From contig NZ_WHJH01000005.1 in NCBI RefSeq assembly GCF_011682145.1, positions 124,001-188,000 on the forward strand: DNA of 64,000 nt, written 5' to 3'. A model generated the notes under the pieces. The model made no database searches and was not told the DNA's origin. It saw only the letters and a list, made by a program, of their open reading frames with translations. Of the stretch, positions 1-64,000 are shown one piece after another. Both the position numbers and the translations under genes were made by a program. The first letter of the stretch is position 1, and the number at the start of each line of letters is the position of its first letter. The stretch comes from Massilia mucilaginosa (lineage in GTDB: Bacteria; Pseudomonadota; Gammaproteobacteria; Burkholderiales; Burkholderiaceae_D).

Positions 1-2
1 CG

Positions 3-716
3 CAGGTCTTGCCGTCGCCGCTGGCGGTGCTGCGCAAGTGGATCGAGTACCTGCTGCCGCTGCAGCCGTACGCGGACGGCAGCTGGCTGGCCTGGGCCTT
101 TTCGGGCGAGCTGATGGTCGATGCGCTCACCAGCATGGTGCGGGTGCTGCTCGGCTTTGCCATCGGGGCCGGGCTGGCGCTGCCGCTCGGGCTGGCGATG
201 GGCGCGAACGCGCGCGTGTACGCCTGGCTCAACCCGCTGGTGCAGCTGCTGCGCCCGATTCCGCCGATCGCCTACATTCCGCTGGCCATCCTGTGGTTCG
301 GGCTGGGCAACCCGCCGGCCGTGTTCCTGATCGCGCTGGGGGCGTTCTTTCCGGTGCTGATCAATACCATCGCCGGGGTGCGCCAGGTCGACGCCATCTA
401 CCTGCGCGCCGCGCGCAACCTGGGCGCCAGCGGCCACACCCTGTTCCTGCGCGTGATCCTGCCGGCCGCCGTGCCCTATATTCTGTCGGGCGTGCGGATC
501 GGGATCGGCACCGCCTTCATCGTGGTGATCGTGTCCGAAATGATCGCGGTGAACAATGGCCTGGGTTTCCGCATCCTGGAAGCGCGCGAGTATTTTTGGT
601 CCGACAAGATCATGGCCGGGATGATCAGCATCGGCATGCTGGGGCTGGCGATCGACGCCGGCATGGACCGCCTGAACAACTATCTGCTGCGCTGGCACCG
701 CGGCCTGGAGAACTGA
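3..716 (+). CDS. ABC transporter permease, SsuC/TauC type (5' partial)
   Basis: Inner-membrane permease of an importer in the nitrate/sulfonate/taurine family. The frame is open to the first bases of the window with no ATG, so the N-terminus lies upstream. About 237 codons are visible against a usual 250-270, so little is missing. Several hydrophobic segments can be seen. The cytoplasmic loop that docks on the ATPase is recognisable around LGASGHTLFLRVILPAAVPY. The ATPase gene follows after 1 nt, so they are co-transcribed. The substrate cannot be told, because the binding-protein gene is outside the window. Confidence 0.9.
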   Translation, partial: QVLPSPLAVLRKWIEYLLPLQPYADGSWLAWAFSGELMVDALTSMVRVLLGFAIGAGLALPLGLAMGANARVYAWLNPLVQLLRPIPPIAYIPLAILWFGLGNPPAVFLIALGAFFPVLINTIAGVRQVDAIYLRAARNLGASGHTLFLRVILPAAVPYILSGVRIGIGTAFIVVIVSEMIAVNNGLGFRILEAREYFWSDKIMAGMISIGMLGLAIDAGMDRLNNYLLRWHRGLEN

Positions 717-717
717 G

Positions 718-1515
718 ATGAGCGCAGCGCCGATCCATATCGAGGGCGTCGACAAGGTCTTCGGCAGCGCCGGGCGCGAGCTCGTCGCGCTGCGCGGCAT
801 CAGCCTGACCATCCCGGCCGGGCAATTCACCTGCCTGCTGGGGCCGTCGGGCTGCGGCAAGTCGACCCTGCTCAACGCCGTGGCCGGGTTTGCGCCGCCC
901 ACGCGCGGGTCGATCCGCACCGGCGCGCGCGAAGTGACCGGGCCGGGGCCGGAGCGCGGCATGGTGTTCCAGGAGTACGCGCTGTTCCCGTGGATGACGG
1001 TCGAGCAGAACATCGCCTTCGGCCTGCACATCAAGGGGCTTGGCAAGGCGGCCATCGCGGCGACCATCGGCGCGCTGCTCGAGACGCTGGCGCTGACCGA
1101 TTTTCGCCAGCGCTATCCGAAGGACCTGTCGGGCGGGATGCGCCAGCGCGTGGCCATTGCGCGCGTGCTGGCGCTGGACTCGCCGATCATGCTGATGGAC
1201 GAGCCGTTCGGCGCGCTCGACGCCCTGACGCGGCGCAATCTGCAGGACGAATTGCTGCGCATCTGGGCGGACACCGGCAAGACCATCCTGTTCGTCACGC
1301 ACAGCATCGAAGAAGCGATCTACCTGGCCGACCGGATCGTGGTGATGACCTACCGGCCCGGCACGGTCAAGCGCGATGTGGCGGTCGATCTGGCGCGCCC
1401 GCGCGACCCCTCCGCGCCCGCCTTCAATGCCCTCAAGCGCGAACTGGGCCTGCTGGTGATGGAGGAACAGCAGCGCCACCACAACGACGAGTTGCGCATG
1501 GCGGCCGGCGATTAG
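718..1515 (+). CDS. ABC transporter ATP-binding protein, SsuB/TauB type
   Basis: Energising subunit of the importer begun upstream. The 265-residue protein has Walker A GPSGCGKST (residues 42-50), the ABC signature LSGGMRQ (137-143), Walker B IMLMDEP (157-163) and the switch histidine in FVTHS (H195), so it looks catalytically intact. Its length and the EYALFPWMTVEQNIAFGL region fit the NitT/TauT ATPase family. The ATG lies 1 nt after the permease stop, as expected for an operon. No gene follows on this strand for 67 nt, so it may be the last gene of the transporter operon. Confidence 0.93.
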   Translation: MSAAPIHIEGVDKVFGSAGRELVALRGISLTIPAGQFTCLLGPSGCGKSTLLNAVAGFAPPTRGSIRTGAREVTGPGPERGMVFQEYALFPWMTVEQNIAFGLHIKGLGKAAIAATIGALLETLALTDFRQRYPKDLSGGMRQRVAIARVLALDSPIMLMDEPFGALDALTRRNLQDELLRIWADTGKTILFVTHSIEEAIYLADRIVVMTYRPGTVKRDVAVDLARPRDPSAPAFNALKRELGLLVMEEQQRHHNDELRMAAGD

Positions 1516-1582
1516 GATGGCGCGGGCGGGGCCGTCGGCACGCCGTCCCCGCCAGCACGCCCTGATAGTGTAAACTTGCAGC

Positions 1583-2386
1583 ATGCAGACTTACTTACTT
1601 ATCGCAGCGGCGCTGCTGTACGCGGTGTGCGCCCTTCTTCCCTCGCCCCGGGGTTCGCTCATTTCGGCCGTCACGGCCGGGGCCTGGCTGCTGCACGGCG
1701 CCGCCCTGTGGCTCGACATGATGGCGCCCGGCAGCGTGCGGATCGGCTTCGCGCTGATGATTTCGGCCGCGCTGTGGATCTCGGTGGCGGCCTACTGGAT
1801 CGAAAACCGCAATTTCGCGCTCGACGGCCTGCGCCGCCTGGTGATGCCGTGCGCCGCCGCCGCCGCGCTGCTGCCGGCCGTGTTCCCGGGCAGCGTGTTG
1901 CTGCTCGAAGGGCGCGCGCCGGCCTTCGGCTGGCATATCGCGGTCGCCATCCTGGCCTACAGCACCTTGACGATTGCCGCCTTCCACGCGGTCCTGATGG
2001 CCCTGCAGGAAACACGGCTGCATGCGCGCAACCCGAAGGCCGGCTGGCTGGCCACGGCGCTCGACCAGTTGCCGGCCCTCTTGACCATGGAAAAACTGCT
2101 GTTTCGCCTGATCTGGATCGGCTTCGTGCTGCTCAGCCTGACCGTGCTGTCGGGGATCGTGTTCTCCGAGCAGTTGTTCGGCACCGTGCTCAAGTGGGAT
2201 CACAAGAGCGTGTTCGCGCTGCTGTCGTGGTTCCTGTTCGCCGCGCTGCTGGCCGGACGGCGCTGGCGCGGCTGGCGCGGCAAGACCGCGCTGCGCTTCA
2301 CCCTGGCCGGTTTCGCCACCCTGGTGCTGGCCTATGTCGGCAGCCGTTTCGTTCTTGAAGTGATTTTGCACCGGGGGCTGGCATGA
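1583..2386 (+). CDS. CcsA/YpjD-like cytochrome c assembly family membrane protein
   Basis: A 267-residue, very hydrophobic protein with about eight predicted membrane segments. It fits the cytochrome C assembly (CcsA/HemX/YpjD) family, whose members pass or bind haem at the membrane. A conserved-looking WDHKS element (near residue 210) and FGWHIA (near 115) supply histidines typical of the family. It starts at ATG 1583, and its stop overlaps the next ATG in an ATGA junction, so it is translationally coupled to the small downstream gene. The exact function of YpjD-type proteins is not settled, so I name the family only. Confidence 0.8.
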   Translation: MQTYLLIAAALLYAVCALLPSPRGSLISAVTAGAWLLHGAALWLDMMAPGSVRIGFALMISAALWISVAAYWIENRNFALDGLRRLVMPCAAAAALLPAVFPGSVLLLEGRAPAFGWHIAVAILAYSTLTIAAFHAVLMALQETRLHARNPKAGWLATALDQLPALLTMEKLLFRLIWIGFVLLSLTVLSGIVFSEQLFGTVLKWDHKSVFALLSWFLFAALLAGRRWRGWRGKTALRFTLAGFATLVLAYVGSRFVLEVILHRGLA

Positions 2387-2649
2387 TGCGCATTCTGTTC
2401 TGGATCGCGCTGGTCGTGCTGGTCATCGCCGCCATTCGCAGCAAGATTCGCGGCAAGCTGCGCGAAATGACGCCGCCGCCCGGCCACCCGGGCCATCCGG
2501 GCGCCGGGCCGCGGGCGCCTTTGATGCGCGAACTGGGCGCCACCGTCGAGTGCGCGCACTGCCATGTGTATTTCCCGGAGTCGGAAGCGGTCACGGCCAA
2601 CGGCCGCGCGTACTGCAGCCCCGAGCACGTCAATCTGCCGCCGGCCTGA
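2383..2649 (+). CDS. PP0621-family small membrane-anchored zinc-ribbon-like protein
   Basis: An 88-residue protein with one N-terminal membrane helix (about residues 3-20), then a Pro/Gly-rich linker and a cysteine-containing C-terminal patch (VECAHCHVYFPESEA, then YCSPEH) that could bind a metal. This arrangement matches the PP0621 family of proteobacteria, often found just before pilS. Function is unknown. It overlaps the previous gene by 4 nt and ends 3 nt before pilS, so it belongs to the same transcription unit. Confidence 0.75.
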   Translation: MMRILFWIALVVLVIAAIRSKIRGKLREMTPPPGHPGHPGAGPRAPLMRELGATVECAHCHVYFPESEAVTANGRAYCSPEHVNLPPA

Positions 2650-2652
2650 CCG

Positions 2653-4383
2653 ATGCCGTTCTGGAGCGGCTTGTCGGCCGAGTCGCGCGAGACATTCTGG
2701 CGCTCGCTGCAGGCGCTCTCCGCCACCCGCATCGTCATTTCGCTGGTGCTGCTGGCCTACCTGATGTTCGACCGGCGCGATGTGCCGACCGCCGGCCTGT
2801 ATCTGTATACCGAAACCTGCATCGCCTACCTGGTCATGGCCGGCGCCTTCGCGCTGGCCTGCCTGTACGTACGCACCCGTTTCCTGGCGCAGGTGGTGAT
2901 CCAGATCGCGGTCGACATCGCCGTCATTTCAGTGCTGTACATGGCCGGCGAGGAGGGCCGCGGCAGCCTGGTGATCCTGTACCTGTTCCCGCTGGCCGGA
3001 GCCGCGATCCTGGCGCCGCGCGTGCTGGCCCTGTTTTCGGCCGCGCTGGTCACCCTGTTCCTGCTGCTGGCCTCGCTCTACCAGGTGTTCATGGGCATCG
3101 GCGGCATGCCGATCACCCAGGCCGGCCTGTACGGCGGCGCCTTCTTCGCCATCGTGCTGGTGGTCAGCCACCTCGCCGGCAAGCTGATCCGCCAGGAAGA
3201 ACTGGCGACGCGCCACGGCGCCGATCTGCAGATCCAGCTGGCGATCAACCAGATCGTCATCGCCGACGTCGCCGACGGCATTCTCGTGGTCGACCGCGCC
3301 GGCCGCATCTTTGCCGGCAACCCGGCCGCCCAGCGCATGCTGGGGCTGGCCAACGGCGACAGCGGCTTTGCCCTGTCCGAGGTGGCGGCGCTGGAACCGG
3401 TGGCGTTTGCGTTTTCGGAGTGGCAGCAGCAGGTCGGACCGGCCAGCCCGAGCGGGGCGGCGCGCGCCGCCTTTGTCACCGTCAAGCCGTATCGCGACAG
3501 CGGCGGCGGCACCGCCGGCACGGCCGCCTGGAGCGGACGGCGCGACCTGGCCGCCCACCTCAAGCTGCGCTTCGCCCGCGTGGACACGGTCGACGAAGCC
3601 TCCGAGCGCTGCGTGATTTTCCTGCAGGACGTCACCGCCATCGAAAACCAGGCCCAGGAACTGAAACTGGCCTCGATGGGACGGCTCACCGCCAGCATCG
3701 CCCACGAGGTGCGCAATCCGCTCTCGGCCATCGGCCACGCCACCGCGCTGCTGGCCGAAGACCTGCACGAGCCGGGCCAGGCGCGCCTGCTCAAGATCGT
3801 CGGCGACAATGTCACGCGCGTCAACCGCATGGTGGAAGACATACTCCAGTTGTCGCGCAAGGTCCAGCCCAATGGCGCACCGTTGTTGCTCGGCCCCTTT
3901 TTGAATGAGCTCAAGACCGAATTTGATGAAACCCAGGGGGTTGCCGATGATATAGTGTGGCTAGGCAACACTGGCGCCGTGCCGGTGCGTTTCGACGCGC
4001 TGCACCTGCGCGAAGTGGTGATCAACCTGCTGACCAACGCGCTGCGCTACGCCAGCGGCGGGGTGGGCAGTATCCGGGTCTACGTCGTCACCGATGCGGC
4101 CGGCGGCATGGAGCTGCACGTGCAGGACGACGGTCCCGGCATCACGCCGGAAGTGCGGGCCCACCTGTTCGAGCCGTTTTATACGACGTCGAGCAAGGGG
4201 ACCGGGCTGGGGCTGTACCTGGCGCGCGAGCTGTGTCTGAACAACGCGGCGATGCTCGATTACGAATATCGCTTCGATGCCAGCGGCTTCGGCGTGCGCG
4301 CGGCCAGCGGCCGTTTTGTGATTTCGTTCGCGCAGCCGCTGGGAGCGCGCGGCGCTACTGCTAACAGAAAGGCAACAACATGA
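2653..4383 (+). CDS. pilS: PilS-type sensor histidine kinase
   Basis: Membrane sensor kinase of 576 residues. The N-terminal ~170 residues hold about six membrane helices, as in PilS. A PAS-like stretch follows (DGILVVDRAGRIFAGNPAA). The dimerisation domain carries the phospho-acceptor His351 in SIAHEVRNPLSA. The ATPase domain has the N box (VVINLLTNALRYA), DDGPGI and GTGLGLYLAREL. The stop overlaps the ATG of the pilR-like gene (ATGA), so the pair is coupled. In Pseudomonas-type systems PilS/PilR activate pilin transcription with sigma-54. That role is inferred from family and pairing; no pilin gene is in the window. Confidence 0.88.
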   Translation: MPFWSGLSAESRETFWRSLQALSATRIVISLVLLAYLMFDRRDVPTAGLYLYTETCIAYLVMAGAFALACLYVRTRFLAQVVIQIAVDIAVISVLYMAGEEGRGSLVILYLFPLAGAAILAPRVLALFSAALVTLFLLLASLYQVFMGIGGMPITQAGLYGGAFFAIVLVVSHLAGKLIRQEELATRHGADLQIQLAINQIVIADVADGILVVDRAGRIFAGNPAAQRMLGLANGDSGFALSEVAALEPVAFAFSEWQQQVGPASPSGAARAAFVTVKPYRDSGGGTAGTAAWSGRRDLAAHLKLRFARVDTVDEASERCVIFLQDVTAIENQAQELKLASMGRLTASIAHEVRNPLSAIGHATALLAEDLHEPGQARLLKIVGDNVTRVNRMVEDILQLSRKVQPNGAPLLLGPFLNELKTEFDETQGVADDIVWLGNTGAVPVRFDALHLREVVINLLTNALRYASGGVGSIRVYVVTDAAGGMELHVQDDGPGITPEVRAHLFEPFYTTSSKGTGLGLYLARELCLNNAAMLDYEYRFDASGFGVRAASGRFVISFAQPLGARGATANRKATT

Positions 4384-5807
4384 CATCACCCCGCGTACTG
4401 GTCGTCGATGACGAGGCGGATTTACGCGAACTGCTGGAAATCACGCTGGTCAGGATGGGGCTCGATGTGGACAGCGCCGAAACGCTGCGCGAGGCGCGCG
4501 CCTTCCTGGCGCAGAACGATTACGGCCTCATTCTCACCGACATGCGCCTGCCCGACGGGCTGGGCCTGGAACTGGTGCAGGAAGTGGGCGCCTCCAACAA
4601 GTCGACCCCGATCGCGGTCGTGACCGCTTACGGCAGCGCCGAAAACGCGGTGGTGGCGCTCAAGGCGGGCGCCTTCGATTACGTGTCCAAGCCGGTGGTG
4701 CTGGACGACTTGCGGGTAATGGTGCAGTCGGCCTTGCGGCTGTCGGCGCCGTCGGCGCACAGCGGTAGCCCGGCCGCGCCCGGCAGCGCCTCGCGCCTGA
4801 TCGGCGAATCGGCCGTGATGCAGTCGCTGCGCAGCCAGATCGAGCGGCTGGCGCGCTCGATGGCGCCGATCGCCATTACCGGCGAGTCGGGCAGCGGCAA
4901 GGAACTGGTGGCGCGCGAAATCCACGCCCGCAGTTCGCGCGCGGGCAAGCCGTTCATCGCGGTCAACTGCGGCGCGATTCCCGAAGCGCTGATGGAAGCG
5001 GAGTTTTTCGGCTACCGCAAGGGCGCGTTTACCGGCGCGGCCGACGAGCGCGACGGTTTTTTCCATGCGGCCAACGGCGGCACCCTGATGCTCGACGAAG
5101 TGGCCGACCTGCCGCTGGCGATGCAGGTCAAGCTGCTGCGCGCGATCCAGGAGCGGCGCGTGCGCAAGATCGGGGCCACCAGCGAGGAGCCGGTCGACGT
5201 GCGCATCATCAGCGCCACGCACCAGAACCTGGCCCAGTGCGTCGAGACCGGCAAGTTCCGGCAGGATCTGTTTTACCGTTTGAATGTGATCGAACTGAGC
5301 GTGCCGCCGCTGCGCGAGCGGCTCGACGACCTGGGCGTGCTGGTGAACGGCATGCTGGCGCGCCTGGCCGGACCGGGCAAGCCGGCCGCGCTGGGGCCGC
5401 AGGTGCTGGAGACCCTGCGCACGTATTCGTTTCCGGGCAATGTGCGCGAACTGGAAAATGTGCTGGAACGGGCGCTGGCGTTTGCCAATGACGGCGTGAT
5501 CGAGGTGGGCGACCTGTCGCTCAAGGGCGCGCGGGTGGCCGAGAAGGCGGCGCCGGCCGAGGCGATGCCGGCTCCGGCGCCGCCGCCGGTGGCGCTTGCG
5601 GCGGCGGCGCCGCTCGGCGCCGGCGCGCCGGCCGAGCTGCCCAGCAGCCTGCCCGATTACCTGGAACAGGTCGAACGCGAAATCATCTTGCGCGCGCTGA
5701 CCCAGACCCAGTTCAACCGCACCCAGGCGGCCGTGCTGCTGGGGATCAGTTTCCGGCAGCTGCGCTATCAGATGCAGAAGCTCGATATCCAGGAGCCGGA
5801 AGGGTAG
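4380..5807 (+). CDS. pilR: PilR-type sigma-54-dependent response regulator
   Basis: A 475-residue NtrC-family activator. The receiver domain contains the phospho-acceptor Asp54 (LTDMRLPDG). The AAA+ domain has Walker A GESGSGKE and the sigma-54-contacting loop GAFTGA at residues 215-220. A Fis-type helix-turn-helix sits at the C-terminus (AAVLLGISFRQLRYQMQKL). A low-complexity Ala/Pro linker of roughly 50 residues joins the AAA+ and DNA-binding parts. It overlaps pilS by 4 nt and is the cognate regulator by position. The family activates sigma-54 promoters by ATP hydrolysis. The target here is presumably pilA, which is inference. Confidence 0.88.
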   Translation: MTSPRVLVVDDEADLRELLEITLVRMGLDVDSAETLREARAFLAQNDYGLILTDMRLPDGLGLELVQEVGASNKSTPIAVVTAYGSAENAVVALKAGAFDYVSKPVVLDDLRVMVQSALRLSAPSAHSGSPAAPGSASRLIGESAVMQSLRSQIERLARSMAPIAITGESGSGKELVAREIHARSSRAGKPFIAVNCGAIPEALMEAEFFGYRKGAFTGAADERDGFFHAANGGTLMLDEVADLPLAMQVKLLRAIQERRVRKIGATSEEPVDVRIISATHQNLAQCVETGKFRQDLFYRLNVIELSVPPLRERLDDLGVLVNGMLARLAGPGKPAALGPQVLETLRTYSFPGNVRELENVLERALAFANDGVIEVGDLSLKGARVAEKAAPAEAMPAPAPPPVALAAAAPLGAGAPAELPSSLPDYLEQVEREIILRALTQTQFNRTQAAVLLGISFRQLRYQMQKLDIQEPEG

Positions 5808-6015
5808 ACAGCTTGCCCCTCTCATCGTTCGAGGCCCATTTCGACGCCCACTCTCCCCACAGTTTATAATGCTGCCCCGCGATGTAAAAAGTGGGAGCGT
5901 GACGGCGTAGCGCTGACGTAAAGAATGCGAAATGACTCGCTAAATGGAAGGGCAGGCGTGCAACTTGGCTGATAAAGTCAAGTGTGTTCGGTAAAAAAAT
6001 CGCAAGTGAATTCAG

Positions 6016-6044
6016 TTGCCTCAGCCCGGGCAAGGCACTACAAT
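6016..6044 (+). promoter_or_regulatory. Candidate sigma-70 promoter of nrdAB
   Basis: TTGCCT at 6016-6021 and TACAAT at 6039-6044 are separated by exactly 17 bp. The -10 element lies inside the first of two NrdR-like palindromes, so a bound repressor would block it. This placement is the main reason to prefer it over the TATAAT further upstream. Confidence 0.5.
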
Positions 6045-6080
6045 TAGTCTCATATTTGATGAATTGACTAGATCTAGTGG
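6035..6080 (+). promoter_or_regulatory. Tandem NrdR-like operator
   Basis: Two similar palindromes, ACTACAATTAGT (6037-6048) and ACTAGATCTAGT (6067-6078), have centres exactly 30 bp apart, close to three helical turns. Both resemble the NrdR-box core CWATATATWG. Paired boxes about three turns apart upstream of ribonucleotide reductase genes are the known NrdR arrangement. The repressor assignment is inference; the nrdR gene itself is not in the window. Confidence 0.6.
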
Positions 6081-6151
6081 TTATGAAACGTATCTACCGA
6101 TAGCTCAATACGCATGCGGCAGTACCGGCGAGCCCGGCTTTTAACGCTGCG

Positions 6152-6219
6152 ACCCCACCACAGCCCATCACGGTACCGGCCTAGGATTTCAGGCTGGCGG
6201 GGTAGTTTTTTGTTTTTTT
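6152..6219 (+). terminator. Hairpin plus T-tract in the nrdAB leader (possible attenuator)
   Basis: ACCCC (6152-6156) can pair with GGGGT (6199-6203), and CCGGCC (6176-6181) with GGCTGG (6192-6197, one G-T pair). A T-rich tract broken only by single bases follows to 6219. It lies between the candidate promoter and nrdA, so if transcribed it would act as an attenuator rather than an end-of-gene terminator. A second hairpin (GGACGG 6231-6236 with CCGTCC 6247-6252) follows. Confidence 0.35.
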
Positions 6220-6304
6220 ACATTTATTGGGGACGGTTGCTTGACGCCGTCCACTTGATAACAACCGGCGGCAGACCAAAGCCCGCCGCTCCAGGAGGTC
6301 CCAC

Positions 6305-9262
6305 ATGCAAACATCCCAAGATTCTTCGATTAACCAATTGCACGTCACACCTGGAGCAGCCGCTCCGGCCGCAGCCACCAGCGCCGCCGCTGTCGCCGCC
6401 CGCGGCGACTACCGCATCATCCGCCGCAACGGCGCCGTCGTCGCGTTTGAACCATCGAAGATCTCGATCGCCGTCACCAAGGCCTTTTTGGCCGTGAGCG
6501 GCGGCCAGGGCGCCGGCTCCGCGCGCGTGCGCGAACTGGTCGAGCAACTGACCGACAACGTGGTGTCGGCCCTGATCCGCCGCCAGCCATCGGGCGGCAC
6601 CTTCCACATCGAAGACGTGCAGGACCAGGTCGAACTGTCGCTGATGCGTTCGGGCGAGCACGACGTGGCGCGTGCCTATGTGCTGTACCGCGCCAAGCAC
6701 ATGGAAGAGCGCCGCCTGCAGAAGGAGGCGCAAGGCGCCTCCGCACATCTGACTCCGCCCCAGATCCACGTGCTTGAGAACGGCCAGCGCCGCCTGCTCG
6801 ACATGAACCAGGTGCGCGACCTGATCGCCGCCGCCTGCGTCGGCCTGGAAAAGCACGTCGACGCCGACGCCATCCTGGCCGAAACGGTCAAGAACCTGTA
6901 CGACGGCGTGCCGGTCGAAGAGCTGCACAAGTCCGCCATCCTGGCTGCGCGCGCGCTGATGGAAAAGGACCCGGCTTACTCGCAGGTCACCGCCCGCATC
7001 CTGCTGCACACGATCCGCAAGGAAGTCTTCTGCGAAGAAGTGCCGCAAGCCCAGGCCGCCGCACACTATATAGAGTACTTCCCGAAATACATCGCCAAGG
7101 GCATCGAGAACGAGCTGCTGGACCCGGTCCTGGCCAGCTTCGACCTGGCCAAGCTGGCCCGTGCCCTGGTCGCCGACCGTGACTTGCAGTTCGGCTACAT
7201 CGGCCTGCAAACCCTGTACGACCGCTACTTCCTGCACGTGCGCGATGTGCGCATCGAAATGCCGCAGGCGTTCTACATGCGCGTGGCCATGGGCCTGTCG
7301 CTGCGCGAAGAAAACCGCGAAGCGCGCGCCGTCGAGTTCTACAACCTGCTGTCGTCGTTCGACTTCATGAGCTCGACCCCGACCCTGTTCAACGCCGGCA
7401 CCCTGCGTTCGCAGCTCTCGTCGTGCTACCTGACCACCGTCTCGGACGACCTGGAAGGCATCTACGACGCGATTAAAGAAAACGCGCTGCTGGCCAAGTT
7501 CGCCGGCGGCCTGGGCAACGACTGGACCCCGGTGCGCGCCCTGGGCGCCCACATCAAGGGCACCAACGGCAAGTCGCAAGGCGTGGTGCCGTTCCTGAAA
7601 GTGGTCAACGACACCGCCGTGGCGGTCAACCAGGGCGGCAAGCGCAAGGGCGCGGTGTGCGCCTACCTGGAAACCTGGCACATGGACGTGGAAGAATTCC
7701 TCGACCTGCGCAAGAACACCGGCGACGACCGCCGCCGCACCCACGACATGAACACGGCCAACTGGATTCCCGACCTGTTCATGAAGCGCGTGATGGAAAA
7801 GGGCGACTGGACCCTGTTCTCGCCGTCCGAAACGCCCGACCTGCACGACAAGGTCGGCAAGGCTTTTGAGGCGGCCTACACCGGCTACGAGGCGAAAGCG
7901 GCCGCCGGCGAGATCCGCGTATTCAAGAAGATCGCCGCGCTCGACCTGTGGCGCAAGATGCTGTCGATGCTGTTCGAAACCGGCCACCCATGGATCACCT
8001 TCAAGGACCCATGCAACATCCGTTCGCCACAGCAACACGTGGGCGTGGTCCACAGCTCGAACCTGTGCACCGAGATTACCCTCAACACCAACGAGTCCGA
8101 AATCGCGGTCTGCAACCTGGGCTCGGTGAACTTGCCGGCGCACATGAAAGAAGGCAAGCTGGACCCGGTCAAGCTGCAAAAGACCGTGCGCACCGCGATG
8201 CGCATGCTCGACAACGTCATCGATATCAATTACTACGCCGTCGAAAAAGCCCGCAATTCGAACATGCGCCACCGTCCGGTGGGAATGGGTATCATGGGCT
8301 TCCAGGATTGCCTGCACATGATGCGCGTGCCTTACTCGTCGAACCAGGCGGTTGAATTCGCCGACCGCTCGATGGAAGCGGTGTGCTACTACGCCTACCT
8401 GGCCTCGACCGAGCTGGCCGAAGAGCGCGGCCGCTACGAGTCGTACAGCGGCTCGCTGTGGGATCGCGGCATCCTGCCGCAGGATTCGGTCAAGCTGCTG
8501 GCCGACGAGCGCGGCGGCTACCTGGAAGTCGACATGTCCTCGGCCATGGACTGGACCGTGGTGCGCGAGCGCATCAAGCAGTTCGGCATGCGCAACTCGA
8601 ACTGCGTGGCGATCGCCCCGACCGCGACCATTTCGAACATCATCGGCGTGTCGGCCTGCATCGAACCGACCTTCCAGAACCTGTATGTGAAGTCGAACCT
8701 GTCCGGCGAATTTACCGAGATCAACTCGTACCTGGTGCGCGACCTCAAGGCGCGCGACCTGTGGGACGAAGTCATGATCGCCGACCTGAAATACTTCGAC
8801 GGCTCGCTGGCCAAGATCGACCGCATCCCGCAAGACCTGCGCGACATCTACGCCACCGCCTTCGAAGTCTCGCCGAGCTGGCTGGTGGAGGCGGCATCGC
8901 GCCGCCAGAAGTGGATCGACCAGGCCCAGTCGCTGAACATCTACATGGCTGGCGCGTCCGGCAAGAAGTTAGATGAAACCTACAAGCTGGCCTGGCTGCG
9001 CGGCCTCAAGACCACCTACTACCTGCGCACCATCGCGGCGACCCACATGGAGAAATCGACCTCCAAGACCGGCGCGCTGAACGCGGTGGCGGTGGACGGC
9101 GGCATGTCGGCCCACGCCATGGGCGCGGCGGCCGATACGGCGGCGGCAGCTGCCGCGGCGACGGCGGCATCGGTGGCCGCCGCGGCGGCCGAGGAAGAGG
9201 GCGCGGCGTGCTACCTGCGTCCGGGCGACGATGGTTTCGAGGAATGCGAAGCCTGCCAGTAA
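6305..9262 (+). CDS. nrdA: Class I ribonucleoside-diphosphate reductase, alpha subunit
   Basis: Catalytic subunit that reduces ribonucleoside diphosphates to deoxy forms, cytoplasmic, acting with NrdB. The 985-residue protein has an N-terminal ATP-cone (about residues 38-125), a second ATP-cone-like stretch (about 147-240), then the ten-stranded barrel. Key cysteines are Cys374 in SSCYLTT, the thiyl-radical Cys588 in NLCTEI and Cys603 in AVCNLGSVNL. The C-terminal redox pair is CEACQ at the very end. It is longer than E. coli NrdA (~760 aa) because of the extra N-terminal region. The start follows a near-perfect AGGAGGT. An Ala-rich linker precedes the C-terminal tail. Confidence 0.96.
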   Translation: MQTSQDSSINQLHVTPGAAAPAAATSAAAVAARGDYRIIRRNGAVVAFEPSKISIAVTKAFLAVSGGQGAGSARVRELVEQLTDNVVSALIRRQPSGGTFHIEDVQDQVELSLMRSGEHDVARAYVLYRAKHMEERRLQKEAQGASAHLTPPQIHVLENGQRRLLDMNQVRDLIAAACVGLEKHVDADAILAETVKNLYDGVPVEELHKSAILAARALMEKDPAYSQVTARILLHTIRKEVFCEEVPQAQAAAHYIEYFPKYIAKGIENELLDPVLASFDLAKLARALVADRDLQFGYIGLQTLYDRYFLHVRDVRIEMPQAFYMRVAMGLSLREENREARAVEFYNLLSSFDFMSSTPTLFNAGTLRSQLSSCYLTTVSDDLEGIYDAIKENALLAKFAGGLGNDWTPVRALGAHIKGTNGKSQGVVPFLKVVNDTAVAVNQGGKRKGAVCAYLETWHMDVEEFLDLRKNTGDDRRRTHDMNTANWIPDLFMKRVMEKGDWTLFSPSETPDLHDKVGKAFEAAYTGYEAKAAAGEIRVFKKIAALDLWRKMLSMLFETGHPWITFKDPCNIRSPQQHVGVVHSSNLCTEITLNTNESEIAVCNLGSVNLPAHMKEGKLDPVKLQKTVRTAMRMLDNVIDINYYAVEKARNSNMRHRPVGMGIMGFQDCLHMMRVPYSSNQAVEFADRSMEAVCYYAYLASTELAEERGRYESYSGSLWDRGILPQDSVKLLADERGGYLEVDMSSAMDWTVVRERIKQFGMRNSNCVAIAPTATISNIIGVSACIEPTFQNLYVKSNLSGEFTEINSYLVRDLKARDLWDEVMIADLKYFDGSLAKIDRIPQDLRDIYATAFEVSPSWLVEAASRRQKWIDQAQSLNIYMAGASGKKLDETYKLAWLRGLKTTYYLRTIAATHMEKSTSKTGALNAVAVDGGMSAHAMGAAADTAAAAAAATAASVAAAAAEEEGAACYLRPGDDGFEECEACQ

Positions 9263-9288
9263 GCGTTGAAAACCCTGATACACCAAGA

Positions 9289-9306
9289 GGAGCGCTGCGG
9301 CGCTCC
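9289..9306 (+). other. nrdA-nrdB intercistronic hairpin
   Basis: GGAGCGC and GCGCTCC form a perfect 7-bp stem with a TGCG loop in the 84-bp gap between nrdA and nrdB. No T-tract follows, so it is not a simple terminator. It could stabilise or process the mRNA and so set the relative amounts of the two subunits. Confidence 0.5.
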
Positions 9307-9346
9307 GGCAAGACCGAACTGAACACAGACGAAAAGAGGAATCACC

Positions 9347-10456
9347 ATGTTGTCCTGGGACGATGAAACAGCCAGCGCGCCAGCCGCGCGCCCCGCGGCG
9401 CCTAGCGCCGAACCCGCCGCCGATGCCGCATCGGTCGCCAAGCGCGTGCACGCCGACGACAAGCGCATCATCAACGGCAAGACCGATGTCAACCAGCTGG
9501 TCCCGTTCAAGTACAAATGGGCGTGGGACAAGTACCTGGCCGGTTGCGCCAATCACTGGATGCCGCAAGAGGTCAACATGCAGCGCGACATCGAGTTGTG
9601 GAAAAATCCCAACGGTCTGACCGACGACGAGCGCCGCCTGGTGAAACGCAACCTGGGTTTCTTCGTGACCGCCGATTCGCTGGCCGCGAACAACATCGTG
9701 CTCGGCACCTACCGCCACATCACGGCGCCGGAATGCCGCCAGTACCTGCTGCGCCAGGCCTTCGAAGAAGCGATCCACACCCACGCCTATCAATACATCG
9801 TGGAGTCGCTGGGCCTCGATGAAGGCGAGATCTTCAACGCCTACAACGAAGTCAAGTCGATCCGCGACAAGGACGAGTTCCTGATTCCGTTCATCAACAC
9901 GCTGACCGATCCGGCCTTCACCACCGGCACCGTGGAAAACGACCAGAAGCTCCTGAAGTCGCTGATCGTGTTCGCCTGCCTGATGGAAGGGCTGTTCTTC
10001 TACGTCGGCTTCACCCAGATCCTGGCGCTGGGCCGCCAGAACAAGATGATGGGCGCGGCGGAGCAGTACCAGTACATCCTGCGCGACGAGTCGATGCACT
10101 GCAACTTCGGCATCGACCTGATCAACACGATCAAGATGGAAAACCCGCTGCTGTGGACCCCGGCCTTCAAGGAAGAAATCAAGCAGCTGTTCCTGAAAGC
10201 GGTCGACCTGGAGTATGCGTACGCCGAAGACACCATGCCGCGCGGCGTGCTCGGTCTGAACGCCACCATGTTCAAAGGTTACCTGCGCTTCATCGCGAAC
10301 CGCCGCGCGCAGCAGATCGGCCTGGACGCGATGTTCGCCCAGGAAGAAAATCCCTTCCCGTGGATGAGCGAGATGATCGACCTGAAAAAGGAACGCAACT
10401 TCTTCGAGACGCGCGTGACCGAGTACCAGACCGGCGGCGCCTTGAACTGGGAATAA
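9347..10456 (+). CDS. nrdB: Class I ribonucleoside-diphosphate reductase, beta subunit
   Basis: Radical-generating, iron-binding subunit that partners NrdA. The 369-residue protein has metal ligands Glu141 and His144 with the likely radical Tyr148 in EEAIHTHAY, and Glu248 and His251 in DESMHCNF. The N-terminal ~30 residues are an Ala/Pro-rich extension. The ATG follows AAAGAGG. It lies 84 bp after nrdA in the same orientation, so the two form an operon. A perfect 15-bp inverted repeat follows 53 bp after the stop, then a decayed second copy of this same gene. Confidence 0.96.
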
Positions 10457-10509
10457 GCGAGCGCACGGTGGGCCGGAGAAGGATGCCGGCGCCATCGATC
10501 GTGTGAGGC

Positions 10510-10541
10510 ACTTCGGGCGAACATGGATGTTCGCCCGAAGT
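10510..10541 (+). terminator. Hairpin downstream of nrdB
   Basis: A perfect inverted repeat with 15-bp arms (10510-10524 and 10527-10541), beginning ACTTCGGGCGAACAT. The arms are nearly contiguous, so the tip would open into a small loop. Only a weak T-rich stretch follows (GTTTACG). It is placed to end the nrdAB transcript. Confidence 0.6.
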
Positions 10542-10564
10542 CCGTTTACGCGTTGGCTTTTGCA

Positions 10565-11431
10565 TGCGGCGCGTTGGCGCGGCGTCGGGTTGTGGAAAAA
10601 TCCCAACGGTTTGACGATGACGCGCGTCGTCGCACAAAAAAAATCGCGCGCCTTCATGCGCGCCGGTTGGCGCGCCGCCCGGCGCATTATCGCGCGCCGC
10701 AATTGCCATCCAACCCGGTCGCGCCAGGCCGTCCGCGAGCGCATTCGCAGGCACCGAAAGCGTCGCATCGCGACCTCGCCGGAGCTGAGCAAAGGCGCGA
10801 TTGTCGGCGCCCGAAACCGCCTTGAGCCGATCGGCGACATCGCCGCGTTGCGCATATCGTTCATCGATTTCTGTGCGATCCGGTCTCCACGGTGCGCGCT
10901 TTGGCGCGCGCCCGGATGCGCCCGACCTTGCCGATTGCCTTGCCCGGCATGATCGAAGGCGGCTTCTTTTACGCGGTCCTCACCCGATTCCCGCGCGCGC
11001 ATGGCGGGACAAAATGACGGGTGCGGCGAAGCGCTATCAGAACATTTTGCGTGACGAATCAATGCATTGCAATTTTGCGGCCGACTTCATCGACACCATG
11101 CGGATGAAAAAACGCCGCTGCGCACGGCGGCTTGATACGGCGCGGACGCGGCGTCCGTGCCGCACGCATTCATCGATCGGCCGCGCATGCCGACGGCGCC
11201 GCGCGGCGCGCCGTGACGCGCGCGACGCGACGACGTTTCGTGCTTGCGCGCGCCTCATCGCACTGCATCGGGCAGCGCCGCGCGCAACCGGCCGGGCCTG
11301 ATGGCGTGCGTGCGCGAGAAGAAAATTCGCGCCGGCGAATGCGCCAAATGCATGCCTCGGAAAACGCGCTCGGCGTCGTCGCGGCGCGCATCGCCAAACA
11401 CCAAACCGAGGCCGCGTTGAACGGCGAATAA
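10565..11431 (+). pseudogene. Decayed second copy of nrdB
   Basis: This stretch aligns by eye to most of nrdB and is broken by at least three frameshifts. A 22-bp run at 10589-10610 is identical to nrdB 9595-9616 (LWKNPNG). It then follows NrdB codon for codon without gaps through a long stretch (RQAVRERI against RQAFEEAI; later SKGAIVGARN against [10 protein letters not shown]). The frame changes before GMIEGGFFYAV (against [11 protein letters not shown]), again before [20 protein letters not shown], and again before the tail. It ends in QTEAALNGE plus stop against QTGGALNWE plus stop. About the first 75 codons of nrdB are absent. Many other positions are replaced by Arg codons. No functional product is expected. 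Confidence 0.85.
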
Positions 11432-11953
11432 ACGATTTTCAAAACGCGCGACGCGCATGAGGCGCAAGCGGTCGAAAAAAAAGTAAGCGAAACACAGTGT
11501 GCTGGTTGCGCACTGACAAGGTTTTCGTGTACTTTACGTGATTGAATTTGTCAAAACGTGAACGCGAAGATGCAAGCCGCGCGCGACGACAAAATCATCG
11601 ATCAAAATGGGACGCTGATTCAAACAGATATGCGCTTAAACTTCTGCAAAAGACAAAGCCGCACTGCCTGATCCGGTTCAGGCATGGCGGCTTTTTCTTT
11701 TACGGATGTGGGCTCTTGATGTGGACAGCGAACCATGAACACCGTATCCATCGTCTCTGTTTTCAGAAACGACTATAGCTGAAGCGCTGCAAACTTGAGG
11801 AGTTGCAGCAGTTCAGCTGGTGCCGAATTCATTAGCATAAACACCGAACACGTTTGTGCCGATGAATAATTCGCCTGACCTCCAGTTACGGGTCGGACGG
11901 GTTTTACATCTTGTAGCGTGATTTTTTCCCATCGCAGATGAAGGAGAACCCAA
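11432..11953. other. Intergenic region between the nrdB remnant and the H1-like gene
   Basis: No convincing gene. It is noticeably less GC-rich than its surroundings. A short open frame from ATG 11571 (about 33 codons) begins with a sequence faintly like the NrdB N-terminal DDKRIINGK and ends inside a strong terminator; I do not call it a gene. The last 12 bases before the H1-like ATG include an AAGGAG ribosome-binding site. Confidence 0.5.
11655..11701 (+). terminator. Rho-independent terminator
   Basis: AAAGCCGC (11655-11662) pairs with GCGGCTTT (11687-11694). After a 2-nt internal mismatch, TGCCTGA (11665-11671) pairs with TCAGGCA (11678-11684). The loop is 6 nt, and the tract TTTTTCTTTT follows. 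It isolates the H1-like gene from upstream transcription. Confidence 0.8.
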
Positions 11954-13030
11954 ATGGCAACAGCCGCTAAGAAACCCGCAGTAAAGAAACCAGTCGCGAA
12001 AGCCACTGCCGAGAAACCAGCGAAGAAAGTCGCCGCGAAAGCAGTAGCAGCTAAAGCAGTCGCAGCCAAGCCGGCAGCGAAAGCCGCAGCGAAACCTGCA
12101 GCGAAAAAAGTTGTAGCGAAAGCCGCAGCCAAGCCAGCAGCGAAAGCCGCAGCGAAGCCGGCAGCGAAAGCCGCAGCCAAGCCAGCAGTGAAAAAAGCGG
12201 CAACCAAGCCAGTAGCGAAAAAAGCAGCGGCAAAAACCGCAGCCAAGCCAGCAGCCAAGCCAGTAGCGAAGAAAGCAGCAGCCAAGTCGGCCGCCAAGCC
12301 AGTCGCTAAAAAAGCGGCAGCCAAGCCAGTCGCCAAAAAAGCGGCAGCCAAGCCAGCAGCAAGCAAGGCAGCAGCCAAGCCGGCAGCCAAGGCAAAAGCG
12401 ACGGCCAAGCCAGTCGCTAAAAAGGCAGCAGCCAAGCCAGCAGCCAAGGCAGCAGCAAAGCCGGCCAAGGCAGCAGCCAAGCCAGTAGCGAAGAAAGCCA
12501 CGGCGAAATCGTCGGCCAAGCCAGCAGCCAAGTCGGCAGCGAAGCCAGCAGCCAAGCCGGTAGCGAAGAAAGCCGCCGCCAAACCTGTCGCCAAGAAAGC
12601 AGCAGCAAAGCCAGCAGCCACCAAAGCCGCAGCCAAGCCAGCCGCCAAAAAAGCAGCAGCGACGTCGACCGCCAAGAAACCAGCAGTAACTAAAGCAGCA
12701 GCAAAGCCAGCAGCGAAAGCAGCAGCAAAGCCAGCAGCAAAAAAGGTGGCGGCTAAGCCAGCAGCAAAAAAGCCGGTTAAGGCTGCGGCAACGCCAGCAG
12801 CCAAGCCAGCACCAGCTCCAGCAGCGGCGATTCCTGCCGTCGCAGCAGCCAAGCCGGCCGTAAAGAAAGCGGCAGCCCCTAAAAAGGCAGCGGCACCGAA
12901 AGCCGACGCGGCCAAGCCAGCGGCAGCTCCCGCACCAGCGGCAGCGGCAGCACCGGCACCTGCGCCAGCGGCGAAAACTGTGTTGGCTCCGGCAGCAGCA
13001 TGGCCATTCCCGACCAGCAGCCGTCCGTAA
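11954..13030 (+). CDS. Histone H1-like alanine/lysine/proline-rich DNA-binding protein
   Basis: A 358-residue protein built almost entirely of Lys-Ala-Pro repeats such as KPAAKKAAAKPVAKKAA. It resembles the C-terminal tail of eukaryotic H1 and bacterial H1-like proteins (for example Bordetella BpH1/BpH2), which bind DNA non-specifically. There is no globular domain. The C-terminal ~90 residues turn Ala/Pro-rich and end in AAAWPFPTSSRP, which looks like a distinct conserved tail. It uses many GCA alanine codons, unlike the GCG/GCC-rich neighbours. The ATG follows AAGGAG and a terminator follows the stop. The repeat number probably varies between strains. Confidence 0.88.
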   Translation: MATAAKKPAVKKPVAKATAEKPAKKVAAKAVAAKAVAAKPAAKAAAKPAAKKVVAKAAAKPAAKAAAKPAAKAAAKPAVKKAATKPVAKKAAAKTAAKPAAKPVAKKAAAKSAAKPVAKKAAAKPVAKKAAAKPAASKAAAKPAAKAKATAKPVAKKAAAKPAAKAAAKPAKAAAKPVAKKATAKSSAKPAAKSAAKPAAKPVAKKAAAKPVAKKAAAKPAATKAAAKPAAKKAAATSTAKKPAVTKAAAKPAAKAAAKPAAKKVAAKPAAKKPVKAAATPAAKPAPAPAAAIPAVAAAKPAVKKAAAPKKAAAPKADAAKPAAAPAPAAAAAPAPAPAAKTVLAPAAAWPFPTSSRP

Positions 13031-13059
13031 CAGGTTGTTGGGCCTGGATCAGGCAAAAT

Positions 13060-13097
13060 ACCGCTGTGTGACTTGATTCACACAGCGGTTTTTTTTT
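13060..13097 (+). terminator. Rho-independent terminator of the H1-like gene
   Basis: CCGCTGTGTG (13061-13070) pairs perfectly with CACACAGCGG (13079-13088) across an 8-nt loop, followed by nine T residues. It stands 30 bp after the stop and just before the ribosome-binding site of the next gene. Confidence 0.9.
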
Positions 13098-13108
13098 AAG
13101 GAGAGCAC

Positions 13109-13639
13109 GTGTACAGTATTGTTCAGTTGATCGTCGACACCATCGCCACCATTCTTGGCGGGGTCCTGTTACTCCGGTTCTGGATGCAGGCGATCCGCGT
13201 GCGTCCGCCGCCGCAGATCGGGCAATTCATTTTTACCCTGACCGATTGGATGGTGCTGCCGATGCGGCGCATCATTCCCGGTGTGGGCGGCTACGATTGG
13301 GCCAGCCTGATCGGCGCTTTTCTGGTGGTGGCACTGGCGACCTCGGTGATCCTGTTCTTTGGCGCCTCGTTCGAGCTGGTGGCCATGATGTCCCTGTACA
13401 CCTTCCTGACCTGGATTCTGTACGGCTTCATGGGGACGCTGTTGATCGAGGTGATCCTGAGCTGGGTCAACCCGCAGGCACCGATGGCGCCCTTCGTACA
13501 GGCCCTCAACGACCCGCTGCTGCGCCCCTTGCGCAAGGTGGTGCCGCCGATCGGCGGGATCGACCTGTCGGTGATGGTGGCGTTGATCCTGATCAAGATC
13601 GTGCATCTTCTGGTGCAGATGCTGTTCGGGCTGCGATGA
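13109..13639 (+). CDS. YggT family membrane protein
   Basis: A 176-residue protein with about five hydrophobic segments and the two-fold repeat typical of YggT. The family motif appears twice, as DWMVLPMRRIIPGVGGYDWASL and NDPLLRPLRKVVPPIGGIDLSVM in shortened form. YggT proteins are inner-membrane proteins implicated in osmotic tolerance or cell-division-linked functions; the exact role is not established. The GTG start at 13109 is favoured because AAGGAGAG lies 8 nt upstream and no ATG is available. The stop overlaps the ATG of the next gene (ATGA). Confidence 0.88.
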   Translation: MYSIVQLIVDTIATILGGVLLLRFWMQAIRVRPPPQIGQFIFTLTDWMVLPMRRIIPGVGGYDWASLIGAFLVVALATSVILFFGASFELVAMMSLYTFLTWILYGFMGTLLIEVILSWVNPQAPMAPFVQALNDPLLRPLRKVVPPIGGIDLSVMVALILIKIVHLLVQMLFGLR

Positions 13640-13935
13640 GCCGTGCCTGGTGCTCGGCCTTGCCGGGCGCGCTGCGGCTGGCGGTGCAGATCACGCCGAA
13701 TGCCAGGAAGACCGAGGTGATCGGCGTGCTGGACGACGCGCTCAAGCTCAAGTTGCAGGCGCAGCCGATTGAAGGCAAGGCCAACGAGGCCTTGATCAAA
13801 TATTTATCTGGAGAATTGGGCGTGCCGAAAAGCGCGCTCACGATCACGCACGGCCTGACCAGCAAGCGCAAGCTGATCGAAGTGGTGTCAGGCAGCCTGA
13901 CGCCGGAGCGGGTCGCGCAGATCCTGTTGAAGTAA
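13636..13935 (+). CDS. DUF167 (YggU) family protein
   Basis: A 99-residue protein. The signature RLAVQITPNARKTEV followed by QPIEGKANEALIKYLS and KSALTITHG is diagnostic of DUF167/YggU. These are small cytosolic proteins of unknown function, often encoded beside yggT, as here. The ATG overlaps the yggT stop by 4 nt, so the two are translationally coupled. A long inverted repeat begins 13 bp after its stop. Confidence 0.9.
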   Translation: MSRAWCSALPGALRLAVQITPNARKTEVIGVLDDALKLKLQAQPIEGKANEALIKYLSGELGVPKSALTITHGLTSKRKLIEVVSGSLTPERVAQILLK

Positions 13936-13948
13936 ATCCACTAATTTC

Positions 13949-14010
13949 AACCGGAGTCAGCGCTCCAAATCGAAACATGTTTGTGTCGATTCGGAGCGCT
14001 GACCCCGGTT
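13949..14010. repeat. Long inverted repeat, probable bidirectional terminator / REP-like element
   Basis: 25-bp arms (13949-13973 and 13986-14010) match at 23 positions and flank a 12-nt loop. The arms read AACCGGRGTCAGCGCTCCRA and onward. It sits between convergent genes (DUF167 protein on plus, PfkB kinase on minus), where a bidirectional terminator is expected, but it is longer than usual and has no clean T-tract. Confidence 0.75.
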
Positions 14011-14017
14011 AGGCAAC

Positions 14018-14956
14018 TTAGAAGCGGTAGCCGAACTCGGCTTCGAACTTGTCGGCGATCTGGTCGGCCGTGACGAGGTGGTTCTGGCCACCCTGGTGCG
14101 CGATCTTGATTGCGCCCATCAGGCTCGCCAGGCGGCCTGTGGTAGGCCAGTCGAGGTCGTTGGTGATGCCGAACAGCAGCCCGGCGCGGTAGGCGTCGCC
14201 GCAACCGGTCGGATCGACCACGGCCGCTGCTTGTACGCAGGGAATCTCGTGGCGCTTGCCGCCGGTGTGGATTTCCGAGCCCTTTTCGCCGCGCGTGATG
14301 ATCAGCGCTTCCAGGCGCCCGGCAATCTCGGCCAGGGTCAGGCCCGTGCGGTCCATCAACATTTCGAATTCGTAGTCGTTGGCGGCCACGTAGGTCGCCT
14401 GGTTGATGAATTCGATCAATTCGTCGCCGCTGAACATCGGCAATTGCTGGCCCGGATCGAACATGAACGGCACTTGCAGCGCCGCACAGTCGCGCGCGTG
14501 CTTGATCATGCCGCCACGACCGTCCGGCGCGATGATCGCCACGCGCAGCTCGCCCTGGTCGCCGACATTGTTTTCATGCGCGAATTCCATCGCGCCCGGG
14601 TGGAAGGCATTGATCTGGTTGTTGTCCAGGTCTGCCGTAACGAAGCATTGCGCGGTGTACGAGTGGGTGATCTTGCGGATCCCGCGCGTCTCGATGCCGA
14701 GCTTGTCGAAGCGCTCCATGTACTCGCCGCCATCCTGGCCGATCGCGGCCATGATCAGCGGCTCGCCGCCCAGCATCTTGAGGTTGTAGGCAATATTGGC
14801 CGAGCAGCCGCCGTATTCGGTGCGCAAGGTGGGTACCAGGAAGGAGACGTTGACCTTGTGCAGTTGGTCGGCCAGCAGCGTTTCGCCGAAACGGCCGTTG
14901 TATTGCATGATCTTGTCGAATGCGAGCGATCCGCAGATCAGTGTGGTCTTGGTCAT
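14018..14956 (-). CDS. PfkB-family carbohydrate (ribokinase/adenosine-kinase-like) kinase
   Basis: A 312-residue cytosolic sugar or nucleoside kinase. The PfkB N-terminal glycine motif is seen as EYGGCSANIAYNLKMLGG. The C-terminal signature is VDPTGCGDAYRAGLLFGI, which contains the catalytic Asp. The variant GCGD replaces the common GAGD. HSYTAQCFVTADLDNNQINAFHPGAM resembles bacterial adenosine-kinase-like members of this subgroup, but the substrate cannot be fixed from sequence. It is the last gene of a minus-strand run and starts 9 nt after the DUF3426 gene, so they are probably co-transcribed. Confidence 0.85.
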   Translation of the reverse strand: MTKTTLICGSLAFDKIMQYNGRFGETLLADQLHKVNVSFLVPTLRTEYGGCSANIAYNLKMLGGEPLIMAAIGQDGGEYMERFDKLGIETRGIRKITHSYTAQCFVTADLDNNQINAFHPGAMEFAHENNVGDQGELRVAIIAPDGRGGMIKHARDCAALQVPFMFDPGQQLPMFSGDELIEFINQATYVAANDYEFEMLMDRTGLTLAEIAGRLEALIITRGEKGSEIHTGGKRHEIPCVQAAAVVDPTGCGDAYRAGLLFGITNDLDWPTTGRLASLMGAIKIAHQGGQNHLVTADQIADKFEAEFGYRF

Positions 14957-14965
14957 GAGGGTCCC

Positions 14966-17122
14966 TTATGGATAGAAGATGGCGATGCGGTAGCCGGATG
15001 CCTTGATCTGTTTTACTTCAAAAGTCAGTTTGATCGCTTGTTCGGACCGCGCCGTGAAGCCTTTGGCGGTCACCGTGCCTTTGGGCAGGTATTCGGCCGG
15101 CACGACGACGCGCCGCAGCAAGGTCTTGTCGTTGCCATCGGTCAGCGCCAGTTCGATGTTCGGCCAGGCCTGGGTCAGGTCGCTCTGGTTGCGCAGCAGG
15201 GTCGAGAGCGTAAAGGCGTTGGCGCCGAGCGATTGCAGCTCGCCCGTTTCGATGCTCAGGCTGTCGATCTGGGCCGGCAGTTCGAGCTTGCAGCCAAGCG
15301 TGGCGCAGGCCGATACCAGTACCGGTTTGACTGCCGGAAACTTGGCCACCAGGATGTTGCGGAAGGTCGTGACGCCCTGGGCCACGAGCAGGATCGCCAG
15401 TACAAGCGAGCCGATCATCAACGCGATGCGGCGCGAGCCTTGCTTTTCTTCCAGTTCGCGGCTGCGGCGCAGGAAATCGGGCTCGTCGTTCTCGGGCTCG
15501 GAGATGACTGGCGCCGGCGCTGGTGGCGGTGGCGCGGCCGGCACGCTGGCCGGCTTGTCGCCCGAGGACTGGCGCAGCAGCGGCAGCGGGGCATGCTCCA
15601 GGTCGCGCACCAGCGGTTCGGTGTTCGGGTTCAGCAAGGCGTCGCTGCGCGCGTGGTCGTCGATTTCTTCGGCGTAGGACAGCACCATCACGGTGTGGCC
15701 GGGCTCGTCATATGCGTGCTCGACCAGCATCGGCTCGATGCGGCCCGGCTTGGTGACGGCCGGCTCGACGCGCGCCGGCTCGTCGAAGACTGGCTCGATC
15801 GCCGGCGCGTCGAAGTGGGCAGGCTCGGCAACGGCCGGCTCGACGTGGACCGGTTTGGCCGGATCAGGCTCGGCCGGATCAGGTGCGGCCGGATCAGGTT
15901 CGTCGAAGACAGGTTCGGCCAGCGGCGGCAGGAACTGGGCTGGCTCGGCAGCGGCCGGCTCGATGTGGACCGGTTCGTCCAAGTCAGGCTCGGCCGGATC
16001 AGGCTCGGCCAGCGGTGGCAGGAATTGATCTGGCTCGGCAACGGCAGGTTCGACCTGGACCGGCTCGTCGAACGCGGGTTCGAGTGGCGGCAGTTCGTCG
16101 TGCGCCGGCTCGGCGGCGGCGGACAGCTCCACGGCTACTGGCTCGGCCAATGCGGGCTCGGGCAACATCGGTTCCGGCGCTGCTTCGGCAGGTAGCGCTT
16201 GCGTGAAAGCCGGTTCGGCAAAACGCGGTTCCTCGAAGGCCGGCTCGGCAAAGCGCGGTTCCACCAACAGCGGCTCGGCAAACTCCGGCTCCTCGCGCTC
16301 CGGCTCGAAGAAGACCGGCTCGATACGCGCGTTCGCATCGCGTACCGGCGCCGATGGATAGTTCAGATCGAGCAGCGGCTCGTTGAAGCTCAGCTCGCCG
16401 AAGTCCGATTCGGAAGAATCGTCCGGAGGAGCAATCGCGACGATTTCTTCATCGATCGGCATGTCGATCGGAAAGGGCGCTGGGCTCGAACCAGGCGTCG
16501 CGTCGTCGCGGGCGCCGATGTCGATCGTCGGCCATGGCGTCGTGGACTTGCCGCGCCAGGCTGCCGCTTGCGGTTCGGGCTCGACGTAGGGCGCCGCGTA
16601 CGGCTCGTCATACATATCCTCGGGCTCGACGAACATCGCAATCGAGAGCGGGATGAAAGGTTTCGTACGCGGGGGCTCCGGCTCCGGTTCCGGTTCCGGC
16701 TCTTGAGCCGGCCCGGCTTCGGGCACAGGAACAGGCTCCGGCTCCGGCACAGGCACCGGTTCCGGCACGAATACAGGCTCCGGTTCGGGCTCGGGAAGCG
16801 GTTCGGGCTCGGGAACTGGCTCCGGCGCCGGCTGCGGCCTGAGCCACACCGGGACGAAAGCAGGCTCGACCGATGTTTCCATCTGCAAGGTGGACACGGG
16901 ATTGCCGTTATCCACGGGCGCACTCATCGCCGCAGCGGCGGGAGGCGGGGCAACAGGGGAGGAGATGACTGGCGGCAGCGCGTCGAGTTCGACCAGGGCC
17001 GCGTTGCCGTCGAAAATTTCATTGCAGGCGCCGCAGCGCACTATGCCCCCACGTAACTTCAACTGGTCGGAAGCGACCCGGAAAGTCGTGCTGCAATGGG
17101 GGCATCGAGTGGCGAGCGCCAT
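14966..17122 (-). CDS. Zinc-ribbon (MJ0042-type) / DUF3426 membrane protein with long acidic Pro-rich linker
   Basis: The N-terminus is an MJ0042-type zinc ribbon (CPHCSTTF ... [12 protein letters not shown]). The C-terminal ~170 residues form the DUF3426 domain after one membrane helix ([17 protein letters not shown]). Between them lie about 450 residues dominated by Glu-Pro repeats, including repeated QFLPPLAEP blocks. I chose ATG 17122, which gives 718 residues starting [10 protein letters not shown] and a 4-nt gap after prmA. An ATG at 17164 would overlap prmA by 38 nt. Function is unknown. The zinc ribbon would be cytoplasmic and DUF3426 periplasmic. Confidence 0.82.
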
Positions 17123-17126
17123 GCCT

Positions 17127-18074
17127 TTATTGACCGCGAGGGGTAGGTGGAACGTTGCTGCCAAGCTGGCCGTGTAGTGCTACCCAGCCATCTTGCTCAG
17201 CCCACACGCCGAGCGTAATGAACGGGGCATACGCCTCGGCCACTTCTTCAGCCTGGCGCGCCAGCACGCCGGACAACACCAGCGAACCGCCCGGGGCAAC
17301 CCGGCCGGCCAGCATCGGCGCCATCAGTTTCAATGGGCTCGACAAAATATTGGCGACAACCGTGTTGAACTTGCCGGTGGCGTGATGCGGCTTGGCCGAG
17401 GTGGCGAAGCTGTCCGGCAGGTAGTAATCGATGTCGCACTGGTTGCGCGCGGCATTGTCGCGCGCCGATTCGATCGCTTGCGGATCGATATCGACACCGG
17501 CCACGTCGCCCGCGCCCATTTTCTTGGCCACCATGGCCAGGATGCCGGAGCCGCAACCGTAGTCGAGCACGGTCTTGCCGGGGGCCGGATGCGCCTCCAG
17601 CCATTCCATGCACAAACGCGTGGTCGGATGGCTGCCGGTGCCGAAGGCCAGGCCAGGATCGAGTTCGAGAATCAGGGCGTCCGGGTCCGGCGCTTCGTGC
17701 CAGCTCGGAACGACCCAGATGTTCTTGCCGATATGAATAGGCGCGAACTGCGATTGCGTCAAACGCACCCAGTCTTCGTCGGCCACGGCGCGCGTGGTAA
17801 ACGTTGGTGTGGTGTCGATACCAATGGCCGCAGCCGCTTCGGCCACGATGGCGGCCTGGTCGGCGTCGACGTCGGTCAGGGCCACCACGCGGCTGTGATC
17901 CCACGCCGCTTCGGTCGGTTCCATGCCAGGTTCGCCGAACAGCGGCTTTTCCTGGTCGGTGCCTTCGTCGGCGTCTTCCACCGAGACCGACAGGGCGCCG
18001 GCTTCCATCAACGCGTCGGACAAGGCTTCGGCGTGTTCACGTGCAATTTCAATGACAACTTCTGTCCAACTCAT
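17127..18074 (-). CDS. prmA: Ribosomal protein L11 methyltransferase
   Basis: S-adenosylmethionine-dependent enzyme that methylates ribosomal protein L11. In the 315-residue protein the SAM-binding motif [20 protein letters not shown] and the acidic loop [16 protein letters not shown] are clear. The PrmA-type active-site motif [10 protein letters not shown] is also present. The N-terminal L11-recognition region matches ([20 protein letters not shown]). Its ATG overlaps the accC stop (ATGA), and the accC-prmA pair is common in betaproteobacteria. Confidence 0.95.
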
Positions 18075-19471
18075 GCGTCTGCCTTCGTTTCCGATTTGTT
18101 AGGGCTGGTCGGGCCTTTCGGCAGATCCGGCTTGTCGGCCAGTTTCTGCTCGAGGTAGTGAATATTGGTGCCGCCTTCGATAAAGCGCGCATCGATCATC
18201 AATTCGCGATGCAGCGGGATATTCGTCAGGATACCCTCAACTACCATTTCCGACAGCGCGATTTGCATGCGGCGGATGGCTTGCTCGCGCGTGGCGCCGT
18301 AAGCGATGACCTTGCCGATCATCGAATCGTAATGCGGCGGCACATAATAGCCGGCGTACGCATGCGAATCGACGCGGATGCCAGGACCGCCCGGCGCGTG
18401 CCAGGACACGATGCGCCCCGGCGACGGGGTAAACTTGAACGGGTCTTCGGCATTGATGCGGCACTCGACGGCGTGGCCCGAGAGCATGATGTCGCGCTGG
18501 CGGAAACGCAGTTTTTCGCCGCAGGCGATGCGGATCTGTTCTTGCACGATATCGATGCCGGTGATCATTTCGGTGACCGGGTGCTCGACCTGCACGCGCG
18601 TGTTCATCTCGATGAAGTAGAACTCGTTGTTCTCGTACAGGAATTCGAAGGTGCCCGCGCCGCGGTAGCCGATCTTGCGGCAGGCTTCGGCGCAGCGGTC
18701 GCCGATCTTTTCGATCAGTTTGCGCGGAATGCCCGGCGCCGGCGCTTCTTCGATCACTTTCTGGTGGCGGCGCTGCATCGAGCAGTCGCGCTCGCCCAGC
18801 CAGACGGCATTCTTGTGTTCATCGGCGAGGATCTGGATTTCCACGTGACGCGGATTTTCCAGGTACTTCTCCATATACACTTCCGGATTGCCGAAGGCGG
18901 CGCCGGCTTCGGTCTTGGTCATTGCCACGGCGTTGAGCAAGGCCGCTTCGGTGTGGACCACGCGCATGCCGCGTCCGCCGCCACCGCCGGCTGCCTTGAT
19001 GATCACCGGATAGCCCACGCGGCGCGCGGTCTGGATGATTTCTTTCGGATCGTCCGGCAGGGCGCCGTCCGAGCCTGGCACGCACGGCACGCCGGCGCGG
19101 ATCATGGCTTGCTTGGCCGAGACCTTGTCGCCCATCAGGCGGATCGAGTCGGAACGCGGACCAATGAAGACGAAGCCGGATTTTTCGACGCGTTCGGCGA
19201 AGTCGGCGTTTTCGGACAGGAAGCCGTAGCCGGGGTGAATCGCTTCGGCGTCCGTCACTTCGGCCGCGCTGATGATCGCCGGCATGTTCAGGTAGCTCAG
19301 CGACGATGGCGCCGGTCCGATACACACCGATTCGTCGGCCAACTTCACGTACTTGGCGTCTTTGTCGGCTTCGGAGTGGACCACCACGGTCTTGATGCCC
19401 ATCTCGCGGCAGGCGCGCTGGATACGAAGCGCGATCTCTCCACGATTGGCAATGAGAATTTTTTCAAACAT
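18071..19471 (-). CDS. accC: Acetyl-CoA carboxylase, biotin carboxylase subunit
   Basis: Carboxylates the biotin on AccB using ATP and bicarbonate, the first half of the committed step of fatty-acid synthesis. The 466-residue ATP-grasp protein has the glycine loop [14 protein letters not shown], the metal/substrate motif [26 protein letters not shown] (shown in part) and the N-terminal [17 protein letters not shown]. It is slightly longer than E. coli AccC (449 aa) because of a polar C-terminal tail. It follows accB by 9 nt in the same direction. Confidence 0.97.
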
Positions 19472-19480
19472 AGTGGTCGA

Positions 19481-19939
19481 TCAGCCAATCACAAACAGCG
19501 GTTGGCCGAACTCGACAGGCTGGCCGTTTTCGACCAGGATCTTGGTCACGACACCGGAGACGTCGGAGTCGATTTCGTTGAGCAGCTTCATCGCTTCGAT
19601 GATGCACAGGGTCTCGCCTTCCTTGATGTTCGAGCCGACGTCGACGTAGGCAGCCGAGCCCGGGGCCGACGAACGGTAGAAGGTGCCGACCATCGGCGAC
19701 TTGACGATGTGGCCGGTTGGCTCGGCCGGCACGGCCACAGGGGCGGCGACCGGGGCCGGTGCCGGGGCGCCGGCGTAGTGCTGCTGCATGCCTTGCGGCT
19801 GCATCATGACCATCTGATTCTGCGGGATTGCGGATGACTTGACGATGCGGACCTTGCTCTCGCCTTCGGTTACTTCGAGTTCAGCGATGTCCGATTCGGC
19901 GACGAGATCGATCAAGGTCTTGAGTTTTCGTAAATCCAT
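19481..19939 (-). CDS. accB: Acetyl-CoA carboxylase biotin carboxyl carrier protein
   Basis: The 152-residue carrier holds covalent biotin on Lys118 in the motif EAMKLLNEI. An Ala/Pro-rich flexible linker (about residues 55-75) joins the N-terminal part to the biotinyl domain (75-152), as in all AccB proteins. The segment [14 protein letters not shown] is the expected thumb region. It is the first gene of the accB-accC-prmA-DUF3426-pfkB-like minus-strand run. The 93-bp gap after aroQ may carry its own promoter. Confidence 0.97.
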
Positions 19940-20032
19940 GTGAAACCCCTTGGAATTTATTGTGTTTTAAGAGTATGCGGCGTGCTCATGATATAAGCAT
20001 AACCGCGCATAATGCTTGAAGATGCCAGTAGA

Positions 20033-20470
20033 TTAACGCTTTTTAAGCGCAAAGTCGATGGCAAAGCGATATCCATCAATGCCGAGCCCGCAAATGGTGC
20101 CCTGCGCAATGGCGGACAGAAAAGAGTGATGGCGGAATGCTTCACGCTGGTGGATATTGGAGATATGCACCTCCACGAACGGGATCGCAACCCCGGCCAG
20201 CGCGTCGCGCAAGGCCACGCTGGTATGCGTCAGCCCCCCCGGATTGATGACAATGGCGTCCACGCCGCCGCTGCGGGCGGCATGGATGGCATCGATCAGG
20301 GCACCTTCATGATTGCTCTGAAAGCAAGTTAGCGTGGCGCCCGCCGCGGCAGCCTGGGCTGTCGCAGCGTTCTCGATGTCGGCTAATGTTGCCTTGCCGT
20401 ACACCTCAGGCTCCCGTGTCCCCAGCAGATTCAGGTTGGGGCCGTTGAGCAGAAGGAGCTTTTTTGCCAT
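20033..20470 (-). CDS. aroQ: Type II 3-dehydroquinate dehydratase
   Basis: Third step of the shikimate pathway, converting 3-dehydroquinate to 3-dehydroshikimate. The 145-residue length is typical. Motifs are [17 protein letters not shown] (with the catalytic Tyr), [17 protein letters not shown] and [18 protein letters not shown]. It lies upstream of accB in the same direction, a common aroQ-accB-accC order. Another shikimate gene, aroE, is in the window at 27620. Confidence 0.96.
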
Positions 20471-20607
20471 GGTTGAAGGGTCGTTATTGCGCGAAAGTCC
20501 CGCATTTTGCCGCCAACTGCGGGCATTGGCAAGCGAAAAAAATTGCTAAAAGTTACTGACTGGTGCATTCCGTACCGTAAAGCACGGTTGCGCCAAGGGT
20601 TTGTGCC

Positions 20608-21177
20608 TCAGGACTTGAGTGCGGCCAGGTCGGCCTTGAGCTCGTCGAACTTGATGCGTCCCAGATAGGTTTTCTTGACCTGGCCGTCGGCGCCGATCAG
20701 CACGGTGTAGGGCAGGCCGCCGGCGCTGTTGCCCAGCTTGCGCGAGAGTTCGGTGCCGCTGATGCCGGCCACGTAAATCGGGTAGCTGATATTGAATTTG
20801 CCGGTAAATTCGGCGATGTTGGACGGCGAATCGATGCCGATGCCGATGATGTTGATGTTTTTGGCGCTGTTTTCCCTGGCCACCTCGGCCAGCTCCGGCA
20901 TTTCTTCCACGCACGGCGGGCACCAGGGCGCCCAGAAATTGACCACGAGCGCCTTGCCCTTCCACTGGGCCAGCGCCTGCGGCGTGCCGGCCGGGTTGTT
21001 CAGGGTTTCGGCAAACAGCGCCTCGACCGGGGTCGCGCCAGCGCCGCCCGGCTGCACGGCAGGCGGGGTGGTGGAGGCCACCACCGGGTCCTGTTTGTTG
21101 TGCATGCCAAACCAGGCGCCCAGCGCGCCGGCCAGCACGGCGATACCGGCGAAGGTGAAGATCGTTTGCTTGTTCAT
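20608..21177 (-). CDS. TlpA/ResA-type thioredoxin-like protein
   Basis: A 189-residue membrane-anchored or exported thiol-disulfide protein. An N-terminal hydrophobic segment (residues 5-22) acts as signal or anchor. The thioredoxin fold has the active site WAPWCPPCVEEMPEL (CPPC). Such proteins reduce periplasmic disulfides, often for cytochrome c maturation; the partner here is unknown. Its ATG overlaps the upstream gene by 4 nt. A 137-bp gap separates it from aroQ. Confidence 0.9.
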   Translation of the reverse strand: MNKQTIFTFAGIAVLAGALGAWFGMHNKQDPVVASTTPPAVQPGGAGATPVEALFAETLNNPAGTPQALAQWKGKALVVNFWAPWCPPCVEEMPELAEVARENSAKNINIIGIGIDSPSNIAEFTGKFNISYPIYVAGISGTELSRKLGNSAGGLPYTVLIGADGQVKKTYLGRIKFDELKADLAALKS

Positions 21178-21815
21178 GTCGGGTCCTGGGGGGAAGTCGC
21201 TGTCGTTTCGGAAGTGGTCATCATGCTGCGCAGGGCGGCGGCGTCGGCGCGCTGGGGGCGGCCGTCGGCGCGTGGCTTGAGGGCGCCGCGCAGGTCGTGC
21301 TTTTCATACAGTTCGGCGTGCACGCCTTCGCCATGCCACAAGAAGCTGACCGTTTCGACCGGGTCGAAGCGCGCGCCCTTGAAGTGCGGCGTTTCGGAAA
21401 TGTCGATCGTGACGTTGCGGTTCAGAAGGTAGATCTGCACTTCCTTGGCGCTGTCGGCGAACAGTTGCAGCTCGATGTCGTCGTGCGCGCCGGCGGTGCC
21501 ATTGAGCACCGCGCCGGTGATGTAGGGCGAAAATTCGGCCAGCGCATCCATCACTTGCAGGGCCGCCGTGCGCAGCGCGAGCAGGCGCGCCGGCTGGGTG
21601 TCGGCCAGGAACAGCGCCTGGTAATCGCGCACGGCGGTTTCGATCTGCACGTTATCGGGCAGCAGGTTGGCGGCGTCGGCGCGCTCGCCGAGCACCTGCA
21701 GCGCGGCCTTGCGCTTGGCGCTGGCATAGTCGGCGCCGTCCTGGGCAATCATGCGCGCGGCGACGGCGGCGATTTCCGCGCGCAGCAGGGAGAGATCGTC
21801 AATCGGGGTAGGCAT
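21174..21815 (-). CDS. Conserved hypothetical protein with nucleotidyltransferase-like pattern
   Basis: A 213-residue protein that I cannot name with confidence. The stretch YITGAVLNGTAGAHDDIELQ resembles the GS-x(n)-DxD region of nucleotidyltransferase folds, here with HDDIEL. It is followed by KEVQIYLLNRNVTIDI. The N-terminal half is helical (ISEIAAVAARM-type, rich in Ala). Two adjacent ATGs are possible (21818 or 21815). It is coupled to the thioredoxin-like gene by a 4-nt overlap and is read divergently from mpl. Enzyme activity is not claimed. Confidence 0.7.
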   Translation of the reverse strand: MPTPIDDLSLLRAEIAAVAARMIAQDGADYASAKRKAALQVLGERADAANLLPDNVQIETAVRDYQALFLADTQPARLLALRTAALQVMDALAEFSPYITGAVLNGTAGAHDDIELQLFADSAKEVQIYLLNRNVTIDISETPHFKGARFDPVETVSFLWHGEGVHAELYEKHDLRGALKPRADGRPQRADAAALRSMMTTSETTATSPQDPT

Positions 21816-21852
21816 CATGAGCGAGATAATACTCTGGAACGGAAAAAGTCAT

Positions 21853-21975
21853 GGGATAGCTCGAAAAACCTACTGCGCGGCGCCTGGTTGGTCCGGCGAT
21901 GCTCACCGTACCTTCGTACGGCTGCGCTTCTCGGGCCAACCATGCACCGCTCGCTACGGTTTTTCGAGCCATCCC
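21853..21975. repeat. 123-bp palindromic element between divergent genes
   Basis: Two ~43-bp arms (from 21853 and ending at 21975) are imperfect inverted copies. Each contains GCTCGAAAAACC and TGGTTGG as seen on the left arm, and about 35 of 43 positions pair. Inside is a smaller perfect hairpin, CCGTAC-CTTC-GTACGG (21906-21921). It fills most of the gap between the divergent hypothetical gene and mpl and looks like a REPIN-type or miniature repeat. Confidence 0.7.
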
Positions 21976-22021
21976 AGTGGGTCGGGTAAAATCGCGTATT
22001 CACTCATTTGGCCACGACACC

Positions 22022-23401
22022 ATGCATATTCACATCCTCGGCATTTGCGGCACCTTCATGGGCGGCCTCGCGGTCCTGGCGAAAGAAGCCGGCCACAAGG
22101 TCACCGGCTGCGACGCCAACGTCTATCCGCCGATGAGCACCCAGCTCGAAGCCCAGGGCATCGAACTGATCCAGGGCTTCAGCCCGGACCAGATCAAGCT
22201 CAATCCCGACCTGTATGTGATCGGCAATGTGGTGGCGCGCGGCAATCCGCTGGTCGAGGAAATCCTGAACCGCAGCCTGCCGTACATGTCGGGTCCTCAA
22301 TGGATCGGCGAACACATCCTGCACGATAAATGGGTGCTGGCCGTGGCCGGTACGCACGGCAAGACCACCACCTCGGCCATGCTGGCCTGGATCCTGGAAG
22401 ACGCGGGCTATTCGCCGGGCTTCCTGATCGGCGGCGTGCCGATGAACTTCGGCATTTCGGCGCGCCTGGCGGGCAGCGCGCCGTCCGGCTACTTCGTGAT
22501 CGAAGCGGACGAGTACGACACCGCGTTTTTCGACAAGCGCAGCAAGTTCGTGCATTACCACGCCAAAACCGCCGTGATGAACAACCTCGAATACGATCAT
22601 GCAGACATCTTCCCCGATATCGGCGCCATCGAGACCCAATTCCACCATCTGGTGCGCACCGTGCCCGGCGTTGGCCGCCTGATCGTGAACGGCGACGAAG
22701 CGTCGCTGGGCCGCGTGCTCAAGCGCGGCTGCTGGAGCGAGAAGGAAATGTTCGGCGCCAGCGACGGCGCTGACTGGAGCATGGCGGAACATGCCGGCGG
22801 TAACTTCGATGTCGTCTTCAAGGGCGCGGTCGTGGGCACCGTGGCCTGGGGCCTGACCGGCAAGCACAACCGCCTGAACGCGCTGGCGGCGATTGCCGCG
22901 GCGCGCCACGTGGGCGTGCCGGTGGCGCAGGCGGCCGAATCGCTGGCCCGCTTCGAGAGCGTCAAGCGGCGCATGGAAGTGCGCGGCGTGGTGCGCAACA
23001 TTACCGTGTACGACGATTTTGCCCATCATCCGACCGCGATCGCCACCACCGTCAACGGCCTGCGGCAAAAGATCGGCAGCGGCGACAAGGCTCAGGGCCG
23101 CATCCTGGCCGTGCTGGAACCGCGTTCGAACACCATGAAACTCGGCTCGATGAAAGACGCCTTGCCTGGCAGCCTGCGCGAAGCCGACCTGGTGTTCGGC
23201 TTCGGCAGCCAGCAGGCGCTGGGCTGGAGCCTGGCCGACGCCCTGTGTCCGCTGGGCGCCATCGCGCACAGCTTCGACCATCTGGATTTCCTGGTCAAGG
23301 CGGTGGCCGACGCGGCCGAGCCGGGCGACCATATCCTGGTCATGAGCAACGGCGGCTTCGGCGGCGTGCACCAGAAACTGCTTGAGGCGCTGGCCCAATG
23401 A
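22022..23401 (+). CDS. mpl: UDP-N-acetylmuramate:L-alanyl-gamma-D-glutamyl-meso-diaminopimelate ligase
   Basis: Murein-recycling Mur-ligase that attaches recovered tripeptide to UDP-MurNAc. I chose ATG 22022, giving MHIHILGICGTFMGG (459 residues), the usual Mpl N-terminus; the open frame extends upstream into the palindromic element. Mur-ligase ATP-binding motif AGTHGKTTTSAMLAW, EADEYDTAFFD, the C-terminal DDFAHHPTAI and LEPRSNTMKLG are all present. The stop overlaps the next ATG (ATGA), coupling it to the esterase-like gene. Confidence 0.95.
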   Translation: MHIHILGICGTFMGGLAVLAKEAGHKVTGCDANVYPPMSTQLEAQGIELIQGFSPDQIKLNPDLYVIGNVVARGNPLVEEILNRSLPYMSGPQWIGEHILHDKWVLAVAGTHGKTTTSAMLAWILEDAGYSPGFLIGGVPMNFGISARLAGSAPSGYFVIEADEYDTAFFDKRSKFVHYHAKTAVMNNLEYDHADIFPDIGAIETQFHHLVRTVPGVGRLIVNGDEASLGRVLKRGCWSEKEMFGASDGADWSMAEHAGGNFDVVFKGAVVGTVAWGLTGKHNRLNALAAIAAARHVGVPVAQAAESLARFESVKRRMEVRGVVRNITVYDDFAHHPTAIATTVNGLRQKIGSGDKAQGRILAVLEPRSNTMKLGSMKDALPGSLREADLVFGFGSQQALGWSLADALCPLGAIAHSFDHLDFLVKAVADAAEPGDHILVMSNGGFGGVHQKLLEALAQ

Positions 23402-23985
23402 TTCTTTACCTGCACGGTTTCCGCTCCTCGCCGCGCTCCTACAAGGCGCGCGTGGTGGGCGAGAAGATGGCGGCGCTGGGGCGCGCGTCCGAGCTGATCT
23501 GCCCGCAACTGCCGGCCTCGCCGAAAGAGGCGATGGATCTGGCGCTGACCCTGGTCGAACGCTACGATGCGGCCGAGCTGGCGATCATCGGCTCCTCGCT
23601 GGGCGGCTATTACGCCACCTGGCTGGCCGAGCGGATCGGCTGCCGCGCGGCGCTGCTCAACCCGGCGGTGTACCCCCTGAAAGACCTCGACAAGCATGTC
23701 GGCGTCACGACCGAGTATCATTCCGACAAAGTTTTTGAATTCAAGCGCGCGTACATCGATGAACTGGGCGCGCTGGCCGTGCCCGCCATCACCCGTCCGG
23801 AGCGCTATTTCCTGCTGGCTGCGACCGGCGACGAAGTGCTCGACTACCGCGACATGACGGCCCATTACGCCGGCGCGCGCCAGCATGTGATCGAGGGCAG
23901 CGACCACGCCATCGCCGAATTCGGGCAGTACGTGGACGACGTCCTGGGGTTTTGCCTGGACGGCGCCGCGGACCGGGTGCGGTGA
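23398..23985 (+). CDS. YqiA/YcfP-type alpha/beta hydrolase (esterase)
   Basis: A 195-residue small hydrolase. The oxyanion-type start MILYLHGFRSSPRSYK, the nucleophile elbow IGSSLGGYYATWLAE (Ser), an acid in ATGDEVLDYRD and the C-terminal His in EGSDHAIAEF make a complete catalytic triad. It resembles E. coli YqiA esterase. The natural substrate is unknown. It overlaps mpl by 4 nt and the chorismate lyase start by 4 nt. Confidence 0.88.
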   Translation: MILYLHGFRSSPRSYKARVVGEKMAALGRASELICPQLPASPKEAMDLALTLVERYDAAELAIIGSSLGGYYATWLAERIGCRAALLNPAVYPLKDLDKHVGVTTEYHSDKVFEFKRAYIDELGALAVPAITRPERYFLLAATGDEVLDYRDMTAHYAGARQHVIEGSDHAIAEFGQYVDDVLGFCLDGAADRVR

Positions 23986-24575
23986 GGGGCGCTTCGCTGC
24001 GCCAGGCGTCGTGGCATGCGCATGTGAACCGGGTCAACGCGCCGCTGGCGCTGCGCGCCTGGCTCACCAGCGGCGGCTCGCTGACGGCGCGCCTGGTCGC
24101 GCACAGCAAGGCCTTCCGCGTGCAGCGCCTGCACCAGCGGCGCGCGCCGTGCCTGGCGGACGAAGCCGCCGCGCTGGGTTTGCCGCGCACGGTCCAGGTG
24201 CTGGAGCGTGAAGTGTTGCTGCGCTGCGACGAAAGGCCGGTGGTGTTTGCGCACACGATGGTGCCGCTCTCGGCCAGCGCCAGCGACTGGCCGCTGTTCG
24301 GCGGGCTGGGCGAACGCTCGCTGGGGAGTACCCTGTTTTACGATCCGCAAGTGCTGCGCGGGGAACTGGAATTTGCGCGCATCCGCGCCGGTCATCCATT
24401 GATGGAACGGGCCCGGGCGGCGCTCGGCATGGACGCCGACACTGTTTTATATGCGCGGCGCTGCCTGTATCGCCGCCACCGGGGCATCTTGCTCGTGACC
24501 GAGGTGTTTCTGCCCCCGGTCCTGGCACTTGCCAGGCGCGACCTGACCCCCGCGCCAAAGAACAATACCAAGTAA
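23982..24575 (+). CDS. ubiC: Chorismate--pyruvate lyase (UbiC)
   Basis: Makes 4-hydroxybenzoate from chorismate, the first step of ubiquinone synthesis. The UbiC pattern is visible: VLEREVLLRCDERPVVFAHT, then GERSLGSTLFYDP and LYARRCLYRRHRGILLVTEVFLP. The GTG at 23982 is preferred because it overlaps the previous stop as GTGA; the protein is then 197 residues. An upstream in-frame start would run 30 nt further into the esterase gene. The ubiA partner is not in the window. Confidence 0.85.
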   Translation: MRGASLRQASWHAHVNRVNAPLALRAWLTSGGSLTARLVAHSKAFRVQRLHQRRAPCLADEAAALGLPRTVQVLEREVLLRCDERPVVFAHTMVPLSASASDWPLFGGLGERSLGSTLFYDPQVLRGELEFARIRAGHPLMERARAALGMDADTVLYARRCLYRRHRGILLVTEVFLPPVLALARRDLTPAPKNNTK

Positions 24576-24605
24576 AAAATATCAAAGCAAAGACAAAGCA
24601 TTCAC

Positions 24606-26660
24606 ATGAATCTATTTTTTGAAGAATCCGGCGATTTCAAGGTCGGCACCGTATTGTCGCAAGCGGGCGAGGCCTATCAGGTCGAAATGCCAAGCGGCAA
24701 GCGCACGAAGGTCAAGGTCAAGGACGTACTGTTGCAGTACGAAAAGCCGTCCGCCGCCGACCTGCTGGAAGCGGCCAAGGCGGTTGCCGGCGACGTCGAT
24801 TTCGAGTTCCTGTGGGAAGTCGCCGGCCAGGACGAATTCGGTTTCGCCGAGCTCGGCGCCGAGTATTTCGGCCACACCCCGCTGCCGTCCGAAGCGGCCG
24901 GACTGATCCTGGCGCTGCATGGCGCGCCGATCTACTTCTACAAGAAGGGACGTGGACGCTACAAGGCGGCCCCTGAAGCATCCTTGCGCGCGGCCCAGGC
25001 CGGCATCGAGAAAAAGAAACAGCAGGGCCTGATCCAGGCCGGCTATGTGGACGAACTCAAGGCCAGCAAGTTGCCGGAATCGATGCGGCCGCTGGTGCAG
25101 CAACTGTTGTTCAAGCCGGACAAGAACAGCATCGAATTCAAGGCGCTGGACGCCGCCTGCAACGAACTGCACACCACGCCGCAGCGCCTGATGCTGGCCG
25201 CCGGCGGCATCGGTTCGCCCAAAGAGCTGCACATGGCGCGCTTCCTGTTCGAGAATTTCCCGCGCGGCGCCGGTTTCCCGGCCGTCACGGTGCCAAGCGT
25301 GCCGACCAATCTGCCGCTCGCCAACGTGGCCGCGTTCTCGATCGATGACGTCACCACCACCGAGATCGACGATGCCTTCTCGGTCGTCACCCTGGCCGAC
25401 GGCATGGTGCAGGTCGGCATCCACATCGCCGCGCCGGGCCTGGGCATCCGCCCGGACGACGCCATCGACAAAATGGCGCGCACGCGCATGTCCACCGTCT
25501 ACATGCCGGGCGACAAAATCACCATGCTGCCGGACGAACTGGTCGCCGCTTTCACCCTGGCCGAAGGCAAGACCTGTCCGGCGGTGTCGCTGTACGCCAC
25601 CATCGATCCGGCCGACTGGAGCGTGAAGTCGACCGTCACCCGCGCCGAACTGGTGCCGATCAAGAGCAACCTGCGCAACAACGACCTGGACGATGTGGTC
25701 AGCGAAGAAGCGCTGGCGGCGGGCAGCGGCGAGTATCCGCACAAGGCCGAGATGGCCGTGCTGTGGCAGTGGGCGCTCACCCTGGAAGCGGCGCGCATGG
25801 TCAAGCGCGAAGGTTTCGGGCTCAAACCCGAGCAGAACAACCGGGTCGATTTCAATTTCTACGTCGAAGACGACGTCGTGACGGTGCTGCGCCGCAAGCG
25901 TGGCGCGCCGCTCGACAAGATCGTGGCCGAGCTGATGATTTTCGCGAATAGCACCTGGGGCAAGCTGATGCACGACTCGGGCGTGCCGGGTATTTACCGT
26001 TCGCAAGGCGCCGGCAGCGGCGCCGGCTGGGCCGCCAAGATGCAGGTGCGCATGGTCACCCATGCCGCGCCGCACCAGGGCCTCGGGGTGGACCAGTACG
26101 CATGGAGCACCTCGCCGCTGCGCCGGTATACCGACCTGGTCAACCAGTGGCAGATCCTGGCCTGCGCCGAGCATGGCGTGACGGCCCCGCTGGTGGCCCC
26201 GTTCAAGCCGCGCGACGCCAACCTGTTCGCGATCGTCTCGGCCTTCGACGCGGCGTATGGCGCCTACAACGACCACCAGCAGAACATGGAGCGCTACTGG
26301 TGCCTGCGCTGGCTCGGCCAGCAGGAGCGGCGCCAGGTCGAAGCGGTGGTGCTCAAGGATGAAGTGTTGCGTCTGACCGACATTCCGCTGATCATTCGCC
26401 TGCCCGGCATGCCGCAGGTGGCGCGCGGAGCGCAGGTCAAACTCGACATCCTGCGTTGGGACGAGCTCGATTTGACGATCGAAGCACGCCTGCTCGAACT
26501 GCCTTCCAGCACCGAGATCGCTGCCGATGCCGACCTCGATTACGAGGAAGAAGAGACGGCGGCGGACAGCGCGGCCCCGGCCGACACTGGCGAAGCGACC
26601 GAGGCAGTGGAAGCCGAGGGTTCGGTCACGGTGGTGACCAGCGAGCCGGCGGCCGGCTAA
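24606..26660 (+). CDS. RNase II/RNB-domain 3'-5' exoribonuclease
   Basis: A 684-residue exoribonuclease of the RNase II/R superfamily. The RNB catalytic segment SIDDVTTTEIDDAFSV carries the metal-binding aspartates, and the family signature YAWSTSPLRRYTDLVNQWQ follows. The N-terminal ~90 residues are an OB-like region different from E. coli Rnb, and an acidic Glu/Ala tail of ~50 residues ends the protein. This size and layout match the RNB proteins of betaproteobacteria. It acts in the cytoplasm on single-stranded RNA. It is preceded by an AT-rich 30-bp gap. Confidence 0.92.
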   Translation: MNLFFEESGDFKVGTVLSQAGEAYQVEMPSGKRTKVKVKDVLLQYEKPSAADLLEAAKAVAGDVDFEFLWEVAGQDEFGFAELGAEYFGHTPLPSEAAGLILALHGAPIYFYKKGRGRYKAAPEASLRAAQAGIEKKKQQGLIQAGYVDELKASKLPESMRPLVQQLLFKPDKNSIEFKALDAACNELHTTPQRLMLAAGGIGSPKELHMARFLFENFPRGAGFPAVTVPSVPTNLPLANVAAFSIDDVTTTEIDDAFSVVTLADGMVQVGIHIAAPGLGIRPDDAIDKMARTRMSTVYMPGDKITMLPDELVAAFTLAEGKTCPAVSLYATIDPADWSVKSTVTRAELVPIKSNLRNNDLDDVVSEEALAAGSGEYPHKAEMAVLWQWALTLEAARMVKREGFGLKPEQNNRVDFNFYVEDDVVTVLRRKRGAPLDKIVAELMIFANSTWGKLMHDSGVPGIYRSQGAGSGAGWAAKMQVRMVTHAAPHQGLGVDQYAWSTSPLRRYTDLVNQWQILACAEHGVTAPLVAPFKPRDANLFAIVSAFDAAYGAYNDHQQNMERYWCLRWLGQQERRQVEAVVLKDEVLRLTDIPLIIRLPGMPQVARGAQVKLDILRWDELDLTIEARLLELPSSTEIAADADLDYEEEETAADSAAPADTGEATEAVEAEGSVTVVTSEPAAG

Positions 26661-26738
26661 CGTTGCCAGCATCGCCACGGCGGCCATTAGAATGTAGAAT
26701 GGCCGTTCCCTGATTCAACAGATTCTTCCCGGTATCGT

Positions 26739-27623
26739 GTGAAGCACTTGCAAAATATAAGCTCCCTGTCCATTGCCGTGGCCGTTTCGGTCGCGGTGCA
26801 CGCGGCCCTGCTGGCGGTCCGTTTCGTCGCGCCCGAGGCGTTCAACCTGACCCCGACCGATCCCGGCCTCGAAGTCATCCTGGTCAACGCCAAGCACGCC
26901 AGCAAACCGCTGAAGGCGGACGCGCTGGCCCAGGCCAACCTCGATGGCGGCGGCAACGCCGACGCCGGCCGCGCCGCCTCGCCCCTGCCCGACATGCGCA
27001 AGGACGAGACCGGCGAAAGCGTCAAATCGACCTTGCGCCGCATTACCGAACTGGAGCAGATGCAGAAAAACCTGCTGACCAAGGCCAACGATTCGAATGT
27101 GCATGCGGCCCCGGTGACGGACAAGGAAACGCCCGATCCCGAGCAAGACGGCAACGACCTGATCGAGAGCACCAAGCCGCTCGCGCGCCAGAAGGCCGAG
27201 ATTGCCCAGCGTATCGAAGACCAGAACAAGCGTCCGCGCAAGACCTTCTTCACGCCGAGCACGCAGGAAGTCGGTTACGCCGTTTACTACAAAACGACGC
27301 AGAAGAAGATCGAAGACATCGGTACGCTGAACTTTCCGCAGAAAGACGGCAAGAAGCTTTACGGCGAGCTGATCGTGTACATCCCGATCTTCCAGGACGG
27401 CACCATTTACACCAAAGAAGGCGGCGTGCGCATCGAAAAGAGTTCGGGTAATCCCGCGCTCGACAAGGCGGCGCTGGCCATCGTGCGGCGCGCCGCGCCG
27501 TTCACCCAGTTCCCGAAAAACATGCGTTCCAGCGACAAGGACGACTTGTGGATCATGATCACGAGCTTCAAGTTCACGCGTGAAGACAAGCTCGAAGCCG
27601 AGCTGCGCGGCCAGACCAAATGA
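26739..27623 (+). CDS. TonB-like energy-transducer family protein
   Basis: A 294-residue protein with one N-terminal membrane helix (about residues 8-28), a polar periplasmic middle region and a C-terminal TonB-type domain (GELIVYIPIFQDGTIYTKEG ... NPALDKAALAIVRRAAPF). The GTG at 26739 (VKHLQN) gives the expected cytoplasmic start. No exbB/exbD lies nearby. TonB-like proteins of this type near aroE-mtgA may have a structural rather than transport role, which is inference. It is coupled to aroE by a 4-nt overlap. Confidence 0.8.
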   Translation: MKHLQNISSLSIAVAVSVAVHAALLAVRFVAPEAFNLTPTDPGLEVILVNAKHASKPLKADALAQANLDGGGNADAGRAASPLPDMRKDETGESVKSTLRRITELEQMQKNLLTKANDSNVHAAPVTDKETPDPEQDGNDLIESTKPLARQKAEIAQRIEDQNKRPRKTFFTPSTQEVGYAVYYKTTQKKIEDIGTLNFPQKDGKKLYGELIVYIPIFQDGTIYTKEGGVRIEKSSGNPALDKAALAIVRRAAPFTQFPKNMRSSDKDDLWIMITSFKFTREDKLEAELRGQTK

Positions 27624-28447
27624 GCGAGCGTTACTGCGTCATCGGGAATCCGATTGCCCACAGCAAGTCGCCCGAGATCCACGCCGCCTTTGCCCGGCAG
27701 ACCGGGCAAGAGATGGTGTACGAACGCTGCCTGGCGCCGCTCGATGCCTTCGAAGCGACCGTGCGCGCCCTGGTGGCCGCCGGCTACAAGGGCGCCAACG
27801 TCACCGTGCCCTTCAAACTCCAGGCCGCCGACCTGGTCGACCGTCTGACCGAACGCGCGCGCGCGGCCGGCGCCGTCAATACCCTGGTATTTAACAGCAG
27901 CGGCGGCATCATCGGCGACAATACCGACGGTGCCGGGCTGGTGGGTGACATCACCCGCAACGCCGCCATCGACCTCGAAGGCAAGCGCGTGCTGCTGCTG
28001 GGCGCCGGCGGGGCCGCGCGCGGCGCCGTGGTGCCGCTGCTGGCCGCCTTGCCGGCCGAACTGACGATCGCCAACCGCACTCTGGCCACGGCCGACACCC
28101 TGGTCGAGCGCTTCGCCTCCCAGCTGGCGCAGGACCAGCGCCTGGCCGCCTGCGCCTTCGAGGACATTGCCGGCCCGTACGACGTGGTCATCAACGCCAC
28201 CTCGGCCAGCCTGCTTGATGCCATGCCGCCAGTGCCGGCCGGCGCTTTCGGTCGCGGCACCCTGGCGCTCGACATGATGTACGGCAAGGCCCCGACCCGC
28301 TTCATGCTGTTCGCCGCCGCCCAGGGCGCGCAGGCGCGCGACGGCCTCGGCATGCTGGTCGAGCAAGCCGCCGAAGCCTTCTTGCTGTGGCGCGGCGCGC
28401 GTCCCGAGACCGCGGCCCTCCTGGACCGCCTGCGCCTGGCAATATGA
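27620..28447 (+). CDS. aroE: Shikimate dehydrogenase
   Basis: NADPH-dependent reduction of 3-dehydroshikimate to shikimate. In the 275-residue protein the substrate motif GNPIAHSKSPEIHAAFARQT, the catalytic Lys in NVTVPFKLQA, the nucleotide-binding LLGAGGAARGAV and NATSASL are present. The ATG overlaps the previous stop and its own stop overlaps mtgA, so three genes are coupled in a row. Confidence 0.96.
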   Translation: MSERYCVIGNPIAHSKSPEIHAAFARQTGQEMVYERCLAPLDAFEATVRALVAAGYKGANVTVPFKLQAADLVDRLTERARAAGAVNTLVFNSSGGIIGDNTDGAGLVGDITRNAAIDLEGKRVLLLGAGGAARGAVVPLLAALPAELTIANRTLATADTLVERFASQLAQDQRLAACAFEDIAGPYDVVINATSASLLDAMPPVPAGAFGRGTLALDMMYGKAPTRFMLFAAAQGAQARDGLGMLVEQAAEAFLLWRGARPETAALLDRLRLAI

Positions 28448-29166
28448 GCAAGGCCGCCAAGCCCGCCAAGGGTGGCGCACGCAAGCGCTGGATCAAGTGG
28501 CTGTTGCTCGGCCCCTTGCTGATCTTCATCGTGGTCCAGCTGTATTTCTTCCTCATGGTGTGCTGGTATTCCCAGGTCAATCCATCGAGCACGAACATGA
28601 TGGACGACCAGCTGGCCCTGATGCGCGAAAAGAAACCCAAGGCCGTGCTGCAGCACCAGTGGGTGCCGTACGAGCGCATCTCGGAGAACCTGAAACGGGC
28701 CGTGATCGCCTCGGAAGACGCCAATTTTTCCGAGCATGACGGGGTCGACTGGGAAGCGCTGCAAAAAGCCTATGAACGCAACAACCGGCGCCACAAGGTG
28801 GTCGGCGGCGGCTCCACCATCACCCAGCAGCTGGCCAAGAACCTGTTCCTGACCGGCTCGCGCAGCTACTTGCGCAAGGGCCAGGAAATGATCATCGCCT
28901 TCATGCTCGAAACGGTCATGAGCAAGCAGCGCATCCTGGAAATCTACCTGAACGTGGCTGAATTCGGGCGCGGCATCTTCGGCGCCGAGGCGGCCGCGCG
29001 CTATTACTACCGCACCACCGCAGCCAACCTGGGCGTGGCGCAGGCCGCCAAGCTGGCCGTGATGCTGCCCAATCCCCGCTATTACGACCGCAACCGCAGC
29101 TCGAGCTACCTGGCGCGCCGCACCACCCTCATCGTCAATCGTATGAGTTCGGCAGACTTGCCCTGA
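28444..29166 (+). CDS. mtgA: Monofunctional biosynthetic peptidoglycan transglycosylase
   Basis: Inner-membrane glycosyltransferase (GT51) that polymerises lipid II into glycan strands. The 240-residue protein starts at ATG 28444, overlapping the aroE stop. After a Lys-rich cytoplasmic tail comes one membrane helix (LLLGPLLIFIVVQLYFFLMV). Catalytic motifs are IASEDANFSEHDGVDW (with the catalytic Glu), GGSTITQQLAKNLFL and the RxE-type KGQEMIIAFMLE. The aroE-mtgA order is common in betaproteobacteria. Confidence 0.95.
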   Translation: MSKAAKPAKGGARKRWIKWLLLGPLLIFIVVQLYFFLMVCWYSQVNPSSTNMMDDQLALMREKKPKAVLQHQWVPYERISENLKRAVIASEDANFSEHDGVDWEALQKAYERNNRRHKVVGGGSTITQQLAKNLFLTGSRSYLRKGQEMIIAFMLETVMSKQRILEIYLNVAEFGRGIFGAEAAARYYYRTTAANLGVAQAAKLAVMLPNPRYYDRNRSSSYLARRTTLIVNRMSSADLP

Positions 29167-29186
29167 TTCTTTACTGGAATATTTCC

Positions 29187-29609
29187 ATGCTCTATCGTCA
29201 CCAACATGGCGCCATCTCGCTGTTCTGGGTCGCCACCGGCTCGGTTGCCCTGGCGGCACTCGCCATGGCCGCCTTGTTTTCCATGCGCTACGAGCGCAAT
29301 CTGTTCGCCGAGGGCGCTGCCAAACTCGGCAAGACCGTCACCGCCAGTGGGGCCGGCAAGGTGATCGACTCGGCCAAGCAAGCCGTCGGCGAGGCGTCCG
29401 GCAAGGGCGACGGCCAGATGCGCAAGTGCGTCATCAACGGCAAGACGGTCATTTCCAACACCGATTGCACGCCTGACAACCGCACCAGCAAGGTGATCCA
29501 GATTCACGACACCAAGGGCATCGAAGCGCCTAAAAAGCCGCCGCTCGAGCAGGCGCCGGCGGGCTCGAACCCGATGCTCGACAAAATGATCGAAAAACAG
29601 CTGCGCTGA
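29187..29609 (+). CDS. Small membrane-anchored DUF4124-like protein
   Basis: A 140-residue protein of unknown function. A single N-terminal hydrophobic helix (about residues 10-30) is followed by an Ala/Gly/Lys-rich stretch and KCVINGKTVISNTDCTPDN. That last stretch resembles DUF4124 domains, small periplasmic modules with a cysteine pair. The ATG is 20 nt after mtgA, so it may be co-transcribed. The C-terminal tail is Pro-rich. Confidence 0.7.
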   Translation: MLYRHQHGAISLFWVATGSVALAALAMAALFSMRYERNLFAEGAAKLGKTVTASGAGKVIDSAKQAVGEASGKGDGQMRKCVINGKTVISNTDCTPDNRTSKVIQIHDTKGIEAPKKPPLEQAPAGSNPMLDKMIEKQLR

Positions 29610-29690
29610 GGCGATTTAAGTGTTTCGGGGTGGTCGGCCTCAGGCCTAACGGGTACACTTGCGCTGTTTTGAATCCGGCCGAGAAAGCGC

Positions 29691-30656
29691 ATGATCAACG
29701 TATTTGTCCTACAAAATGGCCGACTCAATCAGGTACCGATCGAGTCGCGGGCGGATCTCGAAAACGTGGCGCCGGTGTGGGTCGACCTGACCGATCCGAA
29801 CGACGACGAGCGGGCCTGGGTCAAGACCATCTACGGCGTGATCTTGCCGGGCGAAGACGAAGTCAAGGATATCGAAGCGTCGGCCCGCTATTACGAAGCC
29901 GAAAACGGCGACCTGCATCTGCGCACCGACTTCCTGCTGGAAGAAGACGACGGCCCTTCGCGCGTGGTCACGGTCGCCTTCATTCTCGCGCGCAAGATGC
30001 TGTTTTCGGTGCACACCGACGACTTGCCGGTGTTCCGCCTGGTGCGCATGCGCGCGCGCTCGCGGCCGGGCTCGATTGCCGATTACATGGACGTGCTGCT
30101 CGACCTGTACGCCACCGACGCCGAGTACTCGGCCGATGCGCTGGAAGGTATTTACCAGCACCTGGAAGAAGTCAGCGGGCTGGTGCTGCAGAAAGAATTC
30201 ACCGATAAAGACGCGGCCGACGCCCTGAACGCGATTGCGCGCGAGGAAGACTTGAATGGCCGCATCCGGCGCAACATGATGGATACACGGCGCGCCGTCA
30301 GTTTCCTGATGCGCGGGCGGCTGCTCAACGCCGAGCAATTCGAAGAAGCGCGCCAGATCCTGCGCGACATCGAATCGCTGGACGGCCACACTTCCTTCCT
30401 GTTCGACAAGATCAACTTCCTGATGGACGCCACGGTCGGTTTCATCAACATTAACCAGAACAAGATCATCAAGATCTTCTCGGTGGCCTCGGTGGCGTTC
30501 TTGCCGCCGACTTTGATTGCCAGTATTTACGGCATGAACTTCAAGTTTTTCCCTGAGCTGGAATGGCAGTTCGGCTATCCGCTGGCCTTGAGCCTGATGG
30601 TGGCCTCGATGATTACGCCGGTGCTGGTGTTCTTGCGCAGGGGCTGGTTGAGGTAA
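29691..30656 (+). CDS. corA: Magnesium/cobalt transporter CorA
   Basis: Pentameric inner-membrane divalent cation channel. The 321-residue protein has a large N-terminal cytoplasmic domain and two C-terminal membrane helices. The first helix is followed by the family signature YGMNF (GMN selectivity motif) and a short acidic loop. The C-terminus is positively charged (RRGWLR). The ATG follows a GAGAAAG site. A REP-like palindrome follows 33 bp after the stop, before convergent hemL. Confidence 0.94.
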   Translation: MINVFVLQNGRLNQVPIESRADLENVAPVWVDLTDPNDDERAWVKTIYGVILPGEDEVKDIEASARYYEAENGDLHLRTDFLLEEDDGPSRVVTVAFILARKMLFSVHTDDLPVFRLVRMRARSRPGSIADYMDVLLDLYATDAEYSADALEGIYQHLEEVSGLVLQKEFTDKDAADALNAIAREEDLNGRIRRNMMDTRRAVSFLMRGRLLNAEQFEEARQILRDIESLDGHTSFLFDKINFLMDATVGFININQNKIIKIFSVASVAFLPPTLIASIYGMNFKFFPELEWQFGYPLALSLMVASMITPVLVFLRRGWLR

Positions 30657-30688
30657 GTCGGGTACGCGCGCCCCCCCAGAGCTTTGCA

Positions 30689-30718
30689 CCGTCATTCCCG
30701 CCTGCGCGGGAATGACGG
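30689..30718. repeat. REP-like palindrome between corA and hemL
   Basis: CCGTCATTCCCGC (30689-30701) and GCGGGAATGACGG (30706-30718) form a perfect 13-bp stem with a 4-nt loop. GTCATTCCCGC/GCGGGAATGAC palindromes are a common dispersed repeat type in proteobacteria. It lies between convergent genes and could stop transcription from both sides. Confidence 0.75.
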
Positions 30719-30748
30719 AAATGCGCTCGGTGGCTTGAAAACGTACAG

Positions 30749-32038
30749 TCAAGCCAGCTTGGCAAACACCCGGCGCGCCGCCGCGATGGTTTCTTCGATC
30801 ACCGCGTCATCGTGCTGCGCCGACACAAACCCCGCCTCGAACGCGGCCGGCGCAAAGTACACGCCTTCGTCCAGCATCGCGTGGAAAAAGGCATTGAAGC
30901 GCGTCTTGTCGCCCGCCATCATCTCGGCATAGCTGCCCGGCACTTCTTCGCTGAAATAGATCCCGAACATGCCGCCCACCGAATCGGCGCAGAAGGTCAC
31001 GCCCGCTTCTTTGGCCGCTTGCGCCAGCCCGGCCGCCAGTTTTGCGGTCTGCGCCGTCAGCTTCTCGTAGAAACCCGGCTGCTGGATCAGCTTCAAGGTG
31101 GTCATGCCGGCCGCCACCGCCACCGGATTGCCCGACAGGGTCCCGGCCTGGTACACCGCCCCGATCGGCGCCATGTTCTGCATCAGTTCCGAGCGCCCGC
31201 CGAAAGCCGCCACCGGCATCCCGCCGCCGATGACCTTGCCCAGCGCGGTCAGGTCCGGCACGATGTCGTACAGCGCCTGCGCGCCGCCCAGCCCAACGCG
31301 GAAACCGCACATGACTTCGTCGAAAATCAGGATCGCGCCGTGCTTGGTGCACAGCTCGCGCATGGCGCGCAGGAATTCCGGCGTGGCCTTGATCAGGTTC
31401 ATGTTGCCGGCTACCGGTTCCACGATCACGCAGGCGATGGTGTCGCCCATCGAGGCGAACGCGTCTTCGAGCTGGGCCACATTGTTATAGTCGAGCACCA
31501 GGGTGTGCTTCACGAAGTCTTCCGGCACGCCGGCCGAGGTCGGGTTACCGAAAGTCAGCAAGCCGCTGCCGGCCTTGACCAGCAGCGAGTCGGCGTGGCC
31601 GTGGTAGCAGCCTTCGAACTTGACGATCTTGTCGCGCCCGGTGGCGCCGCGCGCCAGGCGCAGCGCGCTCATGGTCGCTTCGGTGCCGGACGATACCAGC
31701 CGCACCTGCTCGATCGACGGCACCAGGCGGCAGATTTCCTCGGCCATCAGGATTTCGCCTTCGGTCGGGGCGCCGAACGAGAGGCCGCGCGCGGCCGCGT
31801 CCTGCACCGCTTTGACCACCTCCGGGTGGGCGTGGCCGACGATGGCCGGCCCCCACGAGCCGATGTAGTCGATATAGCGCTTGCCGTCGGCGTCCCAGAA
31901 GTAGGGGCCTTCGGCGCGGGTGATGAAGCGCGGCGTGCCGCCCACCGATTTGAAGGCGCGCACCGGCGAATTGACGCCGCCGGGGGTGGTTTTCTGGGCG
32001 CGCGCGAACAGCGTGTTATTCAGGGAGTCTTGGTTCAT
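30749..32038 (-). CDS. hemL: Glutamate-1-semialdehyde 2,1-aminomutase
   Basis: PLP-dependent enzyme that makes 5-aminolevulinate for haem from glutamate-1-semialdehyde. I chose ATG 32038 ([15 protein letters not shown]), giving 429 residues; the open frame extends upstream antisense to nothing useful. The PLP-binding region is [19 protein letters not shown] with the Schiff-base Lys, and [17 protein letters not shown] supplies the Asp. The start overlaps the thiD stop by 4 nt, so it is translated after thiD. Confidence 0.96.
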
Positions 32039-32871
32039 GGCTTGCTCGATAAGGAAATGGGGTGTGCGAAAAATTTGTTGGGCACCAGCTTGCCCATGCC
32101 GAAGCGCTGCGCATTGGCCAGCGCGCCGACGGTGAATTCCTGGGCCGCCTGGATGGCGTCGATCGGCTCGAACTGGCGCGCCATCAGCGCGGCCAGCGCG
32201 CCCGACAAGGTGCTGCCGGCGCCGACGAACGGGCCGGGAAAATGCTGCCAGTTGAAGGTGCCGATCACGCCGTTCTCGTCGAACAGGGTGTTGGCCAGCT
32301 GCGCGCCGGCGCCCGTGCCGCTGGTGCCGGTGCACTTGACCAGCACATACTGGCAGCCCATGCCGGTCAGTTCAAGCACGTCTTCCTTGAGCATGTCGCC
32401 GCCGCCGTCGCGCCAGGTCTCGGCCATGCGCGCCAGTTCCACCTGCGTGAGCAGCAGCACGGTCGCCTGCGGCACCAGGATCTGGCGGATCGCGCCGAGC
32501 ATGTCGTCGTCGGCCAGACCCGAATCGGGCAGGCTCGATAAAAACGGGTCGAGGATCAGCGGCACGTCAGGGTAGTCGGAGACGATTTCGGCAATCGCCG
32601 AGGCTTGCTCGATGCTGGTCAGCGCGCCCACCTTGAAGGCGGCCACCGGCATGTCTTCGAGCACCACGCGGGCCTGGTCGCAGACCCAGTCGGCGTCGAC
32701 CTCCTGCACGTCTTCGACCCGCGCGGTGTCGGAAATGAGAATGCCGGTCATGACCGACAGGCCGTGGCAGCCGAGGGCCGAAAAACACGCCAGGTCGGCC
32801 TGGATGCCGATAGCGCCTATGGGGTCGGACACGCCGAACGTTAAGATCAGAGGAGAAGTTTGGATTTGCAC
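32035..32871 (-). CDS. thiD: Divergent ThiD-type hydroxymethylpyrimidine (phosphate) kinase
   Basis: A 278-residue ribokinase-fold protein of the ThiD family (thiamine pyrimidine phosphorylation). The usual AGSDxSGGAGIQADL reads [16 protein letters not shown] here. The C-terminal anion-hole motif GTGCTLSSA reads GAGSTLSGA, so the catalytic-position Cys is Ser. Activity may be altered. The order rubredoxin (divergent), thiD, hemL recurs in betaproteobacteria. No THI-box riboswitch is visible upstream. It is coupled to hemL by a 4-nt overlap. Confidence 0.78.
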
Positions 32872-32928
32872 GGCCGGTAGATTAAGATGCCTGATTCGGC
32901 ATTTTACTAGATAGAAGGGTAGTCCAAC

Positions 32929-33132
32929 GTGAGCAGCAATGAATCAACCGGCGCAGCAGGCGCCGCTTTCCAGACCTGGATGTGCCTGATCTGCGGTTGG
33001 GTGTACGACGAGGCCGCCGGCCTGCCCGAGGAAGGCATCGCCCCCGGCACCCGCTGGGCCGATGTGCCGATGAATTGGACCTGCCCCGAGTGCGGCGCCC
33101 GTAAAGACGACTTCGAAATGACAGTTATTTGA
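32929..33132 (+). CDS. Rubredoxin
   Basis: A 67-residue iron-only electron carrier. The two iron-binding motifs are CLICGWVYDE and CPECGARKDDF, separated by the normal distance. An N-terminal Ser/Ala extension of ~13 residues precedes the fold. The GTG at 32929 follows GAAGGG and is the only plausible start. It is divergent from thiD, with 57 bp between them. The electron partner is unknown. Confidence 0.94.
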   Translation: MSSNESTGAAGAAFQTWMCLICGWVYDEAAGLPEEGIAPGTRWADVPMNWTCPECGARKDDFEMTVI

Positions 33133-33237
33133 TTGGCATGAGGCTTATTGCCGACACATGTTGACTAGCCGCAACATTAAGGGGACAAAAGGGTTGCCCT
33201 ATGATATCGTTCATGCTCATGCCGAGTGAAACTGAAT

Positions 33238-33639
33238 ATGACGACATTGCCGCAACCGAACGTACTGAAAATCATGGTGATCGACGACAGCAGCACGATT
33301 CGTCGTTCGGCCGAGATTTTCCTCACCCAGGCAGGATATCAGGTGGTGCTGGCCGAAGATGGCTTCGATGCCCTGGCCAAGATCAACGACCATCATCCGT
33401 CGCTGATCTTCTGCGACATCCTGATGCCGCGCCTGGATGGTTACCAGACCTGCGCGCTGATCAAGCGCAGTGCGCGTTTTCACGCCACCCCGGTGCTGAT
33501 GCTGTCATCGAAAGATGGCCTGTTCGACCGGGCGCGCGGCCTGATGGTCGGTTCCTCCGCCTACCTGACCAAACCCTTTAGCAAAGACAGTCTGCTTAGC
33601 GCAGTGCGCGAGCACACTGCCGATACCGTTTCAAAATAA
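33238..33639 (+). CDS. pilG: PilG-type twitching-motility response regulator
   Basis: First gene of the Chp chemosensory cluster. The 133-residue single receiver domain has VIDDSSTIRRSAE, the phospho-acceptor Asp in IFCDILMPRLDGY and the switch Lys in YLTKPFS. In Pseudomonas PilG promotes pilus extension through the ChpA kinase. I prefer ATG 33238 (MTTLPQPNV); an in-frame GTG at 33226 would add four residues. It is separated by about 105 bp from the rubredoxin gene, where a promoter is expected. Confidence 0.88.
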   Translation: MTTLPQPNVLKIMVIDDSSTIRRSAEIFLTQAGYQVVLAEDGFDALAKINDHHPSLIFCDILMPRLDGYQTCALIKRSARFHATPVLMLSSKDGLFDRARGLMVGSSAYLTKPFSKDSLLSAVREHTADTVSK

Positions 33640-33654
33640 TTACTGGAGCCTCCC

Positions 33655-34026
33655 GTGGCCATACAAAAAATCCTGATCGTCGACGATTCCCCGACCGAGC
33701 GTTACTACCTGACCGACATCCTGGTCAAAGCCGGCTTCACCGTGACCACCGCCGAAAACGGCGAGGAAGCACTGCTCAAGATCAAGGACGACAAACCTGA
33801 ACTGATCCTGATGGACGTGGTCATGCCTGGCGCGAACGGCTTCCAGGTCACCCGCACCATCGCGCGCGACCCCGAGCTGGGCGACGTGCCGATCATCATC
33901 TGCAGCAGCAAGAACCAGGAAACCGACCGTGTCTGGGGCCTGCGCCAGGGCGCGCGCGACTACATGGTCAAACCGGTCGATGCCGAACTGCTGCTGGCGA
34001 AGATCGCCGCCCTCGGCGGCGCCTAA
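33655..34026 (+). CDS. pilH: PilH-type response regulator
   Basis: Second stand-alone receiver of the Chp cluster, 123 residues. VDDSPTERYYLTDIL, the phospho-acceptor in LILMDVVMPGANGFQ and the switch Lys in YMVKPVD are present. In Pseudomonas PilH acts opposite to PilG or as a phosphate sink. The GTG at 33655 has GGAG 10 nt upstream. It is 15 bp after pilG and 3 bp before pilI. Confidence 0.9.
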   Translation: MAIQKILIVDDSPTERYYLTDILVKAGFTVTTAENGEEALLKIKDDKPELILMDVVMPGANGFQVTRTIARDPELGDVPIIICSSKNQETDRVWGLRQGARDYMVKPVDAELLLAKIAALGGA

Positions 34027-34029
34027 ATC

Positions 34030-34563
34030 GTGAGCGACGTCGATTACGCCCCAGTCGCCTCCGCGCCCACCGATGGCGCGGGACGCCGCACCCGCCTGCG
34101 CGAGTACCAGGTGCAGCTGCTCGAACGCATGCAGGCGGCCCGTACCAACAGCGGCGCGCGCGTCAACCAGCTGGGGGTCTTGATCGGCGCCGAGCGCTTC
34201 CTGCTCGACCTCACCCAGGCCGGCGAAATCGTGCCGGTGCCGCCGGTGACGGTGGTGCCGCTGACGCAGCCGTGGTACCTGGGCCTGGCCAATATCCGGG
34301 GCAACCTGGTTGGCCTGATCGATTTCGCGCGCTTCCAGGGAGGCTCCGAAACGCAGGCCGGCCCGGACAGCCGCATCGTCACCCTGGCCACCCACCTGGG
34401 CTTTAACTGCGGCCTGCTGGTGGCCCGCGTCTACGGCCTGCGCCACGCTGGCGACATGGAAGTCGTTGGCGACAGATTACGCGATACCGACGCAAACGAA
34501 TGGATCCCGCTCGACCTGGCGGCCCTCGTCACCGATGCGCGGTTTTTGCACGTTGGATTTTAA
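34030..34563 (+). CDS. pilI: PilI, CheW-like adaptor
   Basis: A 177-residue CheW-domain adaptor linking the PilJ receptor to the ChpA kinase. The CheW core is seen as [40 protein letters not shown] and [10 protein letters not shown]. The GTG at 34030 lies 3 nt after the pilH stop. It carries an N-terminal extension of ~45 residues ahead of the CheW domain, as in PilI. Confidence 0.9.
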
Positions 34564-34607
34564 GCCGCAGTCATAAGTGGCCATACCTTAAGAAACTGGG
34601 AGCTGGA

Positions 34608-36923
34608 ATGGGATTTGCATGGAAGAGTACCCCAAAGGGTGAGCCGGTACCGGATACAGAATTCGGTCCCGACCTGGAGGCTGCGGCCTTGAACAAGGAC
34701 GACGCGCCGGCGAGCGCGCAGAACGTGATCGACGACAGCCATCGCGCCGAACTCGATCAGCACGACGAGCTGCGCCTGGCCAACATCATGGGCCGCAAGC
34801 GCCGCGACGACGACGACGACGGCGAGGTTGACGCGCGCCTGCCGTTCATCGGCCATTTGTCGTTGCCGCGCCAGCTGCGTATTTTGCTGATGGTGTTCGT
34901 GGCCGGCATCCTGGTGACTGTGGTGGCGCTGTGGCGCAACGCGGCCAGCAGCTCCGACGCATCGGCCCAGACGCAGATCGCATCCGACGCCCTGATGCAC
35001 TCCCAGCGTATCGGTAAAGCGGCGCCTAACGCGATCCAGGGTAACCAGGAAGCGTTCGTGCAGCTCGAGCAAAGCCGTGCCCAGCTCAAGGCCGACCTCG
35101 ATGCGCTGCAGCGCGGCGGTAAAATCGGCGGCGTGCAGCTGCCGACGCCACCGGCCAGCATGAACCGCCTGATCGCCACCGCGAAAACCAAGTGGGTCAG
35201 CACCGACAATGCCGCAGGCACCATCTTGAAAATGAAGCCGGAACTGACGGGCTTCGAAAAGACCCTGCGCCAGCTCGATACGCTCTCGCCAGAGCTGCTG
35301 ACGATGACCGAAGAACTGCTCAACGACAAAGTCCAGCGCGGCGGCACGCCACGTGAACTGGCGGCGATCGGCCGTCTGATGATGCTGACCCAGCGCCTCT
35401 CGCGCAGCGCCAGCGAGTTCCTGACCTCCGGCGGTATTCGTCCCGAAACCGCGTTCCAGCTGGGCCGCGACACCACGACCTTCCGTACCACCGTCGAAGG
35501 CTTCCTGAACGGGAACGAGACGATGCAGCTGTCGGCGACGAAAGATGCGGAATTGCGCGTCAAGCTCGAACAGATCAAATCGAAATTCGACACCTACCAG
35601 AAACTGGTGGCCTCGATCCTCGACAACCTGCCGAAATTCACGGCCGCCAAAGGCGCCGAACAGTCGATCTTCTACGAGAACGAAGAAGTCAAAGCGCAGC
35701 TGACCAAGGTGCAGGTGGGCTTCCGCAGCGAGCAGGATTCGACCACGGTCTGGTTCTGGGTCATGGCTCTGTCCACGATGTTCACCCTGGGCGTCGGCGT
35801 CAGTATCGCCCGCGTCATGCTGCAAGACTCGCGTACCCGTGCCCGCGGCGCCGATGTGCGTCGCCAGGAAGCGGAATCGATGCGTCAGCTGGCGCAGTCG
35901 AAGGAAGAAGAAGCGAAAGCGACCAACGACCAGAATCAGGCCGCTATTTTGCGCCTGATGAACGAACTCCAGGAAGTGGCGGATGGTGACTTGACCGTGC
36001 ACGCAACGGTGTCGGAAGACATCACCGGCGCGATTGCCGACTCGGTTAACTATACGGTGGAAGAGCTGCGCGGGCTGGTGGAACGCGTGACGACGACGGC
36101 CGAGCAGGTTACCTCGGCATCGACCAACGCGCAGAACATTTCGACCGACCTGCTGGCGGCGACCGAACAGCAGTCGCGCGAGATTCAGGAAGCGTCCGAG
36201 ACGGTTCTGAAAATGGCGAACGAAATTAACGACGTATCGAAGTCGGCGAATGAATCGGCAGAGGTTGCGCGCCAGTCGGTTGCGGCGGCATTGCAAGGTT
36301 CGACGGCGGTGGAAAACTCGATCAAGGGTATGCACGAGATCCGCGAGCAGATCCAGGAAACCTCGAAACGCATCAAGCGACTGGGCGAATCGTCCCAGGA
36401 GATTGGCGAGATCACGGAACTGATTTCCGACATTACCGAACAGACCAACGTACTGGCGCTGAACGCGGCGATTCAGGCGGCATCGGCCGGCGAAGCCGGT
36501 CGCGGCTTCTCGGTGGTTGCGGAAGAGGTTCAGCGACTGGCGGAACGTTCGGCGGAAGCGGCAAAACAGATCGGCGCGCTGGTGCGTACCATTCAGACCG
36601 ATACCCACGACGCGGTGGCCGCTATGGAAAAATCGACGCAGGGTGTGGTCGAGGGAGCCAGGCTGTCCGATGCCGCGGGTGCCGCACTGTCCGACATTTC
36701 GCGCGTTTCGAACCGTCTTGCGGAACTGATTCAGGGCATTTCGTTCGCAACCGAGCTGCAAGCGACATCGGCGAACGATGTGGCGCACAACATTCAGCAC
36801 ATCCTGTCGGTGACCGAAAATACCCAGGACGGTACGCAGCAAACCGCCCAATCGATTCGCCAACTGTCGCTGCTGGCGCAGGAACTGAAAAACTCGGTAT
36901 CGCGCTTCCGCGTGGTGGCTTGA
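34608..36923 (+). CDS. pilJ: PilJ, methyl-accepting chemotaxis protein
   Basis: A 771-residue membrane receptor of the Chp system. I chose ATG 34608 ([11 protein letters not shown]) because a GGGAGCTGG site precedes it; the frame is open further upstream over pilI. A cytoplasmic N-terminal tail leads to helix 1 ([20 protein letters not shown]). A periplasmic region of ~270 residues with PilJ-type repeats follows, then helix 2 ([20 protein letters not shown]), a HAMP-like linker and the signalling hairpin with [20 protein letters not shown]. The cluster lacks a CheR-type pilK gene after it. Confidence 0.93.
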
Positions 36924-36950
36924 GAACCCGGTTGATTTATCAAGGTAAGC

Positions 36951-39900
36951 ATGACCACTACTGACAATTCGCACGTGCCGCAGTTCGACACAGGACCGCT
37001 GTCCTGGGTCATGAGCGAGATCCGCGATGCGCTGGGCCGCTCCAACACCGCGCTGGCAGAGGCGGCGGAGCGTACGGCGGAAGCCCAGGCAAGTTCGCTC
37101 AAACATGCGAAAGCCTATCTGCACCAGGCGCATGGCGCCTTGCAGATGGTCGATGTCGATGGCGCCGGCGCCATGACCGAAGCCGCCGAGAGCGCGCTGG
37201 ACCGCTTCAAGGATGGCCTGCTCGACTGCACACAAGAGCGTGCGCAAGTCATCGCCCAGGCTTACCAGGCGGTGATCGAGTATCTCGAAGAACTGCTTTC
37301 GGGCGCGCCACAGCAGCCGGCGCGCCTGTTCCCTTACTACCGCGCGCTCAAGGAAATGCTGGGCGCCGACCGGATTCACCCGGCCGACCTGTTTTTCGCC
37401 GACCTGTCGGTGCCGGTGTCGCTCAAGCGCCACGTGGCGACCGACAGCGCGCCGGATTACGCGGCTTGCCGCACGCGCTTTGAAAAAGCGCTGCTGCCGT
37501 TCCTGAAAAGCGCCGACAAGACCAGCTGGCAGCAGCACGCCCAGGTGTTGCTCGAAGCGATCGCCCACGTGGCCGACGCCCAGGACCAGCCTTTGCCGCG
37601 CACCTTCTGGATGGCGATGCAGGGCTTCGCCGAGCTGGTGGCCCAGGGCCACCTGGCCAGCGACCTGTATGTCAAACAGCTCTTCGGCCTGATCAATCTG
37701 CAGATCCGCCGCCTCTCGCAAGGCCAGGTCAGCCTGCCCGAAACGATGCTGCGCGACGCCCTGTTCTTCATGGCCGCCGTGCCCAATCCGCCGCCGACGG
37801 CGCTGGCCCTGCGCCGCGCCTATCATCTGGACGGCATGGTGCCGGCCGATTACGATACGCGCCGCTACGGCCGCATCGACGCCGAAGCACTGAAAACGGC
37901 CAAGGAAGCCCTTTCCAAGGCCAAGAGCAACTGGGATCGCCTGTCGGTCGAACCGCTGCCTGCGCTGGAAACCGAATTCGTCGAACTGCTCAACACCATG
38001 GCTGCCGCCGGCGAGAAGCTGGGCGCTCCGGCGCTGGCCCGCCTGCAGCAGCAGATGGTGCATGTGGCCACCGCCACGGCGGCGACCAAGCATAACAGCG
38101 TGTTCAGTCTCGAAATGGCGACCGCCATGCTGTTCATCGAGAACAGCCTGGATAAAATCCGCCAGCTGCCCGACGATTTCGACGCCCATGCCGACATCAT
38201 CGGCGCGCGCCTGAGCGCCATCGGCGCCGGCGAAACGCCGCCCGAAGCGCCGCAATGGCAGGGCGACCTGTCGCGCCGCATCCAGCACGAGCAGACCGTC
38301 GCCGTGCTGGCGGCCGAAATGAAAAACGGCTTGCGCCAGGTCGAAAAAGTCCTCGACGACTACTATTCCGACACCAGCAAGCGCGCCACCCTGGCCCAGA
38401 TCGATCCGGTCCTGCACCAGTTGCAGGGCGCCGTCGCTATCCTCGACCAGGAAGACGCGATGCGCGCCGCCCTGCACGTCAAGGATGCGGTACGCACCCT
38501 GGCCGCGTCCGAAGGCAATCCGGAACTGGAAGCGGCCTCGCTGCAGAACATCGCCCAGAACATCGGCGCGCTGGGCTTCTTTGTCGACATGCTGGCCAAG
38601 AACGTCGACGAAGCGCGCGAACGCTTTACCTTCGACAGCAACGACGGCATGCTGCGCGCCGTTCCGTTCGAAAAACCGGCGCATGGCGAATCGCAATTCG
38701 ACCAGGAACCGGTGCTCGAGATCGAGCCGGTAGCGGTAATCGACACGCCTGCGCCAGCCGCGCCGGTGGAGCCTGAAGAAGAAGTGAAGGCACCGGTCGT
38801 GGTGGCGGCGCCCGCGCCGCCGGGCGACGACGAAATCGAAGCCGAACTGCTCGAAATTTTCATCTCCGAAGCGCAGGAAGTGCTGGCCTTTGTCGGCTCG
38901 ACCCTGCCCGCGGCGCAAAGCATGCCGAACAACCTGGAGACGCTGACGATGCTGCGGCGCTCCTTCCACACGCTCAAGGGCAGTGGACGCATGGTTGGCC
39001 TGAACAACTTCGCCGAAGGCGCAGCCGCCGTCGAAAAAGTGATGAATCTGTGGTTATCGGAAGAACGCGCGGCCGACGCCAACCTGCTGGCGCTGCTGAC
39101 GCGCGCCACCACCGACATGACCGCCTGGGTCGAGCAGCTTGCCGCCACCGGCAGCTCGCATCGCACCAGCGAAGCGCTGGTCGCCGCCGCCGAACGCGTG
39201 CAGCATGGCGAAACCTTCGCCATGGATGCTGCGCTAGGCGACGCCCCTGGCGAAGCGCCAGCGGCTGCGCCGGTGGTCGAGGAAATCGTGGCGGCCGCTC
39301 CGGTGGACGAGCATCACGACGAACACTTTGCGATCGACGACTCGTTCGAGCCGATGATCCTCGACGACATCATCGCCCTGCCTGCGACCGAGAGCGCAGC
39401 GCCTGGCAATGTGATCGAGTTCCCGGTTCCGGGCACCATCGCCGCCGCCGACGACAATACCAAGCGGATTGGCGAACTTGAAATCCCACTGCCGCTGTAT
39501 AACATCTACCTCGCCGAGACCGACGAGCTGGTTCGCCTGTTAAGCCAGGACTTCGCCGAATGGCGTCACGAACCGCAGCGCCAGGTCACGCCGGAAGCCG
39601 AAAAAGCCGCGCATACCCTGGCCGGCACTTCGGCCACGGTGGGCTTCCACGCCCTGCGCGAAATCGCCTACGAAGTCGAGATGGTGCTCAAGAGCCCCGC
39701 GCCGGTGTTCGATGAATCCCAGCGCGACCTGCTCGACGAAACCATCGAGCGCGTGCGCCACATGCTGCAGCGCTTCGCGCTGGGCGAACTGGCGCCGGCC
39801 GAGCCAAGTCTGGTGGCGCGCCTGCACGTTCTGCGCGAGCAGCTCGCGGCGCAGGAAGCGGCCGCCGTGTTCGCGGGCGCCGACGAAGACCTGGCACGCC

Positions 39901-42719
39901 GTCTGGACGGCCTGTTTGCCGAAACGCTCGACGAGCTGGTGGCATCGCCACCGGTGATGCCGGAACGCGCATCGGCCGTGGCCGACGCCCCGTCCGAACC
40001 GGAAGTCGACGCCATCGACGCCCTGTTCGGCGAGGACGATCCGTTCGACATTCCGCTGCTGGCCAATCCGGAACCGGCGCAGCCGGTGGTGGAAGAGGCG
40101 CAGGAGCCGGTGCTCGAAGCCGAGCCGGTGATCGACGCCGAAGAAGTCATCGAAGCCGAAGAAGTCATCGAAGCCGAAGAAGTCATCGAAGCCGAAGAAG
40201 TCATCGAAGCCGAGCCGGTAGTCGAAGAGCCAGCGCTTGAAGCCGAGCCGGTGGCCGACGTGCCGGTGCTCGAAGAACCCGTTCTTGAAGCTGAGCCGGT
40301 TCTTGAGACCGAGCCAGTTGTCGAAGAGCCGGTGCTCGAAGCCGAACCCGTGGTCGAACAGCCGGTCGTTGCAGCCGCACCGGAACCGGTGCCGATGCAG
40401 CCGATGACGGCGCACGTGCCGCTGCTCGAAGCCTTGCTGCAGCCGGAGTCCGAGACGGCCGCCGTGCCGGTGGCGCCCGAAACGTCGTTCGCCGATGACC
40501 TTGACGTCGACTTGCTGCCGGTATTCCTGGAAGAGGGCACCGACCTGCTGCCGGAAATCGGCAACAACCTGCGCAAGTGGCAGCAAAATCCGTCCGACAC
40601 GACGCCGGTGGCGCAGCTTCTGCGTACCCTGCACACGGTCAAGGGCAGTGCGCGAATGGCCGGTGCGATGCGCCTCGGCCAGCACACCCACGAGATCGAA
40701 ACGCAGATCGAGAACATGGTCCACGCCGGAACGTCGACGCCAGCCGCGTTCGACGAACTGATGGCCAACTACGATCACGCGCTCCTGCTGTTCGAACAAT
40801 TGCAGCAGCCTGCGCTCGGCGTCGTGCCGGTGCCGGGCCTTGCCGCGGCAGTCGCCGGCAGCGTGGACGATGCTCACGCAGCCCAGACCCGCACGCCGCT
40901 GGTGCGGGTACGCGCCGACATTCTGGACCGCCTGGTCAACCAGGCGGGTGAAGTGTCGATCACGCGCTCGAAGCTGGAAAGCCAGGTCTCGACCCTGAAA
41001 GCGTCGCTGAGCGACTTCTCGGACAATCTGGGCCGCTTGCGGCGCCAGTTGCGCGAAGTCGAGATGCAGGCGGAATCGCAGATTTCGTCGCGTATGTCGA
41101 TTTCCAGCGAACGCGAATTCGATCCGCTCGAATTCGACCGCTTTACCCGCCTGCAGGAACTGACGCGGATGATGGCCGAATCGGTGAACGACGTTGCGTC
41201 GTTCCACGAAAGCCTGACCCGCACGGTCGACGGCGCCACCGACGACTTGAACGTGCAGTCGCGCCTGACCCGCGATCTGCAGCAGGATCTGATGCGCGTG
41301 CGGATGGTGCAGTTTGCCAGCCTGTCGGAACGTCTGTTCCGCGTGGCGCGCCAGACCGCCAAAGAAATCGACAAACGGGTCAACCTGGACATCCGGGGCG
41401 GCACGGTCGAAATCGACCGCAGCGTTCTGGAACAGATGGCCGCGCCGTTCGAGCACTTGCTGCGTAACGCCATCGTGCATGGTATCGAGTCGCGCGCCCG
41501 CCGTGGCGCGGCCGGCAAGGCCGAAACGGGCGAGCTGCTGATCCAGGTCAGCCAGCAGGGTAACGAGGTGGTCATCCAGTTCAACGACGATGGCGCCGGT
41601 CTCGACCTGGCCCGCATCCGCACCAAGGCGCGTGAAAACGGCCTGCTGGCGCCGAATGCGATCGTCACCGACGCCGAAGCGGCCGACCTGATTTTCGAAC
41701 CAGGCTTCTCGACCGCCGATGCGCTGACCGAACTGGCCGGCCGTGGCGTGGGTATGGACGTGGTGCGCTCGCAAGCGCAGGCGCTTGGCGGCCGGGTGGC
41801 GATTTCCACCGAAGCCGGCAAGGGCGCGCGCTTCACGATTCACCTGCCGCTGACCCTCGCGGTCACCCAGGTCGTGCTGACCACCAGCGGTACCAAGACC
41901 TTTGCGCTGCCATCGATTCTGGTGGAGCAGGTATTGCAGATGAAAGAAGCGGCAGTCAACGCCGCGCACGCCGAAGGCTTTGTCGAATTCCAGGGCCAGA
42001 AGGTGGCGCTGCATTACCTGCCAACCTTGTTGGGCGATACCGAAGCGCGGCCGATGTCGCAGCGTTCGTGCCCGGTGATGGTGCTCAAAAGCGGCACCGA
42101 CCGGCTGGCGGTACAGGTCGACGACGTGCAGGGCAACCGCGAGGTCGTTATTAAAAACATCGGCCCGCAGCTCTCGCGCATGATCGGTATTTCGGGTGCG
42201 ACGGTGCTCGGTTCGGGCGATATCGTGCTGATCCTGAACCCGGTGGCCTTGTCGCATCACCTCGACCATCATCCGCAACAGCGCCAGCGCGTTGTGGTGG
42301 AAACGGTGGCGGCGGTGCCCGAGACGCGTGCGGCCGACTTTGTGATCATGGTGGTCGATGATTCGCTGACCGTGCGTAAAGTGACCCAGCGTCTGCTGGA
42401 GCGCGAGGGCTATCAGGTGGTGCTGGCCAAGGACGGTGTGGACGCGCTCGAGCATTTGCAAGAGACGGTGCCCGACCTGATGCTGGTCGATATCGAGATG
42501 CCGCGCATGGATGGTTTCGACTTGACCCGGAATATTCGCGGCAACAGCGGCACCAACGAGATCCCGATCATCATGATCACCTCGCGTACCGCCGACAAGC
42601 ACCGCAACTACGCGCTCGATCTGGGTGTGAATGCCTACTTCGGCAAGCCGTTCCAGGAAGATATGCTGCTCGCCGCGATTGCCGGTTTGCTCAATCGCGA
42701 AATGCCGGTAGCGCATTAA
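36951..42719 (+). CDS. chpA: ChpA/PilL-type hybrid chemotaxis histidine kinase
   Basis: A 1922-residue CheA-like kinase that drives type IV pilus control. Recognisable histidine phosphotransfer sites are His673 (SFHTLKGSGRM), His888 (AAHTLAGTSATV) and His1228 (TLHTVKGSARM). A P3-like dimerisation segment, the HATPase (LLRNAIVHGIES, DDGAGLDLARI, GRGVGMDVVRSQ), a CheW-like domain and a C-terminal receiver with Asp1847 (MLVDIEMPRMDGF) follow. Between the second and third Hpt sites is a Glu/Pro/Val-rich hinge with four exact copies of an 18-bp repeat. The first ~600 residues resemble the FimL-like N-terminus. A terminator follows. Confidence 0.94.
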   Translation: MTTTDNSHVPQFDTGPLSWVMSEIRDALGRSNTALAEAAERTAEAQASSLKHAKAYLHQAHGALQMVDVDGAGAMTEAAESALDRFKDGLLDCTQERAQVIAQAYQAVIEYLEELLSGAPQQPARLFPYYRALKEMLGADRIHPADLFFADLSVPVSLKRHVATDSAPDYAACRTRFEKALLPFLKSADKTSWQQHAQVLLEAIAHVADAQDQPLPRTFWMAMQGFAELVAQGHLASDLYVKQLFGLINLQIRRLSQGQVSLPETMLRDALFFMAAVPNPPPTALALRRAYHLDGMVPADYDTRRYGRIDAEALKTAKEALSKAKSNWDRLSVEPLPALETEFVELLNTMAAAGEKLGAPALARLQQQMVHVATATAATKHNSVFSLEMATAMLFIENSLDKIRQLPDDFDAHADIIGARLSAIGAGETPPEAPQWQGDLSRRIQHEQTVAVLAAEMKNGLRQVEKVLDDYYSDTSKRATLAQIDPVLHQLQGAVAILDQEDAMRAALHVKDAVRTLAASEGNPELEAASLQNIAQNIGALGFFVDMLAKNVDEARERFTFDSNDGMLRAVPFEKPAHGESQFDQEPVLEIEPVAVIDTPAPAAPVEPEEEVKAPVVVAAPAPPGDDEIEAELLEIFISEAQEVLAFVGSTLPAAQSMPNNLETLTMLRRSFHTLKGSGRMVGLNNFAEGAAAVEKVMNLWLSEERAADANLLALLTRATTDMTAWVEQLAATGSSHRTSEALVAAAERVQHGETFAMDAALGDAPGEAPAAAPVVEEIVAAAPVDEHHDEHFAIDDSFEPMILDDIIALPATESAAPGNVIEFPVPGTIAAADDNTKRIGELEIPLPLYNIYLAETDELVRLLSQDFAEWRHEPQRQVTPEAEKAAHTLAGTSATVGFHALREIAYEVEMVLKSPAPVFDESQRDLLDETIERVRHMLQRFALGELAPAEPSLVARLHVLREQLAAQEAAAVFAGADEDLARRLDGLFAETLDELVASPPVMPERASAVADAPSEPEVDAIDALFGEDDPFDIPLLANPEPAQPVVEEAQEPVLEAEPVIDAEEVIEAEEVIEAEEVIEAEEVIEAEPVVEEPALEAEPVADVPVLEEPVLEAEPVLETEPVVEEPVLEAEPVVEQPVVAAAPEPVPMQPMTAHVPLLEALLQPESETAAVPVAPETSFADDLDVDLLPVFLEEGTDLLPEIGNNLRKWQQNPSDTTPVAQLLRTLHTVKGSARMAGAMRLGQHTHEIETQIENMVHAGTSTPAAFDELMANYDHALLLFEQLQQPALGVVPVPGLAAAVAGSVDDAHAAQTRTPLVRVRADILDRLVNQAGEVSITRSKLESQVSTLKASLSDFSDNLGRLRRQLREVEMQAESQISSRMSISSEREFDPLEFDRFTRLQELTRMMAESVNDVASFHESLTRTVDGATDDLNVQSRLTRDLQQDLMRVRMVQFASLSERLFRVARQTAKEIDKRVNLDIRGGTVEIDRSVLEQMAAPFEHLLRNAIVHGIESRARRGAAGKAETGELLIQVSQQGNEVVIQFNDDGAGLDLARIRTKARENGLLAPNAIVTDAEAADLIFEPGFSTADALTELAGRGVGMDVVRSQAQALGGRVAISTEAGKGARFTIHLPLTLAVTQVVLTTSGTKTFALPSILVEQVLQMKEAAVNAAHAEGFVEFQGQKVALHYLPTLLGDTEARPMSQRSCPVMVLKSGTDRLAVQVDDVQGNREVVIKNIGPQLSRMIGISGATVLGSGDIVLILNPVALSHHLDHHPQQRQRVVVETVAAVPETRAADFVIMVVDDSLTVRKVTQRLLEREGYQVVLAKDGVDALEHLQETVPDLMLVDIEMPRMDGFDLTRNIRGNSGTNEIPIIMITSRTADKHRNYALDLGVNAYFGKPFQEDMLLAAIAGLLNREMPVAH
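40140..40211 (+). repeat. Four tandem 18-bp repeats within chpA
   Basis: The unit GAAGAAGTCATCGAAGCC occurs four times without change, coding for EEVIEA repeated in frame. It lies in a larger degenerate region of EPV(L/V)E(E/A)-type repeats to about 40370. In-frame slippage would change the hinge length between phosphotransfer domains. Confidence 0.95.
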
Positions 42720-42740
42720 GCGACAGGCGGCACAAACAAG

Positions 42741-42778
42741 AACGCCCTGCACCGCTCAAACGGTACAGGGCGTTTTTT
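42741..42778 (+). terminator. Rho-independent terminator of the chp cluster
   Basis: AACGCCCTG and CAGGGCGTT pair at the base of the stem, with ACCG/CGGT above a single mismatch and a CTCAAA loop. Six T residues follow (42773-42778). It stands 22 bp after the chpA stop and 13 bp before the stop of the convergent photolyase gene. Confidence 0.88.
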
Positions 42779-42790
42779 ATGCTCGCACCA

Positions 42791-44239
42791 TCACGATGCC
42801 TTTACCACCGCATAGCGCTCCAGCGTCTTCGCGCGCGCCTCGTCGTGCCTGACGATGGGTGCCGGATAATCCTTCCCCAGCACGATCTTCTTTTGCGCCA
42901 GCACCATCGGCGGCACGGTCCACGGCGCATGGATCTCCTTGTCCGACAAACCATCGAGCTGCGGCAAATAGCGCCGGATGAACTTGCCCTTGGCGTCGAA
43001 CTTCTCCGACTGCGTGATCGGATTGAAAATCCTGAAATACGGCTGCGCATCGCATCCAGACGACGACGCCCACTGCCATCCGCCATTGTTCGACGACAGG
43101 TCGAAGTCGTTCAGGTGCAGCGCAAAATACGCCTCCCCGCGACGCCAGTCGATCCCCAGGTCCTTGATCAGAAAGCAGGCCGTGACCATGCGCAGCCGGT
43201 TGTGCATGTAGCCGGTCTGGTTCAACTGCGCCATGGCCGCATCGACCAGAGGGTAACCGGTACGTCCTTCGCACCAGGCGGCGAACAGCTCGTCGGCATC
43301 AAGTCCTGTCTCGAACGCGATCGCGTCGTAGGCCGGCTTGAACGCGCGCCCGACGACATGCGGATGGTTATACAAGATCATGGCGTAGAAATCGCGCCAG
43401 ATCAGTTCCGCCAGCCACACCGGCGCGCCTTCGCCGCCGGCGCCGCGCGCGATCAGTTGCGTCACCGTGCGCACCAGGTGGCGCAGCGACAGGGTGCCGA
43501 AGCGCAGATGCACCGACAGATACGACGGCCCCTTGAGCGCCGGGTAGTTGCGCGCCTCGCCATAGTCGGCGATGCGGCCGATGAAGTCCTCGAACAGCTG
43601 CGCCGCGCCGCTCATGCCGGTGGGGATCGACAATGCCGACAGATTGGTCGGCTCGAAGCCGATCTCGCGCAGGGACGGCAGGCGCTGCTCGCCGGCAGGG
43701 GGCGCAAGGCGCGCCGCGTGCGGCTCCACCGCATACGCCACCACGCAATCCGGTTCGGCCGCCATGCGTTTGAGCCAGGCGTTCTTGTACGGCGTGAAGA
43801 CCGAGAAGTTCTGGCCCGCCAGCGTGAGCACTTCGCTCTTTTCGAAAATGACCTGGTCCTTGTAGCTGGCCAGTCGCCGGCCGTCGGCTTCCAGGCGCGC
43901 GGCCACTTGCGCGTCGCGCGCGATCGCCTGCGGCTCGTAGTCGCCGTTCACAAACACCGCGTCCACGCCCAATTCGGCGGCGAGTGTTGGAATTGCCTCC
44001 ACCGCGTCGGCATGGCGCACGATCAGGCAACCGCCCAACTGACGCAATTCCGCATCGAGTTCGGCCAGGCAGGCGTGAATGAATTCGACGCGGCGGTCGG
44101 CACGCGGTAAACTGTCGAGGATTGTGTTATCGTAAATGAACGCGCAATGGACGCTATTCGACGACGTTAGCGCATGATGCAGCGCGGCGTGATCGAAGGC
44201 GCGCAAGTCGCGGCGAAACCAGACGAGCGATTTACTCAT
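42791..44239 (-). CDS. phrB: Deoxyribodipyrimidine photolyase
   Basis: Light-driven repair of cyclobutane pyrimidine dimers using FAD and an antenna chromophore. I chose the start MSKSLVWFRRDLRAFDH at 44239 (482 residues); an upstream ATG at 44263 would add eight residues. The FAD-binding region is clear: RTGYPLVDAAMAQLNQTGYM, MHNRLRMVTACFLIKDLGIDW in part, and NDFDLSSNNGGWQWASSSGCDAQPYFRIFNP in part. Length and motifs fit a class I CPD photolyase. It is convergent with chpA and divergent from yqgE. Confidence 0.95.
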   Translation of the reverse strand: MSKSLVWFRRDLRAFDHAALHHALTSSNSVHCAFIYDNTILDSLPRADRRVEFIHACLAELDAELRQLGGCLIVRHADAVEAIPTLAAELGVDAVFVNGDYEPQAIARDAQVAARLEADGRRLASYKDQVIFEKSEVLTLAGQNFSVFTPYKNAWLKRMAAEPDCVVAYAVEPHAARLAPPAGEQRLPSLREIGFEPTNLSALSIPTGMSGAAQLFEDFIGRIADYGEARNYPALKGPSYLSVHLRFGTLSLRHLVRTVTQLIARGAGGEGAPVWLAELIWRDFYAMILYNHPHVVGRAFKPAYDAIAFETGLDADELFAAWCEGRTGYPLVDAAMAQLNQTGYMHNRLRMVTACFLIKDLGIDWRRGEAYFALHLNDFDLSSNNGGWQWASSSGCDAQPYFRIFNPITQSEKFDAKGKFIRRYLPQLDGLSDKEIHAPWTVPPMVLAQKKIVLGKDYPAPIVRHDEARAKTLERYAVVKAS

Positions 44240-44431
44240 AATATTGATGGTGTTCGGTATCAAGGAAGGTGGCGGGATTATCGGCTACCATCGCTTTAGC
44301 TGCGCGCGCGATGGCGCTTCCCATGGTGGCGGCCGCAATTCAGTGTAAACTATCGAAAAATCCATCGTTGGCAAGCCCGGATACTAGCAGCAAAGCGGAA
44401 CATCAGAGAGCGAGCAGAGAGAGTGACGAAT

Positions 44432-45094
44432 ATGAAGAAAAGCAAAATCGACAAAACTCTGCCCGTGCCCGGCATGTCGCAGGACGACGCGCTTCGTCCC
44501 GACGAAGGCAACGTCGCGGCATCGGCGTTCACATTGAATTTGGCAAATCATTTCCTGATAGCGATGCCGTCGATGCAGGACCCGATTTTCGGCGGCACCG
44601 TGGTCTACATTTGCGAGCACAACGATAAAGGCGTGCTCGGGGTGGTCATCAACAAGCCGACCGACATGACCATGGAAGTGCTGTTCGAACGGATCGACCT
44701 GAAACTGGCCGACGGCTTGCGCACCGCCGTGGTCAATGAGCCGATCATGTTCGGCGGCCCGGTCCAGGACGACCGCGGCTTCGTGCTGCACACCCCCGGC
44801 GCGCGCTATTCGTCGTCGCTTACCGTGACCGAGGACGTCGCTTTCACCACCTCGATCGACGTGCTCGAAGCGGTGGCCAACGGCGACGGCCCGCAACGGC
44901 TGCTGGTCTCGATCGGCTACGCCGGCTGGAGCCCGGGCCAGCTGGAAGATGAAATCGGCCGCAATGGCTGGCTGACGGTGGGCGCCGACGCGCGCGTGCT
45001 GTTCGACCTGCCGATCGAAGAGCGCTACAACGCCGCCATCAAACTGCTTGGCATCGACCCGATGATGCTCGCCTCCGAGGCCGGCCATGCTTGA
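44432..45094 (+). CDS. YqgE/AlgH family protein
   Basis: A 220-residue protein of the YqgE/AlgH family, recognised by NHFLIAMPSMQDPIFGGTVVYICEH, GVLGVVINKP, FGGPVQDDRGFVLH and SIGYAGWSPGQLEDEI. AlgH was named for an effect on alginate regulation in Pseudomonas, but its biochemical role is unsettled. I chose ATG 44432; a GTG at 44423 is also possible and is nearer the GAGAG stretch. It lies next to ruvX, a near-universal pairing. Confidence 0.9.
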   Translation: MKKSKIDKTLPVPGMSQDDALRPDEGNVAASAFTLNLANHFLIAMPSMQDPIFGGTVVYICEHNDKGVLGVVINKPTDMTMEVLFERIDLKLADGLRTAVVNEPIMFGGPVQDDRGFVLHTPGARYSSSLTVTEDVAFTTSIDVLEAVANGDGPQRLLVSIGYAGWSPGQLEDEIGRNGWLTVGADARVLFDLPIEERYNAAIKLLGIDPMMLASEAGHA

Positions 45095-45117
45095 CCGCTA
45101 CAGCAGGAACCGCGCGC

Positions 45118-45525
45118 GTGGCTGAAGCGGTGATTGAACTCGTACTCGGCTTCGATTTCGGCATCAAGCGTATTGGCATCGCCATGGGGAACACCCTGAC
45201 CGGCCAGGCGCAGCCGCTCGCGGTGGTCAACGCCATCGACAACGCGGCCCGCTTCAAGCAGATCGGCGACCTGATCGCCGCCTGGGCGCCGGCCCGCCTG
45301 GTGGTGGGCGAACCGCGCCACCCGGACGGCACCGAACACGGGATGACCTTGCGCTGCCGCCGCTTCGCCAACCAGCTGCACGGGCGCTTCAACCTGCCGG
45401 TCACCCTGGTCGACGAACGCTATTCGTCGGCCGTGATCAACGCCAAACGCGGCCAGATCATCGACGACCAGGCCGCCTCCATCATTTTGCAACAATACTT
45501 TGACGACCATGCCAACAACAACTAA
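45118..45525 (+). CDS. ruvX: RuvX/YqgF, putative Holliday-junction resolvase or pre-16S rRNA nuclease
   Basis: A 135-residue RNase H-like nuclease. LGFDFGIKRIGIAMGNTL carries the first catalytic Asp, VVGEPRHPDGTEHGMT and LVDERYSSAVI the others. The family has been linked both to Holliday-junction resolution and to 16S rRNA 5' maturation. The GTG at 45118 gives the normal length; a TTG at 45091 would add nine residues. The 3' end overlaps the pyrR start by 17 nt. Confidence 0.9.
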   Translation: MAEAVIELVLGFDFGIKRIGIAMGNTLTGQAQPLAVVNAIDNAARFKQIGDLIAAWAPARLVVGEPRHPDGTEHGMTLRCRRFANQLHGRFNLPVTLVDERYSSAVINAKRGQIIDDQAASIILQQYFDDHANNN

Positions 45526-46045
45526 TCAGCTCGACGCAATCAAGCAGTTCGACGCCGAGGCGCTGTATCAAACGCTGCTCGGCCAGGTGAAGGGCGGCTT
45601 GCACGGGGTGCCGGACGCGGCCATCATCGGCATCCATTCGGGCGGCGCCTGGCTGGCCGAACGCCTCGCGGCGGACCTGGGCCTGAAAGACCGCCTGGGC
45701 TTCATCGACGTCTCGTTCTACCGCGACGACTTTGCCAGGAAGGGCCTGCACCCGGACGTCAAGCCGACCCACATTTTGTTCAACGTCGACCGCGCCAACA
45801 TCGTGCTGGTCGACGATGTGCTCTACACCGGGCGCACCACGCGCGCGGCGATCAACGTGCTGTTCGATTATGGCCGTCCGGCGCGCATCATGCTGGCGGC
45901 GCTGGCCGACCGCGGCGGGCGCGAGCTGCCGGTGGCGGCCGATTTTGTCGCCACCAGTGTCGCGCTGGAAGCCAATCAGTCGCTTGCGCTGGCGCGTGCC
46001 GGCGACGGGCAATTTTCGCTCACCATAGAAGAAGACCATGCTTAA
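45509..46045 (+). CDS. pyrR: PyrR bifunctional pyrimidine regulator / uracil phosphoribosyltransferase
   Basis: A 178-residue PRPP-binding protein. The PRPP signature [19 protein letters not shown] and the upstream [14 protein letters not shown] are clear. In Gram-positives PyrR attenuates pyr mRNA. In proteobacteria with this pyrR-pyrB-pyrC' order its regulatory mode is less clear. I see no obvious anti-terminator upstream. ATG 45509 overlaps the ruvX end, and its own end overlaps pyrB by 8 nt. Confidence 0.92.
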
Positions 46046-47003
46046 TCCGCAACTGAATAAAAATGGCGAACTGCAGCACCTGTTAAGCATTGAAGGGCTG
46101 CCGAAATCGATCGTCAATCATATCCTCGACACGGCGTCGAGCTTCGTCGGCATCTCCGACCGTGAAGTCAAGAAGGTGCCGCTCATGCGCGGCAAGAGCG
46201 TGTTCAACCTGTTCTTCGAGAACTCCACGCGCACCCGCACCACCTTCGAGATCGCGTCCAAGCGCCTCTCGGCCGACGTCATCAATCTCAATATCCAGGC
46301 ATCGTCCGCCAGCAAGGGCGAGTCGCTGCTCGACACCATCGACAACCTGTCGGCCATGCACGCCGATATGTTCGTGGTGCGCCACGCGCAGTCGGGCGCG
46401 CCCTACCTGATCGCCAAGCACCTGATCGACACGAAGCAGTCGCACGTCCACGTGGTCAACGCGGGCGACGGCCGCCACGCGCACCCGACCCAGGGTCTGC
46501 TCGACATGTACACGATCCGCCACTACAAGAAAGACTTCACCAACCTGCGCGTGGCCATCGTGGGCGACATTTTGCACAGCCGCGTGGCGCGTTCCGACAT
46601 CCATGCCCTGACCACCCTGGGCGTGCCGGAAGTGCGCGCCATCGGCCCGCACACCTTGCTGCCGGGCGGGCTGGAACAGATGGGCGTGCGGGTGTTTACC
46701 AACATGGACGAGGGCCTCAAGGACGTCGACGTCATCATCATGCTGCGCCTGCAGAACGAGCGCATGAGCGGCGCCCTGCTGCCGTCGGCGCAGGAGTATT
46801 TCAAGAGCTATGGCCTCACACCGGAGCGCCTGGCGCTGGCCAAGCCCGATGCGATCGTCATGCATCCGGGCCCGATGAACCGGGGCGTGGAAATCGATTC
46901 GGCCGTAGCCGATGGCGCGCAGGCGGTGATTTTGCCGCAGGTGACGTTCGGGATCGCGGTACGCATGGCGGTAATGAGTATTCTGGCAGGAGCGCAAGGG
47001 TGA
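46038..47003 (+). CDS. pyrB: Aspartate carbamoyltransferase catalytic subunit
   Basis: Second step of pyrimidine synthesis, joining carbamoyl phosphate to aspartate. The carbamoyl-phosphate motif [18 protein letters not shown], the [12 protein letters not shown] segment and the C-terminal [12 protein letters not shown] are present in the 321-residue protein. Overlap with pyrR (8 nt) and with pyrC' (4 nt) indicates a tight operon. In Pseudomonas-type organisms this enzyme needs the inactive dihydroorotase PyrC' for assembly, and that partner follows here. Confidence 0.96.
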
Positions 47004-48316
47004 ACGTGAACAACCATCTTCATATCAAGAACGGGCGCCTGATCGACCCGGCCAACGGCATCGACGCAGTCACCGATCTGTATATCATCGACGGCAAGGT
47101 CGCCGCCACCGGCAGCGCGCCGGCCGGCTTCAATGCCGGCAACTGCATCGACGCCACCGGCCTGGTGGTCGCTCCCGGCCTGGTCGACCTGTCGGCCCGT
47201 TTGCGCGAGCCGGGCTACGAATACAAGGCCACCCTCAAGTCCGAGATGCAGGCGGCGATGCAGGGCGGCGTGACCAGCCTGATTTGTCCGCCCGATACCG
47301 ATCCGGTGCTGGACGAACCGGGCCTGGTCGAAATGCTCAAGCACCGCGCCAGCAAACTTCAGCAGGCAAATGTGCATCCGCTCGGCGCGCTGACCATGGG
47401 CCTGAAGGGCAAGTCGCTGACCGAGATGATGGAGCTGACCGAAGCGGGCTGCATCGGCTTTTCGCAGGCCGAAGAAGTCATCGAAGACACCACCGTGCTG
47501 CTGCGCGCCATGCAGTACGCCAAAACCTTCGGCTTTACCGTGTGGGTGCGTCCGCAGGATGCGCACATCGGGCGCGGCGGGATCGCCCACAGCGGGCCGC
47601 TGGCCTCGCGCCTGGGCCTGGCCGGCGTGCCGGTGATGTCCGAAACCATCGCGCTGCACACCGTGTTCGAACTGGTGCGCGCCACCGGCGCGCGCGTGCA
47701 CCTGTGCCGCATGTCGTCCGCCGCCGGCCTGGAGCTGGTCAAGGCGGCCAAGAAGGAAGGCTTGCCGGTCACCTGCGACGTGGCGGTGCACCATGTGCAC
47801 ATGACCGACGCCGACATCGGCTTTTTCGATTCGAACGCGCGCGTGACGCCGCCGTTCCGCAGCCAGCGCGACCGCGATGCGATCCGCGCCGCCCTGTACG
47901 ACGGCACCATCGACGCCATCTGCTCGGACCACACCCCGGTCGACGACGACGAGAAGCTGCTGCCGTTCGGCGAAGCCTCGCCCGGCGCCACCGGGCTGGA
48001 ACTGCTGCTGTCGCTGGCGATCAAGTGGGCCGACGATTACGCCGGCATGCAGCACGGCGCCGCGGCATCAAGCACGCCGCTCGCGCGCGCGATCGCCAAG
48101 ATCACCATCGACGCGGCCCGCATCGCCGGCCTGAAAGTGGGCCAGCTGGCGCCCGGCGCCCCTGCCGATGTGGTGGTGTTCGATCCGGCCGCGCGCTGGA
48201 CGGTGGAAGCGTCGGCGCTGGCCAGCCAGGGCAAGCACACGCCGTTCCTCGGCTACGAACTGGCCGGACAGGTCAAGGCGACCATCGTGGGCGGACGCAT
48301 CGCGTTCCAGCGCTAG
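47000..48316 (+). CDS. pyrC': PyrC', non-catalytic dihydroorotase-like partner of PyrB
   Basis: A 438-residue amidohydrolase-fold protein. The metal-binding motif expected as PGLVDxHxHLREPG reads [14 protein letters not shown], so both zinc-binding histidines are gone. The later HxxH-type segment reads VHLCRMSS. The overall fold signatures ([21 protein letters not shown]) remain. This is the pattern of pseudo-dihydroorotase PyrC' that holds ATCase together in Pseudomonas. A true pyrC must be elsewhere. GTG 47000 overlaps pyrB by 4 nt. Confidence 0.87.
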
Positions 48317-48346
48317 GCTAGTCCAGCCGATCGCGCAGTTATAGTG

Positions 48347-48369
48347 GCATGCGGCGCGACGCCGCATGC
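48347..48369 (+). terminator. Hairpin after pyrC'
   Basis: GCATGCGGCG (48347-48356) and CGCCGCATGC (48360-48369) form a perfect 10-bp stem with a CGA loop, 30 bp after the pyrC' stop. No T-tract follows, so termination would be weak or Rho-linked. Confidence 0.5.
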
Positions 48370-48416
48370 ACATCGGGTAGTTCGCGCTCCCGGCTTTCCC
48401 GTTCCTCTGGAGTCAT

Positions 48417-49157
48417 TTGAAGATCAAGCTCTGTTTCCGGCTGTGCCGCGTGTTTTTTCACCTGTTGACCGGCTTGTCCGCGTGCGCATTCGTGTTCCCG
48501 TGGGCCAGCCATACGCTGCGCGACCGCATCGTCCAGGGCTGGTCGCGCCGGCTGGTGGGCATCTGCGGCGTGACTGTGGCGCCGTCGACCGGGGTGCCGG
48601 CGCTGGCGCACGCGATGGTGGTGGCCAATCATGTGTCGTGGCTCGATATTTTTGTGATCAATGCGCTGTATCCGTGCCGCTTCGTGGCCAAGTCCGAGAT
48701 CCGCGAGTGGCCGGTGCTCGGCTGGCTGGCCGACAAGGCCGGCACGGTATTCCTCGCGCGCGGCAACCGGCGCGACCTGCGCCAGATTTTCAAGGGCCTG
48801 GTGCACAAGCTGGAGCAGGGCGAGCGCGTCGCCTTCTTCCCGGAAGGGACCACCGCCTCGCAGGGCAGCCTGCTGCCGTTCCATGCCAACCTGTTCGAAG
48901 CGGCGGTCGATGCCGGCGTGATGGTGCAGCCGTACGCGGTGAGCTATGTGGACGCCAGCGGCGCGCTGCATCCCTCGATTGAATTCATCGGCGAGATGAG
49001 CTTTGCCGAGAGCATGGTGGCGATCCTGTCGGGTCCCGCCGTGAGCGCGCGCGTGGTCTGCATGGCGCCGATCGACGCCGCCGGCGCGCACCGGCGCGAC
49101 GTTTGCGCCGCCGCCCACGCCGCGGTGGGCGCGGCGCTCGGACACAAGGCCGATTAG
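48417..49157 (+). CDS. 1-acyl-sn-glycerol-3-phosphate acyltransferase family protein
   Basis: A 246-residue membrane-associated acyltransferase. The HX4D catalytic motif is NHVSWLDIF, and block III is [11 protein letters not shown]. One or two N-terminal hydrophobic segments anchor it. The TTG at 48417 is chosen because CTGGAG lies 5 nt upstream and no ATG/GTG fits. It could acylate lysophosphatidic acid or, as in some relatives, lyso-ornithine lipid. A second family member lies at 58835-59575. It ends 4 nt into the convergent apaH gene. Confidence 0.82.
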
Positions 49158-49999
49158 CCTTTCTGTTTGCCCGGTTCCTTGTACTCGGGGCAGTCGACCT
49201 GCAGCAGGCTGCGGTCGTTCAGGCACAGCGCGGTCAGTTTGCCGCCCCACACGCAGCCACTGTCCAGACCGACCACGTCATCGCGCAGCAGCAGGCCGAG
49301 GGCCGACCAGTGGCCGAACACCACGGTGGTGCCGAGGCTCCTGCGGCCCGGCAAGTCGAACCAGGGCAGCAGCGACGATCCGGGCGGCGCGCCGGCGCTT
49401 TCCTTTTCCTTGAAATCCATCGTGCCGTCGGGCGCGCACAGGCGCATGCGCGTGAGCGCGTTGACGATGCAGCGCAGGCGCGCAATGCCGCTCAGGCCAT
49501 CGTCCCAGCGCGCCGGCTCGTTGCCGTACATGCCGCGCAAAAAGTCTATCCAGCCCGGCCCGCGCAGCACCGCTTCGACTTCCCCCGCCAGCGCCATGGT
49601 TTGCGCCGCATCCCACTGCGGGGCCACGCCGGCGTGCACCAGCAGGTGGCCTTCGGCCATCATCGCCAGCGGGCGGTGACGCAGCCAGTAGATCAGTTCA
49701 TCGCGGTCGGGCGCGCCGAGGATGGCGTCGAGCGTATCGGACTTCGCCATTTTTTGCGCGCCCACGGCCACCGCCAGCAGATGCAGGTCGTGGTTGCCGA
49801 GCAGCGCCTCGCCAGCGCCCGCGCGCGCCAGCGCCGCCACCCGGCGCAGGGCGTCGAGCGACGCCGGGCCGCGGTTGATCAAATCGCCGACGAACAGCAC
49901 GCGCGCGGGGCCGCCGGCATCTTCTTCGATGCGATTGAGCAGGACGGCGGTTTCGTGGGCGCATCCTTGCAGATCGCCGATGACATAAGTTCTTAACAA
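49154..49999 (-). CDS. apaH: Symmetrical bis(5'-nucleosyl)-tetraphosphatase
   Basis: Hydrolyses Ap4A to two ADP. In the 281-residue metallophosphoesterase, metal-binding motifs are [25 protein letters not shown] and [11 protein letters not shown]. The C-terminal part with [22 protein letters not shown] matches ApaH. There is no ATG near the family start. TTG 49999 gives [13 protein letters not shown], and a GGA-containing site precedes it, so I chose this; the frame is open much further upstream without homology. It is divergent from rfbC. Confidence 0.9.
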
Positions 50000-50270
50000 T
50001 TCAATTCCAGTACTGGCAGGTTTCACATAAAATCGGGGTTCGGCATTCCGGGCCCGGCGGATACTAAATGATTTTTGCAAGCGGTGGTGCCGGTTTGGGC
50101 TGGAACATGGTTTGCCGCGGTGCACATGTTGATGAATTGACCCTGGCCAAAATGTGGTTCGATGACGCCGCCGTATTTGCGTATCATATGCCGGTGCGCA
50201 CTGCTCCGGCGCATAAGAGTTAATGCTTACAGGCAGTATTTGCTGCAATCTTCGATGATAGGATTTTCTG

Positions 50271-50816
50271 ATGAAAGTCACGCCCACCGCCATTCCCGAA
50301 GTACTGATCCTGGAGCCTCGCGTGTTCGGCGACGACCGGGGCTTTTTCTTCGAAAGTTTTAACGAGCGCAAATTCGAGCAACTGACCGGTGTGTCCGCCC
50401 ATTTCGTCCAGGATAACCACTCCAAGTCCGCCAAAAATGTGTTGCGCGGCCTGCATTACCAGATCAGCCAGCCACAAGGCAAACTGGTGCGGGTGACGGC
50501 GGGATCGGTGTATGACGTGGTGGTCGATTTGCGCAAATCGTCGGCCTTTTTCGGACGCTGGATCGGATTGGATTTATCCGCTGAAAACCAGCGTCAGCTA
50601 TGGGTGCCGCCCGGTTTTGCGCACGGTTTCATGGTCACCAGCGATAGCGCCGAAGTCCAGTATAAAACCACCGATTACTGGGCGCCCGAGCTGGAACGGG
50701 TGATTTTATGGAACGATCCCGACATCGGCATCGAATGGCCCTTGCCCGGTTTGCCTATGCTCTCCGGCAAAGACAGCAAGGGGGCGCTGCTGGCGCAGTC
50801 CGACGTATTCCCATGA
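50271..50816 (+). CDS. rfbC: dTDP-4-dehydrorhamnose 3,5-epimerase
   Basis: Epimerase of dTDP-L-rhamnose synthesis for O-antigen or other surface glycans. In the 181-residue protein [20 protein letters not shown] holds the catalytic His, [12 protein letters not shown] the Asp, and [10 protein letters not shown] is the family signature. It is preceded by a 271-bp gap after divergent apaH, in which a promoter must lie. The stop overlaps the rfbD ATG. rfbA and rfbB are not in the window. Confidence 0.95.
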
Positions 50817-51703
50817 AAATTCTACTGACCGGCGCCAACGGCCAGCTTGGCCATGAACTGGCGCGCAGCCTGCGCCCGCTGGGCGAGCTGGTCGCGCCCG
50901 CGCGCGCCGACTGCGACCTGGCCGACCTCGACCAGCTGCGCGCCGTGCTGCGCAGCGTGCGGCCCGGCCTGATTGTCAATGCGGCCGCTTACACGGCCGT
51001 GGACCGGGCCGAGGACGAGCCCGCGCTGGCACTGCGCATCAACGCCGACGCGCCCGCCCTGATGGCGCGGGAGGCAGGCGAGCTGGGCGCGGCGCTGCTG
51101 CATTACTCCACCGACTATGTATTCGACGGCGCCGCGGCGGGGGCCTATGCCGAGACCGATACCCCGGCGCCACTGAGCGTCTACGGCCAGAGCAAGCTGG
51201 CCGGCGAACAGGCCATTGCCGCCGCCGGCATCCGGCATCTGATCCTGCGCACCAGCTGGGTGTATGGCCTGCGCGGCAATAACTTTTTGCTGACCATGTT
51301 GCGCCTGGCGCGTGAGCGCCCGCAGTTGCGCATCGTTGCGGACCAGCATGGCGCGCCCACCTGGAGCCGCACCCTGGCCGATACCAGCGCGCACCTGCTG
51401 GGCCTGGCGCTGGCGGGCGGCGCCCCATGGTGGGAGCGCCACGGCGGCCTGTACCACCTGACCAGCCAGGGCCGCACCAGCTGGGCCGGCTTTGCCGAGA
51501 CGATTTTCAGCGCAACCGGCCTGGGCTGCGAGGTGGTTCCGATCACTGCGGCGGAATATGGCGCCAAAGCACCCCGGCCGGCCAATTCCAGTCTCGATTG
51601 CAGCAAGCTGATGGCGCTGTGCGGCCCCTTGCCCGACTGGCAAACGGCGCTGGCCGACTGCCTTTCTTCAGCGGACGCAAGCACGGGTCTTGTCCAGGAC
51701 TGA
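50813..51703 (+). CDS. rfbD: dTDP-4-dehydrorhamnose reductase
   Basis: Last step of dTDP-L-rhamnose synthesis, NAD(P)H-dependent. The 296-residue short-chain dehydrogenase has the N-terminal glycine motif LLTGANGQLGHELA, LIVNAAAYTAVDRAE, HYSTDYVFDG and the catalytic pair YGQSK. The ATG 50813 overlaps the rfbC stop by 4 nt. A weak hairpin with six T residues follows the stop (51719-51742). Confidence 0.95.
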   Translation: MKILLTGANGQLGHELARSLRPLGELVAPARADCDLADLDQLRAVLRSVRPGLIVNAAAYTAVDRAEDEPALALRINADAPALMAREAGELGAALLHYSTDYVFDGAAAGAYAETDTPAPLSVYGQSKLAGEQAIAAAGIRHLILRTSWVYGLRGNNFLLTMLRLARERPQLRIVADQHGAPTWSRTLADTSAHLLGLALAGGAPWWERHGGLYHLTSQGRTSWAGFAETIFSATGLGCEVVPITAAEYGAKAPRPANSSLDCSKLMALCGPLPDWQTALADCLSSADASTGLVQD

Positions 51704-51718
51704 GCAAAAGTGCCGCAA

Positions 51719-51742
51719 CAGGCGCCGAAAGCGCTCTTTTTT
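51719..51742 (+). terminator. Weak terminator after rfbD
   Basis: A short GGCGC/GCGCT stem with a CGAAA-type loop is followed by six T residues. The stem is only four to five pairs, so termination is probably partial. Confidence 0.4.
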
Positions 51743-51798
51743 GCATAAAACCTGGGTATCGTCAGTCGCTGGCCCCCATCCTGGCGTATTTGGGGGGC

Positions 51799-51827
51799 AG
51801 GTAATCCGGTACAATCATGGATTACCT
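51799..51827 (+). promoter_or_regulatory. Inverted repeat upstream of the WecA-like gene
   Basis: AGGTAATCC (51799-51807) and GGATTACCT (51819-51827) are perfect inverted copies around an 11-nt spacer that contains a TACAAT (-10-like) element at 51810-51815. It could be an operator over the promoter of the next gene; no good -35 is seen. Confidence 0.4.
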
Positions 51828-51876
51828 TCATACCAGATCATGGCGACCGCAACACTCACCGCATGCGTTGGTCCGC

Positions 51877-51906
51877 CGGGTAGGGCACGAGCCTGCCCGC
51901 GTTTTT
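51877..51906 (+). terminator. Hairpin with T5 just before the WecA-like gene (possible attenuator)
   Basis: CGGGTAGG (51877-51884) pairs with CCTGCCCG (51892-51899, one mismatch) and five T residues follow at 51902-51906, only 17 nt before the ATG. It either ends upstream transcription or attenuates the gene from its leader. Confidence 0.45.
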
Positions 51907-51922
51907 GCATATATAAATAATA

Positions 51923-53017
51923 ATGTTTTCATTTCTCGTGAGTTTCGTCGCTTCCGCCTTGCTGACCCTGCTTGTAATCAAGCAGGCCAGGCTGCATGGC
52001 CCCGCGCTCGATGCCGATTTCTTCGGCGTTCAAAAAGTCCATTCGCATACCGTGGCGCGCATTGGCGGGCTGCCGATTTTCATGGCGGTCGTGATCAGCG
52101 CGCTCATTTCGATCTGGCGCGTGCCGCCCATGGCCGGCTGGCTGATGTCGCTGATGCTGTGCGCGGGCGTGGCGTTCGTGGGCGGGATCGTGGAAGACTA
52201 TACCGGCAACGTCAGCGCGCTGCGGCGCCTGATATTGACGATGGCGGCCGCCTTGCTCGGCTACTTTTTGCTCGGCGCCAAACTCGACCGCATTGATTTT
52301 CCGTTCAGCTCGTGGCGCATCATGTATATCTGGGTGGCCGTTCCGCTGACCGTGCTGGCGGTGGCCGGTATCGCCAACGCGATTAATATCATCGACGGTT
52401 TTAATGGTCTGGCCAGCGTGGTGACCATTTGTATGCTTATCTCGCTCGGTTATGTGGCGTGGCAGGTGGGCGATGTGTTCGTGCTGGTGGCGGCGCTGAT
52501 GGTGGCGGGCGCCACGGCCGGCTTCCTGATCTGGAATTACCCGGTCGGCCTGATATTCCTGGGCGATGGCGGAGCGTATTTTATCGGCTTCATGCTGGGC
52601 GAACTGGCGCTGCTGCTGGTAATGCGCAACCCCGACGTGTCGACCTGGTATGCGGCTTTGCTGCTGATATATCCGGCCTTCGAAACGATTTTCTCGGCCT
52701 ATCGCCGCATGTTCTTGCGCGGCAAATCCCCCGCAATGCCGGATGGAATACACCTGCACAGCCTGATTTTCCGGCGCATCGTGCAATGGGCGGTCGGCCG
52801 CAAAGAAGCGCGCGCCCTGATGCGCCGAAATTCGCTAACATCGCCATACCTGTGGATGTTTTCCCTGATGGCGGTAATCCCGGCCACGGTGTTCTGGAAA
52901 GATACCGGGGTATTGATTTTCTTCTGCTTATTGTTCGTCGTCAGTTATGTGTGGCTGTATGCGCGTATTGTTCGATTTAAGTCACCCCGGTGGCTCATTC
53001 TTCGCAAGAAGGACTAG
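51923..53017 (+). CDS. WecA/MraY-type undecaprenyl-phosphate sugar-1-phosphate transferase
   Basis: A 364-residue polytopic membrane enzyme (about ten helices) that starts a surface glycan by moving a sugar-phosphate onto undecaprenyl phosphate. Family motifs are GGIVEDYTGN, NAINIIDGFNGLAS (catalytic Asp) and IFLGDGGAYFIGFMLGE, and a cytoplasmic basic loop carries GIHLHSLIFRR. These fit the WecA/WbpL group rather than MraY. The exact sugar is unknown. It lies beside rfbCD and hns-like genes, which suits O-antigen or capsule synthesis. Confidence 0.88.
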   Translation: MFSFLVSFVASALLTLLVIKQARLHGPALDADFFGVQKVHSHTVARIGGLPIFMAVVISALISIWRVPPMAGWLMSLMLCAGVAFVGGIVEDYTGNVSALRRLILTMAAALLGYFLLGAKLDRIDFPFSSWRIMYIWVAVPLTVLAVAGIANAINIIDGFNGLASVVTICMLISLGYVAWQVGDVFVLVAALMVAGATAGFLIWNYPVGLIFLGDGGAYFIGFMLGELALLLVMRNPDVSTWYAALLLIYPAFETIFSAYRRMFLRGKSPAMPDGIHLHSLIFRRIVQWAVGRKEARALMRRNSLTSPYLWMFSLMAVIPATVFWKDTGVLIFFCLLFVVSYVWLYARIVRFKSPRWLILRKKD

Positions 53018-53095
53018 CATTAATGCGCGGATGTAGTATATTGCGACAATTGGTGAGATTTCACTTAATCTGTTTCAACCCACTTTGAAGGAACG

Positions 53096-53407
53096 ATGAT
53101 GGATCTGTCAAATATGTCGGTCGGTGATCTGCGCAACCTGCAGGATCAAATCAAGCAAGAAATGAAGAAGCGCGAGCACCAGGAAGTCGCCAAAGCCCGC
53201 GAACAGATCCTGGCAATTGCACAGAGCGTTGGTGTGCCACTAAAGGATCTGATTGGTACCGGTATCCGTGCCAAGACTGGCAGCGTGGCCGTGCGTTATC
53301 GCCATCCGGACAATGCAGCCCAACAATGGACCGGCCGTGGCCGTCAGCCGAAATGGGTCAAGGAATGGGTCGAAGGCGGCAAGGATATCGACAAGCTGCG
53401 CGTGTAA
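53096..53407 (+). CDS. H-NS histone family protein
   Basis: A 103-residue nucleoid protein. An N-terminal coiled-coil region (VGDLRNLQDQIKQEMKKREH) gives oligomerisation. The C-terminal DNA-binding module is shown by WTGRGRQPKWVKEW, the H-NS core for AT-rich minor-groove binding. It is shorter than E. coli H-NS (137 aa). It could silence AT-rich or glycan loci. ATG 53096 is used; ATG 53099 is also in frame. Confidence 0.9.
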   Translation: MMDLSNMSVGDLRNLQDQIKQEMKKREHQEVAKAREQILAIAQSVGVPLKDLIGTGIRAKTGSVAVRYRHPDNAAQQWTGRGRQPKWVKEWVEGGKDIDKLRV

Positions 53408-53426
53408 TTCTTTTTCGTGCAGTTCA

Positions 53427-53477
53427 TGTAGCGGCAGGATCGGCGGGCAATTCCCAAAGGCCCCGCTTGCCGCTACA
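53427..53477 (+). other. Long hairpin overlapping a promoter-like element
   Basis: TGTAGCGGCA (53427-53436) pairs perfectly with TGCCGCTACA (53468-53477), with inner GCGGG/CCCGC. A TACAAT at 53474-53479 and TTCCCA at 53451-53456 are 17 bp apart, making a sigma-70-like promoter for the phosphomannomutase inside or next to the stem. It may also stop hns transcription; no T-tract follows. Confidence 0.45.
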
Positions 53478-53609
53478 ATATCAGGCATTCATTTAAGCGC
53501 TTTCCCCCATCACCATCCCGACGCACTGTTTGCAAGCCCGGTACCGCCTGTTCCGCATGGCGCACGCCAGCATCCTGCCGCGCCGCGACTTACCTGAGGT
53601 TTCTATTCC

Positions 53610-54992
53610 ATGCTTCCACTTTCCAAGACCATCTTCAAAGCCTACGACATTCGCGGCGTCATCGGCAGCACGCTCGACGCCGGCATCGCGCACCAGATCG
53701 GCCGGGCCTTCGGGGCCGCCGCGCTGGCCAAGGGCGAGCGTACCGTCGTGATCGGCCGCGATGGCCGCCTGTCGGGCCCGGAACTGGCGGCAGCGCTGGC
53801 GCAAGGCTTGCAGGCCTCCGGCGTCGACGTGATCGACCTGGGCATCGTGGCCACACCGATGGTCTATTACGGCACCAATGTGCTGGGCGCGGCCTCGGGC
53901 ATCATGGTCACGGGCAGCCACAATCCGCCCAACTACAACGGTTTCAAAATGGTGCTGGCCGGCGAAGCGATTCACGGCGAAACGATCCAGGCGCTGTACC
54001 AGAGCATCGCCGCGCATGACGGCAGCGTTGCCGCCACACCGGGCGCCTACAGCACGCACGACATCCGCGCCGCCTACCTCGAACGCATCATCGGCGACGT
54101 CAAGCTGGCGCGCCCGATGAAGATCGCGGTCGACTGCGGCAACGGCGTGGCCGGCGCCTTTGCCGGCGACCTGTATCGCGGCATGGGCTGCGAAGTGATC
54201 GAATTGTTCTGCGAAGTCGACGGCACCTTCCCGAACCACCATCCCGACCCGGCCCACCCTGAAAACCTGCAGGACCTGATCCGCTGCCTGCAAGAGACCG
54301 ACGCCGAAATCGGCATCGCTTTCGACGGCGACGGCGACCGCCTGGGCGTGGTCACCAAGGATGGCCAGATCATTTATCCGGACCGCCAGATGATGCTGTT
54401 CGCGGCCGATGTCCTGTCGCGCAATCCGGGCGCCGAGATTTTGTACGACGTTAAATGCACGCGCCACCTGGCGCCGTGGATTGCCAAGCATGGCGGGCGT
54501 CCGCTGATGTGGAAGACCGGCCACTCGCTGGTCAAGGCCAAGCTGCGCGAAACCGGCTCCCCGCTGGGCGGCGAAATGAGCGGCCATATCTTCTTCAAGG
54601 ACCGCTGGTACGGTTTCGACGACGGCCTGTACTCCGGCGCGCGCCTGCTCGAACTGCTGACCAGGGAAAGCGATCCCTCGGCCATGATGAACGCGCTGCC
54701 GCAGTCCGACAGCACGCCCGAGCTGCATCTGCACCTGGCCGAAGGCGAAAACGTGGCACTGATCGAGCGCCTGCGCAATGAAGCCACCTTCCCGGGCTCC
54801 GAGCGCATCATCGACATCGACGGCCTGCGTGTCGAGTATCCGGACGGCTTTGGCCTGGCGCGTTCGTCCAACACCACGCCGGTGGTGGTGATGCGCTTCG
54901 AAGCCGAAACGCCGGAGGCGCTGCGCCGCATCCAGGGCGAGTTCCGGCGCGTGATCGTGGCCGCGCGCCCCGACGCCGAACTGCCGTTCTGA
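53610..54992 (+). CDS. Phosphomannomutase/phosphoglucomutase (AlgC/ManB type)
   Basis: Interconverts sugar 1- and 6-phosphates, giving mannose-1-P or glucose-1-P for LPS, rhamnose or exopolysaccharide. In the 460-residue alpha-D-phosphohexomutase, TGSHNPPNYNGFKM carries the phospho-serine, DGDGDRLGVV binds the metal and GGEMSGHIFF is the sugar-binding loop. The phosphate-binding RSSNTTPVVVMRF is at the C-terminus. ATG 53610. It is followed by waaC after 13 nt. Confidence 0.94.
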   Translation: MLPLSKTIFKAYDIRGVIGSTLDAGIAHQIGRAFGAAALAKGERTVVIGRDGRLSGPELAAALAQGLQASGVDVIDLGIVATPMVYYGTNVLGAASGIMVTGSHNPPNYNGFKMVLAGEAIHGETIQALYQSIAAHDGSVAATPGAYSTHDIRAAYLERIIGDVKLARPMKIAVDCGNGVAGAFAGDLYRGMGCEVIELFCEVDGTFPNHHPDPAHPENLQDLIRCLQETDAEIGIAFDGDGDRLGVVTKDGQIIYPDRQMMLFAADVLSRNPGAEILYDVKCTRHLAPWIAKHGGRPLMWKTGHSLVKAKLRETGSPLGGEMSGHIFFKDRWYGFDDGLYSGARLLELLTRESDPSAMMNALPQSDSTPELHLHLAEGENVALIERLRNEATFPGSERIIDIDGLRVEYPDGFGLARSSNTTPVVVMRFEAETPEALRRIQGEFRRVIVAARPDAELPF

Positions 54993-55005
54993 GCGCGAGC
55001 CCCGC

Positions 55006-55995
55006 TTGGCGCGCCTGAACATCCTGCTGGTGCGCGTGTCGTCCCTGGGCGACGTGCTGCACAACCTGCCGATGGTGGCCGACATCCTGCGCCACCATCC
55101 CGACGCCAACATCGACTGGGTGGTGGAGGAGGGCTATGTCAGCCTGGTGCGCCTGAATCCGCGCGTGCGCCGCATCATTCCGTTCGCCTTGCGGCGCTGG
55201 CGCAAGAGCCTGGGCAAGAAGGAAACCCGCGCCGAGATCCGCGGCTTTTTCAAGGCCGTGCGCGAACAAGAATACGACTATGTGTTCGATACCCAGGGCC
55301 TGCTCAAGACCGGCATCATCATGGGGGCCGCGCGCGTTACAAAGGGCGGGCGCAAGGTGGGCCTGGCCAACGGCAGCGAAGGCTCCGGCTACGAAGGCAT
55401 CTCGCGCATCTTCCACAACCAGAGCATCCCTACCGATCCACGCACGCATGCGGTGGCGCGCGGGCGCCTGGTGGCCGGCGCGGCGCTCGGCTACGCGCTC
55501 GATACCCAGCCCGACTTCGGCCTGCCGGGACCCGAGCACGCCAACCGCCCGGCATGGATGCCGGCCGAAGAGTACGCGGTGTTCTTCCACGGGACCGCGC
55601 GCAACGCCAAGAAATGGGCGCCGGAGAACTGGATCGCCACCGGGCGCGCGCTCGCGCCCATGCCGGTGCTGCTGGCCTGGGGTTCGCCGCTCGAGAAAGC
55701 CGAAGCCGACACGCTCGCCGCCAGCCTGCCGAATGCCACCGTGCTGCCCAAATTGTCGATGGATGAAGCGGTCGGCCTGGCGCGCAACGCGGCGCTGGTG
55801 ATCGGCGTCGACACCGGCCTGACCCACATCGCCGCCGCCTTCATGCGCCCGGTGATCGAAATTTATTGTGACTCGCCCAAGTGGAAGACCGAAGGCAACT
55901 GGTCGGACAGGATCGTCAACCTGGGCGACAAGGGCGCGCCGCCGGCGGTGGCCGAGGTCTTGGGCGCCGTCAAGCAGTTGCGGGGCATGGCCTGA
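55006..55995 (+). CDS. waaC: Lipopolysaccharide heptosyltransferase I
   Basis: Adds the first heptose to Kdo2-lipid A. In the 329-residue GT-B protein ILLVRVSSLGDVLHNLPMVAD is the GT9 family N-terminus, and GVDTGLTHIAAAFMRPVIEIY is the C-terminal acceptor/donor motif. The TTG at 55006 is the only start that leaves the N-terminal beta strand complete. It overlaps the waaA start by 1 nt. The heptose supply gene gmhB is also in the window (59608). Confidence 0.92.
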   Translation: MARLNILLVRVSSLGDVLHNLPMVADILRHHPDANIDWVVEEGYVSLVRLNPRVRRIIPFALRRWRKSLGKKETRAEIRGFFKAVREQEYDYVFDTQGLLKTGIIMGAARVTKGGRKVGLANGSEGSGYEGISRIFHNQSIPTDPRTHAVARGRLVAGAALGYALDTQPDFGLPGPEHANRPAWMPAEEYAVFFHGTARNAKKWAPENWIATGRALAPMPVLLAWGSPLEKAEADTLAASLPNATVLPKLSMDEAVGLARNAALVIGVDTGLTHIAAAFMRPVIEIYCDSPKWKTEGNWSDRIVNLGDKGAPPAVAEVLGAVKQLRGMA

Positions 55996-57257
55996 TGCGC
56001 ACCTTCTACAGCATGATGTGGTACCTGGCCTTGCCGCTGGTGCTGCTGCGCCTGTGGTGGCGCGGCATGAAGGAACCGGGCTACCGCCAGCACTGGCGCG
56101 AGCGGCTCGGCTTCTACCGCGAGCGCGTGCCGGGCTGGCACACGATCTGGGTGCACGCGGTGTCGGTCGGCGAAACGCGCGCCGCCGAACCGCTGATCGA
56201 CGCGCTGGTCGAGGCCTATCCCGACAGCCGCATCCTGCTCACCCACATGACGCCCACCGGGCGCGCCACCGGCCGCGCGCTGTTCGCCAAGCATGGCGAG
56301 CGCCTGATCCAGGCCTATCTTCCCTACGACACCGTGGCGATGGTGAACCGCTTCATCCGCCAGTTCACGCCGCGCATCTGCATCCTGATGGAGACCGAAG
56401 TCTGGCCCAACCTGATCGCGGCATGCGGCGAGCGCATACCGGTCGCGCTGGTCAACGCGCGCCTGTCGGAACGCTCGCTCAGGCGCGGCCAGCGCTTCGG
56501 CAAACTCATGACCGACGCCGGCCGCGGCATCGCCCTGGTGGCCGCCCAGACCGAGGCTGACGCGGCGCGCCTGCGTTCTTTCGGTGCGCCCAAGGTGGAT
56601 GTCACCGGCAGCATCAAGTTCGACGTGGTGGTGCCCGAGGCGGCCCTGGAAACCGGCGCCTGGCTGCGCGCGCGCGTCAAGGCGCGCCCGGTGCTGCTGT
56701 GCGCCAGCACGCGCGATGGCGAGGAGGCGCTGATCCTGGACGCCTTCCAGCGCATGGCGTGGACCCATGGCGCGCCGCTGTTGATGATCGTGCCGCGCCA
56801 CCCGCAGCGTTTCGACGACGTGGAAGCGCTGGTCAAGCAACGCGGCCTGTCGCTGCAGCGCCGCTCGGGCCTCGCGCAGCAGGGCGTCGATGCGGATATC
56901 CTGCTGGGCGATTCGATGGGCGAAATGTTCGCCTACTACGCCGCCTGCGACGTGGCGTTTGTCGGCGGCAGCCTGCTGCCGCTGGGCGGCCAGAATCTGA
57001 TCGAGCCATGCGCGCTGGGCAAACCGGTGCTGGTCGGTCCGCACACCTTCAATTTTGCGCTCGCCACCGAGGACGCCATCGCCGACGGCGGCGCGCTGCG
57101 GGTGCCGGATGCCGCCGCACTGCTGAGCGAAGCGGCGCGCCTGCTGGGCGACCCCGAGGCCCGCACCGCCATGGGCGCGCAGGCCGCCGCGTACGCGCAG
57201 CGCCATCGCGGCGCGACCGCGCGCACAGTTGGTTTATTGCGACGACTGATTTATTAG
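55995..57257 (+). CDS. waaA: 3-deoxy-D-manno-octulosonic acid (Kdo) transferase
   Basis: Adds Kdo to lipid IVA, essential for the LPS inner core. In the 420-residue GT30 protein, the N-terminal hydrophobic anchor (MMWYLALPLVLLRLWWRG) is followed by WVHAVSVGETRAAEPLI, ILMETEVWPNLI and the C-terminal FVGGSLLPLGGQNLIEPCALGKP. The start ATG 55995 shares one base with the waaC stop. The waaC-waaA pair forms one unit. Confidence 0.95.
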   Translation: MRTFYSMMWYLALPLVLLRLWWRGMKEPGYRQHWRERLGFYRERVPGWHTIWVHAVSVGETRAAEPLIDALVEAYPDSRILLTHMTPTGRATGRALFAKHGERLIQAYLPYDTVAMVNRFIRQFTPRICILMETEVWPNLIAACGERIPVALVNARLSERSLRRGQRFGKLMTDAGRGIALVAAQTEADAARLRSFGAPKVDVTGSIKFDVVVPEAALETGAWLRARVKARPVLLCASTRDGEEALILDAFQRMAWTHGAPLLMIVPRHPQRFDDVEALVKQRGLSLQRRSGLAQQGVDADILLGDSMGEMFAYYAACDVAFVGGSLLPLGGQNLIEPCALGKPVLVGPHTFNFALATEDAIADGGALRVPDAAALLSEAARLLGDPEARTAMGAQAAAYAQRHRGATARTVGLLRRLIY

Positions 57258-57302
57258 GCTTTGGTAACATGTGTCCACAATAAATAATAACTGGGGAAGC
57301 AC

Positions 57303-57860
57303 ATGTGGTTCAGTCATCCAAAGCAGGTGGGCAGCCGCAAGCCCGTCGCCGTGCTGGTTCAACGCCAGCGGCTCGATCCGGTCAACGCGATATCTGTCGA
57401 TGCGTCGCTGATGCCGCTGCCGACGCTCGGACCGGGGCTGGTGCCAGCCAGCGCGCCCGAGACGGTGCAGTTTTCGGTGCGCTATGCGCTGCCGGAATAC
57501 GTCAGTTTCATGTGGCAGCACGCCGGCTATATCATCCGCCGCCGCCGCATCGGCACTCTCGCTACGTTCTGGATGCAGACCAAAAGTACATCGTCAGCCG
57601 CGCTGCATTTCGTCGCGCAGGGACGCTCCCGCCATACCTATGAATTCACGATCGACACGCACGGCATCGTGCGCGCCAGCCGCAGCGGCGTGACCCTGGT
57701 GCCGTGGGGCGATGTATGTTCGATCCGGCGCTATTCGCGCGGCTTCATGATGGTGCTCAAACGCGGCACCTTGCCGATTCCGTTCCGCTGCCTGAGCCAC
57801 GCGCAGGGCGAGAGCATGGCGCGCTTCGGCGAATCGGTGCGGGCGCCGGCGCGGCTTTGA
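57303..57860 (+). CDS. YcxB-like protein without visible membrane segments
   Basis: A 185-residue protein whose C-terminal part (FTIDTHGIVRASRSGVTLVP ... RRYSRGFMMVLKRGTLPIPFRCL) matches the YcxB-like C-terminal module. In the usual YcxB protein two membrane helices precede it. Here the connecting stretch RRRIGTLATFWMQTKSTSSA is short and polar. So this copy seems to have lost the membrane part, or belongs to a related soluble subgroup. Function is unknown. ATG 57303 is preceded by GGGGAAG. Confidence 0.7.
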   Translation: MWFSHPKQVGSRKPVAVLVQRQRLDPVNAISVDASLMPLPTLGPGLVPASAPETVQFSVRYALPEYVSFMWQHAGYIIRRRRIGTLATFWMQTKSTSSAALHFVAQGRSRHTYEFTIDTHGIVRASRSGVTLVPWGDVCSIRRYSRGFMMVLKRGTLPIPFRCLSHAQGESMARFGESVRAPARL

Positions 57861-57887
57861 TGCCGCTCCAACCCGGCCGGCACGGGG

Positions 57888-58889
57888 TCAGGCGCTGAAC
57901 ACCACCGGCATCTCCTGCGAGCGCTGGCGCAGCGCCAGCCGGGCGCCGTCGTAGTCGGGATATACCGATTCCACCTTGGCCCAGAAGCGCGCGCTGTGGT
58001 TCATTTCCAGCAGGTGCGCCAGTTCATGCGCCACCACATAGTCGACCAGCGGCAGCGCGTAATGGACCAGGCGCCAGTTCAGGCGGATGCGCCCATCGAC
58101 CGTGCATGAACCCCAGCGCGTACCGGCCGACGAGAGCGTGAGCGACGCATGGCGCACCCCCAGTTTTTCCGCATACAGGTCGAGCCGCTCGGCGAACAGG
58201 CGCTTGGCTTCGGCCTGGAACCAGATTTTCACCCGCTCCTGCAACTGCCATTCGGCCAGCCCGGCCACCACGCCCACGGTCAGCACGCGCGCCCCGGCAT
58301 CGAACTCGCAGCGGCTGCGCGGCGCCTCGACCAGGCGCAGGGTGATGTTCGCGCCAAGGTAAGGCAGCTGGGCGCCGTCGACCCAGACTACGGGCGCGCG
58401 CTCCTGGCGCGTGGCGCGCCGTTCGCCGCGTTCGCGCAGCTTGGTGAGGATCCAGCGCTGCTTGGCGCGGATGGCGTTGTCGATGTCGGCCAGGGTGATG
58501 CGCCTGGGCGCCGTGACGCGCAGGCCCTGGTCGTCGATCATGAAGCCGATCGAACGCCGGGTCGAGCGGCGCAGTTCGAATTCGAGGCTATGGGGACCGA
58601 GCTGAATGCGCCGCAGCGGCGGCGCGTCCGGTGCGCGCACCGGCGTGGGGAAAACGACTTTGGGTGGCGCCGGCGGCGCCTTGAACAGCGGCTGCGGCGC
58701 GATGGACTGCTTCGCGGCCGGTTCGATCGCCGCAAAAAAATCCTGGGCAAACAGTTCGAGCTGGTCGCCGTCGAGTTTGGGCGAGGACTCGGTTTTTTGC
58801 GGCGCCGATGACTGGATCAGGGCGCCGACTCCGCTCAGCCAGCGCTGTAGACGTGGGGCGAAATGACGCGCATTTCTGATTCTATCCAA
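57888..58889 (-). CDS. YgjP/M48-like metal-dependent hydrolase
   Basis: A 333-residue zinc metallopeptidase-like protein. The active-site motif is VVAHELAHLLEMNHSARFW (HExxH), with LSSAGTRWGSCTVDGRIRLNW ahead of it, the DUF45/YgjP signature. The N-terminal ~110 residues are low-complexity and Pro-rich. TTG 58889 is chosen because AAGAGGT precedes it at good spacing; it overlaps the plsC end by 55 nt. An ATG at 59003 would overlap much more. The physiological substrate is unknown. Confidence 0.8.
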   Translation of the reverse strand: MDRIRNARHFAPRLQRWLSGVGALIQSSAPQKTESSPKLDGDQLELFAQDFFAAIEPAAKQSIAPQPLFKAPPAPPKVVFPTPVRAPDAPPLRRIQLGPHSLEFELRRSTRRSIGFMIDDQGLRVTAPRRITLADIDNAIRAKQRWILTKLRERGERRATRQERAPVVWVDGAQLPYLGANITLRLVEAPRSRCEFDAGARVLTVGVVAGLAEWQLQERVKIWFQAEAKRLFAERLDLYAEKLGVRHASLTLSSAGTRWGSCTVDGRIRLNWRLVHYALPLVDYVVAHELAHLLEMNHSARFWAKVESVYPDYDGARLALRQRSQEMPVVFSA

Positions 58890-59575
58890 TTTTCTACCTC
58901 TTGCATCAAGCTGTCGGGAGTGTGACCATCGGGAGAAATCGGTTTGCCGACCGAGACCGTGATCACACCGGGGCGTTTCAGAAAAGAGTTCTTGGGCCAG
59001 CATTCACCTGAATTATGCGCGATCGGCACCACCACCGCATTGGTTTCAATCGCCAGGCGCGTACCGCCGCTTTTGTATTTACCTTTTTGTCCCACCGGGA
59101 TGCGGGTCCCTTCGGGGAACATGATAATCCATTGGCCGGTGGCCAGGCGGCGTTTGCCATGCGCGACAACGTGCTTGAAGGCGTTCTTGCCCTGTTTGCG
59201 GTCGATCGGAATCATGCGCAGCAGCGCCATGGCCCAGCCGAAGAAGGGGATATACAAAATCTCCTTCTTGAAGACGAACACCAGGGGGCGGGTCAGGTTC
59301 GGCAGCAGGAAAATCGTCTCCCACGCCGACTGGTGTTTCGACAGCACGATGGCCGGCGCGTCGGGCAGGTTTTCATAGCCCTTGAATTCGTAGCGGATGC
59401 CGCAAATGACTTTGGCGCACCAGATCACGAAGACGTTCCAGCGCGAGGTGACCCAGAAGCGCTGGTTGTACGGCAGCGGCGCGGCCAGGAAGCACACGCA
59501 GGCCCATACAATGGTGGCCACCACCATGATCACGGTAAACAGCAGGGAACGCAGGAACAGAATGGTATGACGCAA
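58835..59575 (-). CDS. plsC: 1-acyl-sn-glycerol-3-phosphate acyltransferase
   Basis: Makes phosphatidic acid from lysophosphatidic acid. The 246-residue protein has an N-terminal membrane segment (ILFLRSLLFTVIMVVATIVW), the acyltransferase motif SKHQSAWETIFL (HX4E in place of HX4D, as common in this subgroup) and FPEGTRIPVGQKGKYKSGG. TTG 59575 has GGAGAC upstream. It lies 32 nt after gmhB in the minus-strand order glyQ-glyS-gmhB-plsC-ygjP. Confidence 0.92.
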   Translation of the reverse strand: MRHTILFLRSLLFTVIMVVATIVWACVCFLAAPLPYNQRFWVTSRWNVFVIWCAKVICGIRYEFKGYENLPDAPAIVLSKHQSAWETIFLLPNLTRPLVFVFKKEILYIPFFGWAMALLRMIPIDRKQGKNAFKHVVAHGKRRLATGQWIIMFPEGTRIPVGQKGKYKSGGTRLAIETNAVVVPIAHNSGECWPKNSFLKRPGVITVSVGKPISPDGHTPDSLMQEVENWIESEMRVISPHVYSAG

Positions 59576-59607
59576 AGAAGTCTCCGGGGATGCGTGAGGG
59601 GGTGGTG

Positions 59608-60177
59608 TCAGCTTGCGCTGGCGGGGGCGGCGGCTGCGGCATTGACCTTGAGCAGCGCGCTGACCATGGCCGCCAGGTCGGGGAAGACCTGGGTGCCGGG
59701 CGGCAGGCCGCCGGTTTCGCGGGTCTTTTCGCCCTTGCCGGTCAGGACCAGGTAGGGCGTGCAGCCGCTGATGAAGCCCGCCTGCAGATCGCGCAGCGAG
59801 TCGCCCACGGTCGGTACGCCTTTCAGGCTGACCTTGAAACGCTTGGAGATCTCGTCGAACATGCCCGATTTGGGCTTGCGGCAGTCGCAGTTGTCGATGG
59901 CCGCGTGCGGGCAGAAGAAGATGGCGTCGATGGCCGCGCCGACCTGCTGCGCGCTGGCGTGCATCTTCTGGTGGATGGCATTGAGAATCGCCATGTCGAA
60001 CAGTTCGCGCGCAATGCCAGACTGGTTCGACGCGATGACCACCCGATAACCCGCCTGGTTCAGGCGGGCGATCGCTTCGAGCGAGCCGGGGATCGGAATC
60101 CATTCGGCCGGCGACTTGATGAAGGCCGGCGAATCGTGGTTGATGACGCCGTCTCGGTCGAGGATGATCATCTTCAT
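59608..60177 (-). CDS. gmhB: D-glycero-beta-D-manno-heptose-1,7-bisphosphate 7-phosphatase
   Basis: HAD-family phosphatase in ADP-heptose synthesis for LPS core. The 189-residue protein has the nucleophile motif IILDRDGVIN, VIASNQSGIAR and a Cys-rich zinc loop (FCPHAAIDNCDCRKPKSGM) typical of GmhB. VGDSLRDLQAG is HAD motif IV. Its place next to plsC and glyS is a standard betaproteobacterial order. It supplies heptose for WaaC. Confidence 0.93.
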   Translation of the reverse strand: MKMIILDRDGVINHDSPAFIKSPAEWIPIPGSLEAIARLNQAGYRVVIASNQSGIARELFDMAILNAIHQKMHASAQQVGAAIDAIFFCPHAAIDNCDCRKPKSGMFDEISKRFKVSLKGVPTVGDSLRDLQAGFISGCTPYLVLTGKGEKTRETGGLPPGTQVFPDLAAMVSALLKVNAAAAAPASAS

Positions 60178-60188
60178 GCCGGTCTCTC

Positions 60189-62279
60189 CTAGGCCGCCAG
60201 CTTCGAAATGTCGGCGACGCGGTTCATCATGCCGTGCAGGACCGACAGCAGCGCCAGGCGGTTGTTGCGCAGCGCCAGGTCTTCGTCCATCACCATCACG
60301 TCGTCGAAGAACTTGGCGACGTCGTCGCGCAGCTGGGCCAGTGTCTTGAGCGTGCCGGCGAAATCGCGCGCCGCAAAGGCCGCGTCGATTTCAGGGCGCA
60401 CGCGCGTAATGGCCGCGAACAGGGTGCGTTCGGCGTCTTCCTTGAGCAGCGCTTCGGAAGGCGCTTCCGACACGGCGCCGTTTTTCTTGAGGATGTTGGT
60501 GATGCGCTTGTTCGCTTCGGCCAGGGTGACGCTTTCCGGCAGGGCGGCAAAGGCTTGCACCGCTTCCAGGCGTTCGACGATGTCGTGCAGGCGGTCCACG
60601 TGCGAGGTGAGCACCGCTTCGACTTCGTTGGCCGAGAAGCCGCGTTCGCGCAGCACGCCGCGCAGGCGGTCGAACATGAAGGCGCGCACGTCGAGCACCG
60701 GATCGGTGAAGCCGGCGATGCCCTCGAAGCGCGCGTTGGCAAAACCGAGCAACTGGATGATCGACACGTCCATGCGCTTTTCGACCAGCATGCGCAGCAC
60801 GCCCAGCGCGTGGCGGCGCAGCGCGAACGGATCTTTTTCGCCGGTTGGCTGCAGGCCGATGCCCCAGATGCCGACCAGTGTTTCGAGCTTGTCCGCCAGG
60901 GCCACGGCGGTGCCGGTGTCGGTCGATGGCAGGGTGTCGCCGGCAAAGCGCGGCTGATAGTGCTCGGTCGCGGTCAGCGCCACTTCTTCCGGCTCGCCGT
61001 CGTGGCGTGCGTAGTAGGTGCCCATGATGCCTTGCAGCTCGGGGAACTCGCCCACCATGTCGGTCAGCAGGTCGGCCTTGGACAGTTGCGCGCCGCGCGC
61101 GGCCAGTTGTTCGTTGTAGCCCATGGTGTGGGCGATGTCGGTGGCGATGGCCACCACGCGCTGCGAGCGCGCGGCCTGGGTGCCCAGCTTGTTGTGGTAG
61201 ACCACATTGGCCAGCAGCGGCAGGCGCGATTCCAGCGTCTTCTTCTTGTCCTGCTCGAAGAAGAACTTGGCGTCGGACAGGCGCGGACGCACCACGCGCT
61301 CGTTGCCGCCGATGATGTGCCGCGGGTCGTCGGTTGCGATGTTCGACACGATCAGGAAGCGCGAACGCAGCTTGCCGCCGGCATCGGTCAGCGCAAAGTA
61401 CTTCTGGTTGGTCTGCATGGTGAGGATCAGGCATTCCTGCGGCACGGCCAGGAATTCTTCCTCGAAGCGGCATTCGTACACCACCGGCCACTCGACCAGC
61501 GCCGAGACTTCATCGAGCAGCGACTCGGGCATCAGCACCTGGTCGGCGCCCGCCGCTTGCAGCAGGGCGCTGCGGATTTTTTCCTTGCGCGCCTCGATGT
61601 TGGCGATCACCTTGCCGCCCTCTTCGAGCGTGGCCGCGTACTGGTCCGCATGCGCAATCGTCAGGGCCGCGCCATCGGTCAGGAAGCGGTGACCGAGCGT
61701 TTGATTGCCGGCGGCCAGGCCCAGCAGGGTCAACGGCACGACGGCGTCGCCATGCAGCGCAACGAGCTTGTGGGCGGGACGAACGAACTGCACGGTGCTG
61801 CCATCCGGACGCTGGTAGCTCATGAGCTTTGGAATCGGCAGGCGGGCGCAAGATTCTTCGAGCGCGGCCTGCAGGCCGGTTTGCAGCGCGCTGCCAGCCA
61901 CGCTACGGGTGTAGAACAGGCTTTCGGCCTTGCCGTCGACGGCGCGTTCCAGAGTACTGATATCGAGGTCCGGCACGCCCAGGGCGGCCAGCTTCTTGGC
62001 CAGCGGCGCGGTACCCTTGCCGTCGGCGTCCAGCGCGACGCTGACCGGCAGGACTTTTTCGCGCACCGATTTATCGGGCGAGACGGCGCGCACGCCGCTG
62101 ATCGAGACGGCCAGGCGGCGCGGCGAGGCGTAGGCGGTGGCGACGCTGTCGTCGGACAGGAAGTCGCGCGATTTCAAGCCATTGTTGATGCCGGCGGCGA
62201 AAGCGGCGCCCAGTTTGGCCAGCGCTTTCGGCGGCAGTTCTTCGGTCAGCAGTTCGACGAGGAGAGTTTGAGTCATCAT
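60189..62279 (-). CDS. glyS: Glycine--tRNA ligase beta subunit
   Basis: Larger subunit of the alpha2-beta2 glycyl-tRNA synthetase. In the 696-residue protein the N-terminus [16 protein letters not shown] and the HD-like core are typical of GlyS, and the C-terminal anticodon-binding DALR-type helical region ([24 protein letters not shown]) is present. It follows glyQ by 14 nt. Lengths of GlyS proteins are 680-720, so it is full-length. Confidence 0.96.
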
Positions 62280-62293
62280 TCTGTTTTTATCTT

Positions 62294-63205
62294 TCAGGCG
62301 GCGAGCGGCGCTTTGGGAGCCATCGGGAATCCCAGCTTTTCGCGCGAGTCGTAATAGGCTTGTGCGACCAGGCGCGACAGCGTGCGCACGCGCCCGATGT
62401 AGGCGGCGCGTTCGGTGACCGAAATGGCGCCACGGGCGTCGAGCATGTTGAAGCTGTGCGAGGCCTTCATGATCTGCTCGTAGGCCGGCAGGGTCAGTTC
62501 GAGTTCGATCAGGCGCTTGGCTTCCGATTCGTGGTTGGCGAACTGGGTGAACAGCAGGTCGGTGTTGGCGTGCTCGAAGTTATAGGTCGATTGCTCGACC
62601 TCGTTCTGATGGAACACGTCGCCGTAGCTGAGCGACTTTTTGACACCGTTCTCTTCCCACTCGGTCCAGACCAGGTCGTAGACGTTTTCGACGCCCTGCA
62701 GGTACATGGCCAGGCGTTCGATGCCGTAGGTGATTTCGCCGAGTACCGGTTTGCAGTCGAGGCCGCCAACTTGCTGGAAATAGGTGAATTGCGTCACTTC
62801 CATGCCGTTCAGCCACACTTCCCAGCCGAGGCCCCAGGCGCCCAATGTCGGGCTTTCCCAGTCGTCTTCGACGAAGCGCACATCGTTCTTTTGCAGGTCG
62901 AGGCCGAGCGCCTTGAGCGAGCCCAGGTACAGGTCGAGGATGTTTTCCGGCGCCGGTTTCAAGACCACCTGATACTGATAGTAGTGCTGCATGCGGTTCG
63001 GGTTTTCGCCGTAACGGCCATCTTTCGGGCGGCGCGACGGCTGCACGTAGGCGGCACGCCAGGGTTCCGGTCCGATTGCGCGCAGGAAGGTGCCTGTGTG
63101 AAAGGTGCCCGCGCCGACTTCCATATCGTATGGCTGGAGCAAGGCGCAGCCCTGCTTGTCCCAGTAGGTTTGCAAGGTCAGGATAATTTGTTGAAATGTG
63201 AGCAT
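62294..63205 (-). CDS. glyQ: Glycine--tRNA ligase alpha subunit
   Basis: Catalytic alpha subunit of glycyl-tRNA synthetase. I chose ATG 63205 ([19 protein letters not shown]), the conserved GlyQ start, giving 303 residues; the open frame reaches 19 codons further. [19 protein letters not shown] and [19 protein letters not shown] are signature segments. The C-terminus ends in polar residues. Both glyQ and glyS are read in the same minus-strand operon. Confidence 0.97.
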
Positions 63206-63309
63206 CTTGGTGGCTGTCGCGCGGCTGACGGCGCGAACGAATGAGTTTGCTAAAACGACCAATTTTAGCGGGTTTTAGCGGGACGCTGGGGGGCAAGTGA
63301 TTGACAACG

Positions 63310-64000
63310 TCATGTTTGCTGCGTTTTTGCAAAGTTACGGCCCGAGAAGCAGGCAACGCCGAACGCCAGCGCCGACAGTAGCAGGAACAAATAATTGCCC
63401 ATGCGGATGAATGGCGTCATGCCGCCCATCCCCTGCACCTGGGCCGCCAGGATGCCGTGGGTGTACATCGGCAAGGAATTGACGATCTTGCCGCGGCCAT
63501 CGATCACGACCGTCGCGCCGGTGTTGGTGGCGCGCAGCATCGGACGCCCGGTTTCGAGCGAACGCATCTGGGACATCTGCACATGCTGGGGAATCGCCAC
63601 CGATTCGCCGAACCAGGCCAGGTTCGACACGTTCAGCAGCATGGTGGCGGGGCGCGGCATGTTGCGCAGCTGCATGGCGATTTCTTCGCCGAACACGTCT
63701 TCGTAGCAGACATTCGGCAGCACCAGCTGGTCCTTGACGGCAAACGCCGGCTGGACTTCGGCGCCACGGCTCATGTCGCCCAGCGGAATGCGCATCATGT
63801 CGACGAACCAGCGAAAGCCGGCCGGGACGAACTCGCCGAACGGCACCAGGTGATGCTTGTCGTAGCGGTAGGCCTGGCCGGACGGGCTGAAACCGATCAC
63901 GCTGTTGGCATAGCTGCCGGGGCCGTCGGACATGGGAATACCGGACAGAACATGGCTGCCGCTGGCGGCGGCGTATTTCTGGATCGAAGGCAGGTAATCG
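63310..64000 (-). CDS. lnt: Apolipoprotein N-acyltransferase (5' partial)
   Basis: Inner-membrane enzyme adding the third acyl chain to lipoproteins. Only the C-terminal ~229 codons are in the window; the frame is open to the window edge. The carbon-nitrogen hydrolase part shows the catalytic Lys in YDKHHLVPFGEF and the Cys in PNVCYEDVFGEE. The Glu lies upstream, outside. A final hydrophobic segment (YLFLLLSALAFGVACF) is the last membrane helix. glyQ begins 104 bp further on. Confidence 0.92.
   Translation of the reverse strand, partial: DYLPSIQKYAAASGSHVLSGIPMSDGPGSYANSVIGFSPSGQAYRYDKHHLVPFGEFVPAGFRWFVDMMRIPLGDMSRGAEVQPAFAVKDQLVLPNVCYEDVFGEEIAMQLRNMPRPATMLLNVSNLAWFGESVAIPQHVQMSQMRSLETGRPMLRATNTGATVVIDGRGKIVNSLPMYTHGILAAQVQGMGGMTPFIRMGNYLFLLLSALAFGVACFSGRNFAKTQQT

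Follow-up and report, generated by a model that had tools for sequence, protein, structure and literature searches.

Regulatory sites can be embedded in coding sequence, where the codons that carry them are put to dual use, and the two roles may later be split between duplicates of the gene. The locus described here, in which a decayed second copy of nrdB follows nrdAB, resembles such cases in that the sites would have lain inside an open reading frame and that, with a second copy, one copy keeps the protein and the other keeps the sites. It differs from them in that a bacterial core metabolic gene is concerned and that the copy is almost erased, with two short islands left. Ordinary bacterial pseudogenes likewise show frameshifts, truncation and loss of coding beside an intact copy, whereas here two islands are exact across the genus. 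The datA and DARS2 sites of Escherichia coli bring DnaA-box-like and IHF-like sites together in one non-coding region, as do the remnants studied here, but the remnants have one DnaA box and a variable spacing. A search of the literature, judged by titles, found no described case of such stranded sites. What is new at this locus is what survives the decay, that is, two exact DNA islands in the remnants.

A decayed second copy of nrdB

The window is a 64-kb stretch of the Massilia mucilaginosa genome (G000 in the comparisons below), and the features of the locus are listed in Table 1. A first-pass annotation had proposed a decayed, frameshifted second nrdB directly after nrdAB at 10565-11431. 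Local DNA alignment of this interval with nrdB (9347-10456) gave a score of 177.5, as compared with a mean of 18.9 (sd 2.4, maximum 29) for 200 dinucleotide-preserving shuffles, and other 867-base stretches of the window scored at most 27.5 against nrdB. The comparison with shuffled sequence of the same composition, which the annotation itself had suggested as a check, therefore leaves the real alignment far above the null, and the existence of the copy is confirmed. The alignment extends from window position 10577, where it meets base 237 of nrdB, as far as the stop at 11431, which both sequences share. The homology is therefore truncated at the 5' end, with the first 236 bases of nrdB absent from the decayed copy, and its start lies 12 bases within the annotated interval.

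Most of the finer points of the annotation held as well. A 22-bp identical run, GTTGTGGAAAAATCCCAACGGT, is found in both nrdB and the decayed copy, the metal-site block RDESMHCNF is retained, and the stop position is common to the two. The claim of at least three frameshifts agrees with the four pieces recovered by tblastn in frames +2, +1, +3 and +1, which correspond to NrdB residues 80-184, 186-224, 231-265 and 316-369. As it stands, the ORF at 10801-11301, which contains RDESMHCNF, matches Pfam Ribonuc_red_sm with an E value of 3.7e-6, under the Pfam cut-off score. Two descriptions were accurate in part. The block said to be gap-free for about 80 codons exists, but our own alignment places short gaps within it; the hairpin taken for the nrdAB terminator exists too, but a simple terminator scan did not list it.

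That the frame changes are an artefact of sequencing or assembly has, in our judgement, a negligible probability. The functional nrdB of one relative, G005, is itself frameshifted, which means that assembly quality varies. The decayed copy, however, has diverged from nrdB at roughly one position in three, and both its place and its islands, I1 and I2, agree in independent assemblies of 11 species. As 10 further genomes of the genus have decayed copies in this position, a sequencing fault of one genome is unlikely.

Table 1. Features of the nrdAB locus in the window
Feature	Position	Strand	Basis or remark
nrdA, ribonucleotide reductase large chain, intact	6305..9262	+	Pfam PF02867, PF03477, PF00317
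nrdB, intact functional copy, lineage B2	9347..10456	+	Pfam PF00268, E 2.8e-90
I1 sequence within intact nrdB, TTGTGGAAAAATCCCAACG	9596..9614	+	common to nrdB of 5 close relatives
Inverted repeat (hairpin) after nrdB	10510..10541	.	absent from terminator scan list
Decayed nrdB copy, lineage B1, 5'-truncated, at least 3 frame changes	10577..11431	+	alignment, relatives, tree
I1 island, TTGTGGAAAAATCCCAACG	10590..10608	+	last 18 letters exact in 11/11 decayed copies
DnaA-box match within I1, TTTTCCACA	10591-10599	minus	sequence match
A/T tract upstream of I2	11039..11048	+	composition kept, not sequence
I2 island, AATCAATGCATTGC	11057..11070	+	exact in 11/11 decayed copies; AATCAATGCATTG matches the IHF consensus exactly
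Conserved downstream block F, start (GTTGCGCACTGACAAGGTTTTCGTG...GTGATTGAATTTGTCAAAACGTGAA)	11505..11562	+	conservation
Hairpin and T run at end of F, candidate small-RNA terminator	11657..11700	+	conserved alignment
Histone H1-like lysine/alanine-rich gene, downstream	11954..13030	+	weak Pfam HC2 match

Three arrangements in the genus

We compared 17 genomes of one genus, Massilia. The strongly conserved, non-coding block F spans about 11505-11705; the 251 bases at 11470-11720 find a match in every one of the 17 genomes and in 23 of the 100 relatives that were searched. In the first arrangement, a decayed copy is recognisable between nrdB and F. It is found in 11 of the 17 genomes, namely G000, G001 (M. 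cavernae), G002 (M. agrisoli), G004 (M. soli), G005, G006, G008 (M. polaris), G009, G011, G013 and G014 (M. atriviolacea). The copy is young in G009, with an identity of 0.787 to the nrdB of the same genome; those of G000 and G014 are older, the latter being cut by a contig end, and of the remaining eight little more than the islands is left. A contig end in G001 puts its decayed copy on a different contig from nrdB. By tblastn, nrdB elsewhere is intact except in G005, where it is frameshifted, and in G001, where it is cut by the contig end.

The second arrangement consists of a single nrdB whose end directly abuts F. It is present in two of the 17 genomes, G010 (M. glaciei) and G015 (UBA6018), and also in a neighbouring genus, in G019 (M. 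psychrophila) and G084 (M. eurypsychrophila); in G144, from the same genus as these last two, the start of nrdB is alike and the contig ends inside the gene. In the third arrangement, seen in the remaining four genomes (G003, M. frigida; G007; G012; G016), a single nrdB is followed by a spacer of 1.06-1.19 kb before F. These spacers have no trace of I1 or I2, and I2 is nowhere in these four genomes. The islands are thus dispensable in some species, as four of 17 genomes have neither of them downstream, and the spacers may be remnants that lack the islands.

The spacers of G003, G016, G012 and G007 (L031, L032, L033 and L034) hold other conserved islands, AATACGTCTCGCAGCAGCAACGAACAGCG and GCATAGCGCCTTTAGGTACGG, in GCGC-rich sequence, and GCATAGCGCCTTTAGGTACGG also occurs in G108 (L097) with one mismatch. 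Islands of this kind upstream of F would fit an alternative version of an I1-I2-F-like region. When the origin of the AATACGTCTCGCAGCAGCAACGAACAGCG/GCATAGCGCCTTTAGGTACGG-type islands was sought in 126 genomes of the family, 54 had matches, almost all of which fell in the GCGC-rich central part of the query, and no source gene was found. Several further observations were made along the locus. M. soli (G004; L042, contig C22) has a second intact nrdB on another contig, with a protein 86% identical. The interval between nrdB and I1 gathers inserted genes, as at 2204-7105 of L044 (G013) and 4408-5960 of L026 (G008); the G008 insert holds a TPR-type gene and IS200/IS605-like sequence and the G013 insert several ORFs, all named by eye from the sequence. 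Outside the islands, the decayed copies drift to 35-81 GCGC per kb as compared with 23.6 in the window, and to CpG odds of 1.5-2.0 as compared with 1.25, an unusual end point of decay.

The decayed copies belong to a separate nrdB lineage

The nrdB tree joins the decayed copies from three genomes (G000, G009 and G014) to the single-copy genes of G010, G015 and G019, with ultrafast bootstrap values of 95 and 99. A tree of a larger set of sequences again placed the G009 copy with the single-copy nrdB, including that of G084 (ultrafast bootstrap 87-100). We refer to the decayed copies together with the single-copy nrdB lineage as B1, and to the intact upstream nrdB of the remnant-bearing genomes as B2. 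By region, the support for the B1 grouping was 70 to 99 from bases 1-600 and 100 from bases 601-900, and it was still 79 after the island regions had been removed. The grouping was not recovered from the last 207 bases of nrdB, which indicates that recombination has occurred, and it was not seen in the nrdA tree. Similarity alone is nearly tied, the G009 copy having an identity of 0.790 to G010 and 0.787 to its own nrdB.

The first-pass annotation had left the choice between a tandem duplication and a transferred RNR beta gene, in either case in decay. A recent tandem duplicate of the adjacent nrdB is excluded, because the decayed copy groups with the single-copy nrdB of other species, in B1. 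The decay is real but incomplete, as two DNA islands have been spared exactly across the genus. The B1 single-copy nrdB of relatives is immediately followed by the same 3' flank, so the ruin stands at the native nrdB position. The upstream B2 gene could have come from either an old tandem duplication or an arrival from outside. In G009 there is a weak nrdA trace upstream of the decayed copy (score 31.5, as compared with a maximum of 20 in 15 shuffles), which would fit an old duplication of nrdAB. When nrdA remnants were sought upstream of I1 in the 11 genomes, G009 alone was clear and G001 was marginal (29.5 as compared with 27.5), the others being at or near shuffle level.

Two islands survive exactly in all decayed copies

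I1 (TGTGGAAAAATCCCAACG) and I2 (AATCAATGCATTGC) are exact in 11 of the 11 decayed copies, a count that is conditional, since the remnants were recognised largely through the islands and island-free remnants would be missed. The 19-letter form of I1 is exact in ten of them, with one change in G011. In an alignment-free comparison, the only 8- to 12-mers common to all 11 remnants were those of I1 and I2, GCGC-type strings aside. When 18-nt windows of the intact B1 nrdB of G015 were scanned against the eight oldest remnants, which amount to about four groups rather than eight independent cases, the mean score was 18.0 of 18 for I1 and 16.9 for the best I2 window. The median of the 288 windows in the same scan was 11.25, and 40 shuffled 18-mers had a mean of 10.8 and a maximum of 12.4; I1 and I2 were the only outliers. 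The rest of the remnants fared differently in pairwise alignment, a rough measure with 8 shuffles each: between the islands z was below 5 in 38 of 45 genome pairs and at least 5 in seven, and after I2 it was below 5 in 37 and at least 5 in eight. These observations give good support for the survival of two DNA islands in exact form.

Exact I2 occurs once per genome in 13 genomes, at this locus only, and the eight oldest genomes have no second I1 within one mismatch. Copying from other places in the genome therefore does not explain the survival. Given the broken frame, the survival of the islands points to selection on DNA; as they are neither copied nor read as protein, selection on DNA, or on a short unstructured RNA, is what remains. 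The remnants have two of the marks of an nrdB pseudogene, similarity to nrdB and a disrupted reading frame, but the third, an absence of selective constraint, is contradicted by I1 and I2 being exact in every copy.

Both islands are also exact in all four complete single-copy B1 genes (G010, G015, G019 and G084). The longest run shared by these four genes, 41 nt at nrdB 730-770, contains I2, and I1 lies within one of three runs tied as second-longest at 29 nt. In the functional B2 nrdB of the remnant-bearing genomes, I2 is exact in none of 11 and I1 in two. This pattern fits a release of B2 from a constraint borne by B1. We do not claim it as proof, because the same pattern would result if only B1 ever had I2, and because the single-copy genes are inter-related. 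The relatives that have I1 in nrdB, like the window genome, are G003, G007, G009, G012 and G016. In G034 and G074, from other genera, I1 is in nrdB without I2, so that I1 alone can be an ordinary coding state. A named genome collection had I1 in 50 stretches, 17 of them from genomes of the nrdB set. One contig with I1 (L095) is viral, as judged from its ORF list.

The islands keep their distance to block F

The distance from the nrdB stop to I1 ranges from 127 to 4903 bases in nine genomes, with inserted genes in several. In net length, I1-I2 measures 327-490 and I2-F 358-448, never above the single-copy lengths (493 and 451-463, respectively) in ten of ten remnants. All gains in length fall between nrdB and I1, and none falls within the I1-I2-F stretch. 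The steady lengths within I1-I2-F and the variable one between nrdB and I1 indicate that the islands stay with F, not with nrdB. Block F ends in a hairpin and a T run with matched changes on both arms (alignment of 21 sequences, G012 and G014 left out), a hairpin that is not in the list of the terminator scan. The folding z of F is -1.5 to -4.6, and Rfam gave three matches up to E 1, all far below the gathering score. Lying between nrdB and the H1-like gene, F is a candidate small RNA. The H1-like gene itself matches Pfam HC2 with 22 bits, under the 40-bit cut-off. We propose that I1, I2 and F together may act in cis to regulate either the F transcript or the H1-like gene.

Candidate binding proteins

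The IHF consensus is given as WATCAANNNNTTR in PMC4585315, and dA-dT-rich upstream bases are reported in PMC3112066 to matter at some IHF sites. I2 is the sole exact match to WATCAANNNNTTR in the window; shuffling the whole window produces an exact match in 38 of 100 trials. The match was exact in the window and across the scan of 10 remnants, and the eleventh, G014, has the same letters. The A/T-rich upstream side of IHF sites is found in 11 of 11 remnants: A/T stands at offsets -10 to -13 of I2 in all of them and at the other offsets from -9 to -18 in 7 to 10, as compared with an A/T background of 0.38 overall between the islands. This A/T tract derives in part from the codons of nrdB. Whereas IHF does not require a TGCA centre, all 14 letters of I2 are invariant, including the free centre. 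On balance we favour, by a modest degree of confidence, I2 as a putative IHF site.

Within I1 lies TTTTCCACA, which fits the DnaA box TTWTNCACA; when the window is shuffled, three DnaA boxes occur in 18 of 100 cases. Since the remaining half of I1 is just as invariant, DnaA alone does not account for the island. Both IHF and DnaA were chosen post hoc from several motif families viewed by eye. Sigma-54 enhancer, CRP-, Fis-, LacI- and NrdR-type sites were rejected, as a comparison by eye with their consensus sequences showed no convincing fit.

Discussion

The two islands are probably cis-acting DNA sites that were formerly inside nrdB and are now stranded in the corpse of the gene. The ancestor would have had a B1-type nrdB whose coding sequence also held I1 and I2 as cis-acting DNA sites, about 950 and 460 bases, respectively, upstream of F, which may be the promoter-proximal region for both the H1-like gene and the candidate small RNA. 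The protein-making role would have passed, in most of the genus, to a second nrdB (B2) immediately upstream. B1 could then have lost its frame and nearly all of its sequence, while selection kept I1 and I2 as DNA. I2 would most likely be an IHF bending site and I1 a protein-binding site, possibly for DnaA, and the I1-I2-F unit would be the upstream regulatory region of F or the H1-like gene.

Several other readings have to be weighed against this one. An ordinary pseudogene, that is, a neutral relic in which the islands survive by chance or shared recency, accords with the broken frame, the 5' truncation and the GCGC-rich drift, as well as with the four of 17 genomes that have no islands and the fact that remnants were found through them. 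We consider it unlikely, as the eight oldest remnants are near shuffle level elsewhere and yet have the same two islands exact in all, and chance survival of 32 letters over several saturated lineages is not credible. What is conserved could instead be a functional RNA from the old gene, either long and structured or antisense to nrdB. F looks transcribed, with its terminator-like hairpin, and the nrdB of this genome contains the I1 sequence unchanged, but the folding z of I1-I2 and I2-F scatters around zero, from -3.0 to +1.4 in 10 genomes (lowest in the remnants of G013, -2.99, and G006, -2.12), so that folding over the remnant is not more stable than in shuffles. In the eight oldest genomes, moreover, nrdB has drifted from I1 and I2, and the islands thus do not track nrdB as a target. 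We give an RNA of this kind little credence.

There is only a slim chance that the locus is the scar of a mobile element, with I1 as the attachment site in both nrdB and the remnant and the upstream nrdB borne by the element. The homology in the window does start 13 bases before I1, which forms a direct repeat flanking the intervening DNA, and 0.6-4.9 kb lie between nrdB and I1 in other genomes. In G009, however, the homology continues upstream of I1 and is followed by the weak nrdA trace; there is no identity step at I1 along nrdB, no integrase was found in the one large insert whose ORFs were listed (G013), and I2 is left unexplained. The presence of TTTTCCACA and an IHF consensus site in all 11 remnants, together with an nrdB located 8-10% of the genome from dnaA in five of six genomes checked, brings to mind the datA or DARS type of chromosomal site, which controls DnaA. 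As described in PMC4585315 and PMC10380432, datA needs several DnaA boxes at a set spacing from the IHF site. Each of 10 remnants has a single exact DnaA box, with one-mismatch boxes near shuffle level, and the I1-I2 spacing varies from 327 to 490, so that the pattern of at least three DnaA boxes fixed relative to an IHF site is absent. G017 and G108, which are among the five at 8-10% from dnaA, have neither island, and the distance from dnaA hence reflects gene order only. A site of the datA or DARS kind is accordingly quite improbable.

If the islands are indeed stranded cis-acting sites, a further step can be suggested more tentatively: a core metabolic gene may also have served to carry a chromosomal control element made up of two sites, with the conflict between codons and sites resolved by the second copy. 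Control sites in essential genes are hard to see because they are masked by the protein constraint. Comparing decayed copies would then reveal regulatory DNA hidden in coding sequence, in the manner of a natural footprinting experiment. With the protein constraint gone and the sites remaining, the function of intragenic DNA sites would be testable by deletion, leaving the essential gene untouched. More broadly, the label 'pseudogene' can hide a conserved regulatory element.
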